Origin: Terriglobia bacterium | Lineage (GTDB): Bacteria; Acidobacteriota; Terriglobia; Terriglobales; Acidobacteriaceae | Assembly: GCA_020073105.1 (NCBI GenBank) | Contig: JAIQFW010000075.1 | Span: 1-53,619, forward strand | DNA: 53,619 bases | Direction: 5' to 3' | Part shown: positions 1-53,619 of the stretch, one piece after another | How the letters are laid out: each line of letters starts with the position of its first letter | Numbering within the stretch: the stretch's first letter is position 1 | The notes under the pieces: generated by a model | What the model was told of the DNA's origin: nothing | Seen by the model: the letters and a program-made list of their open reading frames with translations, nothing else | Database searches by the model: none | Made by a program: the position numbers and the translations under genes

Positions 1-1
1 G

Positions 2-976
2 CCCGAGGTTTTCACCGAGCTGGTCGAAGACCCGGATCCGAATTGCCCGTTCGGCGCCAAGGAAGCGGGGCAGGGGCCGCTGCTCCCGGTGATGCCCGCC
101 GTGGCGAACGCCATCCACGACGCTGTCGGCGTGAGAATCGACGAGCTGCCGATCACTGCGGACAAGGTGCTCGCTGCGCTGGAGAAAAAGGCCAACCTGC
201 TGGTCGCCTTTGCCGCCGGGGGTATCTTGCTGGCGGTCGCACCTGAAATCCAACTCTGGGCCAAGCCTTATGTGAATTCCGCGAACCTGCCGCGCAGCCT
301 GGTCTGGGCGAATCTGTGGCTGGCGCTGTTTAATCTGCTGCCGGCCTATCCCATGGACGGTGGCCGGGTCATGCGGGCCTTGTTCAGCCGGCGCATGGAC
401 CCGGTTCGCGCCACCCGGCGTGCGGTCACCATCGGCCAGGCTTTCGCCACCCTGTTCATGCTGGCCGGCATCATCTGGCCGACCTTTGTCTGGCTGACCA
501 TGATCGGGTTCTTCCTGTTTGTTGCGGCACAGCTCGAGGAACGCTCGGCGGTGTTTCAGTCGGTGCTCGAAACTGTGCGGCTGGAAGACATCATGCTGAC
601 GGATTTTGCGACCCTATCCCCGGCGGACACCCTGGAAGACGCGCTGGAAAAGGCCGTGCATTCCCTGCAGGATGACTTCCCGGTCATTCGCGGCAGCGAC
701 ATGGTGGGTGTGATTTCGAAGCAGAAGATTCTGCAGGCCCTGCGCGCCGAAGGCAACGGCTACGTGCAGGCGGTCATGAACCGGATCTTCGAAGTCGCAC
801 AGAAGAAGGAATCGCTGGCCTCGGCCTTTCGCAAGCTGACCGCGCGCAACCTGAGCATCATTCCAGTCGTCGAAGACCAGCGCCTGGTGGGCATTGTGAC
901 ACTGCAGAACCTCATGCACTCAATGGCGCTGCTGGCGGAAAGCCGCAAGCTACGCAAAGCCGCGTTAAGTTCCTAA
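2..976 (+). CDS. Chimeric ORF: molybdenum hydroxylase C-terminus joined to site-2 protease-CBS protein (5' partial)
   Basis: An open frame enters from the left edge and runs 324 codons. The first ~64 residues (nt 2-193) match the C-terminus of xanthine dehydrogenase-family molybdopterin subunits: an FGAKEAGQGPLLP motif, then ANAIHDAVGVRIDELPIT. From about nt 194 it becomes an M50 site-2 protease: hydrophobic helices, the second metal-ligand motif NLLPAYPMDGGR (MDGGR codons at 353-367), then two CBS domains (about nt 580-740 and 765-930). The usual M50 N-terminus with HExxH is absent, so this product cannot be an active protease. No start codon is needed inside the window. It is either a real fusion by deletion, leaving both halves defective, or an assembly join. 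Family calls are confident; the biological reality of the join is not. Confidence 0.75.
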   Translation, partial: PEVFTELVEDPDPNCPFGAKEAGQGPLLPVMPAVANAIHDAVGVRIDELPITADKVLAALEKKANLLVAFAAGGILLAVAPEIQLWAKPYVNSANLPRSLVWANLWLALFNLLPAYPMDGGRVMRALFSRRMDPVRATRRAVTIGQAFATLFMLAGIIWPTFVWLTMIGFFLFVAAQLEERSAVFQSVLETVRLEDIMLTDFATLSPADTLEDALEKAVHSLQDDFPVIRGSDMVGVISKQKILQALRAEGNGYVQAVMNRIFEVAQKKESLASAFRKLTARNLSIIPVVEDQRLVGIVTLQNLMHSMALLAESRKLRKAALSS

Positions 977-1130
977 ATCATCGCCGCAGATCTCGCCGAT
1001 CAACGCAGATAAAGAAAGAGTCCTCGTGGCTCGTGCCAATCCACCGTAAAGCTTGAACCGCCGAGCACGCGCATCGCTCCGAGAAGTACATTAGTGAACC
1101 TTCTCTGCGTACTCTGCGTTAAAGATTTGG
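977..1130. repeat. Intergenic dispersed repeats (CGCAGAT and CTCTGCG types)
   Basis: This non-coding stretch holds two short elements that recur in the window. Near 980-1014 is a CCGCAGAT...GATCAACGCAGAT motif like those at 12279 and 19603. Near 1098-1126 is TCTCTGCGTACTCTGCGTTA, the reverse-strand form of the CACAGAGGACACAGAG family seen at 14121. No gene is visible. Confidence 0.55.
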
Positions 1131-1158
1131 TTCGCGCTTGAATTAAAAGCTGCTGTGG

Positions 1159-1824
1159 CTAGAATCGGAACACCAGCCCCACTGAGGGTTCGGCCATGTG
1201 TCCCCGGGCGCCAGTGAAGAAACTCAAGGCGTTTCCCGAAGATGTATCCACTTTGAAGTCGGGGGCGTTGTAAAGGAATCCGCGATACTGCAGACGCAAC
1301 GCCAATCTTGAAAATACAGGCAAGCGGTAATCCACTCCCAGCCCGTACAAGAAAGCCAACTGCGTCTGCTTCACGGCGCCCACGGCGATTTGGACACGGT
1401 TGTGGGTGCCATCCGCAAGGTCGGGGAAGAAGACCCAGGTGCTACGAGGACTGAACCGCAATGCCCCCACTCCGGCCAAGAAGAAAGGCTCGAATCTTCC
1501 TTTCTTGAGAGGGCTGAAAACATAAGCGCCGCTGTACTCGGAAATGGTGGTCAGAACATGAAAGTTGTTGTTGACTTCGTAGATTTGCGAGTCTTTCGTG
1601 CGCCCGTAGTTGAAGACGAACGAATGCCTGGACTTGAAACGCACCCGGAAGGTGCCGAAGACGTTCAAACCGTCGGTAGCGCTCTGGGTGATGCCGTTTC
1701 CGCTGGACTGGCTGGTAAAGACTCCAGCTCCATTGATGCTGGCATCGAAGTGGCCGTCCTGGGCAAGACTGACTGACGTGAGAAAGAGCAATATTGCGAG
1801 TACAGCGCCTGCTGGCTTAAGCAT
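1159..1824 (-). CDS. Predicted outer-membrane beta-barrel protein
   Basis: This 221-residue protein has a clear Sec signal peptide (about residues 1-21, hydrophobic core ending SLAQ). The rest is rich in alternating hydrophobic and aromatic residues and ends in a C-terminal phenylalanine (GLVFRF), typical of outer-membrane barrels inserted by BamA. Strand-like segments such as FRVRFKSRHSFVFNYGR and LRLQYRGFLYNAP suggest a small 8-10-strand barrel of the OmpA/OmpW kind. The gene stands alone between repeat-bearing spacers. The substrate or role cannot be told from sequence. Confidence 0.6.
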   Translation of the reverse strand: MLKPAGAVLAILLFLTSVSLAQDGHFDASINGAGVFTSQSSGNGITQSATDGLNVFGTFRVRFKSRHSFVFNYGRTKDSQIYEVNNNFHVLTTISEYSGAYVFSPLKKGRFEPFFLAGVGALRFSPRSTWVFFPDLADGTHNRVQIAVGAVKQTQLAFLYGLGVDYRLPVFSRLALRLQYRGFLYNAPDFKVDTSSGNALSFFTGARGHMAEPSVGLVFRF

Positions 1825-1927
1825 CCAGTGTCCTCTCGTACGGTTTGATGCGGGATCAGGTCATATTAAAGCAACGGAGTCTGAACCGAAAATCAGCCAC
1901 GTATCTTACGAATCATCACGGATGAAT

Positions 1928-1975
1928 TCTGTGGTCTCTGATCCGTGTAAATCCGCGCAGATCCGTGGCTGCTTT
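1928..1975. repeat. Dispersed CGCAGATCCGTGG-type repeat
   Basis: A short repeat carrying TCCGTGTAAATCCGCGCAGA, of the same family as copies at 980, 12279 and 19603. It lies between the barrel gene and serA and encodes nothing visible. Confidence 0.5.
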
Positions 1976-1976
1976 C

Positions 1977-3569
1977 CTAAAAAAGCTTGATCGCTTTCGC
2001 CTGCTCGATGGCTGGCACCTTTCTGAGTTCGGCCAACACCTTATCGGGAATGCTGCCGTCCACGTGGACCACGGCGATGGCTTCGCGATGTTTTTCATCA
2101 ACCGCGCGCCGGCCCAGCGAGAAGTCGGCGATATTGATCTTGTGGTCGCCGAGAATGGTCCCCACCTTGCCGATGACGCCGGGCACGTCGCGATTGCGAA
2201 GGTAGATGAGATTGCGCTCTAGCGGCGCTTCCACTTCGATCCCGTCCACGTGCAGAAGGCGAGGGTTGTCGTTGTGCAGCACGGCTCCTTTCACCATGTG
2301 CTCCTCACTTTGGGTCTTCACCAGAATGGAGAGCACGCTGCCCGCGCCCCCGCTTGAGGATTTCGGCTTTCTGCCTTCATGGACTTGCAGCCCTCGCGAA
2401 GCCGCGATGGCAGCTGCATTGACCAGATTCGCTTTCTCCTCCAAGGCCTGGTTCAGGATCCCCTGGATCGCAGCGTTGCGAATCAGTTCCGTCTTCCACT
2501 CCGATATTTCTCCGCTGTAGCGGATCGATATCTCTTCCATCGCACCCGCGCTCACCTGCGCCAGGAACGAGCCCAACCGTTCCGCCAGCACGATGTAAGG
2601 TTGTAGCTTGATGTATTCGTCGTGCGAAACGGACGGCACGTTCACTGCGTTCTGGATCACTCCGTGCTTCAAATATTCCTTGACCTGCTGCGCGATCTGC
2701 ACGCCTACGGCTTCTTGCGCCTCGTGGGTGGAACCACCGATATGGGGAGTCAGAATGACGTTGTCCAGAGCGGTGAGCGGGGAATTTTTCAAGGGCTCCG
2801 CAACGAAAACGTCCAGCGCAGCCCCCGCCACCTGGCCTTGTTTCAAGGCTTGGGCCAGCGCGGCTTCATCCACCAGTTCGCCACGGGCGCAGTTGACCAG
2901 CCGCACCCCGCGTTTCATCTTCTTCAACGACTCGGCGTTGATCATGCCGGCGGTTTGGGGAGTAAGTCCGACGTGCAGAGTGACGTAATCGGCGGCAGCA
3001 TAGAGTTCATCCAGTGAAGCCATCTGGATTCCCTGTTCGCGGGCGACGACCGCAGAGACGAAAGGATCGTGCGCGACAACGGTCATGCCGAAAACCCGCG
3101 CCCGGCCTGCGACTTCCAGGCCGATTCGCCCCAACCCAACGATTCCCAGAGTCTTGCCGCGGAGTTCCGTTCCCTGCAGCGACTTTTTCTCCCACTTGCC
3201 AGCATGGGTCAACGTATCGGCCCGGCAGAGATGGCGTGCCATGGCCAGCATCATGGCGAGAGTGTGCTCGGCGACGGCCACGGCATTGGCGCCAGGCGTG
3301 TTCATGACCGCGATGCCCTTACGGGTGGCGGGCTCAAGTTCGATGTTGTCTACGCCCACGCCGGCGCGCCCGATGACCTGCAGCTTTCGCGCGTTAGCCA
3401 GCAACTGATCGTCCACCTGTACCGCCGAGCGCACGATCAGCGCATCCGCAGATTCCAATTGGACTGCGAGTCCCCCCTCCATCTGGTCTGGCGTAACCAC
3501 AATCCAACCTGGCTCGCGCAGCAGGTCCACGGCGGCGGAAGATATCTTTTCGGCCACTACAACTTTCAT
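1977..3569 (-). CDS. serA: D-3-phosphoglycerate dehydrogenase
   Basis: The 530-residue protein starts MKVVVAEKISSAAVDLL. It oxidises 3-phosphoglycerate to 3-phosphohydroxypyruvate with NAD, the first step of serine synthesis. Seen: the split substrate domain, a Rossmann motif (TLGIVGLGRIGLEVAG), the catalytic-region signatures NCARGELVDE and LDVFVAEPL...TPHIGGST, an ASB domain, and a C-terminal ACT domain (RDVPGVIGKVGTILGDH) that usually binds serine for feedback control. Length fits the long type I enzymes. ATG at 3569 is preferred over TTG at 3593 because an AAAGAGA ribosome site precedes it. The nearby aminotransferase (4075-5271) plausibly supplies the next pathway step. Confidence 0.95.
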   Translation of the reverse strand: MKVVVAEKISSAAVDLLREPGWIVVTPDQMEGGLAVQLESADALIVRSAVQVDDQLLANARKLQVIGRAGVGVDNIELEPATRKGIAVMNTPGANAVAVAEHTLAMMLAMARHLCRADTLTHAGKWEKKSLQGTELRGKTLGIVGLGRIGLEVAGRARVFGMTVVAHDPFVSAVVAREQGIQMASLDELYAAADYVTLHVGLTPQTAGMINAESLKKMKRGVRLVNCARGELVDEAALAQALKQGQVAGAALDVFVAEPLKNSPLTALDNVILTPHIGGSTHEAQEAVGVQIAQQVKEYLKHGVIQNAVNVPSVSHDEYIKLQPYIVLAERLGSFLAQVSAGAMEEISIRYSGEISEWKTELIRNAAIQGILNQALEEKANLVNAAAIAASRGLQVHEGRKPKSSSGGAGSVLSILVKTQSEEHMVKGAVLHNDNPRLLHVDGIEVEAPLERNLIYLRNRDVPGVIGKVGTILGDHKINIADFSLGRRAVDEKHREAIAVVHVDGSIPDKVLAELRKVPAIEQAKAIKLF

Positions 3570-3629
3570 TGCAGTCTCTTTCTTAAGCTCCAACAGCTCG
3601 TCAAGTCACAGACGGAGTGCAATCATCCT

Positions 3630-3658
3630 TTGACAGGAAAATGACAGCTCCCTGACAC
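3630..3658 (-). promoter_or_regulatory. Pho-box-like triple repeat
   Basis: TGACA occurs at 3631, 3642 and 3653, exactly 11 bp apart. On the minus strand this reads CTGTCAT-TTTC-CTGTCAA preceded by TGTCAGGGAG, which matches the PhoB box layout (7-bp CTGTCA units with a 4-bp gap). It lies 60-90 bp upstream of serA and about 65 bp upstream of the divergent lipoprotein gene. A PhoB role is inferred from the pattern alone. Confidence 0.4.
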
Positions 3659-3719
3659 CCGATCCGTCCCGTCTCCCTACACTCTCTCTTAGAACGGATC
3701 GCCGTTTTGGAGAGAAGTC

Positions 3720-4073
3720 ATGAAGTTCAGCACCGCTGCTTTACTCGCCGCACTCACCGTCTTCACCCTGGGGTGCGGGTATGGTTCAAACTACTCCGGC
3801 AACATGGTGGCCGGGGCCCCTAACATCATGCGCCTTGCCCCCAACGCGGTAGCCGCAGGCACTCAAGGGCTGCGCCTCACTGTGGATGGTAGCGGCTTCG
3901 CCAGCAATGCCGTTGTGTTCTGGGCGGGGATGGCCCAACCCACGACGTTCGTCACTGCCAATCAGCTTATGGCTGCGATTCCAGCATCCCAGATTGCATT
4001 TCCGGCAACGATTCAGGTGTATGTGCGCTCCAGCAACCGGAATTCCAACACCATGAACTTCATGGTGAACTAG
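3720..4073 (+). CDS. Small TIG/IPT-domain lipoprotein
   Basis: This 117-residue protein has a lipoprotein signal peptide with lipobox LGCG at about residues 18-21, then one immunoglobulin-like IPT/TIG fold (LAPNAVAAGTQGLRLTVDGSGF ... IPASQIAFPATIQVYV ending NTMNFMVN). ATG at 3720 follows a good GGAGAGAAG ribosome site. Such short lipoproteins are common in acidobacteria and their function is unknown. It lies between serA and the convergent aminotransferase gene, whose stop is 2 bases beyond its own. Confidence 0.75.
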   Translation: MKFSTAALLAALTVFTLGCGYGSNYSGNMVAGAPNIMRLAPNAVAAGTQGLRLTVDGSGFASNAVVFWAGMAQPTTFVTANQLMAAIPASQIAFPATIQVYVRSSNRNSNTMNFMVN

Positions 4074-4074
4074 T

Positions 4075-5271
4075 TCACATCGCCCTCGTGCCGGTGGCGG
4101 CGGCTTGGTACCTAGCGCCGGCATACGCCTCCTGGGCCGCCCGCACTGCTGTGCCATACGTCACCGGCTTCCCGGTCACGCTGGCCAGCACGTGCTCCAG
4201 CGCCGCCAGAATGCCGATGGTGTCGAGATAGTCGTAGTAGCCAAGATGGGCAATGCGGAACAGCTGCCCTTTCATTTCGCCCTGGCCATTGGCGACCACA
4301 GCTCCGAAGCTTTCGCGGAATTGCTTCACGATAGCGCCGGAGTCGATGCCGGTCGGAGACTGAATGGCGGTGAGCGCCGCCGCCGGACATGATGGTGCGA
4401 AAAGTTTGAGCCCGAGCGCCTGCGCGCCCGCGCGGGTCATCTCCGCCGCCAATTCGGCGTTGGCGATCAGCGCGTCGCGGCCGGCCACCAGGTCCCCGTC
4501 GCCCATCTGGCGAACAAAATCCAGGGCGGCGCCCAGCGCGGCAAACAATGAGGTCGCCGGCGTGTAGGCCGATTCCCCTTTGGCTGCGGCCTTGCGTTCC
4601 CTACGGAAATCGAAGTAGTAGCGCGGAGACTTGGCGGACTCCATGCGTTTCCAGGCGCGTTCGCTGATGGCGCAGTACGCCAGGCCGGGCGGAATCATGA
4701 GGGCTTTCTGCGAGCCGCCGATGATGACGTCAACGCCCCAGCCGTCCACATCGAGTTGGGTGGTGCCGAGGCCCGTGATGGCGTCGACGACCAGCAACGC
4801 TTCGGTCTTGCGAGTCAAATCGGCAATCCCTTTTACATCGTGACGGGCGCCGGTCGAGCTCTCCGTGGCCTGCACGAAGACTGCACGAACATCGGGCGTC
4901 AGCTTGTGGCGGACTTCCTCGAGCGAAAAGGTTTCGCCATAGGGTGCGCTAACCACTTCTACAGCGCAGCCAAACGCCTTGCCCAGGTCACGCCAGCGCT
5001 CGCCGAATTTGCCAGCGGTGAGCACCAGGACCTTGTCGCCAAACGAGGTCAGGTTGGAAACCGAGCCTTCCATCACTCCCGTGCCTGACGAAGCCAGCAC
5101 CAGCACGTCGCTCTTGGTGCCGATGAAATCCTTCATGTCGGCCAGGACCCGTGAGAACAGGGCGCGAAAATCGGCGGTGCGGTGGTGCATGGCATAGGAC
5201 GCCATGGCCGTCTGGGCCGCAGGAAGTATGGGCGTGGGGCCGGGCGTGAAGAGGCGATTCTTGCGCAGCAT
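4075..5271 (-). CDS. Class V aminotransferase (possible phosphoserine aminotransferase)
   Basis: This 398-residue PLP enzyme belongs to the serine-pyruvate/alanine-glyoxylate aminotransferase group. The N-terminus FTPGPTPILPAAQTAM is the typical substrate loop, and IIGGSQKALMIPPGLAY holds the PLP-binding lysine. TESSTGARHDV and DAITGLGTTQLDVDGWGVD are conserved cofactor-side motifs. In several bacteria and archaea lacking classical SerC, this family sits beside serA and makes phosphoserine. Here serA is the next gene on the same strand, apart from the inserted lipoprotein gene on the other strand. That role is inferred; alanine-glyoxylate transamination is the alternative. Confidence 0.85.
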   Translation of the reverse strand: MLRKNRLFTPGPTPILPAAQTAMASYAMHHRTADFRALFSRVLADMKDFIGTKSDVLVLASSGTGVMEGSVSNLTSFGDKVLVLTAGKFGERWRDLGKAFGCAVEVVSAPYGETFSLEEVRHKLTPDVRAVFVQATESSTGARHDVKGIADLTRKTEALLVVDAITGLGTTQLDVDGWGVDVIIGGSQKALMIPPGLAYCAISERAWKRMESAKSPRYYFDFRRERKAAAKGESAYTPATSLFAALGAALDFVRQMGDGDLVAGRDALIANAELAAEMTRAGAQALGLKLFAPSCPAAALTAIQSPTGIDSGAIVKQFRESFGAVVANGQGEMKGQLFRIAHLGYYDYLDTIGILAALEHVLASVTGKPVTYGTAVRAAQEAYAGARYQAAATGTRAM

Positions 5272-5334
5272 AAGATGAGTTCCTTTAGAAAGATAGGTGC
5301 TAGTTTACTCGGAACGCCGGAGCAATGCTGTGAT

Positions 5335-5368
5335 GTGGCAGACGTTGCACGCAACGTCTCTACAGCCG
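5335..5368. repeat. Small dispersed palindromic element
   Basis: The stretch contains GACGTTGCACGCAACGTC, an almost perfect inverted repeat followed by TCTACAG. I recall it as a common intergenic type in acidobacterial and metagenome sequences. It lies between the aminotransferase start and yqeY. Confidence 0.4.
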
Positions 5369-5411
5369 CGTAGAGGCGCAGCTTACTGCGTCTTCTCGCT
5401 ATAATTCCTGC

Positions 5412-5870
5412 ATGAGCATGATCGAGCAGATTCAGAAGGACATCACGGCCGCTATGAAGGCGCGCGACGAGCAGCGGCTCTCCACCCTGCGCATGGTCAA
5501 GACCGCGCTGAAGAACAAGGAGATCGACAAGATGGCGCCGCTCGATGACAAGGAATCTCAGCAGGTGCTGAGCACGCTGATCAAACAGCGCAAGGAGTCG
5601 ATCGAGCAATTCACCAAGGGCGGACGCCAAGAGATGGCTGACAAAGAAGCCGCTGAGATCGCGATGATCGAGGCCTATTTGCCTCAGGCGGCGAGCGAGG
5701 AGCAGATTGTCGCGGGAGTGAAGGCTGTGATCGCGGAGATGGGCTCGCCCACCATGAAAGACATGGGGACGGTGATGAAGAACGTCATGGCACGCTTTGC
5801 GAGCGGCGGAGTGCGCGTGGACGGCAAGACGGTCAGCGAAGCTGTGAAAAGAGAGTTGACCCCGAAGTAA
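5412..5870 (+). CDS. yqeY: GatB/YqeY domain protein
   Basis: The 152-residue protein matches stand-alone YqeY proteins: IEQIQKDITAAMKARDEQRLSTLRMVKTALKNKEID at the N-terminus and a C-terminal helical domain (MGTVMKNVMARFASGGVRVDGKTVSEAVK) like the tail of the GatB amidotransferase subunit, which contacts tRNA. Stand-alone YqeY has no firm function, though a tRNA-linked role is suspected. A TATAAT hexamer (5400-5405) ends only six bases before the ATG and no ribosome site is visible, so the message could be leaderless. An alternative ATG lies at 5418. Confidence 0.9.
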   Translation: MSMIEQIQKDITAAMKARDEQRLSTLRMVKTALKNKEIDKMAPLDDKESQQVLSTLIKQRKESIEQFTKGGRQEMADKEAAEIAMIEAYLPQAASEEQIVAGVKAVIAEMGSPTMKDMGTVMKNVMARFASGGVRVDGKTVSEAVKRELTPK

Positions 5871-5871
5871 T

Positions 5872-5897
5872 GGAGGACGGGCGTCCCCGCCCGTTTT
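5872..5897. repeat. GGACGGGCG hairpin element, possible terminator
   Basis: GGACGGGCG and CGCCCGTTTTCC form a GC-rich hairpin right after the yqeY stop. Near-identical elements lie at 15457 and 26058, so this is a dispersed family that could also end transcription. Confidence 0.55.
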
Positions 5898-5913
5898 CCG
5901 GCAGTATTACAGC

Positions 5914-6321
5914 TTACAAATCGCCGCGTATCCCTGCCGGCATCGGCGCACCCATCACCTGCACCAAGCTCTGCGGCCCGCAGCACGCCTGATTTAACCT
6001 TTGCAGATCGCGCTGCATTTCTTTGTCCTGCCGCAGCGCTTCAACCGTGGTCTTCAGGATCGCAGTCGCGTGTGCGTCGGGCGGGACCGCCAGCCGGTAG
6101 TGCATCCATTTGCCCTCTCGCCGCGCAGCAACGATCCCAGCCCGTCGCAAGTAGGCCAGATGACGGGAGATCTTCGGCTGCTGGGCGTCAATGACCTGCA
6201 CGAAGAAGCAGACACACAATTCCTGCCGGGCAATTAGATTGATCAAGCGCAGGCGGGTCGGATCGGCCAGGGCCCGGAAGAACCGATCCAGGTTGGACCC
6301 CGGTTTCCTGTGTGCGGGCAT
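5914..6321 (-). CDS. arsR: ArsR-family arsenic-responsive repressor
   Basis: This 135-residue winged-helix protein reads LDRFFRALADPTRLRLINLI, then ARQELCVCFF with the Cys36-x-Cys38 pair used by ArsR proteins to bind As(III), then the recognition helix (QPKISRHLAYLRRAGIV) and wing. A second cysteine pair (QACCGP) near the C-terminus could add ligands. The start is taken as ATG 6321 (MPAHRKPG); an upstream ATG at 6378 would overlap the operator. It diverges from arsM-arsC-acr3 and likely represses both directions through the inverted repeat at 6338-6363. Confidence 0.92.
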   Translation of the reverse strand: MPAHRKPGSNLDRFFRALADPTRLRLINLIARQELCVCFFVQVIDAQQPKISRHLAYLRRAGIVAARREGKWMHYRLAVPPDAHATAILKTTVEALRQDKEMQRDLQRLNQACCGPQSLVQVMGAPMPAGIRGDL

Positions 6322-6337
6322 GTCTAAGCATAGCAGG

Positions 6338-6384
6338 AACATATTCGCCTTGACAAATATGTTTGCCGCTGGCATCATATTCGC
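6338..6384 (+). promoter_or_regulatory. ars promoter with ArsR-type operator
   Basis: TTGACA (6350-6355) and CATCAT (6373-6378), 17 bp apart, form a likely sigma-70 promoter for arsM. Perfect 8-bp arms AACATATT (6338-6345) and AATATGTT (6356-6363) flank and touch the -35 box, as expected for an ArsR operator. CATATTCGC is also repeated directly at 6340 and 6376. Assignment to ArsR rests on position. Confidence 0.6.
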
Positions 6385-6409
6385 TTAGACGTATTTATAG
6401 GAGCCTTCC

Positions 6410-7198
6410 ATGAACAAGGAACAGGTGCTCGAGGTGGTGCAGGAAAGGTACGGGGCCATTGCTCGGGGCGAGCAATCGGGCTGTGGTTGCGGCTGCAAGA
6501 ACGAAGTCGCGGAGGCCATCGGCTACACAGCCGAAGATCTGGCATTCGCGGGAGAGGGAAACCTGGGCCTGGGCTGCGGCAACCCTCTGGCTCTGGCTGA
6601 AATCCAGGCCGGCATGGCCGTGCTCGATCTGGGCAGCGGCGCCGGCTTCGACGCATTTCTGGCGTGGCGTCAGGTCGGATCGACTGGGCGGGTCATTGGC
6701 GTTGACATGACTGACGACATGCTGGCGCGCGCCCGCGAGAACGCGGCCAACCTGGGCGCTCACAATGTCGAGTTCCGCAAGGGCAACATCGAGCACCTGC
6801 CCGTGGAAGACAACTCGGTGGATTTTGTCATCAGCAACTGTGTGATCAATCTCAGTCCTGATAAACCAGCCGTGTTCCGCGAGATCTATCGTGTGCTCAA
6901 GCCCGGCGGCCGGTTCGCGGTCAGCGATATTGTGCTGCTGGCCGATCTGCCGGAGCAAATCAAGAACGACGTCAGCGCCTACGTGGGATGCGTGTCCGGG
7001 GCGAGCCCGGTCGGCGAGTATATCCGCTTTCTTTTCGAAGCGGGGCTGGAAGAGTTGGCAGTCCCTCAAATCACGCACGGGGGAAAGCTGGCAGAGGCCA
7101 TTCTTCCTGAGGACAAGTCGCCGGAGAGAGTCGCGCTGCAGAAGGCGGCGGCAGGGGCCGTGGCTTCGATCAAGCTGCACGGCCGCAAGCCACTTTAA
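6410..7198 (+). CDS. arsM: Arsenite S-adenosylmethionine methyltransferase
   Basis: ArsM (262 residues) methylates As(III) stepwise, giving methylated and volatile arsenicals. Seen: a cysteine-rich N-terminus (SGCGCGCKN), the SAM motif [13 protein letters not shown], the acidic loop [11 protein letters not shown], and cysteines in [14 protein letters not shown] and AYVGCVSGA that correspond to the As-binding thiols of the family. GGAG precedes the ATG by seven bases. First gene of the arsM-arsC-acr3 set, with a 109-nt gap before arsC that carries a short dispersed repeat. Confidence 0.95.
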
Positions 7199-7255
7199 GT
7201 CGGGAAAGCAGCAATCCGTTGTGAACCTTCATGGCCTCGTGCTTGCAGTCTCTTC

Positions 7256-7290
7256 AAAACCACAAAGGACACAAAGGTACACGAAGAAAA
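7256..7290. repeat. ACCACAAAGGACACAAAGG dispersed repeat
   Basis: A short element in the arsM-arsC spacer, of the same type as the CACAGAGGACACAGAG copy at 14121. It is non-coding. Confidence 0.5.
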
Positions 7291-7307
7291 GAACTGGGGA
7301 GAAAGTC

Positions 7308-7742
7308 ATGGCGAAACCGAAAGTCCTTTTTCTGTGCACGGGAAACTCGGCGCGGAGTCAGATGGCCGAAGGCTTGCTTCGCGAATTAGCCGGCGAGCGG
7401 TTTGAGGTGCTCAGCGCCGGAACCAATCCGGTCGGGGTCAATCCTTTGGCCATCGCGGCCATGCAGGAAGTCGGCATCGACATCTCCAAACAGCACTCGA
7501 AGAACGTCAAGGACTTCCTCGGCAAACCGATCGAGTACGTGGTCACGGTGTGCGATCGCGCCAAAGAATCGTGCCCGGTTTTTCCGGGAACCTACAAGTT
7601 CTTGAGCTGGAGCCTCGACGATCCCGCGGCCGTGACCGGCACAAAAGAGGAAAAGCTGGGGGCCTTCCGGCGCATTCGCGATGAGATCAGCCGACACATC
7701 GAGGCACAATTTGCGCCGGTGGCGCAAGCGAGAGTGCGATGA
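7308..7742 (+). CDS. arsC: Thioredoxin-coupled arsenate reductase
   Basis: This 144-residue low-molecular-weight phosphatase-fold enzyme reduces arsenate to arsenite. The catalytic loop C10-TGNSA-R16 and the redox pair Cys82 and Cys89 (VTVCDRAKESCP) fall at the positions known from the staphylococcal plasmid enzyme, so it should use thioredoxin. The start at ATG 7308 follows GGGGAGAAAG. Its stop overlaps the acr3 start (ATGA at 7739-7742), implying translational coupling of reduction and export. Confidence 0.95.
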   Translation: MAKPKVLFLCTGNSARSQMAEGLLRELAGERFEVLSAGTNPVGVNPLAIAAMQEVGIDISKQHSKNVKDFLGKPIEYVVTVCDRAKESCPVFPGTYKFLSWSLDDPAAVTGTKEEKLGAFRRIRDEISRHIEAQFAPVAQARVR

Positions 7743-8833
7743 GCACAATCGTCGAAACCGCGCCTCATCTGGCCTCTCCTAAGCGGCTCAGCCTGTTCGA
7801 GCGGTACCTGACGCTCTGGGTAGGGCTGTGCATGGTCGCCGGGATCGCGGTCGGGAAGGGCGCGCCCTTCATCGTTGCCTGGCTACGCAACCTGGAATTC
7901 GGGCACGGCAGTCAGGTCAATTTCCCCATCGCAGTCCTGATCTGGCTGATGATCGTGCCGATGATGATGAAGGTGGACTTCGCGTCCATCCGACGAGTAG
8001 GGACCAAGCCGCACGGCTTGCTGGTGACTTTGTTCGTCAATTGGCTGGTGAAGCCGTTTTCGATGGCTGTGTTTTCGTGGATCTTCTTCCGCCACGTTTT
8101 CAGCCAATGGATCACTCCCGCCCAGGCCGACCAGTACATCGCCGGAACTATTATTCTGGCGGCGGCGCCCTGTACGGCGATGGTCTTCGTGTGGAGTCAC
8201 CTGACCGATGGCGACCCGGCATATACCCTGGTGCAGGTGTCGGTCAACGACCTCATCATGCTGTTTCTGTTCGCTCCCATCGTTCGCTTTCTGGTGGCGG
8301 GAGCGTCCAGCCTGCAGGTACCCATGCGGGTTCTGCTCGACTCGGTGCTGGCGTTCATTGTGATCCCACTGGTTCTCGGGTCCGGCTTACGCCGCTGGCT
8401 GATTGGCAAGCATGGCAAGGACTGGTTCGAGCAGCAGTTGCTGCCGCGCTTTGCTCCACTCACCATTTCGGCCCTGCTCGTCACCCTGGTTCTCATCTTC
8501 GCTTTTCAGGCGGACAACATTACGACCAGCTACTTTCACGTCGGGTTGATCGCCGTGCCGATCCTGGTCCAGGTCTATTTCAATTCTGGGCTGGCGTATG
8601 GCCTGATGCACTTGTGGAAGGTCCCTTATAACGTGGCTGCGCCCGGCGCATTGATCGGCGCCAGCAACTTTTTCGAGCTGGCGGTCGCGACTTCGATTGC
8701 GCTATTCGGCGCGGGTTCGGGAGCGGCTCTGGCTACGGTGGTCGGAGTGCTGGTTGAAGTTCCGGTGATGCTGTCAGTCTGCGGAGTGTGTAACCGGACG
8801 CGAGGCTGGTTCGCGAAGCCGGGGGCCGCGTAG
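7739..8833 (+). CDS. acr3: ACR3-family arsenite efflux permease
   Basis: A 364-residue, roughly ten-helix membrane protein. It opens with LSLFERYLTLWVGLCMVAGIAVG and carries AAAPCTAMVFVWSHLTDGD, which includes the conserved cysteine of the fourth helix needed for As(III) transport in ACR3 proteins. GALIGASNFFELAVATSIALFG is the second conserved helix pair. It exports the arsenite made by ArsC, driven by the membrane potential. Last gene of the operon, overlapping arsC by four bases. Confidence 0.95.
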   Translation: MSTIVETAPHLASPKRLSLFERYLTLWVGLCMVAGIAVGKGAPFIVAWLRNLEFGHGSQVNFPIAVLIWLMIVPMMMKVDFASIRRVGTKPHGLLVTLFVNWLVKPFSMAVFSWIFFRHVFSQWITPAQADQYIAGTIILAAAPCTAMVFVWSHLTDGDPAYTLVQVSVNDLIMLFLFAPIVRFLVAGASSLQVPMRVLLDSVLAFIVIPLVLGSGLRRWLIGKHGKDWFEQQLLPRFAPLTISALLVTLVLIFAFQADNITTSYFHVGLIAVPILVQVYFNSGLAYGLMHLWKVPYNVAAPGALIGASNFFELAVATSIALFGAGSGAALATVVGVLVEVPVMLSVCGVCNRTRGWFAKPGAA

Positions 8834-8897
8834 CAGTCTCGCTGCTGCGCCGAAATGCCAAGATGCCTCAGGTCTGAAAAGCGGGCCTTCTGGCTTG

Positions 8898-9183
8898 TCA
8901 GTAGGCTTCCTTTCGATGGCGGAAAGAGTGCATCACGACATCGGTTCCAAAGATGTCGTAACGCAAACGGTATTCGCGCCAGCGGATGCGCCATTGCCCA
9001 TCGCCAGGCTTGAGACCGGCGAGTTTCTTGATCGCATGCCGGCCGCTTCGATTATGTGGATCTTCGGCGAGGATGGGCATCAGCTCTTCCAGTGCCTCCA
9101 CCATGACCTGATTGCATTTCGAGGTCTTCCGGAAATCCCGCTCGAACGAAGGAAGTCGTCAGGACGCGGAATTGCGGATTCAT
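8898..9183 (-). pseudogene. RelE/ParE-type toxin with +1 frameshift
   Basis: Read from ATG 9183, eight bases after the antitoxin stop, the protein begins MNPQFRVLTT. After nt 9154 the homologous continuation PSFERDFRKTSK...VEALEELMPILAED lies in the +1 frame, and skipping one T (about nt 9153) joins the two. The second part has the RelE-fold signatures HAIKKLAGLKPGDGQWRIRW and YRLRYDI...VMHSFRHRKEAY. Joined, the product is about 94 residues, normal for the family. The second frame has no usual start codon before the internal ATG at 9104. So the toxin is probably dead, or the base is a sequencing error. Confidence 0.7.
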
Positions 9184-9191
9184 GCGGATGG

Positions 9192-9479
9192 CTATTTTCT
9201 TGCTTTGGCAGTTGCCGGCCGAAGGTCAGCTAGGAACTCAGTCCCTTTACGGGCTTTTCCTCTGTGATACTCGGCATTGCTCTTCCCGATCTGCCTCCTG
9301 AGCGAGGGATCACGAAGTTCCAGGTAGTCTTCCAGGTCATCTACGTGCATGAGACCCACGACAGGAATGCCGTCTTTCTCGAGAATGAAGAACTCCCGGT
9401 TAACGTGCGCCCGTCGGACAACTTGGCCGAGGTTGATGCGGGCCCGGGTCAGCGGAATACGATGCACTATACTTTTCAT
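9192..9479 (-). CDS. Phd/YefM-type antitoxin
   Basis: This 95-residue protein starts MKSIVHRIPLTRARINLGQVVRRAHVNREFFILEKDGIPVV, the usual Phd/YefM DNA-binding and dimerisation domain, followed by LEDYLELRDP and a charged, probably disordered toxin-binding tail. It precedes the toxin by eight bases, the normal antitoxin-first order, and should repress its own promoter through the palindrome at 9482-9499. Confidence 0.85.
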   Translation of the reverse strand: MKSIVHRIPLTRARINLGQVVRRAHVNREFFILEKDGIPVVGLMHVDDLEDYLELRDPSLRRQIGKSNAEYHRGKARKGTEFLADLRPATAKARK

Positions 9480-9481
9480 AG

Positions 9482-9532
9482 TTGATCAATATTGATCAAT
9501 ATTGATTGTAGGCTGTAGCGCAGGACTGTCAA
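9482..9532 (-). promoter_or_regulatory. Toxin-antitoxin promoter and palindromic operator
   Basis: On the minus strand TTGACA (9527-9532) and TACAAT (9505-9510) are 16 bp apart, a strong sigma-70 match. Directly downstream is the perfect 18-bp palindrome TTGATCAATATTGATCAA (9482-9499), continued by another TTGAT unit. It sits between the start of transcription and the antitoxin ATG and is a likely autoregulatory operator. Confidence 0.65.
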
Positions 9533-9553
9533 GGGCTCCATTCCCCAGGCTGT

Positions 9554-10453
9554 TCACTTGCTTCTCTGCAATTCGCGGTAGGCTTCGCTCTTGGAGATTC
9601 CCTTTTCTTTGGCGACTTTCTTCAGCGCCGCTTTCTCGTCAAGCTTCTCTTCTTGCATGATCTGCTGAAGCCGCTGGCGAATCGTCGGGCGCGCGAGGTC
9701 GCCCGTCCCCACGCGAGCTTCCCCCTCTTCCGCTTTGCCGATCAGCAGCGTGATCTCGCCTTTGACCGCGCGTGTCTTCAGCGCTTCCAGGGCCTGATCT
9801 GCGCGTCCGCGCAGGAACTCCTCGTGAATCTTGGTGACTTCGCGGGCCACAACCACGTGGCGCGCCGGACCCAGGACTTCGACGATGTCCTCCATCGTGT
9901 CCGTCAGGCGGTGGGGAGCCTCGTAGAATACCTGGGTGCGGGGTGATTCCCGGATGCTCTCCAGCAACGCCCGCCGCGGCCCACGTTTTGCCGGGAGAAA
10001 TCCGCTGAAGCGAAAGGCGTCTGTCGGCAGGCCGCTGGCGACCAAGGCCGCCAGAAACGCGGAGGCGCCGGGAATCGGAATCACCGGCACAAAGTGACGA
10101 ATGGCCAGCGTGATCAGTCGAAACCCCGGGTCGGAAATGCCGGGCATCCCGGCATCGCTGACGAGGGCAATGCGCGCGCCCTGCTCCAATTCAATCACCA
10201 GCTCAGGAGCGCGGGTCATCTCGTTGTGTTCGTGATAGCTGGTGGTCGGGGTCTGGATGGCGTAGTGGTTGAGCAGCTTCTGTGTCTGGCGGGTATCTTC
10301 GCAGGCAATCAGGTCAGCTTCCTTGAGAACGCACAAGGCACGCAGGGTGATGTCTTCCAAGTTCCCGATGGGCGTGGCCACCAGATAGAGGCCGGGAGCC
10401 AGGCCCGTGCCCTCATGTCCGGCTGCTGCTAACTTCTTTACCGACGAGGTCAT
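9554..10453 (-). CDS. rsmI: 16S rRNA 2'-O-methyltransferase of C1402
   Basis: The 299-residue protein methylates the ribose of C1402 in the ribosomal decoding centre. Seen: GLYLVATPIGNLEDITLRAL at the N-terminus, IACEDTRQTQKLLNHY, LVSDAGMPGISDPGF and VVVAREVTKIHEEFLRG, all of the SAM-binding tetrapyrrole-methylase fold of RsmI. A short C-terminal helical domain ends KEKGISKSEAYREL. ATG 10453 (MTSSVKK) fits the family better than the start 51 nt upstream. It diverges from the FmdB-like gene. Confidence 0.95.
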   Translation of the reverse strand: MTSSVKKLAAAGHEGTGLAPGLYLVATPIGNLEDITLRALCVLKEADLIACEDTRQTQKLLNHYAIQTPTTSYHEHNEMTRAPELVIELEQGARIALVSDAGMPGISDPGFRLITLAIRHFVPVIPIPGASAFLAALVASGLPTDAFRFSGFLPAKRGPRRALLESIRESPRTQVFYEAPHRLTDTMEDIVEVLGPARHVVVAREVTKIHEEFLRGRADQALEALKTRAVKGEITLLIGKAEEGEARVGTGDLARPTIRQRLQQIMQEEKLDEKAALKKVAKEKGISKSEAYRELQRSK

Positions 10454-10592
10454 CGACGCGAGTCTAACATCCGGTGGACGCGGACGCCCGCTCTCCACTG
10501 ACAACCAAATTGACGGAAAATATCGCAGACCCTAGAATCGAGAGCAGAAAGTCGAACCCGGATCGCGTCTCTGCGGCCAGTTTCAGGAGTCC

Positions 10593-10883
10593 ATGCCACT
10601 TTACGAATATCAGTGCAAGAAATGCCATCATCGCTTCGAACGCATTCAGAAGTTCTCCGATCCCCATATCAAGAAGTGTCCGGAATGCGGCGGGCCGGTC
10701 GAACAGACCATCTCCGCCCCGGCGGTGCAGTTCAAAGGGTCGGGTTGGTACGTGACTGACTACGCCAAGAAGTCGAGCACGCCGGCAGCGAGCTCGGAGT
10801 CGGGATCGAAGGGCGAGTCAGCGAGCAAGAAGGACGAAAAGCCGAAGGCAGAATCTGCGAGTAAGAAGGGCGAGAAGAAGTAA
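10593..10883 (+). CDS. FmdB-like zinc-ribbon protein
   Basis: This 96-residue protein begins MPLYEYQCKKCHHRFE and continues IKKCPECGGPVEQTISAP, giving two CxxC pairs for one zinc (CxxC-x~20-CxxC). The fold is that of the FmdB family, once thought to regulate formamidase and of unknown function elsewhere. The tail is low-complexity with Lys, Ser and Glu (SGSKGESASKKDEKPK), likely disordered. A GGAG ribosome site precedes the ATG. Confidence 0.88.
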   Translation: MPLYEYQCKKCHHRFERIQKFSDPHIKKCPECGGPVEQTISAPAVQFKGSGWYVTDYAKKSSTPAASSESGSKGESASKKDEKPKAESASKKGEKK

Positions 10884-10901
10884 GGTTCGAGCCAGGAAAA
10901 T

Positions 10902-10942
10902 CGCGAAACGCAGAGGTTGCGCTGAGGTCGCGGAGAAGGCTC
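10902..10942. repeat. CGCAGAGG-type dispersed repeat
   Basis: AACGCAGAGGTTGCGCTGAGG followed by CGCGGAGAAGG resembles the elements near 1098 and 14121. It lies between two convergent genes. Confidence 0.4.
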
Positions 10943-10954
10943 TTCCCACACCCC

Positions 10955-11467
10955 CTACCGCCACCTGGTGTCATATCCCAAGGCAAACAGAATCTGGTTT
11001 TCAAACTCATACTCCAGGATGGTGCGAAAATCGCTTTCCCTGGACTCCCAAGACGCCGCGTACTGGGTGATTTCCGGCTGGTACCGTGAATAGGCGGTTG
11101 CGTAACGGACGTCGCAGGGTTGGGGGCACAGGATCATGCCTGTGGGATCGGCCCGCTCAACTCCGGTCGCGGCAAGCAGTTCCTGGGAAGATACATCCGG
11201 TTTCGCAGCCACCGTAAGCTGAACCGGGGTGACGGCCCGGGCGCGCGAATCTCCGGGAAGAATCTGGGGGGAAGCGTTTGGCTGCACTGGGTTGAGGTCG
11301 ATTCTCTGCGCCAGGTTCTGCTGTGCGGCCTGCCAGATCGCCCACAGCGCAGCATCGGAATGGCGGGTTTGATTGACGAAGGCGACGGGTACAGGCTGGG
11401 GCGAATGGCCGTCGCCACATCCCAACAAGACCATTGTGAAAAAGGCCGCGAGCAGGCCTCGACCCAT
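10955..11467 (-). CDS. Hypothetical lipoprotein
   Basis: A 170-residue protein with a lipoprotein signal (FFTMVLLGCGDG, lipidated Cys at about residue 17). The mature part has an NLAQRIDLNPVQPNASPQ segment and a C-terminal half with two close cysteines (ILCPQPCDVRYATAY) and a mixed helix (ESDFRTILEYEFENQILFALGY). I do not recognise the family. It stands alone and converges with the FmdB-like gene. Confidence 0.55.
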   Translation of the reverse strand: MGRGLLAAFFTMVLLGCGDGHSPQPVPVAFVNQTRHSDAALWAIWQAAQQNLAQRIDLNPVQPNASPQILPGDSRARAVTPVQLTVAAKPDVSSQELLAATGVERADPTGMILCPQPCDVRYATAYSRYQPEITQYAASWESRESDFRTILEYEFENQILFALGYDTRWR

Positions 11468-11577
11468 GGTTCACCTACCCAATCTATCGGCACGTATGCC
11501 GGGGACCTTGAGTCTTGAATCCTTTCAGGAGGTGGACCATCTAAAGGGTGGTAAATAGTCGTTATAACGAGGATTCC

Positions 11578-12276
11578 ATGATCAACATTCGCCGCAGTAA
11601 CGAACGCGGGGGCGGCAACCACGGTTGGCTGAACACCCGCCATACTTTCTCGTTCGACCAGTATTACGACCCGAAGTTCATGGGTTTCCGGTCGCTGCGG
11701 GTCATCAACGAAGACGTTGTCGCGCCGGGCGAGGGCTTCCCTACGCATCCCCACCGCGACATGGAAATCATCACCTATGTCCTGGAAGGCGCGCTTGAGC
11801 ACAAGGACAGCCTAGGGACAGGTTCGGTCATCCGCCCGGGCGATGGACAGCGCATGAGCGCGGGCCGTGGTATCCGCCATAGCGAGATGAACCCTTCACC
11901 TACGGAAGCGGTGCACCTGCTGCAGATTTGGATTATGCCCGACAAACAAGACCATGATCCCAGCTACGAGCAGAAGGCGTTTCCGGAGGCTGAAAAGCGC
12001 GGCAAACTCCGCCTGATTGCGGGTCCCGATGGCAAGGACGGTTCAGTGACCATCCACCAGGATGCCAAGTTGTACGTCACGCTCTTGTCCCCCGGCCAGG
12101 AAGTGAACCACGAACTCGCAAAGGGCCGCCACGCCTGGCTGCAGGTCGCCAAGGGCACGGTCGAATTGAATGGAAAACCGCTCGAGCAGGGGGATGGCGC
12201 GGCCGTGAGTGACGAGCCCAAGCTCAGCATCAAAGGAACGAAAGACGCCGAGGTGTTGCTGTTCGATCTGGCATGA
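11578..12276 (+). CDS. Pirin-family bicupin
   Basis: A 232-residue pirin/YhhW-like protein. The metal site is complete: His57 and His59 (GFPTHPHRDMEII), His101 and Glu103 (GRGIRHSEMNP), the same residues that bind iron in pirin and in YhhW, which has quercetinase activity in vitro. The natural substrate is not known. ATG 11578 (MINIRRSNERG) is chosen over an upstream ATG 30 nt away since homologues start here. Confidence 0.9.
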   Translation: MINIRRSNERGGGNHGWLNTRHTFSFDQYYDPKFMGFRSLRVINEDVVAPGEGFPTHPHRDMEIITYVLEGALEHKDSLGTGSVIRPGDGQRMSAGRGIRHSEMNPSPTEAVHLLQIWIMPDKQDHDPSYEQKAFPEAEKRGKLRLIAGPDGKDGSVTIHQDAKLYVTLLSPGQEVNHELAKGRHAWLQVAKGTVELNGKPLEQGDGAAVSDEPKLSIKGTKDAEVLLFDLA

Positions 12277-12278
12277 TT

Positions 12279-12312
12279 TTCGCCGCAGATTTACGCCGAT
12301 CAACGCTGATCA
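12279..12312. repeat. CCGCAGATTTACGCCGATCA dispersed repeat
   Basis: A copy of the same family as 980 and 19603, starting right after the pirin stop. A related ATGCAAATCCGTGGCTAG follows at 12355, at the 3' end of the next gene. Confidence 0.5.
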
Positions 12313-12368
12313 AGCTAGAGAAATGCAACGACCCACGGGTGTAACGGCAATCGGATGCAAATCCGTGG

Positions 12369-13268
12369 CTAGAATTTTGGTCCGCCGATGTCGGTGAAGA
12401 CAGCCTCCTGCCAGCGCTCTGAGGGGAAGTACCAGTTGCTGGCACCGGCCTCGTGGTTGTTGTCGCCTGCACCAAATCCGACGGTTGGGTTGCGCCAGTA
12501 ATCCATGCCCATCTGCAGCAAGGCGCCCCTGGAAATCTTCACTCGCTCCTTCACCGTGCAGCCCGCCAGCCCTCCTGGAGGCAATGCCGGCCTCGGCGAG
12601 GCACTCCAGAAATGCCAAACCCGATCGGCGCGCTGGCCTACGCGAAGCACGACAGCGTGATTTGGCGGGTCATAAGTGAACGGCATGGGCTCGTGCTGGT
12701 CGGTGCCGAACCAGGGATTTCGCCGGTAAAGCCCACCGCGAACCCGGCCGACGTCGTCGTTGAGGACAACGTCATTCCCGTCGACCCGGCAGGAAAGCTG
12801 GGTCCAGGCAACTTCCACTGTGGCAGATTCGTAGCCCGGCACGCGGGTATCGGCGATCGCGATTCCCCAAAGTAGCACGGAGTTGAAACCGGGAGGCACC
12901 GGGATGGTGCTTACGTATCCGGACTTGTAGCTTACTTCGTCGGGCACGCGGGGGTCGTTTACGACGACGAATACAAACGGACTGGAAGCCCGAGCGTGCG
13001 CTGTGACGACCGTGATCTGAGAAGACGGCGTGCGGTGCGGGACGATGGCAACGACCTTCTCCCCCGAAATTGGCTTGAAGACAGAATTGTTGGCCCCGAA
13101 GAGCACGGCAGTGACTTCGCTCAGGTTCCTGCCTGTGATCTCCACTCTCGTGCCCTCAGGCCCGCTGGTGGGGGAAATGCGGAGGATCTCCGGCGGATCT
13201 GTCTGCCCAGGAGCAGCCAGAACGCCACATACAGCCAAGAAGACCAGAAATTCGCCGAGCCATTTCAC
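12369..13268 (-). CDS. Secreted TIG-domain protein
   Basis: This 299-residue protein has a signal peptide (WLGEFLVFLAVCGVLAAPGQ) and an IPT/TIG domain at about residues 25-100 (ILRISPTSGPEGTRVEITGRNL ... SPFVFVVV). The remainder (about 110-299) is of no family I recognise: a beta-rich stretch with VAWTQLSCRVDGNDVVL and a Trp-rich end. It is likely an extracytoplasmic binding or surface protein. Its stop region overlaps a dispersed-repeat-like sequence. Confidence 0.6.
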   Translation of the reverse strand: MKWLGEFLVFLAVCGVLAAPGQTDPPEILRISPTSGPEGTRVEITGRNLSEVTAVLFGANNSVFKPISGEKVVAIVPHRTPSSQITVVTAHARASSPFVFVVVNDPRVPDEVSYKSGYVSTIPVPPGFNSVLLWGIAIADTRVPGYESATVEVAWTQLSCRVDGNDVVLNDDVGRVRGGLYRRNPWFGTDQHEPMPFTYDPPNHAVVLRVGQRADRVWHFWSASPRPALPPGGLAGCTVKERVKISRGALLQMGMDYWRNPTVGFGAGDNNHEAGASNWYFPSERWQEAVFTDIGGPKF

Positions 13269-13414
13269 AGATCATTATTCGCCAGATTGCCCCGCCCGCC
13301 TTCAAGAAAAAGTCACGATGCCGAAGCAGATTCCCAAAAGGAGAATTCCTCAGCCTGCCGGTTGCCACCAGCTTTGGTGAGCCGTATATTGTTGAGTGCA
13401 CGGAGAGGGCAATC

Positions 13415-14119
13415 ATGAATAAGAAGAAGTTCTTTGAACAACTCGATGCGCGAGTCGCCAAGTATGACCTGCTCTGCCATCCTTTTTACAAAGCCTGGGC
13501 CGATGGCCAGCTGACCCGTGAGGACCTGCGGGAGTATGCACAGGACTACTACCATCACGTGGAAGCGTTTCCCACCTATCTCGCCGAACTGGGTATCCGC
13601 CTGGAAGATGGAGAGTTGCGCCGGGCCATTCTGGCCAACATGGCGGACGAAAAGGGCGTGGAGGACGTTTTCGGGCAGCCGGCGCCGGCCCACTCCGAGC
13701 TGTGGCTGGATTTTGCCGAGGGCATGGGCGCGCATCGCGACCTGGCCGGACATTCGCCGCTGCCGGAAGTCCGGGAACTGATCGGGTTCTTCCACCGCGT
13801 GTCCGGCGAGGGCGCGCCGGAAGAGGCGTTGGCGGCTTTCTATGCCTACGAGTTGCAGGTGCCGCGCGTGGCCAAGGAAAAGGCGCGCGGGCTGCAAGAG
13901 ATGTACGGCGCCGACGAGCGGACTTCGTCCTACTTCACCCTGCACACCACGGCGGATGTCTACCATTCGCGAGTCTGGCAGCAGCAACTGGGCAAGCGGC
14001 TGGAGTCGCATCCGCAAATGGCGGAGAAGGCGCTGGCCGCGGGAGAGAATGCTGCCAAGGCACTGTGGCATGCGCTGGACGGGATTGAGGCGCGCAGGAT
14101 GGCGAAAGCGGCGGCGTAG
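13415..14119 (+). CDS. CADD-family diiron protein (putative p-aminobenzoate synthesis)
   Basis: A 234-residue all-helical protein of the TenA/PqqC/haem-oxygenase fold. HPFYKAWADGQLTREDLREYAQDYYHHVEAFPTYLA and TLHTTADVYHS match the CADD branch (Chlamydia protein CT610), which makes p-aminobenzoate for folate by sacrificing its own tyrosine. Candidate metal ligands are Glu79, the Glu in YAYELQVP, and the H...D..H set in TLHTTADVYHS. Tyr25 and a lysine in RVAKEKARGL sit where CADD's reactive Tyr and Lys are placed, from memory. A GGAGAGGG site precedes the ATG. The next two genes are on the same strand but unrelated. Confidence 0.8.
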   Translation: MNKKKFFEQLDARVAKYDLLCHPFYKAWADGQLTREDLREYAQDYYHHVEAFPTYLAELGIRLEDGELRRAILANMADEKGVEDVFGQPAPAHSELWLDFAEGMGAHRDLAGHSPLPEVRELIGFFHRVSGEGAPEEALAAFYAYELQVPRVAKEKARGLQEMYGADERTSSYFTLHTTADVYHSRVWQQQLGKRLESHPQMAEKALAAGENAAKALWHALDGIEARRMAKAAA

Positions 14120-14120
14120 G

Positions 14121-14156
14121 TCTTCACCACAGAGGACACAGAGATCACAGAGGGGC
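14121..14156. repeat. CACAGAGGACACAGAG dispersed repeat
   Basis: The clearest copy in this window of a widespread intergenic repeat, just after the CADD-like gene. Related forms lie at 1098, 7256 and 10902. Confidence 0.55.
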
Positions 14157-14203
14157 CACTGATTCGATAGAATCATGGCTCTTTCTTTTTGGTTAAATCT
14201 CAT

Positions 14204-14599
14204 ATGGCTAGACCCATCCCCATCGGCGCTCGCAGCACAGCCGAAGAAACGGTTGAGTTCCAGCACACCCTTACTTCGCATCATCCCGAACTGCCTCCGG
14301 TCTATTCGACGCCGGACATGATTCGACTGATGGAGATCGCGGCCTTTCACGCGCTCCAGCCGTATTGCGAGGGCGACGAAATCACGGTGGGGACTTCCAT
14401 TAATATCGAACACCGCGCCGCCAGCGGGATTGGGGCCAAGGTCCGCGCCGAAGCGGTGCTGGAGTCGTTCGACGGCAAGTTCTATACGATCCGCGTCACC
14501 GCCCGGGATGACACGCAAGAGATCGGTAGAGGTACGGTTGGGCGGGCGGTGGTACGCATGGGCAAGTTCATGGAGAAGATGAAGAGAGCTAGGAGCTAG
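14204..14599 (+). CDS. Hotdog-fold thioesterase (FlK-like)
   Basis: A 131-residue protein with the single hotdog fold of fluoroacetyl-CoA-thioesterase-like proteins: VYSTPDMIRLMEIAAFHALQPY contains the Thr and Glu of the catalytic region, and GTSINIEHRAASGIGAKVRAEA provides the His. It would hydrolyse an acyl-CoA whose identity cannot be told. Start ATG 14204 (MARPIPIG) is preferred over TTG 14189. The next gene follows after 15 nt and may be co-transcribed. Confidence 0.82.
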   Translation: MARPIPIGARSTAEETVEFQHTLTSHHPELPPVYSTPDMIRLMEIAAFHALQPYCEGDEITVGTSINIEHRAASGIGAKVRAEAVLESFDGKFYTIRVTARDDTQEIGRGTVGRAVVRMGKFMEKMKRARS

Positions 14600-14614
14600 G
14601 AGCTGGGACCCCTT

Positions 14615-15445
14615 ATGTCGGAACTTCGCCGTCAGAAAGCCAATGCGTTTCGCGAGTTGCACCACATCGGCAAAGTCCTGCTTCTGCCCAATGTCTGGGA
14701 TGTGGCCAGTGCCCGCGTGATCGAAGAGGCCGGTTTCCCGGCGATCGCCACGACCAGCGCCGGAGTGGCGTTTTCACTAGGCTACCCCGACGGACAAAAG
14801 ATTGCCCGCGAGGAAATGCTGGCCCGGGTGGCCCGTATCGCTCGCGCTGTAAAGGTCCCGGTCACGGCTGATGTCGAGGCCGGCTACGGCGAACGGCCGG
14901 AGGATGCCGCCGAAACTGCCCGCTGCGTGATCGAGGCGGGCGCGGTGGGGATGAACCTGGAAGACGGCACCGACGACCCGCAGCATCCGCTGGTGACGCT
15001 GACTTTGCAGCTGGAGAAGATCCATGCGGTCCGCGAAGCGGCGCTGAAATCGAGCGTTTTGCTGGTGCTGAATGCGCGCACGGATGTCTATCTGGCACAG
15101 GTGGGCGCTCCGGAGCTACGTTATTCCGAGACCATCAAGCGGGTGCTGGCGTATCGGGATGCCGGGGCGGATTGCGTGTTCGTCCCCGGATTGCGCGATC
15201 CCGAGGCGATCAAGCAGTTGGTGCAAGATGCCAAGTGCCCGGTGAACATTCTGGCCGGGCCGGGATTTCCTTCCGTGCAGGAACTGGAGAAGCTGGGTGT
15301 CGCCAGGGTGAGCCTGGGATCGGGACCGATGCGGGCGACATTGGGACTTTTGCGGAGGATGGCGGAGGAATTGAAGACCGCCGGAACGTACAGCGCATTG
15401 GAAGGCGCGCCCGCGCATGCAGATGTGAACAAGATGCTGGGGTGA
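14615..15445 (+). CDS. Isocitrate lyase/PEP mutase-family protein
   Basis: This 276-residue TIM-barrel enzyme carries the superfamily marks: VWDVASARVIEEAGFPAIATTSAGVAFSLGYPDG, the metal-binding VTADVEAGYG and GMNLEDGT. It lacks the KKCGH loop of true isocitrate lyases, placing it with PEP mutase, oxaloacetate hydrolase and 2-methylisocitrate-lyase-like proteins. The exact C-C or P-C bond acted on is unknown. It lies 15 nt after the thioesterase gene and is followed by a hairpin element at 15457. Confidence 0.85.
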   Translation: MSELRRQKANAFRELHHIGKVLLLPNVWDVASARVIEEAGFPAIATTSAGVAFSLGYPDGQKIAREEMLARVARIARAVKVPVTADVEAGYGERPEDAAETARCVIEAGAVGMNLEDGTDDPQHPLVTLTLQLEKIHAVREAALKSSVLLVLNARTDVYLAQVGAPELRYSETIKRVLAYRDAGADCVFVPGLRDPEAIKQLVQDAKCPVNILAGPGFPSVQELEKLGVARVSLGSGPMRATLGLLRRMAEELKTAGTYSALEGAPAHADVNKMLG

Positions 15446-15456
15446 AATGCTCCCTA

Positions 15457-15481
15457 GACGAGCGGGGACGCCCGTCCTCCA
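15457..15481. repeat. GCGGGGACGCCCGTCCTCC hairpin element
   Basis: Second copy of the GC-rich hairpin family (others at 5872 and 26058), between the PEP-mutase-like gene and tilS. Confidence 0.55.
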
Positions 15482-15496
15482 TTGCGCGTGGTGGAG

Positions 15497-16942
15497 ATGT
15501 ACCATGTTGGCGTGCAGACTCTGCCCCAGGACGTCCTCGCCTACATTCGCAAGCTTGTTCTTCTGAAGACGGGAGATCGTGTCGGTGTAGCGGTTTCGGG
15601 CGGGGCGGATTCGGTGGCTTTGCTGCGGTTGCTTCTTGACCTGCGCGGTGAACTCGGGATTGTCCTTTCTGTCGTCCACTTCAATCACCAACTGCGCGGG
15701 GCCGAGTCGGACGAAGACGAGCGCTTTGTCAGAGAGCTCGCCCGGCATCAGGAACTGGAACTGCACTCTGAAAGTGGCAACGTGGCCACCCACGCCGAAG
15801 AGAAACACCTAAGCCTGGAGACTGCAGCCCGCGAGATGCGCTACCAATTCTTTCGACGTTTGTTGCTGGGCGGGACTGTAAATCGCATCGCCACTGCTCA
15901 CACCCTGGACGACCAGGCGGAGACCGTTCTGCTTCGGATCGCGCGCGGAGCAGGGAGCCGCGGGCTCGCGGGCATTTATCCCCAGTTAACAGTGAGCACT
16001 CAGCATTCAGCACTCAGCATTCAGTCTGCTGCGACAATTGTCCGACCGCTCTTATCAACCCGACGAAAGGATCTTGAAGCTTATCTTCAAGGCCTTGGCC
16101 AGAACTGGCGGGAAGACAGCAGCAATCGCGACCTGCGGCATGCGCGCAACCGCGTACGCCATGGGATTTTGCCTCGCATGGAGCGACATCTGAATCCTGC
16201 GGTTCGGGAGGCCCTTGCAGAAACCGCGGAGATCGCACGCGCCGAGGAAAACTATTGGGAGCAAGAAGTTTCCAGAGTCCTGCCGGCCGATGCCAAGGGA
16301 GTAATCAAGCTTGCCGTGCTAGCGGATCTTCCCCTGGCGCTGCAACGGCGCGTAGTGCGGGCCGCCGCCGAATCGGTTGGTTTGCGGCTGGACTTTCGAC
16401 ACGTGGAAAGGATTCTCGGCTTGGCTTCCAATGCCGGAGGCGTAAAGTCTGTTGGGTTGCCCGACGGGTGGACGGTTTCTCGTAGCAAGGGCGAGTTGCA
16501 ATTTAAGACTGAAAGTCCGGGCGCGCCGGAACTCAGTTACGAATACCGCTTGCCCGTCCCGGGAACGGTTGACGCGCCTGCAATAAAGACCCGATTCGAA
16601 GCGCTGCTGGTTTCCGGAAAAGCTGCCAAGGAATATAATCCGGAGCACTTGTTGGACCGGGCCGGTTTGAGCGGCGAACTGTGCGTCCGCAACTGGCGTG
16701 CCGGAGACCGCTTCTGGCCGGCACATACCAAGCGTCTAAAGAAGATCAAGGAATTGCTCCAGGAGCGGCATGTGACTGGCCCGGAACGGAAGTTGTGGCC
16801 GGTTGTGACCAGCGGGACGGAAGTGGTCTGGATCCGCGGGTTTCCGGTAACGGCGAGCCTGCGACCGAAGACTGGCACGGAAGCAGTAGTGATCAGGGAG
16901 ACCCCGCAGACCAAATCGAAAGCGAAGTTGGGACTGACCTGA
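15497..16942 (+). CDS. tilS: tRNA(Ile)-lysidine synthase
   Basis: The 481-residue enzyme attaches lysine to C34 of the CAU-anticodon tRNA-Ile, turning it from Met to Ile decoding. The N-type ATP loop VAVSGGADSVALLRLLLDL, HFNHQLRG, ATAHTLDDQAETVLLRIARG and DSSNRDLRHARNRVRHGILP are all classical. The C-terminal TilS domain (RNWRAGDRFWPA ... KIKELLQERHV) is present. ATG 15497 is one of several possible starts (TTG 15482, GTG 15488). Inside, at 15993-16023, a short repeat adds the residues TVSTQHSALSIQSA. hpt follows 43 nt later, an order common in bacteria, with ftsH next. Confidence 0.95.
   Translation: MYHVGVQTLPQDVLAYIRKLVLLKTGDRVGVAVSGGADSVALLRLLLDLRGELGIVLSVVHFNHQLRGAESDEDERFVRELARHQELELHSESGNVATHAEEKHLSLETAAREMRYQFFRRLLLGGTVNRIATAHTLDDQAETVLLRIARGAGSRGLAGIYPQLTVSTQHSALSIQSAATIVRPLLSTRRKDLEAYLQGLGQNWREDSSNRDLRHARNRVRHGILPRMERHLNPAVREALAETAEIARAEENYWEQEVSRVLPADAKGVIKLAVLADLPLALQRRVVRAAAESVGLRLDFRHVERILGLASNAGGVKSVGLPDGWTVSRSKGELQFKTESPGAPELSYEYRLPVPGTVDAPAIKTRFEALLVSGKAAKEYNPEHLLDRAGLSGELCVRNWRAGDRFWPAHTKRLKKIKELLQERHVTGPERKLWPVVTSGTEVVWIRGFPVTASLRPKTGTEAVVIRETPQTKSKAKLGLT
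15993..16023. repeat. CAGCATTCAGCACTCAG repeat inside tilS
   Basis: Tandem CACTCAGCATTCAG units lie within the tilS reading frame and keep it open. The same motif is, from memory, an intergenic repeat in acidobacterial and other metagenome sequences. Here it would make a Ser/Gln loop between the N-terminal and central parts of TilS. Confidence 0.5.
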
Positions 16943-16985
16943 GCTATGCTGGCTTAAGCGGGCCAAAAGCCCGACACTACACTTT

Positions 16986-17525
16986 ATGAACGTCATCGCA
17001 AAGTCCAATCAGCTACGCACCGTAATCTCCACCGAGCAGATCCAGAAACGGATACGCGAGATGGCCCGGCAGATCTCCGACGACTATCAGGGCAAGACCG
17101 TCCATGCTCTGGCGCTCCTGGAAAACGGATTCATGTTCATGGCCGACCTGGTGCGGGCGTTGGAAGTACCGGTCATCTGCCAGTTCATCAAACCGCAGTA
17201 TCGCCGCGAGCAAGAGGGGAAGCCGGAAGGCTTTACGGAAATCTTCTTCAGCCACGATGCCGACATTCAGGCTCAGCATGTGCTGCTGGTGGAGGGCATT
17301 ATTCACTCCGGAGTGACCACCGAATTCCTCATGGCCGACCTCCGCGGACGTGGCGCGGCGTCGGTGAAAGTGGCGACGTTGCTTGACCGGCAATCCGCGC
17401 GGCGCGTCCAGTTGCAACCGGACTATTTCGGGTTCCTGGTTGATGAGGTCTTCCTGGTAGGCTATGGGCTCGGTGCGCCAGCGCAGACCCACCGCAACCT
17501 CCCGTACGTGGCTTCTGCAAGCTGA
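16986..17525 (+). CDS. Hypoxanthine phosphoribosyltransferase-like protein
   Basis: This 179-residue type I phosphoribosyltransferase has HPRT layout: RIREMARQISDDYQGKTVHALALLENGFMFMADLVRAL, then KVATLLDR and DYFGFLVDEVFLVGYGL. Its place between tilS and ftsH is the usual site of hpt, which salvages hypoxanthine and guanine. However, the PRPP loop reads LVEGIIHSGVTTEF instead of the normal VEDIIDTGxT: the second acidic residue and the catalytic Asp are Gly and His. It may be inactive, altered in substrate or regulatory. No clear ribosome site precedes the ATG. Confidence 0.85.
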   Translation: MNVIAKSNQLRTVISTEQIQKRIREMARQISDDYQGKTVHALALLENGFMFMADLVRALEVPVICQFIKPQYRREQEGKPEGFTEIFFSHDADIQAQHVLLVEGIIHSGVTTEFLMADLRGRGAASVKVATLLDRQSARRVQLQPDYFGFLVDEVFLVGYGLGAPAQTHRNLPYVASAS

Positions 17526-17652
17526 ACTCCAGCAGTGACTTAAGTTATGGCAAGAACGCCCTCCTTTTTTTCACCAGACGGGTTAGAATGAGAGGGCTGG
17601 TAATTTCCCCTATCCAAACCTGGGGGTAGGCATCTAAAACAGTGTGGAGCCC

Positions 17653-17675
17653 CGCCTGGGTTTTCGAACCAGGCG
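17653..17675 (+). promoter_or_regulatory. UUCG-capped hairpin in ftsH leader
   Basis: CGCCTGGGTT-TTCG-AACCAGGCG folds into a nine-pair stem with one bulged G and a TTCG tetraloop, 24 bases before the ftsH GTG. It may control ftsH expression or message stability. No known riboswitch class is recognised. Confidence 0.4.
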
Positions 17676-17698
17676 CCAATTTCTCAGGAGTTCTCTAG

Positions 17699-19546
17699 GT
17701 GAATTCGACGGTAAAGGTTGGTAGCGCCGGGCAAAAAGAGCAGGAAATCAATTTCTCGAAATTCATGTCCGACGTGGACCAAGGCAATGTAAAAGAGGTC
17801 ACCATTACGGGCATGGAGGTCCACGGTAAGTACCAGAACGACGGTTCCGGCTTCCACACCACAGTCCCAGCCAACTACCCCGATATGATCAAGACGCTCC
17901 GCGAAAAGGGCGTGACCATCACCATTAAGGACATCAGCAACGGAAGCTGGCCCAGTTGGCTGTTGAACCTGGCCCCGCTGATTCTGCTGGCAGCACTGTG
18001 GTTCTTCATGATCCGGCAGATGCAAACCGGTGGGAATAAAGCACTTTCGTTTGGCAAGAGCCGCGCCCGGCTACTCTCCATGCAGCAAAAAAAGGTCACG
18101 TTTAAGGACGTGGCCGGTGTGGATGAGGCCAAGGAAGAGTTGCGCGAGATCATCGAGTTCCTGCGCGAGGCGCAGAAATTTCAGAAACTCGGCGGACGGA
18201 TTCCCAAGGGTGTGCTCTTAGTAGGTCCTCCGGGAACGGGTAAGACTTTGCTGGCGCGTGCGGTTGCGGGCGAAGCCAACGTACCCTTCTTCTCGATTTC
18301 AGGATCGGACTTTGTCGAGATGTTCGTAGGCGTGGGCGCAAGCCGTGTCCGCGACCTGTTCGAGCAAGGTAAGAAGAATGCCCCGTGCATTATTTTCATT
18401 GATGAAATCGACGCTGTGGGACGCCATCGTGGCGCCGGCCTGGGCGGCGGACACGACGAGCGCGAACAGACTTTGAATCAGTTGCTGGTCGAGATGGACG
18501 GCTTCGAATCGAACGAGGGCGTCATTCTGATGGCCGCGACCAACCGGCCAGACGTACTCGATCCGGCATTGCTGCGGCCCGGGCGTTTCGACCGCCGGGT
18601 AGTGGTGAGCCGTCCGGACGTGCGTGGACGCGAAGAGATTCTGCGGGTCCACACGCGCAAGATTCCTCTGGCGGACGACGTTGACCTCTCGGTCCTGGCA
18701 CGCGGCACACCGGGTTTCTCCGGCGCGGACCTGGCCAACATGGTGAACGAAGCCGCCCTGGCCGCGGCACGCCAGAACCGCAAGGCCGTGCTCATGTACG
18801 ATTTTGAGCTGGCCAAAGATAAAGTCCTGATGGGTGTGGAACGCAAGTCGCTCCTGCTCTCAGAGGAAGAAAAGAAAGTTACGGCTTATCACGAAGCTGG
18901 GCATGCGCTGGTCGCGGCCAAGTTGCCGAATTCCGACCCGCTGCACAAAGTCACCATCATTCCTCGCGGCATGGCGCTTGGCGTGACCATGCAGTTGCCC
19001 ATCGACGACAAGCACAACTACACCAAGGAATATCTCGAGACCGAAATCGCCATCATGATGGGCGGCCGCATCGCAGAAGAAATGTTCCTCAACCAGATGA
19101 GCACCGGGGCCGGAAACGACATCGAGCGCGCCACCGAAATGGCACGCAAGATGGTGTGCGAGTTTGGCATGAGCGATCTGGGACCGCTGACCTTCGGCAA
19201 GAAAGAAGAACAGATTTTCCTGGGCCGCGAAATTGCCCAGCACCGCGACTACAGCGAAGCCACGGCGATCAAGATCGATGAAGAAGTGCGGCGCATCATC
19301 GGCCAGGGTTACGATACCGCAAAAAGCATTCTCGGCGGGAACCACGATACCCTGGTACGGATTGCAGTGGCCCTGCTGGAGCGCGAAGTGCTCGATGCTA
19401 ACGAAATCAAGATGATCATCGAAGGCAAGGAATTGCCCAAGATGACTCCGCCGCCGCGGGCGGACGATGGCGTGCAGCAGGTCCTGAAGCCGGAACCGGG
19501 TCGGCCCGGAATGGCCAAAGGCGGAGAGAGTCCGGCAAGGGCGTAG
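17699..19546 (+). CDS. ftsH: ATP-dependent membrane zinc protease FtsH lacking first transmembrane helix
   Basis: This 615-residue AAA+ metalloprotease degrades membrane and some soluble proteins. Seen: Walker A GPPGTGKT (176-183), Walker B IIFIDEID (231-238), the arginine-finger region RPGRFDRR, zinc site HEAGH (398-402) and the distal ligand in [11 protein letters not shown]. One membrane helix lies at about 85-105 ([19 protein letters not shown]). The N-terminus [22 protein letters not shown] goes straight into the periplasmic domain with no first helix, unlike normal FtsH. GTG 17699 follows a CAGGAG ribosome site, and a TAG stop directly precedes it, so the frame cannot extend. An in-frame deletion of about 20 codons is the simplest explanation. 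Confidence 0.95.
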
Positions 19547-19568
19547 GCTCTAGTTTCCGGTTTCTAGT

Positions 19569-19598
19569 AGGGCGGCCGAAAGGCCGCCCTTGGTTTCT
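19569..19598 (+). terminator. ftsH terminator
   Basis: AGGGCGGCC-GAAA-GGCCGCCCT is a perfect nine-pair GC-rich hairpin with a GAAA tetraloop, 23 bases after the ftsH stop, followed by TGGTTTCTT. It is a good factor-independent terminator, though the T run is weak. Confidence 0.7.
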
Positions 19599-19602
19599 TG
19601 GA

Positions 19603-19687
19603 ATGAAGGCCGCAGATTTCGCAGATCAAACGCAGGTGAATTCTTCTTTCTGATCGGTGTTCATCCGCGTGAATCTGCGGCGAAAAC
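19603..19687. repeat. Long inverted copy of the CGCAGATTTCGC repeat
   Basis: GGCCGCAGATTTCGCAGATC at the left and CATCCGCGTGAATCTGCGGC at the right form an imperfect inverted pair across about 85 bp. This is the most complete member of the family seen at 980, 1928 and 12279. Confidence 0.5.
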
Positions 19688-19689
19688 AC

Positions 19690-20157
19690 TTACTCCACCG
19701 CCTGCAATCCCCGATAGATCGCAAATAGCGCATAGGCGTGGAAGCCGACGCTGAGGTAGTCTTTCATGGAGAATAGCAGCAGGCCATCCAGAGCGTAGAG
19801 CGCCATCCCCACCAGAAAGGCCCACTTCTGCCCTTTTACTGCAAAGTATCCAAAGAGCACGAAGACTCCGGCCACGAAGCCGTTGATCCCGATGTCGAGC
19901 ACGCTACCGGCGATGCCCGCTTGCTTGGCCCATGTGTCGACCACCACCGAGGGGATGCCCAGGCCGACCACAAAGTGGATATTGCCCCCGAAGATCACCA
20001 CCAGCGAGTTGATCAGCGAAAGCCCGGCGATCCAGTAGAACCACTTGGCGCCTGCGCTCACACGGGCCGTTGAAACCATCTTTGCCACCGCGGCCCGCTC
20101 GTTGACCTGCTGCATGCGCTCGCTTGCCTGTGCCGGGGCTGTGCCTATGCTTGCCAT
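19690..20157 (-). CDS. Four-helix membrane protein of unknown function
   Basis: A 155-residue protein with a soluble N-terminal 35 residues (SERMQQVNERAAVAK) and about four hydrophobic helices (WFYWIAGLSLINSLVVIFGG, GIAGSVLDIGINGFVAGVFVLFGYFA, WAFLVGMALYALDGLLLF, AYALFAIYRGL). ATG 20157 has AAGGAG five bases upstream. I recognise it only as a type of small acidobacterial membrane protein, with no known partner here. Confidence 0.7.
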   Translation of the reverse strand: MASIGTAPAQASERMQQVNERAAVAKMVSTARVSAGAKWFYWIAGLSLINSLVVIFGGNIHFVVGLGIPSVVVDTWAKQAGIAGSVLDIGINGFVAGVFVLFGYFAVKGQKWAFLVGMALYALDGLLLFSMKDYLSVGFHAYALFAIYRGLQAVE

Positions 20158-20308
20158 AAGAGCTCCTTGTTCCAAGCGAGGGAGGATCCGTCTGGCGTGC
20201 GACGGATAAGGCTGGAATTGCACAAGCGTACGATTGGCCGCCCCGGGAGCCTAGATTCCCACCGGACATGGCCAATAGCACGCTTGTATACGGTTGGTTT
20301 TGAAGTAG

Positions 20309-21298
20309 TTACCCGTTAACACTACTCAGCATTTGCTCGGGATAGCGCGGTCCAGAGGCCGCGCCTGCGGGGAAGATCTCGCTGATTCGGCGCAGGTCCT
20401 CCGGAGTGAGCTGCACTTCCAGCGCTCCGACATTTTCTTCCAGGTACTGGCGGCGCTTCGTACCCGGGATGGGTACGATGTCGTCGCCCCGGGCCAGCAC
20501 CCACGCCAGCGCCAACTGGGAGGGCTTGCAGTTCTTCTCGTTTGCGATCTCTTCTACTCGCCGAACCAGGTCGAGGTTCTTTTGGAAATTCTCTGGTTGG
20601 AAACGCGGGAAAATGCGGCGGCGGTCGTCTTCCGCCATGTCTTCAAAGCGCTTGAATTTTCCGGCAAGGAAACCGCGTCCCAGCGGACTGTAGGCGACAA
20701 AGCCGACACCCAGTTCACGGCACGTCGCTAGAATTCCTTCTTCCGGATCGCGTGTCCACAGCGAATACTCGGTCTGGAGAGCAGTGATGGGATGGACCTT
20801 CATGGCGCGGCGGAGCGTCTGCGAACTGGCTTCCGACAAGCCGATATGCCGGACCTTGCCTTCGTTCACCAGCTGCGCCAGGGCGCCAACTGTCTCTTCG
20901 ATCGGAGTGCTGCGATCAACCCGATGCTGGTAATAAAGATCGATATGGTCCACGCCGAGGCGGCGCATGCTCCCCTCGCATGATTGGCGGACATACTCCG
21001 GCCTGCCGTTGACACCGCGAATGCTGGCATCGTTGGGATCGCGGACAAAGCCGAACTTGGTGGCGAGGACGACCTTGTCCCTCTTGCCTTTGATGGCTCG
21101 TCCCACCAATTCTTCGTTCTTGTACGGACCGTACATGTCTGCAGTATCGAGGAAAGTGATGCCCAGTTCTAGGGCGCGGTGAAGGGTAGCGATGGATTCG
21201 TTTTCATCGCGCCCGCTGTAGAACTCCGACATGCCCATGCAACCGAGACCAAGTGCGGAAACGGTAAGCCCGCTACGGCCAAGAAGGCGAATTTTCAC
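20309..21298 (-). CDS. Aldo/keto reductase
   Basis: This 329-residue (alpha/beta)8 NADPH oxidoreductase carries the AKR tetrad: Asp and Tyr in [15 protein letters not shown], Lys in VVLATKFGF and His in [30 protein letters not shown] and [19 protein letters not shown] (NADPH site) place it near the AKR13/YakC group. The substrate is unknown, probably a small aldehyde. It stands alone on the minus strand and diverges from the DinB gene. Confidence 0.92.
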
Positions 21299-21402
21299 GA
21301 ATGACTCCTGCTAACAAAAATAGAAGCTCACGCCGACGCAGATCAATCACATGTACCAGTTCATAGATGCACGCGGGCCATCATACGGACCAAGGTAAAT
21401 TC

Positions 21403-21921
21403 ATGAGTCAAGTCCCAGTCTGGTTTGAACGGAAATTCGAATTTTCCTTCCCAGTGGAGCAGCACCCCAATCTTTGCGTCCGTTTGCGGGGGACTCCGGT
21501 GCGGCTGGAGGAGATGTTGCGCGAGGCTCCGCACGATCTACTAGTACGCAGGCCAAGGGACAAGTGGTCAGCCCAGGAACACGCCGGACATTTGCTTGAT
21601 CTCGAGTCTTTGTGGATGGCCCGGGTGGACGATTTCCTGGCGGGTGGGGAAACGCTGACGGCGGCTGACCTGAGCAATCGCAAGACTCACGAGGCCAACC
21701 ACAATGCGCGCCCGCTGAGAGAGATCCTGACCGAGTTTCGCACAGCCCGACTCCAACTGGTGAACCGGGTGGAAGAATTCCAGCCTGAAGTCTTCGCCCG
21801 ATCGATGCTCCACCCTCGGCTAAAGAAACCGAGGCGACTGGTGCATCATTTGTATTTTGCGGCCGAGCACGACGACCACCATCTGGCCAAGATCTGGGAA
21901 TTGATCGCCACCAACCGTTGA
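21403..21921 (+). CDS. DinB-family protein
   Basis: A 172-residue four-helix bundle of the DinB/YfiT type. The three metal-binding histidines are seen in KWSAQEHAGHLLDLESLW and YFAAEHDDHHLAKIWE. Family members bind a divalent metal and often serve in thiol-dependent transfer or detoxification, but the reaction of this one is unknown. ATG 21403 is chosen over one 36 nt upstream because the recognisable domain and a GTAAATTC spacer lie here. Support for the exact start is weak. Confidence 0.8.
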   Translation: MSQVPVWFERKFEFSFPVEQHPNLCVRLRGTPVRLEEMLREAPHDLLVRRPRDKWSAQEHAGHLLDLESLWMARVDDFLAGGETLTAADLSNRKTHEANHNARPLREILTEFRTARLQLVNRVEEFQPEVFARSMLHPRLKKPRRLVHHLYFAAEHDDHHLAKIWELIATNR

Positions 21922-21999
21922 TGTTGGCATCCTTCAACAATCTGGTTCCGAAGCGGGCGACACGCTCATACGACGCGCAGAAGATTGGCTGAGATGAAA

Positions 22000-22036
22000 A
22001 CGTGTGCCCTGCCTCCCAGGAGGGCAGGACACACGT
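22000..22036 (-). terminator. Terminator after flgE
   Basis: On the minus strand an almost perfect 16-17-pair stem (GTGTGTCCTGCCCTCC against GGAGGCAGGGCACAC, one mismatch and one bulge) is followed by GTTTTCATC. It lies just after the flgE stop at 22044. Confidence 0.65.
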
Positions 22037-22043
22037 CAGCTGA

Positions 22044-23186
22044 TTAGCCTTGCTTCAGGTTGATGGTGTCTTGGGTAATTTGATCGAAGGTGGTCACCGC
22101 CTTGGCGTTGGCTTCAAAGGCGCGCTGGGCAACGATGAGGGCGGCGAACTCGGTGGAGATGTCCACGTTGGAGAGTTCCAGGGAGCCTCCGGCTAGAGTG
22201 CCGCGTCCTCCTGTGCCTGCCGTACCCAAGACCGCTTGCCCGGAGGCCAGGGTCTCGGTGTAGTTGGTGTCGCCGGCCCGTTGCAACCCCAGCACATTGG
22301 CAAAGCTGGCCAGAGCCACCTGGCCGAGGGCAGCGGTCTTGCCGTTGCTGAACGAGCCTGTGACGGTGCCGTCAGCGCCGATGCTGAAGTTCGACAAGGT
22401 CCCGCTGCTGCTTCCGTTCTGCTGCGTTGACGAAGTGCTGCTTGGCGCCGCAACCTGAGTGATGACCGGCGTCGTCCCGTTGAGCAGGTTCCAATCGAAT
22501 GACATGTCAGACGCGCCATCGGCTAATGAGACAGCGTCGATCCCGGTGATGTTGACAAGGTCTCCATTGGCGTCCACCGGACCGATCAGGGCCCCGTTTC
22601 CGTCAAAGGTCAAGGTGCCCGTCGCCAGAATTCCCGTCTGTGGTGTGCCGTTGATGGGATTGAGGTCGCTGGCCGGGATGGATAGCGAGTAGTCCCAGGT
22701 GTTGGCGTCGGTCTTGGTAAAAGTGAGCGTCAGGGTGTGGCTGGCACCCAGCGAATCGTAGATGGTCAAAGGTGTCGAGTATGTGCCATCGGTTCCGCCC
22801 ACCGTGGCCGCCGCGTTCAGGTTGGTCTGAATCTGCACCGTGGTGGTGGTCGTCGGTGGGCTGATGGTCCCGGCGCCGAGCTGCAGCGGAGCCAGCGCCT
22901 GGCCCGTGTTGACTATGCCGTTGACCGCCAGATACCCCAGCACCTGTTGGCCGTCAGAGGTGACTAGGAAATTGTCCTTGTCCACGGCGAAGTTGCCGGC
23001 GCGAGTGTAGCTGATGACGCCACCGCGTTGTACTACATAGAATCCGCTGCCCTGGATGGCCACATCAGTGGGAACGCCGGTGGAAGTAACGCTTCCTTGC
23101 GTGAAGGTGGAAGGCATCGAGCCTACCTGGGTGCCGGCGCCGAGTTGAATGGGGTTCCCAGCTCCGGTGGTGCCCAGGTTCTGATA
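22044..23186 (-). pseudogene. flgE: Flagellar hook protein FlgE, N-terminus missing
   Basis: The frame matches FlgE from [22 protein letters not shown] onward: VPTDVAIQGSGFYVVQ, YTRAGNFAVDKDNFLVTSDGQQVLGY, a D1/D2 hook region rich in Thr and Gly, and the C-terminal SNVDISTEFAALIVAQRAFEANAKAVTTFDQITQD coiled-coil end. The normal first ~50 residues (the N-terminal D0 helix) are absent: homology stops at Tyr (nt 23184-23186), where the sequence turns into a response-regulator gene on the other strand. With only half of the D0 pair the product should not assemble. No other flagellar gene is in the window. Confidence 0.85.
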
Positions 23187-23286
23187 CCTGCGCCGCAAGA
23201 TCGACGACGGGTTCGGCCGCCGGCTGATTCACACCGTTCGAGGGGTCGGCTACGAGTTGAACGGTCACGCGGGGATGGCGGAATGA
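23185..23286 (+). pseudogene. Response regulator C-terminal fragment (OmpR-type winged helix)
   Basis: In frame the DNA encodes [27 protein letters not shown] then HAGMAE and stop. This is the end of the winged-helix DNA-binding domain of OmpR/PhoB regulators. The in-frame codon before Tyr is TGA (23182-23184) and the rest of the gene is missing, cut at the same place as flgE. The stop overlaps the start of the next gene (ATGA), as in intact two-component operons. Confidence 0.75.
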
Positions 23287-23603
23287 ACCCGGCTACGGCC
23301 TATCAGGAGGAACTCGACACTAACCCTGAATACCGCCAACGGCTAGCGGACTTGTTTCACGCGCTCAGTCAACCGCTCACAACTCTCCGATGCTGTCTGG
23401 ACGTTTCCCTGCAGAAGCCACGGTCGGCACAACGCTACCAGCGGGACCTGCAGGCTGTTTTGCAGCAGGTCGAATTGGTGACGAGGTTGGTCATCTGCAT
23501 TCGTGACTTAGTGGACGCAGCCTCGCCTGCTCCGGAACCTGCTCTGCCACTCTCAGTGCCAGCCGCTGTCACGGATAATTCTAAGCAGGGAGTTCTGTCC
23601 TAA
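23283..23603 (+). CDS. Small histidine-kinase-like dimerisation domain protein
   Basis: A 106-residue protein, coupled to the preceding regulator fragment by an ATGA overlap. [26 protein letters not shown] resembles the first helix of a kinase DHp domain (H-x-L-x-x-PL), with a second helix [27 protein letters not shown]. No ATP-binding domain follows. It may be a phosphotransfer or accessory partner of the lost regulator. The tail is Pro- and Ala-rich. Confidence 0.6.
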
Positions 23604-23617
23604 GAAGGACCGTCGGT

Positions 23618-24943
23618 GTGGAAGGCTGGAGCAGACGATCACTGAAGGCTTGGGTTGTCCCCGGAGGCGTGCTGCTGCTTCTCGCGGCGGCGCTGCTGCA
23701 AGGCGGATTTCTGACCCTGTCAGCGCCAGCCATTGACTTCTACTATTACGCGGTTTTTGCCGCTGGTCTCTTGCTGGCCTGGCGCTTCCACTCCGGCCGG
23801 GTGATGTTTGCGCTCATCACTCTTCTCCTAGCGCACCGTGCGCTTGAGTTTTTCGCGAGTGGCCGCATTCTGCCCTCTGGCCCGGGTCGAATCGCCTTCG
23901 AAGCCGTCGCGTTCCTGATACCGGTCAATCTCGTCGTCTCTTCGTTTGTTCAAGAGCGGGGCCTGACAGTTCCCGCTATCGCTTCGCGGCTCGGGCTTCT
24001 GTTTATCGAATCGGTATTCATCGCCATCATCTGTCGTCCAGGAGAATTCGTGGGTCCCTGGTTTCTCCGGGCTGCGCTGCTCGAACCCAGCCTTTTCCTC
24101 TGGACGAAGATTCCGCAACCTGCGCTTATCGCTTTCACCTTGGCCTTCGGGGTGTTGCTCGTCCGCTTCCTGCTCTACCACAAGCCCGTGGAGAGTGGCC
24201 TGTTCTGGTCGCTGGCAGCGACATGGTTCGGTTTGCAGGCGGGCGGCCTGGGCCGGCTGGGCAGCGCGTATTTTGCTACCGCAGGACTGATCCTGGCCGC
24301 CTCCATTGTGGAGAACTCTTACGTTCTGGCGTATCACGACGAGCTCACTACTCTGCCGTCACGCCGGGCCTTTCAGGATGTCCTGCTTGGGTTGGAGGCT
24401 CCCTACGCGGTTGCCATGGCCGACATCGACCATTTCAAGAGTTTCAACGACACCTTTGGACACGACGCCGGGGACCAGGTCTTGCGCATGGTGGCCATGC
24501 GGCTTGCTGGAGTGACTGGAGGAGGCCAGGCGTACCGCGTTGGAGGTGAAGAGTTCGCGATTCTTTTCCCCGGAAAATCGACAAAAGAGGTAATGCCTCA
24601 CCTGGAATTGCTTCGCCAGACCATCGCGGAATCCAGGTTTCGCTTTCGCGGCTCACCCGAACGCCGCACGGCTCCGCGCGGACCGGACCGCAGAAGAACC
24701 GCCGGGAGGCGCACGGCCCGGGCGCGCTGGCCGAACCCACATGAGCTCTCTTCAGACCAGTTATCGGTAACAGTCAGCATTGGCATTGCTGAGTCAACTG
24801 CGGCGAAAGGACGGCCGGCAGAGCAAGTGATTCAACACGCTGACCAGGCCCTCTATCGCGCCAAGCGCGCTGGCCGTAATCGAGTCGAGACTGAGACTAC
24901 AGCTCGTGCCCGTTCCTCGCGTACTAAGCGAAGCATCGCTTGA
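23618..24943 (+). CDS. Membrane diguanylate cyclase (GGDEF)
   Basis: This 441-residue protein has about seven hydrophobic helices (residues 10-225), then a GGDEF domain: AYHDELTTLPSRRAF, MADIDHFKSFNDTFGHDAGDQVL and the active GGEEF motif in YRVGGEEFAILFPG, ending VSIGIAES and ADQALYRAKRAGRNRV. It should make cyclic di-GMP at the membrane. An Arg-rich insert (RGSPERRTAPRGPDRRRTAG) splits the domain before the last strand. The start is GTG 23618 after AAGGA, 14 nt after the DHp-like gene, suggesting one operon with it. Confidence 0.92.
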   Translation: MEGWSRRSLKAWVVPGGVLLLLAAALLQGGFLTLSAPAIDFYYYAVFAAGLLLAWRFHSGRVMFALITLLLAHRALEFFASGRILPSGPGRIAFEAVAFLIPVNLVVSSFVQERGLTVPAIASRLGLLFIESVFIAIICRPGEFVGPWFLRAALLEPSLFLWTKIPQPALIAFTLAFGVLLVRFLLYHKPVESGLFWSLAATWFGLQAGGLGRLGSAYFATAGLILAASIVENSYVLAYHDELTTLPSRRAFQDVLLGLEAPYAVAMADIDHFKSFNDTFGHDAGDQVLRMVAMRLAGVTGGGQAYRVGGEEFAILFPGKSTKEVMPHLELLRQTIAESRFRFRGSPERRTAPRGPDRRRTAGRRTARARWPNPHELSSDQLSVTVSIGIAESTAAKGRPAEQVIQHADQALYRAKRAGRNRVETETTARARSSRTKRSIA

Positions 24944-25013
24944 AACTTCGTGGGTAAAACGGACATTCTTGTCCGCGCCGCGCCGGCGGCAATGTCAGCA
25001 TCACGCAAAGCGT

Positions 25014-25970
25014 TTACGAACTCCCAATGAGTACCCCGGTAGCAAAAACCAAAGCTCCGCCCAGTGCAACCTGCATCGCAGCAGAGACGATAGGAGTATC
25101 CATGTAGCGATGTCGAATCCAGGTGATGACCCCAAGCTCGGCTATGACGACGATCGACGCAATAACGAGCGCAAGCCGGAAGCTGGGAATCAGGAAGGGC
25201 AGAGTATGCCCGATCCCTCCCATGGCTGTCATGGCGCCACAAATCAAACCGCGAAGCCAGGGATGACCGCGGCCCGTCAAGCTGCCATCATCGGACAGTG
25301 CCTCGGCAAAACCCATGCTGATGCCCGCCCCGACAGATGCTGCCAGCCCAACCAGAAAAGCATCCCAGCTGTCGCGGGTGGCAAACGCGGCTGCGAAGAC
25401 TGGTGCCAGCGTCGAAACGGAGCCGTCCATGAGGCCCGCGAGGCCGGGCTGTACGATCTGCAGCACAAACAAGCGACGCCGCGCCCGTTCCTCATCCGCT
25501 TTAACTTCCGGGCGCAGCTCTTCCTCGCGTAATTCCTGGGCGCGATCTTCGTGGGAGCGCTCTTCTTGGGCCAGGTCATCGAGCAGTTGGCGGATGCTGG
25601 CGTCCCGGGCGCGGGCCGCTGCCTTCTCGTAAAAACGCCGCGTTTCCACCTCCATGGCGCTGGAGGTTTTATGAACGGTATCCAGCCCCAGAGGTTGAAC
25701 CAGCCAGACCGGTTTGCGCTGGACGAAGCCTCGCACATCTTGCCGGCGGATGAGGGGGATGTGTTCTCCGAATTTCTGCCGATAGAGCTCGATCAACCGC
25801 CGCCGGTGGCCGGATTCCTCCACACGCATGCCGGCAAAAACCGCCGCCGACGCCGGGAAATCCTGTTTCAGGCCTTCGGCGAAATCCGCGTAGACACGCT
25901 CGTCTTCTTCTTCCAGAGAGATCGCCAACGCCAGAATTTCGCGCTCGGAGAGAGCATCAAAGTTCTTCAT
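25014..25970 (-). CDS. mbfA: Ferritin-like/VIT1 fusion iron exporter (MbfA-like)
   Basis: The 318-residue protein joins an N-terminal erythrin domain with a C-terminal VIT1 membrane domain. Diiron ligands are visible as [15 protein letters not shown] plus [12 protein letters not shown], and [14 protein letters not shown] plus [15 protein letters not shown]. The membrane part (about residues 175-318) has [20 protein letters not shown] and [14 protein letters not shown], typical of VIT1. MbfA of alpha-proteobacteria exports Fe(II) and protects from iron and peroxide stress; the same role is inferred. No Irr-type box was found upstream. Confidence 0.9.
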
Positions 25971-26057
25971 GGGCGATAGTGTAGCTGAAGGCGCGGCGCG
26001 GGCCCCATTTCAAGAACGCGTCTGCTGGAGGCTTTCGTCTAGTATTTATGCACTAAG

Positions 26058-26083
26058 GACGGGCGGGGACGCCCGTCCTCCAC
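26058..26083. repeat. GGACGGGCGGGGACGCCCG hairpin element
   Basis: Third copy of the GC-rich hairpin family (others at 5872 and 15457), between the mbfA start and the DUF3443 gene stop. Confidence 0.55.
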
Positions 26084-26097
26084 GTTAAGGCACAAGG

Positions 26098-27567
26098 CTA
26101 GTATGCCCAGAATGGACCGGCAGGAACTCCAGGCGGAGCTGGGGCTCCGTCAATGGCGGTAAACACGCCACGCCCGTAGAAGAATGGCAAACCCCAATCG
26201 AAGCTGCCAACCGGATTGGGCCCCGCCAACGTGCCAAAAGCAACGTCACTCGGGTTGTTGTTGAACAGGTTGGTGGCGTTGTCCACGTTAAAGCTCACGA
26301 TGTCGCTGGTTCCATTCGCGCCTTTGTTGGTGGCGGAAAGATTCAGCTGCGACGGAGGGCAATAGAAGGACCCACCGTTGCAGAGCGCAATGGAAGCATC
26401 CGGGAAGAAAAAGCCGTTGGAACCGCTATCAATGAAACTATCAGGATAGCTAATGCCGTTGTACACGGTGGTAAACGACAGGCTGTTCGGATCGAACGTG
26501 AAGAGCTTGGCGGCGCCCAACCCGTTATTCGCAGCGGTGCCGATTCCGAAAGTCAGTGAGCCATCGACGCCGGCCGCAGTGCCTGGCACAGGGGGCAAGT
26601 CCATGATGTCACCATTGTTGTCCACCGGGAAGAAGGCGACAGGATTGGTCACTTGCTGGTCCACAGGTACAAAGGCTGGACTGCAGGCTCCGCTGGGCGA
26701 ACACAGGTAGTAGACAGGTTCGGGTGGCACACCTCCAGCGCTGGGGTCGCAAGCAAAACCGCAGTCGTTAGGTTCGGGGCCCACGCCCAAGATTCCGTTC
26801 GCACCCAGACTCTCCGGGGTATTCTCGTTGATGCCGCCATTCGAGCAATTGTCCGGTATCCCGGTGTTGGAGCTGCTTACCAGGTGGACTGAGGTTGCGG
26901 TGGCAATCTCTCCAGAAGTAATGATGTCCGCCTGCACGACCGGGCCCCATAGAAACGAGGTGTCCACAAAAGCCACGCAGTCATTGAGGCCGTTGTTGTT
27001 GCTGTCGACGAGTTGTGGGAGTGCAACACCGACCTGCGAACTCAGCAGCCGCAACCCATATGAGCCCGTGTCAACCAGAACGCCGTCGATCGTCTGGCAA
27101 TCGGAAGTGCTGGGAACGCAAACTGTGACGCTGGTAAACACGCCATTGGGATAAATCTGGGTGGCTACAGGCCCGCCATCCACGGTAATGGGATGGACGT
27201 TTTCCTGGCCGGGAACCAATACGCTCATGAGCAATGGCCCCGATGCGGTCGAATCGGCGACGGCGGTGGCTGTGACCAGAGCCACCACGTTGCTGGTGAT
27301 GTTGCCCGGCGCATTGTAAGTCGCCGAGGTCTTCGTCTGATTGGTCAATGTGCCAAGGCCAGAGAGGTTCCAAGTCACGCCCGCGTTGGTAGGATCACCG
27401 CTGGTAGTCGCCGTGATGCTGACGGAATCTCCTGCATGGATAAATTGGGGCAAACTAGGTGACACCCCGACGGTGACCGGAACTCCGACCGGCGTTCCAC
27501 CTCCTCCGCCACATCCCACTAAAAAAATCAAACCCACAACCGCAGCGAACGGCATGCACTTGCGCAC
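26098..27567 (-). CDS. DUF3443 lipoprotein, possible pepsin-like aspartic peptidase
   Basis: A 489-residue lipoprotein (MPFAAVVGLIFLVGCGGGG) with an Ig-like segment at about 30-125 (VGVSPSLPQFIHAGDSVSITAT), then the DUF3443 region. Start GTG 27567 is chosen because GAGGAGGA lies six bases upstream. Two motifs stand out: GVLVDTGSYGLRLLSS (Asp166) and SFIDSGSNGFFFPD (Asp380), which look like the two active-site loops of bilobed aspartic peptidases. The domain is also Cys-rich (DCGFACDP, YYLCSPSGACSP). It follows the DUF2844 gene by 23 nt, a pair known from Burkholderia and others. Peptidase activity is inference. Confidence 0.8.
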   Translation of the reverse strand: MRKCMPFAAVVGLIFLVGCGGGGGTPVGVPVTVGVSPSLPQFIHAGDSVSITATTSGDPTNAGVTWNLSGLGTLTNQTKTSATYNAPGNITSNVVALVTATAVADSTASGPLLMSVLVPGQENVHPITVDGGPVATQIYPNGVFTSVTVCVPSTSDCQTIDGVLVDTGSYGLRLLSSQVGVALPQLVDSNNNGLNDCVAFVDTSFLWGPVVQADIITSGEIATATSVHLVSSSNTGIPDNCSNGGINENTPESLGANGILGVGPEPNDCGFACDPSAGGVPPEPVYYLCSPSGACSPAFVPVDQQVTNPVAFFPVDNNGDIMDLPPVPGTAAGVDGSLTFGIGTAANNGLGAAKLFTFDPNSLSFTTVYNGISYPDSFIDSGSNGFFFPDASIALCNGGSFYCPPSQLNLSATNKGANGTSDIVSFNVDNATNLFNNNPSDVAFGTLAGPNPVGSFDWGLPFFYGRGVFTAIDGAPAPPGVPAGPFWAY

Positions 27568-27590
27568 AGATTCCTCCTCAAAGCTGCAAC

Positions 27591-28091
27591 TTATCGAATT
27601 TCGTTCACGCTGACGCCCTGCGGCACCATCTCGGGAACATAAGCTCTGCCCGAGTACGACCGCATGTGTCCGCCGGTTTGCACGACCAATCCTGGCTGCT
27701 GGATATTCAGTGGCCTGCGGCCTACATACTTGCTTTTTGCTTCCCTCGCCGCCGCCGAGTACTGCTGAAAGTACGTCCCCAGGATCTGCCGCATGTTGGG
27801 GACAAATGGCCCTCGCCACGCAACCCCAAAGACCCGGCCGTCGGATGAAATGAACTCTCGCACCACCGTGTTGTGAGGCGATTGAAGTTCATGCACGCTG
27901 TACGCACCGTTCGGGGACACCCTTATCTGTGCGGTCGCTTTCATGTGTATCTGGTCGGCCTGCACGGAATTCGCGTCACCGCCCAAGGCGGCGAATGCGG
28001 GCGAGCCAAGCCCGACAGTAACCAGGGCTGCGGCCATCAGCCACACCTGCGAGAATCCAGCGCGCTCTTTGCCGTGAATAGAAGTTTCCAT
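27591..28091 (-). CDS. DUF2844 secreted protein
   Basis: A 166-residue protein starting METSIHGKERAGF with a signal peptide (WLMAAALVTVGLGSPAFAALGG). The mature domain includes YSVHELQSPHNTVVREFISSDGRVFGVAWRGPFVPNMRQILGTYFQQY, the DUF2844 signature. It is transcribed with the DUF3443 gene and may be its partner or substrate; function is unknown. ATG 28091 agrees with the signal peptide. Confidence 0.8.
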   Translation of the reverse strand: METSIHGKERAGFSQVWLMAAALVTVGLGSPAFAALGGDANSVQADQIHMKATAQIRVSPNGAYSVHELQSPHNTVVREFISSDGRVFGVAWRGPFVPNMRQILGTYFQQYSAAAREAKSKYVGRRPLNIQQPGLVVQTGGHMRSYSGRAYVPEMVPQGVSVNEIR

Positions 28092-28332
28092 GGGGATTAT
28101 CCTAATTCTTTCTGCTATCAGAAATGTTATGGAGTGACCAAAGTTACTTAACCCAAAAGATTCCGCCGAGTTGCTGTTCGTCAGTAGGATTTCGGGTGGG
28201 GTCGCCGGGGTTGCTTGCAGGCCTAGTGGAGACCCGCCAGTCGGTGACAAACAGCGGTAACAGGTTACGATTCCGGGTGATCGCAGGAGCCGGCAGCGAA
28301 TTGGTGCGGGGTTGGGCTAGGCTGTTGCCGGC

Positions 28333-29697
28333 TTACTTGGCGCTCCCCACTAGCTTTTCCACATCCACCATTTCTTTGGGCACGCCCGAGGAGAGGATTT
28401 CCGGGCCGTTCTCGGTAACCAAAATCGTATCTTCCACGCGGAAGTGCATCTGCTTTTCCGGGAACTCGACAATCGGCTCCACGGTAACAACTTGTCCAAC
28501 CTTGATCGGTCCTGTGGGGCGGAGCACGTCGTGAGTCGCCAAGCCGACAAAGTGCCCGGGGAAGCCGTACCATTGCTTCTCAATCCCGTTCTTCTCAAAT
28601 ACGGCTTTGCCGGCATCTGCCGCCTGCTCCCAGGTGTTTCCCGGCTTGATCATGGCAATGCTCGCCTTCTGTGACTCCAGATCGACGGCATACCATTTGG
28701 CTTGCTCAGGCGTGAATTTGCCACTGATGTTGAAAGTCCGGGTAATGTCCATGGCCATGTGGTTCAGGTCGGCGGCAAAATCGAATACTACCAGCTGATT
28801 CGGCTGGATCTCGCGCCGGTCGCTGAAGTAGTGCCAGGTGTTGATGTTTTCCCCTGTACCCACAATCGCCGGATAGGCCCAGCCCTGCGCTCCTCCGTTG
28901 CGAAACACGTAAGCTGCCCGCGCCTCGATCTGATACTCGTACATGGGCGGATGAGCGTGCGCGATCCCCTGCTTGATGCCTTCGGCACTCAAAGCTCCAT
29001 TGCGCCGCAGCAACGCGATTTCCTCCGTGGTCTTGATATTACGCATTTCGTCGATGAACTGGGTCGCATCCCGCTGATGCGCTGCCGGATAACGCTCCGC
29101 CAGCTTCTTGATCGCGGCACGGTCGCCGGGAGTGGGATCGCCATACGGATGCGCATACTCTGCGGCGTAGTCATGCCCGGTCTCGGGGCGCGCTCCATCC
29201 GCCTTGTCTGCAAACGATAGCCGCAGCCACAGGTCGGTTTCTTTGCTGAAGGTAAAAGCAAGAATGCTGTCGAGGACACTGATGGGCATGACAGCTTTGT
29301 AACCCAGCTTCTCTTGCTGCTCAGCGGTCATGGCCAGCAGGTTCGCGCCGTAAACCTGTTTCGTCCGCGGCGCCTGCTCCGGTTCGAAAATGATGGTCTT
29401 GCCCTTCTCTACATCCATGAGCAGCACCGCGCCGGGGTCGGCCAACCCGGTGAAGTAGAAGAAGTCGTTGTCTTCGCGGTAGTGATTGGCCTCGGGAAGA
29501 ATGGTGCGGGCAAACAGAATCAGGTAACCCGTCTTGAGTTGCTTAGCCAGTTGCTCCCTTCGCCGTGCGAATTCCTGCGGGCCTCCCAGGTCGTTGATGA
29601 CGACGAGGTCGGTGTACTGAGCAAAGGCTGGCAGGGCGAGCCACAAAACCAGCAGGCAGACGGTGAAACGTGCGAACGGCGCGACGGAAGATTTCAA
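28333..29697 (-). CDS. pepP: Secreted Xaa-Pro aminopeptidase (M24B)
   Basis: A 454-residue metallopeptidase that removes N-terminal residues preceding proline. It has an N-terminal signal (FTVCLLVLWLALPAFAQ), unusual for PepP, so it acts outside the cytoplasm. The pita-bread metal ligands are all seen: two Asp in VVFDFAADLNHMAMDITRTF, His in GFPGHFVGLATHD, Glu in VEPIVEFPEKQ and Glu in RVEDTILVTENG. The N-terminal aminopeptidase-P domain (ARRREQLAKQLKTGYLILFA) is intact. It stands alone. Confidence 0.93.
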   Translation of the reverse strand: MKSSVAPFARFTVCLLVLWLALPAFAQYTDLVVINDLGGPQEFARRREQLAKQLKTGYLILFARTILPEANHYREDNDFFYFTGLADPGAVLLMDVEKGKTIIFEPEQAPRTKQVYGANLLAMTAEQQEKLGYKAVMPISVLDSILAFTFSKETDLWLRLSFADKADGARPETGHDYAAEYAHPYGDPTPGDRAAIKKLAERYPAAHQRDATQFIDEMRNIKTTEEIALLRRNGALSAEGIKQGIAHAHPPMYEYQIEARAAYVFRNGGAQGWAYPAIVGTGENINTWHYFSDRREIQPNQLVVFDFAADLNHMAMDITRTFNISGKFTPEQAKWYAVDLESQKASIAMIKPGNTWEQAADAGKAVFEKNGIEKQWYGFPGHFVGLATHDVLRPTGPIKVGQVVTVEPIVEFPEKQMHFRVEDTILVTENGPEILSSGVPKEMVDVEKLVGSAK

Positions 29698-29835
29698 GCA
29701 GCCCTCCTAGGAAGCCGTGAGTGTAGCGCACTGCTGGAGGCGTTGACAACGTCGGAACCGGTGTTTCTTCCCATCAAACGCAGCCCAAGCCCCACAAATG
29801 TCTCACGCCAATGTTGTGCCTGGAGCACGCCTTCA

Positions 29836-29851
29836 CGTGACCCAGATCACG
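29836..29851 (+). promoter_or_regulatory. CRP/FNR-like palindrome upstream of the dehydrogenase
   Basis: CGTGA-CCCAGA-TCACG, inverted arms spaced by six bases, lies 80 bp before the ATG at 29931. It resembles a CRP-family site. Similar sites occur at 44577 and 50384. Confidence 0.4.
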
Positions 29852-29930
29852 GCATTCAGGTGCTAACCACGGCGAAAATAGCCGCAGGTCGCGACATCTG
29901 TTTACATACTGAGAAAGTGGAGACAAGCTC

Positions 29931-31130
29931 ATGGCGTACTCATACATGGTTCTGGGAGCTGGACGGCAGGGCATCGCCGCTGCGTACGATTTGGCACTTT
30001 TCGGGGAAGCCTCCCGCGTCACCCTGGCCGACTGCGATGGCAAACTGGCGCAGTCCGCGGCGGACCGGGTCAATGAACTCTTGCACCGCAAGGCCGCGGA
30101 TGCCCTGACGCTGGATGTTCGCGATGAGAAGGCGGTGCGTCGCGCTCTTAAGGGCCACAATGTCGCACTTAGCGCAGTGCCCTACTTTTACAATATGGCA
30201 TTGACTCAGGCGGCGATCGAGTGTGGCGTTTCCTTCTGCGACCTCGGTGGCAACACCGACATCGTTCGCCAGCAACACGGGCTGGATCGGGAAGCCACCC
30301 GCGCCGGCGTTTCTATCGTTCCCGACTGCGGCATGGGGCCGGGCATGGGCAACACCCTTGCAGTCTACGCCATGGGTCTGGTGGGCGAGCCGGAACACGT
30401 TTACATGTACGATGGCGGCCTCCCGCAAAGGCCCAAAGCGCCCTGGAACTACGCCCTGACCTTCAGCATAGAAGGCCTGACCAATGAGTACTACGGCGGC
30501 ATGACCATCCTGCGTCACGGCGAACTGTTTCACGCTCCCTGCTTCACCGAACTGGAGATGTTGGACGTCCCCCCAGTCGGAAAACTGGAAGCATTCCTGA
30601 TCGCCGGCGGTGTCTCCACCGCGCCCTGGAGCTTCCGTGGCAAGCTTCAGACCTATGAACTGAAAGTCCTGCGCTATCCCGGTACCTTCGCGCAGCTGAA
30701 GGCCTTCTCTGATCTGGGACTCTTTGACCTGAAGCCGGTGCCGGTCAATGGCAATGAGGTCGTCCCCCGCAAACTCTTCCATGCCCTCTATGAACCGCAA
30801 GTGCGGGTCAATGAGGTGGAGGATGTCTGCATCGTCCGCGTGCAGGCGGTAGGCAAGAAGAACGGGCAGCGCACCGAAGCGGTAGTGGAGGTCATCGACT
30901 ACTACGACCCCGCCACCAAGTTCACTGCCATGCAACGGCTGACCGGATGGCACATGTCCATCGTGGCTGCCATGATGGCAAAAGGCGAAGTTCCGTTGGG
31001 CTCGCTGCCCCTGGAACTGGCGGTACCGGGCGAGGCGTTTGTCCGGGAAGCCCGCAAACGTGGCATCAAGGTCCGGGAAGAGATTGTGGATGTGAGCAAG
31101 CAACAGCCTCAGCTCGCTTACCAGATCTAG
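29931..31130 (+). CDS. Saccharopine dehydrogenase-like oxidoreductase
   Basis: This 399-residue protein starts YSYMVLGAGRQGIAAAYDLALFG, an NAD(P) Rossmann loop, followed by VTLADCDGKLA and ALSAVPYFYNMALTQAAIECGVSFCDLGGNTDIV and DCGMGPGMGNTLAVYAMG, all of the saccharopine dehydrogenase/lysine-oxoglutarate reductase superfamily. It likely makes or breaks a carboxylated imine or secondary amine. The true substrate is unknown, and the adjacent genes are unrelated. An excellent terminator follows at 31152. Confidence 0.85.
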   Translation: MAYSYMVLGAGRQGIAAAYDLALFGEASRVTLADCDGKLAQSAADRVNELLHRKAADALTLDVRDEKAVRRALKGHNVALSAVPYFYNMALTQAAIECGVSFCDLGGNTDIVRQQHGLDREATRAGVSIVPDCGMGPGMGNTLAVYAMGLVGEPEHVYMYDGGLPQRPKAPWNYALTFSIEGLTNEYYGGMTILRHGELFHAPCFTELEMLDVPPVGKLEAFLIAGGVSTAPWSFRGKLQTYELKVLRYPGTFAQLKAFSDLGLFDLKPVPVNGNEVVPRKLFHALYEPQVRVNEVEDVCIVRVQAVGKKNGQRTEAVVEVIDYYDPATKFTAMQRLTGWHMSIVAAMMAKGEVPLGSLPLELAVPGEAFVREARKRGIKVREEIVDVSKQQPQLAYQI

Positions 31131-31151
31131 ATTGGCGCGAACAAAACAGAG

Positions 31152-31190
31152 GCCTCAGGGGTCTAGGCCCCTGAGGCTTTTGACTTTTTT
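31152..31190 (+). terminator. Factor-independent terminator
   Basis: GCCTCAGGGG-TCTAGG-CCCCTGAGGC is a perfect ten-pair stem followed by TTTTGACTTTTTT, 21 bases after the stop of the dehydrogenase. Confidence 0.9.
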
Positions 31191-31214
31191 GCTCAGTGCC
31201 GTTCCGCGGGGTGC

Positions 31215-31245
31215 CCCATGTCTCGCCGCCTTTGCGAGACATGGG
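31215..31245. repeat. CCCATGTCTCGC inverted repeat
   Basis: CCCATGTCTCGC and GCGAGACATGGG form perfect 12-bp arms around seven bases. The left arm recurs at 32783-32794, marking a small dispersed element. Confidence 0.5.
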
Positions 31246-31335
31246 ATCTGAGCCCGCAGCGCAAAAGCACTATACTGTACCCACCCAAGCGACCCTACGA
31301 GCTGCCTGCCGGCTCGAAATCAGAAAGGACACCTT

Positions 31336-31869
31336 ATGAGATTCATCCCCCGGTTGCTGCTGGTTGTTTTCCTGGCCGCTGTGACCTTGGCAGCACAAGA
31401 ACAACGCGAAGTCACATCCAAGGCCGAAGAACGAATTCAGCGGGAAGTCCGTCACCAGCTGGTGATGCTGCCGCGCCTGTCGGTGTTCGACAATCTCGCG
31501 TACAAAGTGGACGGCTACAACGTGACGCTGCTAGGCCAGGTCAGCGAGCCGATCACCAAGAGCGATGCCGAGAATGCAGTCAAGAGAATTGAGGGCGTCG
31601 AAAGAGTGGACAACCAGATCGAAGTGCTACCGCTCTCGCCCATGGACGACCGGCTGCGGCTCCGGCTGTACCGCGCTATTTACGGCTACCCGACGTTGCA
31701 GAAGTATGCCTTACCGGTCATCAAGCCGATTCGCATCATCGTGAAAGGCGGACACGTCACCCTGGAGGGAGTGGTGGACAACGAAGGCGACAAGAAAGTC
31801 GCCGGGATCCGCGCCCACGGTGTCTCCGGGTCGTTCTCGGTGACCAACAATTTGGTGGTCGCGAAGTAG
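31336..31869 (+). CDS. BON-domain periplasmic protein
   Basis: A 177-residue protein with a signal peptide (FIPRLLLVVFLAAVTLAAQ) and two BON-type alpha-beta units: LSVFDNLAYKVDGYNVTLLGQVSEPITKSDAENAVKRIEGV and a second one around YALPVIKPIRIIVKGGHVTLEGVVDNEGDKKVAGIRA. BON domains bind phospholipid or peptidoglycan in the envelope (OsmY-like). AGAAAGGA precedes the ATG. Stress or envelope function is inferred. Confidence 0.87.
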   Translation: MRFIPRLLLVVFLAAVTLAAQEQREVTSKAEERIQREVRHQLVMLPRLSVFDNLAYKVDGYNVTLLGQVSEPITKSDAENAVKRIEGVERVDNQIEVLPLSPMDDRLRLRLYRAIYGYPTLQKYALPVIKPIRIIVKGGHVTLEGVVDNEGDKKVAGIRAHGVSGSFSVTNNLVVAK

Positions 31870-31934
31870 CTCGCAGTAGCCGGCAGCGAAAACAGCCTGG
31901 ACGGGCCGACCGCTCGGCCGGCAGAGTTATGTAC

Positions 31935-32117
31935 TTACTTCCCGGCTGCTTTTGCCATGGCCTTGGCCTGCCCCTCGAGGCGTGTGACCTCCCACGAGGC
32001 CGCCTCGAGTTTCTTCTTCGCGGCGTTGCGTACCTTCTCGGCCTTCTGTAGCTGGGCAAGCGTGCGGCGCAGTTCGCTGATCAGCTCGGATATTTCCTTG
32101 GTAGTGGTGTGTTTCAT
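31935..32117 (-). CDS. Small coiled-coil protein, hypothetical
   Basis: A 60-residue, lysine-rich protein (KHTTTKEISELISELRRTLAQLQKAEKVRNAAKKKLEAA) predicted as one long helix with heptads. A second ATG lies nine bases upstream. There is no signal peptide or known family. It converges with the BON gene. Confidence 0.45.
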   Translation of the reverse strand: MKHTTTKEISELISELRRTLAQLQKAEKVRNAAKKKLEAASWEVTRLEGQAKAMAKAAGK

Positions 32118-32197
32118 GCCCGCCATGGTCGCACCGGGCCGGTTGTGACGGAAGATTACGGCAGCCCCTGGACTCCGGGTGGACCATTAGCCCGCAA

Positions 32198-32250
32198 GAT
32201 CCGCCTGCGTAGGGGCGGGCCTGTCCTGAGCGAAGTCGAAGGACGTCCCT
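32198..32250. repeat. CCTGTCCTGAGCGAAGTCG dispersed repeat, copy 1
   Basis: GATCCGCCTGCGTAGGGGCG then GGCCTGTCCTGAGCGAAGTC. It recurs with changes at 32706. A short intergenic element seen widely in environmental bacteria, from memory. Confidence 0.5.
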
Positions 32251-32368
32251 CACCTGCCCGGCGGAGCGAGGCTCCGCAAAGGCCACTGTAAAGGACACTT
32301 TGCTTTCAACATTCGACGAAGCCTGCGCCTAACCATACTCATCCAATCCTGTCAGGAGGGCGCTAAGG

Positions 32369-32701
32369 ATGCATCACGTTCGTCAGGAGAACCTGCCGTT
32401 TGTTGGCAGCTCGCATGAGTTTGTTGGAGCTGAGCAGGGCGGCACGGGGGTTTCCGTATTTCTGTTCCATGGGAAGCCTGGATCGGGACCGGGTCCGCAC
32501 CGGCATCCGTACGACGAGATCCAGTTCATCCGTGAGGGCCGCGGGGTGTGGACAGTCAACGGCAAGACCTTCGAGGGCCGCGCTGGAGACATCTTTGTGA
32601 TTAAGGCCGGCGAGATTCACAGCTTCAAAGCGGTCGGGGATTCACCGCTGGTTCAACTCGACGTCCACCTCAGTCCCCGCTTCATCCAAGAGAACCTATA
32701 G
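32369..32701 (+). CDS. Small cupin-domain protein
   Basis: A 110-residue single cupin. GPGPHRHPYDEIQFIREGRG gives the H-x-H...E motif and GDIFVIKAGEIHSFKAVGD the second histidine, so it should bind one metal ion. CAGGAGGGCG is an excellent ribosome site. Such mini-cupins serve as isomerases, dioxygenases or sensors; nothing nearby narrows this. Confidence 0.85.
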   Translation: MHHVRQENLPFVGSSHEFVGAEQGGTGVSVFLFHGKPGSGPGPHRHPYDEIQFIREGRGVWTVNGKTFEGRAGDIFVIKAGEIHSFKAVGDSPLVQLDVHLSPRFIQENL

Positions 32702-32705
32702 GGGT

Positions 32706-32795
32706 GGCGAGCAAGATCCGCATGCGTAGGGGCAGGCCTGTCCTGAGCGACATTTTGAAGGGTGGAGTGGGGATGAGGGTGGCCCATGTCTCGCC
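32706..32795. repeat. CCTGTCCTGAGCGA repeat copy 2 with CCCATGTCTCGC
   Basis: AAGATCCGCATGCGTAGGGG then GGCCTGTCCTGAGCGACATT, followed by a half copy of the 31215 element. Non-coding. Confidence 0.45.
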
Positions 32796-32845
32796 GTAAA
32801 GCGTAACACCGTAACACCACGGGAGGGTAGCCCACATTGCCTAGG

Positions 32846-32959
32846 TTGGCGCTCACGCGGAATCAACAGGTTATCCTGTGCAAAAAGCGGGTTTCAGTGG
32901 CATCTTGGGGTATGTTTGGGCGCTAACGCTGCAAAGCGTATGCAAATAAATATGCAATG
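32846..32959. repeat. Island left-end repeat A (older copy)
   Basis: TTGGCGCTCACGCGGAATCA, GGTATGTTTGGGCGCTAA and TATGCAATG follow each other here and again, with small changes, at 33379-33479. Repeat B lies directly inside the left att copy, so A looks like the left end of an earlier or tandem element. The ~420 bp between them hold no gene. Confidence 0.6.
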
Positions 32960-33174
32960 ACAAACGAGCGGTCTAGGAGACCTCCTTCCCCTTCTAAGTT
33001 CCTAGTCTCCTTAGGTTTAGGATCGCTAGTTCTCACTAGGTTCTCACTAAGCTACCCGACGAGGCTTGGACTTCTAGCCTAGGCTCTCCCCTACCAGACC
33101 TCGCGGTGCCCCCGCCGTGGGCCGCCGGGTGATCGCGGTGGGCAAGCGGCGGAGGCCTACCTGACTAGGTATCT
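32960..33174. other. Gene-free CTAG-rich stretch
   Basis: No ORF of note. From about 32840 to 33170 the tetramer CTAG, normally scarce in bacterial DNA, occurs about eight times. TTCTCACTA is repeated near 33032 and 33044. The function is unknown. Confidence 0.4.
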
Positions 33175-33246
33175 CTGTCCAGTCCCACGACATGGTTTAC
33201 AGAGTGTCCCGGGACACTCTGTAAACCATGTCGTGGGACTGGACAG
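33175..33246. repeat. Perfect 72-bp palindrome
   Basis: The arms are 36 bp each with no spacer, centred between 33210 and 33211 (core TGTCCCGGGACA, outer CTGTCCAGTCCCACGACATG). As RNA or extruded DNA it would be a very stable hairpin. It may be two insertion-sequence ends head to head or a tiny MITE. No transposase is near. Confidence 0.85.
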
Positions 33247-33323
33247 TTCTTTGCAAAGGTGGGGGTAAGAAAGTTCAGCAGCGGCTTCGTCGTTTGACCT
33301 GCTGGTAAACTAGACCCATCCGC

Positions 33324-33366
33324 CGCGGAGGGATGCGTGAGCGGTTGAAACGGGTGGTCTTGAAAA
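33324..33366 (+). repeat. Left attachment copy: tRNA-Ser 5' half
   Basis: These 43 bp are identical to 47046-47088. They begin CGC then GGAGGGATGCGTGAGCGG and run through the anticodon loop (GGTCTTGAAAA), then diverge from the tRNA. This is the disrupted 5' half of a tRNA-Ser(UGA) gene and the left boundary of the island. Confidence 0.9.
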
Positions 33367-33378
33367 AGATTGCCCACT

Positions 33379-33492
33379 TTGGCGCTCACGCGGAATCAAC
33401 GGGTTATGCTGCGAAAAAGGTGGGTTTCAGGGGCGTTTGAGGGTATGTTTGGGCGCTAATATGCAATGAGTATGCAATGCTTGTATGCAATG
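33379..33492. repeat. Island left-end repeat B with TATGCAATG triplet
   Basis: A copy of the 32846 repeat, followed by TATGCAATG at 33460, 33471 and 33484. The same octamer core occurs three times at the right end, suggesting recombinase or excisionase binding. Confidence 0.6.
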
Positions 33493-33858
33493 GATCGGGC
33501 GCTTGCACATGCATATGGACTAGTGGACCTCAAGGCTTATCCCGCTATACGACTGCCCATTGAAATGGAACGGGCCAGAGTCGCCGCCGAAGCAAGACCC
33601 GGCGCTTCCGGAGGCGGGAATGTTGGGGTGGCTGAACACAGGCTAGAAAACATTATTCAAACTGCCAAACAACTCATGCTTTACCAGATAGAGATTGAGG
33701 CCCGGCTCGCCTTATGCGAGGTCGAAGCAAAGACAGATCCCACCTCGGCCCGCGTCCATAGCCAGGCGTTGGAGAAGTATGCAGCCGCCAGAGGCTTCGC
33801 ACTGATTGCTCACAAGGCGGTGGAACTGGAGAAGAATTACACTGGTCCAGGCGGCTGA
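33466..33858 (+). CDS. Hypothetical protein at island left end
   Basis: A possible 130-residue protein whose first codons lie in the TATGCAATG repeats. A likelier start is ATG 33490 (MDRALAHAYGL). The C-terminal part looks protein-like (AEHRLENIIQTAKQLMLYQIEIEARLALCEVEA), with helix and acidic residues. No ribosome site or family is recognised, so coding status is uncertain. Confidence 0.35.
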   Translation: MSMQCLYAMDRALAHAYGLVDLKAYPAIRLPIEMERARVAAEARPGASGGGNVGVAEHRLENIIQTAKQLMLYQIEIEARLALCEVEAKTDPTSARVHSQALEKYAAARGFALIAHKAVELEKNYTGPGG

Positions 33859-34369
33859 GTCTCCGGACCCTGCTGGACATTCCCACGAGCTTTTCGCTGG
33901 CGTGGTGGATAGACGCGATCGGTTACTACGCCAACAATAGCTGTTGTAATTTTGCGATACGCCAGTATCCTCAAAAAACATCTGTTCGTGGGCAGCAGAG
34001 CTTAGGAATCTGCACCCATGCAGATTGAAGCATTTGCGCCGGTGTCAGGAAGTAGGTTTTTGGGCAAGCCGATCACGCTCCCAGAGAAGGCAACCTCACT
34101 CACCACCCGGTCAATGAGTGCTATCGGGATGTTACGTCGACAATCCGCTGTCCGCATTGAGCCTCTGCCATGGCAACGGCTTAAGTTGAGTCCGAGGACG
34201 GTCTCGCGTGACCAAACGAGGCGTTTGCCCCCGGCGGCGATATCCGGCTCTTTGCTAAGCTCCTGCCAAGCCAGCCCGGCAGAGGGCGCAACAGATTCAG
34301 CCGGAAAGTTGAGGAGAGAACTAGCAAGGACTAAAGGCGCGATTGTGCCCTGCTCAAGCAACAAAGCGG
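33859..34369. other. Gene-poor stretch in island
   Basis: Both strands carry open frames of about 120-130 codons (34018-34419 plus, 34002-34364 minus), but neither has a ribosome site, a recognisable domain or a protein-like composition. I see no RNA gene or repeat. Confidence 0.4.
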
Positions 34370-35662
34370 CTACCGGGCTTCTGCGGTTTGCAGGTCCAGC
34401 CCAACCCGCTCGCCGTTGACCAATAGCGTTCCGGCGTCAATCAGTTGTTGTCCCGTGCAATCGTATTTCTCGTAGCAGCGTAACGCGGAGAATGGGAAAT
34501 AGAATTCAACTGCCTGTGAGCTGCCGGACGCGGATTTAGCCGACGCATGGATCGTTGTGCTGAAACCGATGCCGTCGAAGTTCTGTTCGCCCTTGAAGTA
34601 GGTAAGCACCGGGCGAACCAGGTGGGCGATGTGATCGTCGAACGCCAGCGCCGTCAGCTTGTAACGCGACGCAGCAGCCGACTCCGACAAGACCGTGTTG
34701 ATGGAGAGCTCAAGGTAGATACCCTCGCGAAAAGCCACGAATGTCGGCTTGGCGTAGGCCACGAAGTGAGCCTGCGCGTCGAGCTCTTTCACCATCTGGT
34801 CCACAATCGGCTGGTCTGCAGCTTGTAAGGAGGAGAGCGCCTGCGGAGATGTATCGCGTGGCGGCGCCGGCGGTGCTGCGGGCTTCGGGCTGGGCGCCTT
34901 AACAGCAGGGACCGGCTCGGGCGATGGGCCCTCGGTGGCGCCCCCATTGACCATCTCTACGCTTGCCTTGGCTGGAGGATCGCCAGCTTCGCTGGCCCGC
35001 TTTCGCGCTGATGTATTCGCTGCCAGTTGCGGGCCTTCGCCGCTAAACCAGATGGTTACTGGTTGGGCATTGAGAAAGACTTGCCCTTTCAGCAGCGCTG
35101 CTTGCTTGACGTTGTCATCCTGAGATCCCACCAAACGGATCGCGTCCCCCTGGGGGATGAACACCATGAGGTTCTCCGGCCTTTCCATGGACACGGTCAT
35201 CACACGGCCCATTACGTGGTGGGACACCTCGATCGCGTAGCCCTGGATATGACTGTTCGACTGGAAGCGAGGTACCGCCGCCTTCAGGATCGGCATCACC
35301 ACGTCGAGAAAAGTGGCGCGAGCTCGCTGATCGGGGGTGAGTTTGTCTCCGGAGTAGGCGGCATAATAGTTGCCCGTGATTGCCAACACCGTCTCCCCGT
35401 TGTAGCGGTTGAACTGGATGGAGCGTTGCTCGGCACGCTCCTGCTCCTGGAGATCGATGTCGAGTTTCCGGCTGAGATAGAACGGGTATTGGAACTTCAA
35501 TCGCAGGATATCTTTCCCTGCGAGTGTCAGGTCGTCGGTATATTGCAGTTGCAGGGCGCTGAGTTCCGTGTCTTTGATCTCTGCCGGCGAAACTACCTGG
35601 GAATGCAGCGTACTAAGCGCCAACAAAACGACACCACACGCCAAGACACTATTTCTGAACAT
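34370..35662 (-). CDS. Secreted protein of unknown function, last gene of the respiratory operon
   Basis: A 430-residue protein with a signal peptide (SVLACGVVLLALSTLHSQ). Two globular parts are joined by a Pro/Ala-rich linker at about 225-275 (EPVPAVKAPSPKPAAPPAPP). No haem motif is present. The first part includes QYTDDLTLAGKDILRLKFQYPFYLSRKLDI and the second KPTFVAFREGIYLELSINTVL and YFPFSALRCYEKYDCTGQ. I do not recognise the family. It overlaps the cytochrome lipoprotein gene by 14 nt, so it is co-translated with the complex and may be an assembly factor or periplasmic subunit. Confidence 0.7.
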   Translation of the reverse strand: MFRNSVLACGVVLLALSTLHSQVVSPAEIKDTELSALQLQYTDDLTLAGKDILRLKFQYPFYLSRKLDIDLQEQERAEQRSIQFNRYNGETVLAITGNYYAAYSGDKLTPDQRARATFLDVVMPILKAAVPRFQSNSHIQGYAIEVSHHVMGRVMTVSMERPENLMVFIPQGDAIRLVGSQDDNVKQAALLKGQVFLNAQPVTIWFSGEGPQLAANTSARKRASEAGDPPAKASVEMVNGGATEGPSPEPVPAVKAPSPKPAAPPAPPRDTSPQALSSLQAADQPIVDQMVKELDAQAHFVAYAKPTFVAFREGIYLELSINTVLSESAAASRYKLTALAFDDHIAHLVRPVLTYFKGEQNFDGIGFSTTIHASAKSASGSSQAVEFYFPFSALRCYEKYDCTGQQLIDAGTLLVNGERVGLDLQTAEAR

Positions 35663-36383
35663 AGTAGGTTCCAGCAGGACGATAGGGCGGATCAGAGACC
35701 ATACGGATGTAGGCCAGCAGTGCTTGGATCTCCATTTTTTTGAGAGTATAACCGTAAGGCGGCATCAAAGGTGACTTATTGAGAGCGGGCCCGCCGTGAC
35801 TGATGATAGCGGTTAAATCAGCGTCGCTCATCTTATTAAGAGTGTCGCCCTCGGTAAAGGAGTGGGGCTTCACTTCGAGATTGTCGTAATTCGAAACCCG
35901 CTCCGGCGTCGATTCGGGATTGTGACAGCGATTGCAGTAAGTCTCATCCAAATGCGCTCCCAACCGTTCTTGATCGCCGAGCGCAATTTCCTCCAACTTG
36001 AGGTCAACGCTCTTCTGTGCCTTAGTGTGTGTGGACGCCCCTAGTTGATACCGTCCTGCCATGCTGCCCAGCATCACGTTGGTGGTGAATTGTCCGCTTG
36101 AATCGGTCACGCCGCTTGCTGGATCGAAACTGACGCCCCTGGGGCCGGTGAATTCGACCGGCGCGCCTGCCACGCCATTGCCCTGGTCGTCATTTACTTG
36201 TACCACGACCGGTTGCGGCAGCGTAGTGCCGACGCCACCAATTTGCTTGCCACCGCTGGATTCAACTAACGCAGTGCCGAATGCCGTGGGCGTTGGCCCG
36301 ACAGCAGAGGTGTTTTTACGGGTGCAGCCCCATAATGCTGCGCAGATCACGATCAAACCCACTAGGATTGTCTGCCGCATCAT
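35649..36383 (-). CDS. Ig-like domain/cytochrome c lipoprotein
   Basis: A 244-residue lipoprotein (lipobox ALWGC, Cys20). Residues ~35-130 form a Big1-like beta domain (VVVQVNDDQGNGVAGAPVEFTG ... VTDSSGQFTTNV), and the C-terminal part is a class I cytochrome c with C150NRCH154 and Met207 (SPLMPPYG) as a likely second ligand. A monohaem electron carrier tethered to a membrane. It overlaps the octahaem gene by four bases. The Ig-cytochrome union is unusual and may dock onto another envelope component. Confidence 0.85.
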   Translation of the reverse strand: MMRQTILVGLIVICAALWGCTRKNTSAVGPTPTAFGTALVESSGGKQIGGVGTTLPQPVVVQVNDDQGNGVAGAPVEFTGPRGVSFDPASGVTDSSGQFTTNVMLGSMAGRYQLGASTHTKAQKSVDLKLEEIALGDQERLGAHLDETYCNRCHNPESTPERVSNYDNLEVKPHSFTEGDTLNKMSDADLTAIISHGGPALNKSPLMPPYGYTLKKMEIQALLAYIRMVSDPPYRPAGTYYVQK

Positions 36384-38470
36384 TTTCGCGCCTCCAACCT
36401 GGGAACTCTTTCGCCCTGAACCTTCGCTGCCTTGTTCCCCGGCCGCCCACCACTTCTCTGACTCATGAGGAATGCAGTCAGCGCCCGCGCATCATCGTCG
36501 CTCATGTTGCGGTTCGGTTCGACGGTTCCCGGCCGCAAGGACTGCGGATCTTTGAGCCAGTGATACACCCATGCCGCCGTCAAGCGTGATCCCACTTGCG
36601 TCAGAGTTGGCCCAACGTAGCCCTTGTCGGCCTTTGGATCCACGATATGGCAGGACTGGCAAGCATACTTCGAATAGAAAAGTTGCCTGCCCTGCTCCAC
36701 CTGCACGCGCGAATCGCCACTGCTGTCAATGGAATCACGGTCGAACGCCGGTGTCTGATAGACGGTCATGATGTAGTCGGTAAGCAAATTGATCTCACTG
36801 TCAGCCAAATTGAACTTCGGCATCCGTCGGATCAGTGCAGGGCGTAGCGTGTTCGGGTTCTTCAGGAATTGCTGCAGCCACGCGCGCTGCACCGAGGTGC
36901 CTTCCCAGCTCAGATCGGGCGCCATATCGCCACCACGCCCGTTAATCTTGTGGCAACTGAAACACGCGAGGTCTGACATCAACTGCCCCGCCTTGCCGGC
37001 AGGCTGATAAGTCGATTCCGGCGTGGCTGTGACAGCCAGCGCGGGCGGGATCGTCTGCGCGCGGTCGGTGCGCGAAAGCAACGCAGTTGTCAGTGCGTCG
37101 ATTTGTTGCGTAGTAAAAGTGTACTGCGGCATTTTGAGCGAAGATCCAAATGACCGCGGCTGGCGAATCTTCGCCGAGATGTAATTCGGTAAGGCGTGCT
37201 GCATGCCCGGCAGAAAGATCAACTGAGTGATGGGCTTGCTGCCGATTCGTGTCAGTTCTGGCGCGAAGTTCTCCGGTCTCTTGATGCCGTTGATCTCGTG
37301 GCAGGCCGCGCAGCCGTACTCCTGCACCAGGGTCTTGCCGTGAGTAATCTGCTCGGGCGTCGCTGGGTCCAGGTGTACATTCGCCAGAAAATCAGAATCG
37401 GACTTGGCTAGCAGGAACGTTCCCAGCGTGGAAATCTGCTGGTCGTTGAAGCGGTAGTGCGGCATGCCGGTCGGCGGATCGTACACTCGCGGATTTCGTA
37501 GCCACGCCGTGAGCCACTCCGGCTTGACCTTGTTTCCAACTCGCGTCAACTCGGGTCCTACATTCCCGCCAACCACATTCCCCGCTGCATTCTGCACCGC
37601 GTGACAGGAGGCGCAGAATGACTCGCCGTAAAGGCTTGCTCCCGCCGTGGTATCGCCAGGTTTCGCACTTACGGTCGCTGCATCGCCTGCAACCGGCGTG
37701 CTGTTTGCAACCAGGAACGCGGAAATGTCGCGAACGTTGTCGTCGTTCAATTTGAAGTTGGGCATGGTTGCGGACGCTGCATAGGCTTGCGGGTCCTTTA
37801 ACCATGCATAGATCCATTCGCGGGTAGTCTTGTCGGCAATGTGGGAAAGTGACGGCGGATCGTCCGTCGCCTTCATCGTGTCTCCGCCCGGCAATTTGAT
37901 GGTGTGGCAGTGCACGCATCCTTCACGTGCAAGCAAGTTACGCCCTAGATTCAATTCCGGAGTCTCCGCGAGGGGCGCGCGGTGGCACTGCCCGCAGGAG
38001 GCTTCTGTGTACCGCGCCGGCAGAATGGGCTGTTCCCAGGCGAGGGTGCTGCTGTGGGCTTCTTCCACCGTGGTCGCCGCACCCTGCCCGCGATGGCACA
38101 TCACACAGCCGAACTGGTCCACGTTGTGCGCCATCACCGGGTGTCGGCGAAATGGCTGGAGTCCCACATCGGTAAGCGTTGCTTCTTTCTGTCCGACATG
38201 ACATGTGGTGCAGCGGTCAACTACGCCTAACTCCGGCAGCCAGTTTTGCTGAATGCCGCCCCGGAAGTGGCGGCGCAATGTCACGGCGTCGCCGCGCCCC
38301 TGGATCAGCGACAAATACTGATTCTGATAATGTCGCCACTCGCTAAAATGGTTTTTCGCCGGTGCGATCGCCAGCGAAACTAGAAACACCAGGCTGACCA
38401 CCCCGAATGCGCGTATCGGACTACCGAACAGTATCTGCCGCAGCGACGGTTTGTTTGTCGATGATGGCAC
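36380..38470 (-). CDS. Octahaem membrane-anchored cytochrome c
   Basis: A 696-residue protein with one membrane anchor (about 20-37) and eight CxxCH sites: C87TTCH, C122VMCH, C159GQCH, C185VHCH, C286ASCH, C387AACH, C503FSCH and C604QSCH. Haems 4-8 belong to five class I modules, each with a candidate Met ligand (M236, M336, M447, M550, M656, mostly in MPxF/MPxY). The first three are closely spaced like a small multihaem domain. It directly follows the b-type subunits and replaces cytochrome c1/f as the electron exit or entry wire of the Rieske/b complex. Confidence 0.9.
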   Translation of the reverse strand: MPSSTNKPSLRQILFGSPIRAFGVVSLVFLVSLAIAPAKNHFSEWRHYQNQYLSLIQGRGDAVTLRRHFRGGIQQNWLPELGVVDRCTTCHVGQKEATLTDVGLQPFRRHPVMAHNVDQFGCVMCHRGQGAATTVEEAHSSTLAWEQPILPARYTEASCGQCHRAPLAETPELNLGRNLLAREGCVHCHTIKLPGGDTMKATDDPPSLSHIADKTTREWIYAWLKDPQAYAASATMPNFKLNDDNVRDISAFLVANSTPVAGDAATVSAKPGDTTAGASLYGESFCASCHAVQNAAGNVVGGNVGPELTRVGNKVKPEWLTAWLRNPRVYDPPTGMPHYRFNDQQISTLGTFLLAKSDSDFLANVHLDPATPEQITHGKTLVQEYGCAACHEINGIKRPENFAPELTRIGSKPITQLIFLPGMQHALPNYISAKIRQPRSFGSSLKMPQYTFTTQQIDALTTALLSRTDRAQTIPPALAVTATPESTYQPAGKAGQLMSDLACFSCHKINGRGGDMAPDLSWEGTSVQRAWLQQFLKNPNTLRPALIRRMPKFNLADSEINLLTDYIMTVYQTPAFDRDSIDSSGDSRVQVEQGRQLFYSKYACQSCHIVDPKADKGYVGPTLTQVGSRLTAAWVYHWLKDPQSLRPGTVEPNRNMSDDDARALTAFLMSQRSGGRPGNKAAKVQGERVPRLEARK

Positions 38471-39076
38471 TTAACTCCTCCAGGGCCAGACCCATGACCA
38501 GCCCGGGCCTCGGAAAAATGTTCCAACAGTTGTGAGTACCACTAGTTCCAGCAGAAACCACGTCATGATCCAGTAAGAGAGCGGTTTGGAAGCCAGGTAG
38601 CGGCGAAAAGGTGTGCCCGAGTCCGGTGAACTCTGCGCGGCGAGCATCATGAAGGCGCTGACAATCAGGGTCGGGCCCAGGGCTACATACACGTCGAACA
38701 CCAGCAGAAACAAGGAGAGCAGGATTGCGACCACATAGAAGATGCGCAAGCGGCGGGCGCGGTCCTTGAGGAACAGCCCCTCAGCTTCTACGTTGATATT
38801 GAAATAAGGGATCCAGGGCGCTTTCGCGGGGTTAGGAGTGTGCGATGGATCGGCAAGGCCTTCGAGAGGCGCATTGAACAACAGCGAAATCCATACCAGC
38901 ACAATGGCCAGAACTTCAATGGCCACGATCGCGCGAAGTAACATCTCGGGGTAGGTCTGCAGCTGTTCTTCGTCACTCACTTTCACTTGTGCGGAAGTTC
39001 GCCGGGTGATAAATGCGATCCGCACCGGGGACTTGCGCGCGTTGGAGTCCATGCCGGCGGTAAAATCCTTGCTCAT
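38471..39076 (-). CDS. Cytochrome b C-terminal subunit (subunit IV-like)
   Basis: This 201-residue protein has three membrane helices and the sequence [15 protein letters not shown], which aligns with subunit IV of b6f complexes and the C-terminal half of cytochrome b, near the quinol-oxidation site. The classical PEWY is replaced by APWIPYF. The end is [18 protein letters not shown] 45-residue hydrophilic N-terminus is extra. It overlaps the cytochrome b gene by four bases and abuts the octahaem gene with no gap. Confidence 0.85.
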
Positions 39077-39873
39077 GACACCCCCTTGGGCAGCGCCTCT
39101 GCCACATCCGGCGGGCTAGAGCCCTTGGCGGCGAGCGTGCTGGGCTCGCTGTGATATGCGTATAGGCCCCCGTCCTTGCGAATTCGCCAGAAGTGGATCG
39201 CGATGAAGAAAATTGCGGCGAGCGGAAGGATCATGCAGTGCAGCACGTAAAATCGAAGCAAGGCGTTGGCATTGACCAGGTTTCCGCCGAGCATCAGGAA
39301 GTGAACCTTGTTTCCGAACAGGGGCACGGCCGAGGCGATGTTTGATCCCACGGTAATCGCCCAGAACGCAAGCTGGTCCCAGGGCAGCAGGTATCCCGTG
39401 TAACTCAGCAGGAGGGTCACGATGAGCAGCACAATACCGATCACCCAATTGAACTCGCGGGGCGGGCGATAAGCGCCACGGTAGAACACCTTGAACATGT
39501 GCGCGAATACCAGAAAGACCATGGCGTGGGCCGACCAGCGGTGCAGGTTCCGTAGAAACAGTCCGGAAGAGACCACGAACTGCAGGTCCTTAGTGTCCGC
39601 GTAGGCCTGCGGGACCGACGGATGGTAATAGAGCATCAGCAGGATTCCGGTGATCACCAGGATGAGGAACGTACCGAAGGTCAGCGTGCCCAGGTACCAG
39701 GTTGCACTGAAGCTGACCATCCGTCGCCGCACCTTGGTCGAGAACAGGTGGAGAAAGACGTTCTGCTGAATCGCCAGCGCATTGTGCAGCGTGCTCGACC
39801 CGGTCCCGCTGCGGAATATGGATCTCCAGAGCCGGGATGCACGCAGGGCGTCAAAATATGTCGTCTTGGCCAT
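39073..39873 (-). CDS. Cytochrome b (b6-type N-terminal subunit)
   Basis: A 266-residue four-helix protein binding two b haems. Ligands are His111 and His125 (14 apart) and His212 and His227 (15 apart); the wider second spacing is the b6f-type pattern. [22 protein letters not shown] is the conserved Qo-side loop. With the separate subunit-IV-like gene this is a split cytochrome b, as in b6f complexes of Firmicutes and cyanobacteria. The Rieske gene stops three bases upstream of it. Confidence 0.93.
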
Positions 39874-39876
39874 GTT

Positions 39877-40362
39877 TCAAACCCTCACAAACTCCATGGG
39901 ACGAATGACAGTGGACCGGTCCACCATCAGGTCGCCTTCATCGCTAATCCAGGTACGCAGCCACGGCAACGGTTTTGGCGCCGGACCCTCGATCTTTTCG
40001 CCCTCGCGTCTGAATTTGCTGCCATGGCATGGACACGCGATGATCCCCAGTTCCGGCTTCCATGTCGTCAAGCAGCCTAGGTGGGTGCACACTGCACTCA
40101 GTGCGAAGAACCCCTCTTTAGAACGAATCAGGTAAATGCCGGAGTTCACGTCCAGCGTCACCGAGTCCAGCGCGTAGCCTTCGGGTCGGCCGGCATTCAC
40201 GATGGGCGACGGTTCATACAGCACATTGGGGGACATAAACTGGTACGCGAAGACCGCAGTGCCAGCCGCGGCGATGCCCAGCGACCCCAAGCCAAGCTTC
40301 ACGAAGAATTCTCTGCGGTCAAATTCACCGGCGGTTGCGTCTTTCTGTTTTTCCTCAGGCAT
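39877..40362 (-). CDS. Rieske [2Fe-2S] protein
   Basis: A 161-residue protein with an N-terminal membrane anchor after a twin-arginine-like motif (DRREFFVKLGLGSLG) and a Rieske domain with C92THLGC and C110PCHGS, which supply Cys92, His94, Cys110 and His113 for the cluster plus the usual disulfide. It takes one electron from quinol at the Qo site. Two bases separate it from the preceding oxidoreductase gene, and cytochrome b follows. Confidence 0.95.
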   Translation of the reverse strand: MPEEKQKDATAGEFDRREFFVKLGLGSLGIAAAGTAVFAYQFMSPNVLYEPSPIVNAGRPEGYALDSVTLDVNSGIYLIRSKEGFFALSAVCTHLGCLTTWKPELGIIACPCHGSKFRREGEKIEGPAPKPLPWLRTWISDEGDLMVDRSTVIRPMEFVRV

Positions 40363-40364
40363 GG

Positions 40365-42269
40365 CTACTTCGGGCTCCCTCCTGCAAGCTGGGCTCTGGG
40401 CCGGCCCCCGGCGTCGATGGTCTCGACGGAGATCAACCCCGTCGGCTCCGCCGGAACCAGGTTGTACGATTCCATCGTGATCGTTCCCAGCTCGTCGGCG
40501 GCGACTTCATCCAACTCGACGCCAAACAGCTGCTGCTGATCTTGTATTTGTGCAATCGTGTCGGGCTCGAAACCGATTCGGTCGAGCGACACCAGTTGCA
40601 GGCATTTCTCCGGGCAAACATCGACGCAGCCTCCGCATAGAATGCACAGGCTGCCGTCCCACGGGTTCCCTTCGAAAATGGTGTTGACCCAACAATGCAG
40701 GCAACGCTGGGCCTCGAGCATGGCAGACTCGGCGTCGTAACCGACTTCGACTTCCGTCATTCCGGTCCGGCGGTCGAGCGACAACAGGGGGATCGGCTGA
40801 CGAACGATGTCGAGTAACTGCAGCGGCATGCTGTGTCTGCGCAGTACTTCCACCTCGACCACCGGCTCGGGATGTTTGTGCCCGCGCAGGTATTCGTCGA
40901 TTCCGACGGCAGCACGCTTGCCGTCCGCAACGCTGTCGATGATCAACCGCGGTCCGAACACGCAGTCGCCTCCCGCAAAAATTCCCGGAGCGGAAGTCAT
41001 CAGCGTTTGCGGATTCACCGCGATCAGTCCGCGCGGGGAGATCTCTACGCCATCCTCTGGCTTAAGGAAATCAAGCCGGGGAGCCTGGCCGATGGCCATG
41101 ATGAGCGTGTCGCATTCCAGCTGCGATTCGCTGCTCTCGTAGAAGGTAGGGCTGAAGCGCTTGTTCTCGTCGAAGACCCGCTTGGTTTTCAGCGTCTCCA
41201 GCGCCGCTACACGGTTGTTCTTGCCGATGACCTGCTTGGGGCCCAGGCCGGGATGCAGAATGATCCCTTCGGTCTCAGCCTCTTCAATCTCCTCCAGCGC
41301 CGCGGGCATCTCCTCGCGCCTCTCCAGGCAGACAATGTGGACCTCAGTCGCGCCCAGCCGAAGGGCCGAGAGGGAGATATCGACCATCTCTCGCGTAGCG
41401 ACTGCGGTGACGTTTTCCTGGGATGGCTCAACCTCTTCAACTCCGGCAACGTGCTGGCGCACTACCTCGCGAGCCGCCGAACGGGCCACGTCCATGGCGA
41501 CATTTCCGCCGCCAATCACAATCACCTTCTTGCCAATGGTGAACTTGTATCCCAGGTTGACGTTGAGTAAAAAATCGATACCCTTGTGCACTCCATCCAG
41601 GTCTACGCCGGGAATGGCGAGATCGCGGCTGCGATGCGCTCCCACGGCAACCAACACTGCATCGAAGCCTTGGCGCCGCAAGTCGGACACGGCGAAATCG
41701 CGCCCCGCCGCCTGATTGAGCTTGAGAGTAATGTCTCCGGTCTCCAGAATCTCCCGAACCTGCGCCTCCACCACGTCGCGTGGCAGCCGGTATTCGGGAA
41801 TGCCGAGATAAAGCATTCCGCCCGCCACCGGAGCAGCTTCAAAAATGGTTACTGAATAGCCCATCAACGCCAGATCGTGCGCCGCTGAGAGTCCAACCGG
41901 GCCGCCTCCCACCACGGCCACCTTCAAGCCCAAAGGTTTCTGAATTCGGCCCGCGTTGATATCCAGGTGGCGTTTCGATTCGGGCCCATAGCGTTCAGTC
42001 AGGAACCGCTTCAGGGCACGGATGGCAATGGGCCGGTCAATGTCACCACGGCGGCAGGCGGTCTCACAGGGGTGCGCGCAGACCCGCCCACAAATACTGG
42101 CCAGGGGATTGGGATCGCGAGCGAACTTGTAGGCTTCCTCGAAGCGGCCTTCGGCGATCAGGGCCACGTATCGCCCCGCGTTGGTATGTGCCGGACAAGC
42201 CATCATGCAGGGGAAGTTGGTATTCAGCCAATCCCGGTCGACTTTCTTGTCACGATAACGTTCCAGCAT
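40365..42269 (-). CDS. GltD-like NAD(P)H/FAD/FeS oxidoreductase
   Basis: A 634-residue protein built like the glutamate synthase small subunit: an N-terminal cysteine set for [4Fe-4S] (Cys21, 25, 60, 64, 68, 72), a FAD loop (VAVVGGGPVGLSAAHDLALMG), an NAD(P)H loop (VIVIGGGNVAMDVARSAA) and a C-terminal ferredoxin part (CILCGGCVDVCPEKC) plus CLHCW. No GltB partner is present. As first gene of the tight Rieske/cytochrome b set it probably exchanges electrons between NAD(P)(H) or ferredoxin and the complex. Anammox planctomycetes have Rieske/b complexes with a comparable subunit. Confidence 0.9.
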   Translation of the reverse strand: MLERYRDKKVDRDWLNTNFPCMMACPAHTNAGRYVALIAEGRFEEAYKFARDPNPLASICGRVCAHPCETACRRGDIDRPIAIRALKRFLTERYGPESKRHLDINAGRIQKPLGLKVAVVGGGPVGLSAAHDLALMGYSVTIFEAAPVAGGMLYLGIPEYRLPRDVVEAQVREILETGDITLKLNQAAGRDFAVSDLRRQGFDAVLVAVGAHRSRDLAIPGVDLDGVHKGIDFLLNVNLGYKFTIGKKVIVIGGGNVAMDVARSAAREVVRQHVAGVEEVEPSQENVTAVATREMVDISLSALRLGATEVHIVCLERREEMPAALEEIEEAETEGIILHPGLGPKQVIGKNNRVAALETLKTKRVFDENKRFSPTFYESSESQLECDTLIMAIGQAPRLDFLKPEDGVEISPRGLIAVNPQTLMTSAPGIFAGGDCVFGPRLIIDSVADGKRAAVGIDEYLRGHKHPEPVVEVEVLRRHSMPLQLLDIVRQPIPLLSLDRRTGMTEVEVGYDAESAMLEAQRCLHCWVNTIFEGNPWDGSLCILCGGCVDVCPEKCLQLVSLDRIGFEPDTIAQIQDQQQLFGVELDEVAADELGTITMESYNLVPAEPTGLISVETIDAGGRPRAQLAGGSPK

Positions 42270-42328
42270 GGCTCGGCGTGGCGACCTTTCCGCCTGCCTC
42301 CGTTGGGGAGGCGTCCGCAGGTGATGAG

Positions 42329-42356
42329 AAAAGTTGGGGGCGGCCAGACAGCCGCC
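42329..42356 (-). terminator. Weak terminator after plastocyanin-like gene
   Basis: On the minus strand GGCGGC-TGTCTG-GCCGCC is followed by CCCAACTTTTC. It may partly separate the first two genes from the main operon. Confidence 0.5.
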
Positions 42357-42366
42357 TCTGGTTTCC

Positions 42367-42866
42367 CTACTTGGTTAAGGTGAAATCTGCAGTTGCACTG
42401 CCACTCACATTGACTGATTTTGACTGGTTCTTGGCGCCTTCATGCCAGGCGACGACGGAGTAGGTTCCATCGGGAACATTTTCGATCTTGTACTGTCCCG
42501 ACTTGTCGGTCACAGCGAAATAAGGCGTAGGCGAAACCACAACGTAGCCTGCCATTTCGGGATGAACGTTGCAGAGCAACGGTACCGCCCCAGGACTGTC
42601 GAACTTGAATGGGCGTTTTTCACCCTTCGGCCAGGTGCCGAGGTTGTGTCCCAGTTTCTTGTTGCCGCCAACGGAAAGCCAAAACACGTTGTGGGCAACG
42701 CTGTCGCTATTCAGAAAATCGACGGTGGTTCCCGCCCAGCGATGGTATCGACGTAGACTACCGACTCGCCTGCCACTCCTGACACCTTACCGCTGATCGT
42801 TCCTGCCTGGGCCGCAACCGCGAAAACCGCGACTAGAATGAGTGCTACGGACGTTCTGTAATTCAT
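42367..42866 (-). pseudogene. Plastocyanin/carboxypeptidase-regulatory-like secreted protein with internal deletion
   Basis: ATG 42866 (CAGGAGA ribosome site) opens NYRTSVALILVAVFAVAAQAGTISGKVSGVAGESVVYVDTIAG with a signal peptide, then hits a stop. In the next frame the protein resumes GTTVDFLNSDSVAHNVFWLSVGG, then FDSPGAVPLLCNVHPEMAGYVVV (a cupredoxin-like Cys-x-x-His...Met) and an Ig-like YKIENVPDGTYSVVAWHEG. About 27-30 residues expected between the two parts in homologues are missing near nt 42740, with a frameshift. It is either broken or misassembled. Intact, it would be a periplasmic copper electron carrier. Confidence 0.7.
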
Positions 42867-42898
42867 GTGTTCTCCTGTTATCGAAAAAATCGTTGCTC

Positions 42899-44479
42899 TT
42901 AGTACACCCACTCCAGCCCCGCCACCGCGGAATTCGTACGGAATGGGTTCGTCAGCCGCTGCGTGGTGCCTGCCGCATACACGATCTGCTGCGGGCGTAC
43001 CTGATACTCAAACGAAGCCTTGATGTTGGCGTGGATCAGGAACTGGATCCCTGGGGTGAAGCGGTTTCGGGTGGAATGGAGTGGCGAGACGAATGACCCG
43101 GCATCCGAGTCTGGAGTCGAACCAATGCCGTTAAACAGATCGGCTGTGGAACTAACCCGATCCCAGCGCATGATGGTCATCATCCAGGGCAGGACGAGAT
43201 AGTCCGCTTCCAGGAAACCGCCACTGAAATGGGCTGGGCTCCCAGTCGCAAATCCCGTCGGATTGGGATTGATTCCCGCCGGAAACACCGGCAGCAGGTT
43301 CTGGTCACGCCCATAAAGATACTGGCCGAAGAGGTTGAAGGTGCGGTAGTTGAAACTGAAGTCGCCGCCGACCCGGTAGAAAGGTTCCCGCGCGGTCAGC
43401 ACTACAGGATTGGCAGCTAAGTCTTGTCCCTGGAAGCGTTGCACGGAGCGCCCGTAGAAATAAAGCGTGCCGAAGTTTAGGTAAGTATGGTCACGCGGCC
43501 CGGTCGCGCCTGCGGCTTGGATTTCGTTGCGGCTGGCCGGGTCGCGCTCCAGGTTGAAGCGGTAGGCAAAGCGCGCGTAGAGGTCCTTAAAATTGGAATC
43601 AGAGACGTAGGTGACGACCGGAGGCACGTTGTTTCCGCCGCTCGCCGACCCTCCCGTATTCTGGTTCACGATCGCAAGGGAATAATGGTAGCCGCGGTAT
43701 TGGTGCCCACCACTAAACTCCACGCCCTGCGCCGCGCTCGAAAGCGCAAAGCCGTTGTTGACATTCTGTTGTTGCGGGAACAGGGAGTTTGCCGAACCAA
43801 TGTTTGCCTGGTCGTAGATGTCCCATCCGCTCAGGTTCCAGCTGCGCGCCGGGCTGAAAGGCAGATCGAGTTCGAACTGTCCGACTCTCAGGCTGAGGGC
43901 GTCGGTGGGGAGCTTGAGGAACCGGCCGATATTGACGAATTTCAGGTAGCCGTCACCGAGCCCGCCGTCACTGGCCGAGCCTCCGACGCTGAGGTCGTCG
44001 TCCACCCAGAACGCGATGTCGCTGCCGAAGTTGCCGGCCATGAAGATGCTGAACAAGCCGGGCTGGAAGTCGGTACGCGGAATGAACTGTTGCCCGTCCA
44101 GGGTTCCGGGCGATTGCAGGTTGAAATTGTTGCGATTGTTGCTCACAACCTGAAAGAACGTGTTGAACCGTAGCCCGACCGGCGGCAGCCCCGGGATCAT
44201 TCCCGGGAAAATAGTATGGGGCCACATCTCCTTCTGCGCAGGGGCGCCGAGCATCACCGGAGGAATCTTGATGAATGTCTCGTCATCCTTGGGGAACTTA
44301 AAGCCCGCATCCTTGAACGCCTTGCCAAAATCATTCAGCTTGGGAAAATTGACGTGACAGGTGCTGCAGGAGGTGCCATATTGCCTAGAAAAAGCTGGAA
44401 TTGCGAAGCTATTGGTTGAGACCAAGACGAGAGCGAAAAGGCAAATGGCTCCAACCGTCAGGTGACTGCGCGTGCCCAT
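42899..44479 (-). CDS. Outer-membrane cytochrome-porin (Cyc2-like)
   Basis: A 526-residue protein with a signal peptide to about residue 26, then AIPAFSRQYGTSCSTCHVNFPKLNDFGKAFKDAGF holding one haem site (C38STCH42), then some 450 residues of beta-barrel ending in aromatic GLEWVY. The single N-terminal haem plus barrel, and the exact wording around it, resemble Cyc2, the fused cytochrome-porin of Fe(II) oxidisers. Related uncharacterised proteins exist in acidobacteria. GGAGG lies seven bases before the ATG. It heads the operon with a CRP-like site 98 bp upstream. Electron transfer across the outer membrane is inferred. Confidence 0.8.
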   Translation of the reverse strand: MGTRSHLTVGAICLFALVLVSTNSFAIPAFSRQYGTSCSTCHVNFPKLNDFGKAFKDAGFKFPKDDETFIKIPPVMLGAPAQKEMWPHTIFPGMIPGLPPVGLRFNTFFQVVSNNRNNFNLQSPGTLDGQQFIPRTDFQPGLFSIFMAGNFGSDIAFWVDDDLSVGGSASDGGLGDGYLKFVNIGRFLKLPTDALSLRVGQFELDLPFSPARSWNLSGWDIYDQANIGSANSLFPQQQNVNNGFALSSAAQGVEFSGGHQYRGYHYSLAIVNQNTGGSASGGNNVPPVVTYVSDSNFKDLYARFAYRFNLERDPASRNEIQAAGATGPRDHTYLNFGTLYFYGRSVQRFQGQDLAANPVVLTAREPFYRVGGDFSFNYRTFNLFGQYLYGRDQNLLPVFPAGINPNPTGFATGSPAHFSGGFLEADYLVLPWMMTIMRWDRVSSTADLFNGIGSTPDSDAGSFVSPLHSTRNRFTPGIQFLIHANIKASFEYQVRPQQIVYAAGTTQRLTNPFRTNSAVAGLEWVY

Positions 44480-44576
44480 GCAATGCCTCCTATATAAGCG
44501 TTGCCCCTAGTAGCTGGATGCGCGCCATTGTGCTGGTCGGATGACCGTCCCAGCAGTGTCACCGGTCACGTCGAAA

Positions 44577-44592
44577 TGTGATGTACGTCACG
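44577..44592 (-). promoter_or_regulatory. CRP/FNR-like site upstream of respiratory operon
   Basis: TGTGA-TGTACG-TCACG matches the CRP/FNR-family palindrome (TGTGA-N6-TCACA) in nine of ten arm positions. Its near edge is 98 bp from the ATG of the cytochrome-porin gene. The regulator is not in the window. Confidence 0.5.
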
Positions 44593-44633
44593 AAGAGAGC
44601 GCTGCGGTCGCGTCGGTTTGTCCGAACGATTGC

Positions 44634-45020
44634 GGAAGCCTTCGCCGTGATGCCGACCGGCTGCGCATCACTGCGAAACTCGTGGAGACCCGAAGCGGGC
44701 ACTGTGTCTGGGCAGAGAGGTATGACCGGAAGCTGCAAGATGTGTTCAGCATCCAAGATGAGATCGCAACCAACATCGCACACGAGTTGCAGGTCGTACT
44801 GACCGAAACCGAGAAACAGGCCATTGCAAAAATTCCGACCGCGGACGTGCGCGCTTATGACTTCTATCTCCGAGGGCGTCAGTTCTTTCACCGGTTCCGT
44901 CGCAAGGGCTTTGACCTGGCGCGGCAAATGTTCGCAAGGGCTATAGAAATCGATCCCGACTACGCCCGAGCCTACGCCGGCATTGCTGATTGTTCGGCGT
45001 TTCTGTATTTCTACTGGGAC
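44634..45020 (+). pseudogene. Fragment of TPR/adenylate-cyclase-like signalling protein
   Basis: The reading frame carries GSLRRDADRLRITAKLVETRSGHCVWAERYDRKLQDVFSIQDEIA and a TPR unit (LARQMFARAIEIDPDYARAYAGIADC), the middle of a large family with an N-terminal winged helix or kinase and C-terminal TPRs. Both ends are missing: homology begins abruptly at 44634 and fades at 45020. It is a decayed gene inside the island. Confidence 0.65.
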
Positions 45021-45215
45021 TCTTCTGCGGTTGTTGGCGATAGATCGCCGCTAGACTCATTGACCACGCGACCGGGTTTTGAGTGCAATCGCCTGTCGCA
45101 GAAGCGCGACAATTGCAGCCGCACCCTCGAAAGCAACCGGGACTTTGATATTCACCTTGAACTCTCTGGATAAGACGTAGTTCCCAGATGTCACAGTGAT
45201 CGGTGACAACGGCGA

Positions 45216-45272
45216 TTGACAATGCGTAGCGGCTTCGCAATAGTATGCGTAGCGGCTTCGTATAATCGGAGG
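45216..45272 (+). promoter_or_regulatory. Promoter of excisionase-integrase genes with tandem duplication
   Basis: TTGACA (45216-45221) is 17 bp from AATAGT (45239-45244), and a TATAAT follows at 45261-45266. ATGCGTAGCGGCTTCG occurs twice, at 45222 and 45245, so a 23-bp tandem duplication has copied the -10 region. GGAGG (45268-45272) is the ribosome site of the next gene. Confidence 0.5.
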
Positions 45273-45279
45273 TTCTTCT

Positions 45280-45771
45280 TTGGCAAAGAAAATTCCCAGG
45301 GCACTTCTGGAGTATCTCTCTGTCCTCGGTCGCAAAGGCGGAACGAGTCGCGCCCAGGCTCTCACATCGGAACAAAGGCGTGCCAGCAGTCAACGCGCAG
45401 CTAATGCACGGTGGCAGCATCACCGGCAACGAGCAGAGGACTTGAACCAACATTTGCTTAGTCGCTGGTCGCAGATCAAAGCCGAACCAGTTGGGGTGTC
45501 GCGTGCAGATGGTTTTGCTCCAGTCGTTCTGCGCCGTGAAGACGTGACAGGTCCAACTGGGCTGCAGGAAGGCGACCAGATTCTCACGCCTGAAGGTCTG
45601 TCCGAATGGTTGCAGATTCCAGTCTCAACTGTTCGTGATCTATGCCGGAAGAGATCGCAAAAAAGAGACAAACACCCGCTGCCTTTCTTTCACGTTGGGA
45701 AGCGAGTCCGATTCAACAAAACGGAGGTAATGCAATGGCTCTCCAAACTAGAGCAAGCCCGAAAGAGCTAA
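45280..45771 (+). CDS. Excisionase-like helix-turn-helix protein
   Basis: A 163-residue protein starting at TTG 45280, seven bases after GGAGG. The N-terminus (LGRKGGTSRAQALTSEQRRASSQRAANARW) is a conserved basic region. The C-terminal part ILTPEGLSEWLQIPVSTVRDLCR...FFHVGKRVRFNKTEVMQWLSK is a MerR-like DNA-binding domain as in AlpA/Xis excisionases. It overlaps the integrase by 37 nt, the usual coupling of excisionase and recombinase. Confidence 0.75.
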   Translation: MAKKIPRALLEYLSVLGRKGGTSRAQALTSEQRRASSQRAANARWQHHRQRAEDLNQHLLSRWSQIKAEPVGVSRADGFAPVVLRREDVTGPTGLQEGDQILTPEGLSEWLQIPVSTVRDLCRKRSQKRDKHPLPFFHVGKRVRFNKTEVMQWLSKLEQARKS

Positions 45772-46952
45772 TCCGGCATCGTGGTCGTCATCGTAAGCAA
45801 AGTGATGTCGGATATTTGTTCAAGGCTGGTGGTAGCTGGTACGTCCGCTATTACACCGGGGTAATGGTTGCACACACAAAGCGAGACAGCAGTACCGAAA
45901 TGGTCCGCGAACAAAAGTGCCATCGTCTCGGCGCTACAGCGGACATGACCAAGGATCAGGCCAAGATAGCACGTAACACGTACCTCAAGCCCATGACTTC
46001 ATCTCGCGGCGTTGTGCATTCCACGATCACTATCAGCCAATATGTCGAGGATGTCATTCTTAAGTGGTGGGAACGGAACCTTAAGCCCAGCACACTCGAT
46101 GGCTATAAAAAGAGCTGGCATCTGTACATCGAACCTGTGATGGGAGATCAGCCCATTGGTGAGTTCACGACAGTAGATGCGGGAAACTTTCTTGACCGTC
46201 TAGTTCTTAAAGGACTGACCACCACAACAATCGCTCACATTCGCAATGTCGCAAACATCATCTTCAATTATGCTGCGACCAAAGGTGTCATTACTGCTAA
46301 TCCGTTCGCAGGCGCGGTCATGACCGAGAAGGCAAAGCAACCACAGAAGACATATAAGTGCTCGATGCAAGAGGTGCATGACATTCTGCTGGCATTGGAC
46401 GGCAACCGGAGAGCGCAGACCGCTGTTGGCCTGTGCTTCTTTGCTGGCCTGAGGCCTGGAGAGGCTAGGGCAGCGAAGTGGGAGAACTATGACGGAGTAA
46501 ACCTTAGGATCGAGCAGTCAGCCTGGAAAAAATTCATCACTGCCCCTAAAACAGCCGACAGCGTTCAGTCGATTCCGGTAGTCGCTCCGTTGCGTGAACT
46601 ACTTTCACAATTACGCGAGGAGCAAGGCAATCCGACCGAGGGCTATATCTTGCGCGGGGACAATGGCGGACCATTGAATCTCGATTTCTTGGCCCGTGCC
46701 GTGATCCGGCCCACACTAAAGGCAAGGAAAATCGAGTGGCACAGCTGGTACAGTCTGCGGCGTGGTCTGGCGACTGTCGCAACTGACGCCATTCGTGACC
46801 CTCAAGGTGCCGCTGGAATGCTGCGCCACAAAACGATTGATGTCACGGCCCAGAAATATATCGGCATTCCGAAGGAAACCACGCAACGAGCAATGACTGA
46901 GTTTGAACGGCTCTACACTGCAATTGACAAACAATTGCCAGCGGGAGTGTGA
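45735..46952 (+). CDS. int: Tyrosine recombinase/integrase
   Basis: A 405-residue phage-type integrase. ATG 45735 has GGAGG (45723-45727) upstream. Seen: an N-terminal arm-binding region (YLFKAGGSWYVRYY), a SAM-like core-binding domain (YVEDVILKWWERNLKPSTLDGYKKSW) and the catalytic domain with Arg in CFFAGLRPGEARAAKW, box II as YSLRRGLATVA (Tyr in place of the usual His), and MLRHKTIDVTAQKYIGI with the His and the nucleophilic Tyr. Its end lies 93 bp before the right att copy at tRNA-Ser. It should catalyse island integration and excision. Confidence 0.92.
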   Translation: MALQTRASPKELIRHRGRHRKQSDVGYLFKAGGSWYVRYYTGVMVAHTKRDSSTEMVREQKCHRLGATADMTKDQAKIARNTYLKPMTSSRGVVHSTITISQYVEDVILKWWERNLKPSTLDGYKKSWHLYIEPVMGDQPIGEFTTVDAGNFLDRLVLKGLTTTTIAHIRNVANIIFNYAATKGVITANPFAGAVMTEKAKQPQKTYKCSMQEVHDILLALDGNRRAQTAVGLCFFAGLRPGEARAAKWENYDGVNLRIEQSAWKKFITAPKTADSVQSIPVVAPLRELLSQLREEQGNPTEGYILRGDNGGPLNLDFLARAVIRPTLKARKIEWHSWYSLRRGLATVATDAIRDPQGAAGMLRHKTIDVTAQKYIGIPKETTQRAMTEFERLYTAIDKQLPAGV

Positions 46953-46972
46953 CTCGTGGGAGCCAAGTTAAT

Positions 46973-47013
46973 TATGCAATTCGGTATGCAATGAAAGCCC
47001 ATTTTATGCAATG
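46973..47013. repeat. TATGCAAT triplet at island right end
   Basis: Copies at 46973, 46985 and 47005 mirror those at the left end (33460-33492). They lie between int and the att core and are candidate arm-type binding sites. Confidence 0.6.
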
Positions 47014-47045
47014 GAAAGTGGTCCAACTTGTTGATAGCATTTAGA

Positions 47046-47088
47046 CGCGGAGGGATGCGTGAGCGGTTGAAACGGGTGGTCTTGAAAA
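47046..47088 (+). repeat. Right attachment copy within tRNA-Ser
   Basis: Identical to 33324-33366 over 43 bp, covering the tRNA from three bases before its first nucleotide through the anticodon loop. Confidence 0.9.
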
Positions 47089-47138
47089 CCACTGTACCCG
47101 GAAGGGTACCGGGGGTTCGAATCCCTCTCCCTCCGCCA
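47049..47138 (+). tRNA. tRNA-Ser (anticodon UGA)
   Basis: An intact 90-nt class II tRNA. The acceptor GGAGGGA pairs with TCCCTCC, followed by discriminator G and encoded CCA. The D stem is CGT/ACG, the anticodon arm GTGGT-CTTGAAA-ACCAC (anticodon TGA at 47083-47085), the long variable arm ACCC-GGAA-GGGT, and the T loop TTCGAAT. It reads UCA and other UCN codons. Its 5' half is also the island att site, so the present 5' end may have been supplied by the element. Confidence 0.97.
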
Positions 47139-47263
47139 TCCTCGCTGCAGATCCCTCGACTCACTGCGCTCGCTCGGGATTTCGGCACGCGGCTCAGACT
47201 TTAGCCTGCCCTGAGCAACTGAGCGCAGCGAAGCTGTCGAACGGGCCGCGTAAACGCCTCAAC

Positions 47264-47596
47264 TTAGGTTCTTCCGGCCGCCGCCGCCTTCATTGCCCCA
47301 AACTGGTTTATCTCAACCGTTCCGTCAGGAAATCTCGCGATGATCTTCAGTTCCCCCCCCATTGCTTTGACAAAGTCCTGGAGAGTGCTTACGTACATAT
47401 CTGTTCGACGCTCCATCTTCGACACAGCAGCCTGATTGACCTTTAGAATCCGAGCGAGGTGTACTTGAGTCATGGCGCGAGCTTCGCGAAGCTCGTCAAG
47501 AGGCATCTCCGCCCGGTACTTCGCTGCGAGAAGAATAGAGCGCTCACGGGATTCGGGAGACATCTTCTCCCGCAGAGTTTTGAATTTCTTTGCCAT
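47264..47596 (-). CDS. higA: HigA-type antitoxin (XRE HTH)
   Basis: A 110-residue protein with KFKTLREKMSPESRERSILLAAKYRAEMPLDELREARAMTQVHLARILKVNQAAVSKMERR, the helix-turn-helix of HigA-like antitoxins, then YVSTLQDFVKAMGGELKIIARFPDG. ATG 47596 is used. It follows the toxin gene by 49 nt, the toxin-first order typical of HigBA, and should neutralise the toxin and repress the promoter at 48010. Confidence 0.85.
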   Translation of the reverse strand: MAKKFKTLREKMSPESRERSILLAAKYRAEMPLDELREARAMTQVHLARILKVNQAAVSKMERRTDMYVSTLQDFVKAMGGELKIIARFPDGTVEINQFGAMKAAAAGRT

Positions 47597-47645
47597 TGCC
47601 TCGCTCCTGTACGGGTCTCTTTGTCGAGTCCCTGATTGACAACTT

Positions 47646-48002
47646 CTACTTCTGTTCCGGCTCAATACCCTTTAGATGCCGATCGAACAAGTCATCAGCA
47701 ATCGGCACGAACGTCTCATACGATTTTGGGTCGTTCGTCTTGTCTCCACCAATCAGAAGCAGCGCGGCGCGACGCGGGTCAAATGCAAACAAGACCCGCA
47801 GTTGTCGCTCCTCCACTTTTCCTCGCAACTCTTTCATATTTGAGTGCCGGGAACTGACGATCACGTCGGCATGGGGACGAGATAGCGTGGGGCCACGTTC
47901 TTCAAGCAGCTCAACCTTCGCGTTTATCTCTTCCTGTTCATCTTCGGAGAGTGAGTTCCACCAGCCTTCAAACTCATCGGTGTACTCAATCTCCCATGCC
48001 AC
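47646..48002 (-). CDS. higB: HigB-type RelE-superfamily toxin
   Basis: A 118-residue protein, EIEYTDEFEGWWNSLSEDEQEEINAKVELLEERGPTLSRPHADVI then MKELRGKVEERQLRVLFAFDPRRAALLLIGGDKT, matching phage-derived Gp49/HigB mRNA interferases that cleave ribosome-bound messages. All core residues seem present. GTTGGAG lies before the ATG. It lies between two copies of the tRNA-Ser 3' end and may maintain a genomic segment. Confidence 0.9.
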   Translation of the reverse strand: MAWEIEYTDEFEGWWNSLSEDEQEEINAKVELLEERGPTLSRPHADVIVSSRHSNMKELRGKVEERQLRVLFAFDPRRAALLLIGGDKTNDPKSYETFVPIADDLFDRHLKGIEPEQK

Positions 48003-48009
48003 TCCAACA

Positions 48010-48037
48010 ATATTACATACATGGAATATTCTGTCAA
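48010..48037 (-). promoter_or_regulatory. higBA promoter
   Basis: On the minus strand TTGACA (48032-48037) and TAATAT (48010-48015) are 16 bp apart. The spacer holds the palindrome GAATATTC, a possible HigA operator half. Confidence 0.6.
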
Positions 48038-48103
48038 GGGAATATATTGCTCATGGCTAATGATAACGTCCCCTTCGGAATTGCAGCGAATTGGGGGCCT
48101 AGA

Positions 48104-48168
48104 AATCCCTCTCCCTCCGCCATTGCCACTGCAGGTCCCTCGGCGCGCTGTGCTCGCCCGGGATTCCG
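48104..48168 (+). repeat. Second tRNA-Ser 3' end and flank
   Basis: AATCCCTCTCCCTCCGCCAT is identical to the last 20 bases at the intact tRNA (47120-47139). The following ~45 bp are a diverged copy of the downstream flank (CTGCAG.TCCCTCG, GGGATT). The rest of the tRNA is absent. The two copies bracket higBA. Confidence 0.7.
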
Positions 48169-48218
48169 CCCATTGCACTCTTTCCCGCGCTATCATGAAT
48201 TTACCGACGGAGGTCATT

Positions 48219-49556
48219 ATGAGGTTGCGGCGCGTATGGCTTCTTCTGTTCTTGTTCTCCCTACCTCTGCTGGCGCAGTACAGCACCAACAGCACCCCAT
48301 GGACGATCGTCCGCGCGGACTACGGCGCCGGCAATTCCTGGCACGATGTCACCAGCCAGGTGCAGTCGCTGGTGCGCGGCGATGCGTTGAACTTTACGGT
48401 CGACAACCAGACATTGGGCGGTGACCCGGCCCCGGAAAAGAGAAAGAGTCTGCGGCTGCAGGTTCGCGGCCTTCGGGGCAACCTAGAGACGCTAACGTTC
48501 AATGAGAGATCCATCGTTAGCCTGCGGGTCGCGGTCTTCCAGCCCCGCGGCTGGGGCTGGGGCGCGCTACGCATCACCAAAGCGCAATACGGCGCAGGGG
48601 CGCGGGTGCGCGATGTGACCCAGCTCTTGAGTTCACAGATCCAAAGCAACCAGATCAGCCTGCGCGTATCGAACTCCACCATGGGTGGAGACCCGGCCGA
48701 AGGCAGCCGCAAGAGCCTGACCGTCTGGTACACCTATCGGGGGCGCATCTCCCAAACGTCGGTCAACGAGGGCGGCACTCTCAGCCTTGGAGGTGGCGCA
48801 GCCCAGGCTGAGCTTCGGATCGTTCGGGCCGACTACGGTGCGGCCGGCCGCTTTGTCGATGTGAGCAGTCGTCTCAATTCCCAGATTCAGGGTGACCGGC
48901 TCAGCGTCCGCGTAACCAACGAGACCATGGGCGGAGATCCAGCCGAAGAGAGAGCCAAGACGCTGTACGTTTTCTATAGTTATAACGGCCGCCTGGCGCG
49001 GGCTGCGGCGGAGGAGAAGGGCTACCTCAACATCCCTTCCGGCACACCGAATTATGTCGACAACCTGCAGATCATGCGAGCCCAGTATGGAGCGGACTAC
49101 CGCTTCCACGATGTGACCGAACTGCTGAACCAGCAGATCCAGAACGACCGGCTGAACCTGCGCATCACCAACGAAACGATGGGCGGAGACCCGGCGGAGG
49201 AGCGTCCCAAGAAGCTGACGGTTTTCTATGTCTACAACGGGGAACCCGGACAGATCACGGTCAATGAGAAGGACACGCTCGACCTGCCGGGCACAGTTAG
49301 TGGGAGCTGGCCGAGCGCGGCAGGAGAGCTGCAGATTTTGCGGGCCATCTACGGCGTTCCCGGCCTGGAGACGGACGTGACCGACCGGCTGGCTTCGCGA
49401 GTGCAAGGCGACCAACTGTTGTTGCAGGTCAATAGCGGCACCATGGGCGGAGATCCAGCTGCCGGCCGGCCCAAGCGGCTGAAAGTCGTTTACCTGTGGC
49501 AAGGGTTGCGCTACGAGACCAACATTCCGGAGAACGGGACGGTGAGTCTGCCGTAG
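48219..49556 (+). CDS. Secreted protein of five DUF3395-like repeats
   Basis: A 445-residue protein starting MRLRRVWLLLFLFSLPLLAQ, a signal peptide; ATG 48219 has GGAGG five bases upstream. Five units of about 85 residues follow, beginning near nt 48300, 48567, 48812, 49065 and 49330, each with YGA....DVT..L and MGGDPA..R.K.L.V.Y.Y.G. The pattern resembles the C-terminal DUF3395 domain of eukaryotic DnaJC11 (YG..DVT..L ... K.LKVLYQF.G). Function is unknown; the beta-rich repeats suggest a binding surface outside the cell. Confidence 0.8.
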   Translation: MRLRRVWLLLFLFSLPLLAQYSTNSTPWTIVRADYGAGNSWHDVTSQVQSLVRGDALNFTVDNQTLGGDPAPEKRKSLRLQVRGLRGNLETLTFNERSIVSLRVAVFQPRGWGWGALRITKAQYGAGARVRDVTQLLSSQIQSNQISLRVSNSTMGGDPAEGSRKSLTVWYTYRGRISQTSVNEGGTLSLGGGAAQAELRIVRADYGAAGRFVDVSSRLNSQIQGDRLSVRVTNETMGGDPAEERAKTLYVFYSYNGRLARAAAEEKGYLNIPSGTPNYVDNLQIMRAQYGADYRFHDVTELLNQQIQNDRLNLRITNETMGGDPAEERPKKLTVFYVYNGEPGQITVNEKDTLDLPGTVSGSWPSAAGELQILRAIYGVPGLETDVTDRLASRVQGDQLLLQVNSGTMGGDPAAGRPKRLKVVYLWQGLRYETNIPENGTVSLP

Positions 49557-49622
49557 CGAGATGGGCCCGGCCATCATTAAGTTTCTTGGCAGAGCCGAGA
49601 ATCCCGGCGGGCCTCCCGTTTC

Positions 49623-50183
49623 TTATCGCTTTTTGTTGAGATAGCGCGCCGGAATCAGATTGTCGGGGCGCTCGCGGTCCCAGTAGATACTCAACACCCA
49701 CCAGCGCGAACCGTCATTGAAGAGCTGGATGCTGTTGATGCCCCGCTCGATGGGTTTGCCGTCCGGCGTTTCCCGCGATTCGTAGGTGCTGAATACTTGG
49801 GTGACACAGCCGAAGGACTCTACCTTGCGTGAGACTTCGCGTTCGTAGAAGGCGTGCTCCTTGAACCGCTCTTTGGCCTTCTCGATCAGGCCGTCCACCG
49901 TCCACACTTCGTAGGTGAAGGTTCCGTCCGGCTTCCGCGTGGTGGGGATAAAACGCGCGTCGGGTGTGAAGACAGAGCGGAGCCGGCCCCAATCCCGCTC
50001 GCCGGCGGGGCCGGAGATCACGTCGTACACCGCCAGCATGATGGCGTCGAGGCTCTTCACATCCGATGGCCGGGCCGTCGTTTGCGATGGCAGAGTTGCC
50101 TGGCCCTGCTGCGAAGGCAAATCGATGGCTGCTGTCAACGTCGAAATCAAGAGAATGATCGTCGTAACGAGTACAGCTTTCAT
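49623..50183 (-). CDS. Secreted NTF2-like (SnoaL-type) protein
   Basis: A 186-residue protein with a signal peptide (VLVTTIILLISTLTAAIDLPS). The mature domain DWGRLRSVFTPDARFIPTTRKPDG, then VSRKVESFGCVTQVFSTYESRE and SIQLFNDGSRWWVLSIYWDRE, matches the NTF2-like fold used by SnoaL, ketosteroid isomerases and binding proteins. No catalytic set can be assigned. It stands alone. Confidence 0.8.
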   Translation of the reverse strand: MKAVLVTTIILLISTLTAAIDLPSQQGQATLPSQTTARPSDVKSLDAIMLAVYDVISGPAGERDWGRLRSVFTPDARFIPTTRKPDGTFTYEVWTVDGLIEKAKERFKEHAFYEREVSRKVESFGCVTQVFSTYESRETPDGKPIERGINSIQLFNDGSRWWVLSIYWDRERPDNLIPARYLNKKR

Positions 50184-50383
50184 TGGCTTCTGCCTTTCTT
50201 TGGTGAGGAATCAGTGACACGAAATGTTAGTCGAGCGTTCCTGTTCAGAGCAACGCACTTCCACCGCGCCTGGCTTTACCCACGCCGTGGGACTATCTGC
50301 AGGAATTCATAGGGGCAGTGTTCGACCCTTGTGCACAACCCCTGCCAGAAGTAACGGCCCAGCGAGACCTTCGTAATAGCTGT

Positions 50384-50399
50384 TGTGATCGAGATCACA
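50384..50399 (+). promoter_or_regulatory. Perfect CRP-type palindrome
   Basis: TGTGATCGAGATCACA fits the CRP consensus TGTGA-N6-TCACA exactly. It lies 127 bp before the receiver-domain gene at 50526 and may control it. Confidence 0.5.
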
Positions 50400-50525
50400 C
50401 CGCGGGAAGCCTGGGCACGGCAGACTAATCGGAGTGACCGCCCGTGCCGTGCCTTGAGGGTCCAGCTCCAGACCACGCTCAGGTTGAACGGCCAACTCAA
50501 CGCGACTGATTTGGAGGTTACATTC

Positions 50526-50963
50526 ATGATGGCGAAGCTTCTCCTGGTCGAAGATGGCAGGTACCTGAGGATGGCAAGCAAGCGCGTTCTCACCGATGCT
50601 GGCTTCCGGGTAGACGAAGCCATTAATGGAGAGCAAGCTCTGCAGATGGCCCACCACAATCAACCCGATCTCATTGTGCTGGATATGCTGTTGCCCAAAA
50701 TGGGAGGGGAGCAAGTGTTGCGCGCACTTCGGCAAGACCCGGCAACCGTTGACATTCCGGTGGTTGTTATAAGTAGTCTCTCTCAGTGCAATGCCGACAA
50801 ATTGAAGGAAGAGGGCGCGGTCGCATACCTCGAGAAATCAAAGCTGGATCTAACGACCGGTGGGGACAACCTGGTGCGCTTGGTGAAGGCTGCGCTTCGC
50901 AAGGCAAAACCACGGGTGGGGGCTGGAGTTGCACCAAACCAGTCGCCAGTAATGCGCTCCTAA
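50526..50963 (+). CDS. Stand-alone response regulator receiver
   Basis: A 145-residue CheY-like receiver: AKLLLVEDGRYLRMASKRVLTDAGF with the acidic pair, LIVLDMLLPKMGGEQVLRAL with the phosphorylated Asp, VVVISSLSQ and the Lys in VAYLEKSKLD. There is no output domain, so it signals through protein contacts. GGAGG precedes ATG 50526; a second ATG is three bases on. Its stop overlaps that of the convergent protease gene by four bases. Confidence 0.92.
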   Translation: MMAKLLLVEDGRYLRMASKRVLTDAGFRVDEAINGEQALQMAHHNQPDLIVLDMLLPKMGGEQVLRALRQDPATVDIPVVVISSLSQCNADKLKEEGAVAYLEKSKLDLTTGGDNLVRLVKAALRKAKPRVGAGVAPNQSPVMRS

Positions 50964-52177
50964 CTCGTCCGGCTCTTCAGCACCTCAATGGCCTTCTGCA
51001 GTTGCTCGTCCTGTTGTGGGGGCTGTGGCTTTTTGACCTGGTCGGCAGGAACCGCATTTTCGTCCTCATCCGGCAGCGGCCCATCGTCATCCACGTCGGC
51101 CACCAGCACGTTCGGCGTCACTGCCGTGTCCTGGATCGCTTTGCCGCTCGGGGTGTAGTACTTGGCAACCGAGAGAATCAGAGCAGAACCGTCGGGGAGT
51201 TCCATCACCTTCTGCACCGAGCCGTCGCCAAACGTCTTGTCTCCCACCACGTCACCCCGTGCATTCTCCAGGACGGCAGCAGCCACAATCTCCGCCGGCC
51301 CCGCCGTTCCCTTGTTCACGAGCACCACGAGCGGAAGGCTGCTGACCACTTTGGAAGCGTCGGCACTAAATGCCTCGCGAGGATATTTCTGACCCTGCAG
51401 GTAGGTGATCGTGCCGTGATTCAAGAACAGGTTGGCGGTGGCGATGCCCTCCAACTCTTCGCCTTGCGCACAGTTACGCAGATCGAGGATCAGCCTCTTG
51501 GCGCCATCTTTCTCCAACGCCTTGACCTTGTTTGCCACTTCCTGCGATTTTCCCTTGGTGAAGGCATCCACCTGAACGATGCCAATGCCATCAGCCACTA
51601 TCTTCTCCGTGACCGGAGGGATGGTGACGATGCTGCGCGTCATGACCACTTTTTCGGGTTCCGCACGCCGGGCACGCACCACCGAAACGGTGACGTTGGA
51701 ACCCGGTTGTCCGACCAGCAGATTTCGGACTTCGGCCAGGGACATCTCACGCGTGCTCTTGCCCTCAATGGCTTCCAAAATGTCACTGTCCACAAGCCCA
51801 GCCTTGTCCGCGGGACCTCCCGGAATTACGGAGATCACGGCCGCGTAGCCGAAGCGCTTCGACACTGCCGCACCGATCTCGCCCTGCGCACCGGTCTGGT
51901 GCGCCTTGTATTCCTTGTACTCGGCGGCAGAAAGAAAGCTGGAATTCGCGTCCAGCGACTCCAGCAAGCCGTGCAGAGCGCCGTTGGTAACGGCAGGGAT
52001 GTTGGGGTCTTCGACATACTCGCTGCGCACCCGCGAAAGCACTTCGCTGTACACCTGGAGCTGGCGGTAGGCGCCGTCGTTGCTGGCGGCGTGAACGCCG
52101 TCCATGCGGCCTACGAACATGAACAACAGCACAGCGGCGGACGGGACAAGAATTGCTGCTTTGATTTTTGTCGACAT
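50960..52177 (-). CDS. S41 C-terminal processing peptidase homologue, active site missing
   Basis: A 405-residue protein with a signal anchor (AAILVPSAAVLLFMFVGRM), a PDZ domain (ISVIPGGPADKAGLVDSDILEAIEGKS) and an S41 domain (LILDLRNCAQGEE ... LVVLVNKGTAGPAEIVAAAV ... DVVGDKTFGDGSVQKV). In active CtpA/Prc the loop reads G-[ST]-A-S-A-S-E and TFGKGSVQ. Here the Ser nucleophile is Gly (codon 51299-51301) and the Lys is Asp (51225-51227). It is thus a likely pseudoprotease, perhaps a scaffold or regulator. ATG 52177 is the best start; ATG 52207 is possible. Confidence 0.9.
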   Translation of the reverse strand: MSTKIKAAILVPSAAVLLFMFVGRMDGVHAASNDGAYRQLQVYSEVLSRVRSEYVEDPNIPAVTNGALHGLLESLDANSSFLSAAEYKEYKAHQTGAQGEIGAAVSKRFGYAAVISVIPGGPADKAGLVDSDILEAIEGKSTREMSLAEVRNLLVGQPGSNVTVSVVRARRAEPEKVVMTRSIVTIPPVTEKIVADGIGIVQVDAFTKGKSQEVANKVKALEKDGAKRLILDLRNCAQGEELEGIATANLFLNHGTITYLQGQKYPREAFSADASKVVSSLPLVVLVNKGTAGPAEIVAAAVLENARGDVVGDKTFGDGSVQKVMELPDGSALILSVAKYYTPSGKAIQDTAVTPNVLVADVDDDGPLPDEDENAVPADQVKKPQPPQQDEQLQKAIEVLKSRTS

Positions 52178-52500
52178 CAAGATCGTCTTCCCGGAAGGAG
52201 ATTCCATTCCTGCGGAACTGCTGACATTATAGCTTGTTTGATGCGGCTTTTCCGCAGTTAGTAGCAACGAATTATTCTCCCGGGGTAACTTGAAAGGTTG
52301 CTGATTAAAAAGGAGTTAGGAGCGGCATTGGAAATTGGGGGTCGCTGCCCGGGTCGTTAAACGGGGCCCCCAACTCAGCGTTGATTCGTCCGGGTTCTGT
52401 AACGAAACGTAAATTTGCTTGGCGCAGCGACCGCCGAGATGTAAATTAGCGTCCCGCATCTTGGACGCGTCGCAATTCGCTCGCGTGGGACGGTTCAACC
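52178..52500. other. Divergent intergenic region
   Basis: This 323-nt spacer between the S41 homologue and the FG-GAP gene holds no gene. TTGGGGG (about 52335) and CCCCCAA (about 52367) could pair across GC-rich sequence, and GTAAATT occurs twice (52409 and 52441). The promoters of both genes must lie here, but no clear boxes stand out. Confidence 0.4.
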
Positions 52501-53619
52501 ATGGCACCTAACCTCCGAATCCCAATCGCGGTAGTGCCCGTACTGCTTGGCTGCTTGTCTCTTCTCGCCTCCGCCCAGACCGGCAGCGTTTCCTTTGCGC
52601 CAGCCTTGACCGTTCCAACCATTCTTTATGCAAGTGCGATCACGGCGGGAGACCTAGACCACCGCGGCAAGGCAGCCCTTGGGGTGGCCGCTGCCACCGA
52701 TGATGATCAAATAACCTGCATCGCGCCCCATCCTCTCGCTATGACCTATCCCGAATGGGTCGGCCATGATTACAGTCCAATGCATTTTGACTGCGACCTT
52801 TTCTCCGCCTATTACTCGGGATCGATATTGTTTGCGGACGCCGATGGCGACGGCAACTTGGACGTCATCACCACGGACGCGGAAGGTTCCGACATTGCGA
52901 TCTCCCTGGGAAACAGCCAAGGGCAGTTCAGTTATGGTAACGGCATCAGCCTCAACTTCAGCTGCGGCGACAACACACCCGTGCAGGCTGCGGTTGCCGA
53001 CATGAACGGCGACGGCATCCCTGATCTTGTAGCGATCTACGGCACTGGATACAAACCACGCGGTTGTGTCGCTGTGTTTCTGGGACAAGGCGATAGAGAG
53101 TTTGCTCCTCCCATCGGAACGACGACCGGCGTTGATTGGCCGCACAATTTCGCCGTCGGCGACTTGAACCACGACGGTTTTCCCGACCTGGTGGTCGCTA
53201 ACAGTGAGAGCGCGCAGGGGCCGATGGGTAACCTGACGGTCCTGCTGGGTAAAGGGGACGGCAGGTTTGGACCGCCGACCATTTGCGCACATCCCAGCCC
53301 TTTCGCACGAGTTGTGCTTGGGGATTTTAATGGTGACGGAAGCCTGGATCTGGCATTTACGGATAACCAGACCCTCCGTGTTGCACTGGGTAATGGGGAC
53401 GGGAGGCTCGTGGCGCCCCATGCATACCGTCTTGCGAACGGCGCGGGCGATACCGCAGCTGCCGACTTTAACGGGGATGGAATTTTGGATCTGGTCTCAA
53501 CCTTCAGTGTGCAACGCAGCGGCGGCGTAGCTGTCCTGCTGGGCAATGGCGATGGAACCTTTCAGCCCGAAGTGGATTTTACAACGGACGAGAACCCGGC
53601 GGTCGCAATCGGAGACTTC
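52501..53619 (+). CDS. FG-GAP/VCBS repeat secreted protein (3' partial)
   Basis: From ATG 52501 the frame stays open to the window end (373 codons). A signal peptide (IAVVPVLLGCLSLLASAQ) is followed by repeated FG-GAP/VCBS blades with calcium-type motifs: FADADGDGNLDVIT, VADMNGDGIPDLVA, VGDLNHDGFPDLVVAN, LGDFNGDGSLDLAF and AADFNGDGILDLVS, each with a following LLGxGDGxF. It should form a beta-propeller outside the cell, binding Ca2+ through DxDxDG loops. The ligand and C-terminal domain are unknown. Confidence 0.92.
   Translation, partial: MAPNLRIPIAVVPVLLGCLSLLASAQTGSVSFAPALTVPTILYASAITAGDLDHRGKAALGVAAATDDDQITCIAPHPLAMTYPEWVGHDYSPMHFDCDLFSAYYSGSILFADADGDGNLDVITTDAEGSDIAISLGNSQGQFSYGNGISLNFSCGDNTPVQAAVADMNGDGIPDLVAIYGTGYKPRGCVAVFLGQGDREFAPPIGTTTGVDWPHNFAVGDLNHDGFPDLVVANSESAQGPMGNLTVLLGKGDGRFGPPTICAHPSPFARVVLGDFNGDGSLDLAFTDNQTLRVALGNGDGRLVAPHAYRLANGAGDTAAADFNGDGILDLVSTFSVQRSGGVAVLLGNGDGTFQPEVDFTTDENPAVAIGDF

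Follow-up and report, generated by a model that had tools for sequence, protein, structure and literature searches.

The described complexes closest to the one reported here are Kustd1480-1485 and Kuste4569-4574 of Kuenenia stuttgartiensis, b6-like complexes in which, according to the available text of the report on them, a hexa- or octahaem cytochrome c replaces cytochrome f and an NAD(P) oxidoreductase is included (PMC12954380). In that text the complexes were modelled and their Rieske proteins measured; it gives no biochemical characterisation of the complexes as a whole (PMC12954380). Kustd1485 is the larger protein and, we infer, the octahaem member of the pair; its haems are described as grouped in twos and threes in the model (PMC12954380). 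Because the Kuenenia complexes already carry a hexa- or octahaem cytochrome c, the subunit type described below has a precedent, and the claim of a preliminary description that no characterised bc-type complex has this subunit was too strong. A Rieske/b cluster of Methanoperedens also has extra multihaem c proteins, two of them pentahaem, in the available part of the source (PMC4683180).

The window (the whole 53,619-nucleotide stretch of DNA analysed) comes from a soil acidobacterium, and its genes encode an unusual respiratory complex. On balance, we favour the reading that its octahaem protein is the c subunit of a Kuenenia-type, NAD(P)-linked Rieske/b6 complex that would wire the quinone pool to an extracellular couple via a porin. 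The porin, the cupredoxin and the NAD(P) subunit, which were absent from the preliminary description, matter more for function than the layout of the octahaem protein.

Gene set and state of the window copy

The operon lies on the minus strand in the order cytochrome-porin, cupredoxin, NAD(P) oxidoreductase, Rieske protein, cytochrome b6, subunit IV, octahaem cytochrome and monohaem lipoprotein. The first gene (42899..44479) encodes a Cyc2-like fused monohaem cytochrome-porin of 526 residues (AIPAFSRQYGTSCSTCHVNFPKL). The second (42367..42890), broken in the window copy, encodes a cupredoxin with a CNVHPEM loop together with a CarboxypepD_reg protein; the intact cupredoxin of a relative, locus L039, matches Copper-bind over the cut-off and amicyanin below it. 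They are followed by a GltD/Nfn-like FAD-NAD(P) oxidoreductase of 634 residues with Fe-S domains (40365..42269). It contains Pyr_redox_2 and Fer4_20 domains and matches 9bov/9bp5 (NfnABC), the entries that DALI found for Kuste4570 in the available text of the Kuenenia report (PMC12954380).

The Rieske [2Fe-2S] protein (39877..40362; PF00355) has the motifs CTHLGC and CPCHGS. Its best PDB matches, 9rk4 and 9rk3, are Kuenenia Rieske proteins with potentials of +303 and +335 mV, and the residues beside the cluster are Ser and Phe, as in Kustd1480 (+335 mV). The cytochrome b6-type subunit (39073..39873; PF00033, 3.9e-43; PDB b6, 1.7e-43) and the subunit IV-like membrane protein of 201 residues (38471..39076; PF00032 in the intact relative L039) are separate open reading frames, and the best PDB matches of the former are b6 chains. 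Judged by position, H111/H125 and H212/H227 of cytochrome b ligate two bis-His haems, and His42 in NVFLHL is no more than a candidate for an interfacial b haem of the Kuenenia kind, between the two cytochrome b chains. The only Cys is at position 213, so that the window cytochrome b, unlike the Kuenenia complexes, has no c_n-type Cys near the N-terminus.

The octahaem gene directly follows that of subunit IV, and its last 4 bases are shared with the start of the gene for a lipoprotein-like protein with a Big_1 domain and one CxxCH (35649..36383). A conserved protein (34370..35662) closes the cluster in many relatives; its L039 homologue has no Pfam match. The gene order supports the earlier proposal that the octahaem protein replaces cytochrome c1 or f, and its assignment as the predicted c-type subunit of a Rieske/cytochrome b6 complex appears right on the same ground. 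The nine Pfam families listed for the protein include neither a cytochrome c1 nor a cytochrome f family.

Short segments are missing from three neighbouring genes of the window copy. Subunit IV is without 31 residues of its relatives, comprising the Qo segment at PW-YFLGLQE and a helix (simple hydropathy gives three transmembrane helices here and four in intact L039, against five in the Kuenenia type), and the NAD(P) subunit is without a 27-residue stretch bearing the last CxRCGxCxxxCP motif. Compared with L006 and L039, the cupredoxin gene has a deletion of about 70 bp and a frame change near 42720-42736. The intact Qo motif APWYF[LV]GLQE is found in subunit IV of 74 of 75 relatives, and the NAD(P) segment in 47 of 47. 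This retention by relatives, like that of the cupredoxin segment in L006 and L039, could mean that the window copy is decaying and that the strain lost the complex through these lesions. We regard such decay as improbable, since the octahaem, cytochrome b, Rieske, porin and lipoprotein genes are all open and full-length, two of the three drops are in frame, and the assembly is a draft of 308 contigs, in which errors account more easily for three losses of about equal size. The missing segments are probably assembly dropouts; as lesions in three partner genes, they also count against our favoured explanation.

Haem sites and ligands of the octahaem cytochrome

One polypeptide holds all eight CxxCH sites, as the preliminary description had claimed: a single open frame of 696 residues with a GTG start, at 36380..38470. 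The frame is on the minus strand, which had not been specified; the plus-strand reading holds 14 stops. In 5000 shuffles of the residues of the protein, chance CxxCH motifs averaged 0.012 and never exceeded 2. The membrane anchor is one hydrophobic segment at residues 18-36 (38363..38419, minus strand; hydropathy 2.11 over 19 residues), and the AlphaFold2 model shows a long helix from 18 to 56. Behind it lie the three close haem sites noted before, at residues 87, 122 and 159 (spacings 35 and 37), forming a cluster over residues 87-163 (37982..38212, minus strand) and, with His110, His115 and His139, a candidate bis-His triad. The other five sites, at residues 185, 286, 387, 503 and 604 (spacings 101, 101, 116 and 101), belong to five class I cytochrome c modules over residues 171-672 (36455..37960, minus strand). 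Pfam assigns Cytochrom_C to five stretches and Cytochrome_C7 to residues 118-189. TIGR04485 (SoxX) also scores over its cut-off on five stretches; these are matches of single class I domains and not evidence of sulfur oxidation. An octahaem enzyme of the HAO, Otr or OCC type is ruled out, as haems 4-8 sit in class I domains.

The haem ligands were examined in an alignment of 77 rows (76 homologues and the query), in which His110, His115, His139, Met236, Met336, Met447 and Met550 are invariant (77/77). Of the five Met-ligated modules proposed earlier, four keep their Met in every row; in the fifth, this slot is taken by a conserved Glu, Glu651 (E in 72 rows, D in 3, Q in 2). Met656, near this slot, is Met in 69 of the 77 rows and, aligned by eye, corresponds to the hydrophobic residue after the Met of the other modules. 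No Met ligand for the eighth haem was identified in the 77-row alignment, and the fifth module without the usual Met counts against our favoured explanation.

The AlphaFold2 model has a mean pLDDT of 76.8, with low confidence over the triad (block means of 37-57 for residues 81-150). Foldseek with this model gave no full-length match; the best hit, 7zs0 (E 9.3e-4), was the sole match at or below 0.001. A fusion made by misassembly is ruled out, because all 76 full-length homologues (>640 residues and >500 bits; some species are probably included twice, from two collections) carry exactly eight CxxCH. Nine shorter or weaker matches lie outside this count, among them L063 (635 residues) and L066 (656 residues), which also have eight CxxCH.

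Recurrence of the operon and its porin

The operon recurs, patchily, in Acidobacteriota. In the order, 30 of 150 genomes have a full-length octahaem protein; in the phylum, 39 of 297 have a match of 1e-40 or better. This patchiness also counts against the favoured explanation. The gene set was scored as presence in the locus, not order, in 56 loci including the window, after 35 of 91 with less than 7.6 kb upstream of the multihaem gene were dropped. Rieske, cytochrome b and subunit IV genes were each present in 54 of the 56, the cupredoxin in 53 and the NAD(P) subunit in 52. Other families of Acidobacteriota contribute 17 octahaem loci (16 genomes), with proteins about 34-41% identical to that of the window; the core is present in 17/17, the NAD(P) subunit in 15/17 and the cupredoxin in 16/17, some contigs ending inside the operon.

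The triad spacing, by ranges chosen after inspection of the data, is kept in 81 of 81 multihaem genes with cytochrome b in the locus. In L096-L098, with no Rieske/b in the fetched stretch, the porin, cupredoxin, haem 3 and five beads are kept, and haems 1-2 are missing. The triad thus tends to stay with the core and the beads with the porin, a tendency that suggests how modules can be combined into a substitute for c1/f. A strict link of triad and core is disfavoured, because L063 (labelled Deltaproteobacteria), which has a porin, a cupredoxin, the octahaem protein and a CydA-like protein, keeps the triad with no Rieske/b match.

Published criteria for Cyc2 are AXPXFAR[Q/K][T/Y] before a single CXXCH, PXL after it, and a length of at least 365 residues. 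The window porin has one CxxCH, PxL after it and the motif AIPAFSRQY before it, which differs from that of Cyc2 in one change, Ser for Ala. Its porin-like model, with a pLDDT of only 58, shows 16 strands of 7 or more residues, the number expected of a Cyc2 porin. The best fold match is OprP, a structure named for Cyc2 in published work. Generic porins take ranks 2-5, and therefore the match is not specific to Cyc2. A relaxed form of the motif is found in a porin of 48 of the 56 loci and the strict form in 18; eight loci, three of them near misses, have no motif porin by the pattern used, which also counts against the favoured explanation.

These counts bear on whether the complex is an ordinary quinol:cytochrome c reductase, in which the octahaem protein would serve soluble carriers and terminal oxidases as electron donor and the porin would only admit metals or anions. 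Four haem-copper oxidase matches in the genome exceed the family cut-off. A further Rieske/b complex of the genome (G000:C140, locus L092), whose octahaem subunit is again 3+5, shares its contig with a gene that looks CtaA-like from its sequence, and a multihaem c protein occurs with Rieske/b but no Cyc2-motif porin in the fetched stretches of L092, L066, L100 and L101. Such a reductase nevertheless seems unlikely to us, as the porin bears a haem site with a motif that nearly defines Cyc2 and accompanies the complex in most loci, a second complex would be redundant, and the NAD(P) subunit would be left unexplained.

Acidobacteriota dominate many soils, and little is known of the part they play in iron cycling. 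The recurring operon, with a Cyc2-like porin beside an NAD(P)-linked Rieske/b complex, offers a specific route, open to testing, by which electrons could be exchanged with the outside of the cell. There is no indication of autotrophic iron oxidation, because RuBisCO is absent from the genome of the window and mostly low-scoring elsewhere. RuBisCO was found in 6 of 30 octahaem genomes and 6 of 120 others (p=0.015), a weak enrichment that we do not count as support for autotrophy: one of the 12 matches scores 458 bits, ten score 213-238 bits and one is a fragment of 33.5 bits. For the peatland acidobacterial MAGs SbA1-7, the available text reports no dissimilatory iron genes but one putative metal reductase, in SbA2 (PMC6018796). 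This counts against our favoured explanation, although SbA1 (L057) carries the octahaem operon.

Proposed electron path and comparison with described complexes

From the observed sequences, haem sites, ligand conservation and recurrence of the gene set, we infer assembly into one complex, together with its electron path, substrate, direction and any bifurcation to NAD(P). The octahaem protein is probably an electron wire from the inner membrane to an outer-membrane porin of the kind found in iron oxidisers. The bis-His triad would sit at the membrane surface, docked on the Rieske/b core and trading electrons with the cluster of the Rieske protein. The five class I beads may form a flexible wire across the periplasm and relay electrons in either direction between the triad and three partners: the cupredoxin, the monohaem lipoprotein and the porin, whose haem would lie at its periplasmic mouth. 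In this way the complex would join the quinone pool to a redox couple outside the cell, for example Fe(II)/Fe(III), and the cytoplasmic flavoprotein would link NAD(P)H to that couple through the complex. We lean towards inward electron flow, with Fe(II) perhaps as the extracellular partner. More tentatively, we speculate that the operon represents an unnamed acidobacterial pathway, patchy though widespread. In it the octahaem protein would wire a Rieske/b complex, linked to both quinone and NAD(P), directly to an outer-membrane cytochrome of the Cyc2 type; electrons from extracellular Fe(II), or from an electrode, could then enter the quinone pool of soil heterotrophs and, if the flow is reversed or confurcating, reach NAD(P)H as well.

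Flow could also be outward, as in Geobacter Ext, with electrons from quinol leaving via complex and porin for acceptors outside the cell: Fe(III), Mn(IV), humics or metalloids. There, Rieske, cytochrome b, a membrane protein and a c-type lipoprotein (ExtO-ExtP-ExtQ-ExtS) are clustered with a porin, so that the ext cluster too, in the available text, combines porin, Rieske, b and multihaem c (PMC5877670). The best score of the window cytochrome b is to ExtP, the c subunit and subunit IV match ExtS and ExtQ, and the ExtS profile aligns with octahaem residues 114-350. All three scores are nevertheless below the NCBIfam cut-offs, both in the window (ExtP 259.6/290, ExtQ 34.2/150 and ExtS 83.6/100 bits) and in L039 (257.3, 55 and 94.2 bits). 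A Rieske protein like Kustd1480 moreover suits a high-potential partner and suits poorly Fe(III) oxides, near 0 mV at neutral pH. We consider the outward pathway rather improbable. The objection from the Rieske potential is weaker at acid pH. A further difference from the ext cluster is that ExtS is described with four haems and no NAD(P) subunit is among the products listed in the available text (PMC5877670).

The Methanoperedens cluster resembles our favoured wired complex in joining Rieske/b with extra multihaem c proteins; it differs in being archaeal and in having separate pentahaem proteins, with no porin mentioned in the available text (PMC4683180). Within the same genome, the second complex (L092) shares the Rieske protein, b6, subunit IV, a subunit of 1082 residues with 3+5 CxxCH and a downstream cupredoxin-like gene, but its octahaem subunit has 25% identity and longer CxxCH spacings. 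Its 14-kb contig gave no NAD(P) subunit match and no Cyc2-motif porin.

The pairing with a Cyc2-like porin appears to be the new part of the locus, the subunit type being precedented. A Cyc2-type porin paired with a bc-type complex was not found in searches of the open-access literature, and no acidobacterial Rieske/b complex with an octahaem subunit, or beside Cyc2, was found in searches of open-access PMC literature. The available texts of PMC10654088, PMC6137239, PMC3669403, PMC6037941 and PMC6896113 contain nothing that alters the interpretation.

With the Kuenenia complexes the window cluster shares a b6-like cytochrome b, a subunit IV-like protein, a hexa- or octahaem cytochrome c for cytochrome f, a Rieske protein whose best PDB matches are those of Kuenenia, and an NAD(P) oxidoreductase of the NfnABC fold class. 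It differs from them in having a Cyc2-like porin and a cupredoxin, with no HAO-like protein seen among the genes of the cluster. The outer partner thus varies, from the porin in window-type loci to an HAO-like protein in Kuenenia and molybdoenzymes in two other acidobacterial loci. Alike in the kind of core and different in the outer partner, these loci lend themselves naturally to comparison with the debated Kuenenia complexes.

Haem sites and candidate ligands of the octahaem protein

The octahaem protein (36380-38470, minus strand) has 696 aa, a GTG start and a single hydrophobic segment (residues 18-36). Its CxxCH sites start at residues 87, 122, 159, 185, 286, 387, 503 and 604; 5000 residue shuffles of the protein gave 0.012 sites on average and two at most. 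The eight sites placed in one polypeptide by the preliminary description are borne out, in a single open frame on the minus strand (the plus-strand reading contains 14 stops), as a clustered triad (haems 1-3) and five beads, the class I cytochrome c modules of haems 4-8. Pfam assigns Cytochrom_C to five stretches and Cytochrome_C7 to residues 118-189.

In an alignment of 77 sequences (the query and 76 homologues), the Cys and His residues of all eight sites are invariant, as are His110, His115 and His139, and Met236, Met336, Met447 and Met550. By analogy with the c7 and class I families, these residues would fit three bis-His and four His/Met haems. Four of the five modules proposed to be Met-ligated have an invariant Met, but the proposal is one too many, because the Met slot of module 5 is occupied by Glu651 (Glu in 72, Asp in three and Gln in two of 77). 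Met656, a Met in 69 of the 77, matches by eye the hydrophobic residue following the Met of the other modules. The same Glu (GTIEP) is found in L096, a relative with no bc core in the fetched stretch; the slot holds Met in the divergent locus L063 and in the second complex of the window's own genome (L092). When L063 and L066 were added (wider alignment A1), Met236 and Met336 dropped out of the invariant list, since L063 has Cys at both. The L063 protein (9893-11800) carries these Cys residues in two class I modules, within FCPTFGF and RCPRFRF.

The operon and its recurrence

Listed in the downstream direction along the minus strand, the operon comprises a porin with one CxxCH (44479-42899), a broken cupredoxin/CarboxypepD protein (42890-42367), the GltD/Nfn-like oxidoreductase P0005 (42269-40365), the Rieske protein P0004 (40362-39877), cytochrome b6 (39873-39073), a subunit IV-like protein (39076-38471), the directly abutting octahaem gene, a Big_1 and monohaem lipoprotein-like protein (36383-35649), whose gene overlaps the octahaem gene by four bases, and a conserved last gene (35662-34370), the L039 homologue of which has no Pfam match.

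Three genes of the window copy carry lesions, of which the octahaem gene is free. Subunit IV lacks 31 aa near 38800-38830 (minus strand), which removes the APWYF[LV]GLQE motif kept in 74 of 75 relatives; P0005 lacks 27 aa with a CxRCGxCxxxCP motif near 40470-40500, a segment kept in all 47 relatives above 700 bits; and the cupredoxin gene has lost about 70 bp, with a frame change, near 42715-42740. Assembly dropouts seem a likelier cause than loss of the complex. The assembly has 308 contigs and is 97.6% complete, and a genus search returned this genome only. All three deletion junctions sit at a GG.

When genome contigs were scanned, 67 loci turned up. The titles of 59 name Acidobacteriota or subgroups thereof, and the full-length loci show 62-78% identity. 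Two are titled Deltaproteobacteria (L063, 34%; L066, 30%), one Xanthobacteraceae (L021, 78%), and five are weak matches. The title of L021, whose octahaem and lipoprotein genes are 70-78% identical to those of the window, is probably a binning error. The distribution is patchy in order and phylum: full-length octahaem matches above 900 bits occur in 30 of 150 genomes of the order (own genome counted), and matches at E 1e-40 or better in 39 of 297 genomes of the phylum. Outside the family, 20 of the 28 listed matches were examined as loci, yielding 17 octahaem loci (16 genomes) and three six-haem relatives. All 17 contain Rieske, cytochrome b and subunit IV genes, 15 the NAD(P) subunit (absent from L112; L114 begins at a contig end) and 16 the cupredoxin (exception L114).

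Gene sets were counted in 56 of 91 loci, those whose upstream sequence extends for 7.6 kb or more, the window and the divergent L063, L066, L098, L101 and L126 included. Rieske, cytochrome b and subunit IV are each present in 54, the cupredoxin in 53, the NAD(P) subunit in 52, and a porin with the Cyc2 motif in 48 (relaxed) or 18 (strict); the gene for this porin precedes the octahaem gene except in L053 and L059, where it is found downstream. Among the eight loci without a motif porin, L020 and L064 have Gly replacing the first Ala, and L041 has the motif in a 279-aa ORF, under the 300-aa cut-off; none was found in L013, L017 and L036, also by a looser search, nor in L066 and L101 by the first search.

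Modules and apparently exchangeable partners

Of the multihaem genes whose ORF has six or more haems and whose locus contains cytochrome b, 81 of 81 keep the triad spacing, with ranges set post hoc. The pattern is read as a tendency of haems 1-2 to accompany the Rieske/b core and of the beads to accompany the outer partner. L096-L098 have no Rieske, b or NAD(P) match within 15-16 kb. They retain the Cyc2-like porin, the cupredoxin and the lipoprotein, and their membrane-anchored multihaem protein has six haems: haem 3 and five beads are kept, and haems 1-2 are missing. The exception is L063, which has the triad and no Rieske/b match in its locus, together with a porin, a cupredoxin, a signal-peptide-like start on the octahaem protein and a CydA-like protein. 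Cytochrome b also had no match in L016, L021, L034 and L054, where the multihaem gene lies close to a contig end; L056 and L061 were too short for the comparison. A six-haem form with the triad and three beads accompanies a fused b-subunit IV protein in L099, L102 and L125-L127, three of these five loci having a Cyc2-motif porin. In the NAD(P)-linked Rieske/b sets of L100 (3659-11822, six haems) and L101 (4657-14174, eight), a molybdopterin oxidoreductase gene adjoins the multihaem gene instead, so the outer partner looks exchangeable. In the second Rieske/b6/subunit IV complex of the window's genome (L092, contig C140, 5162-11654), the octahaem subunit is longer, at 1082 aa, and its haem sites follow the same 3+5 order; a cupredoxin-like protein and a gene resembling CtaA are also found on this contig.

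The available text of Keffer et al. (2021, PMC8406198) defines Cyc2 by AXPXFAR[Q/K][T/Y] before a single CXXCH, PXL after it and a 16-stranded porin resembling OprO/OprP, gives potentials of +208 mV for the tested Cyc2 and +560 mV for that of A. ferrooxidans, and rates the function of Cluster 3 as most uncertain. The window porin reads AIPAFSRQYGTSCSTCHVNFPKL in the motif region. Its model, built from 23 sequences, is of low confidence (mean pLDDT 58, below 50 across the cytochrome stretch 22-96), and a manual count gave 16 strands of at least seven residues. Against PDB folds OprP ranked first (E 5e-11) and OprO 6 and 10; as generic porins ranked 2-5, the similarity is to porins in general. 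Some relatives have another Cyc2-like porin (AVPSYARQT) in the same position, indicating that the porin type is exchanged and its association with the complex kept.

Proposed electron flow and relation to described complexes

We hypothesize that the octahaem protein most likely stands in for cytochrome c1/f, in that the triad would contact the Rieske head and the beads would span the periplasm as far as the porin side. The two best PDB matches of P0004 are the Kuenenia Rieske proteins 9rk4 and 9rk3, with potentials of +303 and +335 mV in the available text of PMC12954380. Near its cluster P0004 has the Ser, and Phe instead of Tyr, as in 9rk3, which makes a high potential likely. This probable high potential and the Cyc2 likeness favour inward flow from an extracellular donor; a less likely outward flow may operate where the acceptors are strong or the pH is low. 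With a cytoplasmic flavoprotein encoded in the operon, the low-potential branch may reach NAD(P), as proposed for Kuenenia. P0005 matches NfnA (9n5u, 1e-92) and 9bov/9bp5 (1.5e-92); 9bp5 is also returned by DALI for the Kuenenia NAD(P) reductase Kuste4570 (also written Kustd4570) in the accessible part of PMC12954380 (2025), a match common to both proteins. RuBisCO data from the genomes surveyed give autotrophy no support. For peatland MAGs, the accessible text of PMC6018796 reports one putative metal reductase and otherwise no iron genes; one of them, SbA1 (L057), contains the octahaem operon.

Related arrangements appear in the available portions of other reports: additional multihaem subunits in Methanoperedens (PMC4683180) and a Rieske/b pair inside the Nap cluster of Caldithrix (PMC5317091). 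Geobacter ext complexes are related through cytochrome b, yet all NCBIfam cut-offs were missed here. Our search of the open-access literature found neither an acidobacterial octahaem Rieske/b complex nor its pairing with Cyc2. The earlier statement that no characterised bc-type complex is known with exactly this subunit goes too far, as PMC12954380, in its available part, already describes Kuenenia Rieske/b cores with a hexa- or octahaem c subunit and an NAD(P) oxidoreductase. While cores of that type are known, the acidobacterial complex and its pairing with Cyc2 are apparently new.
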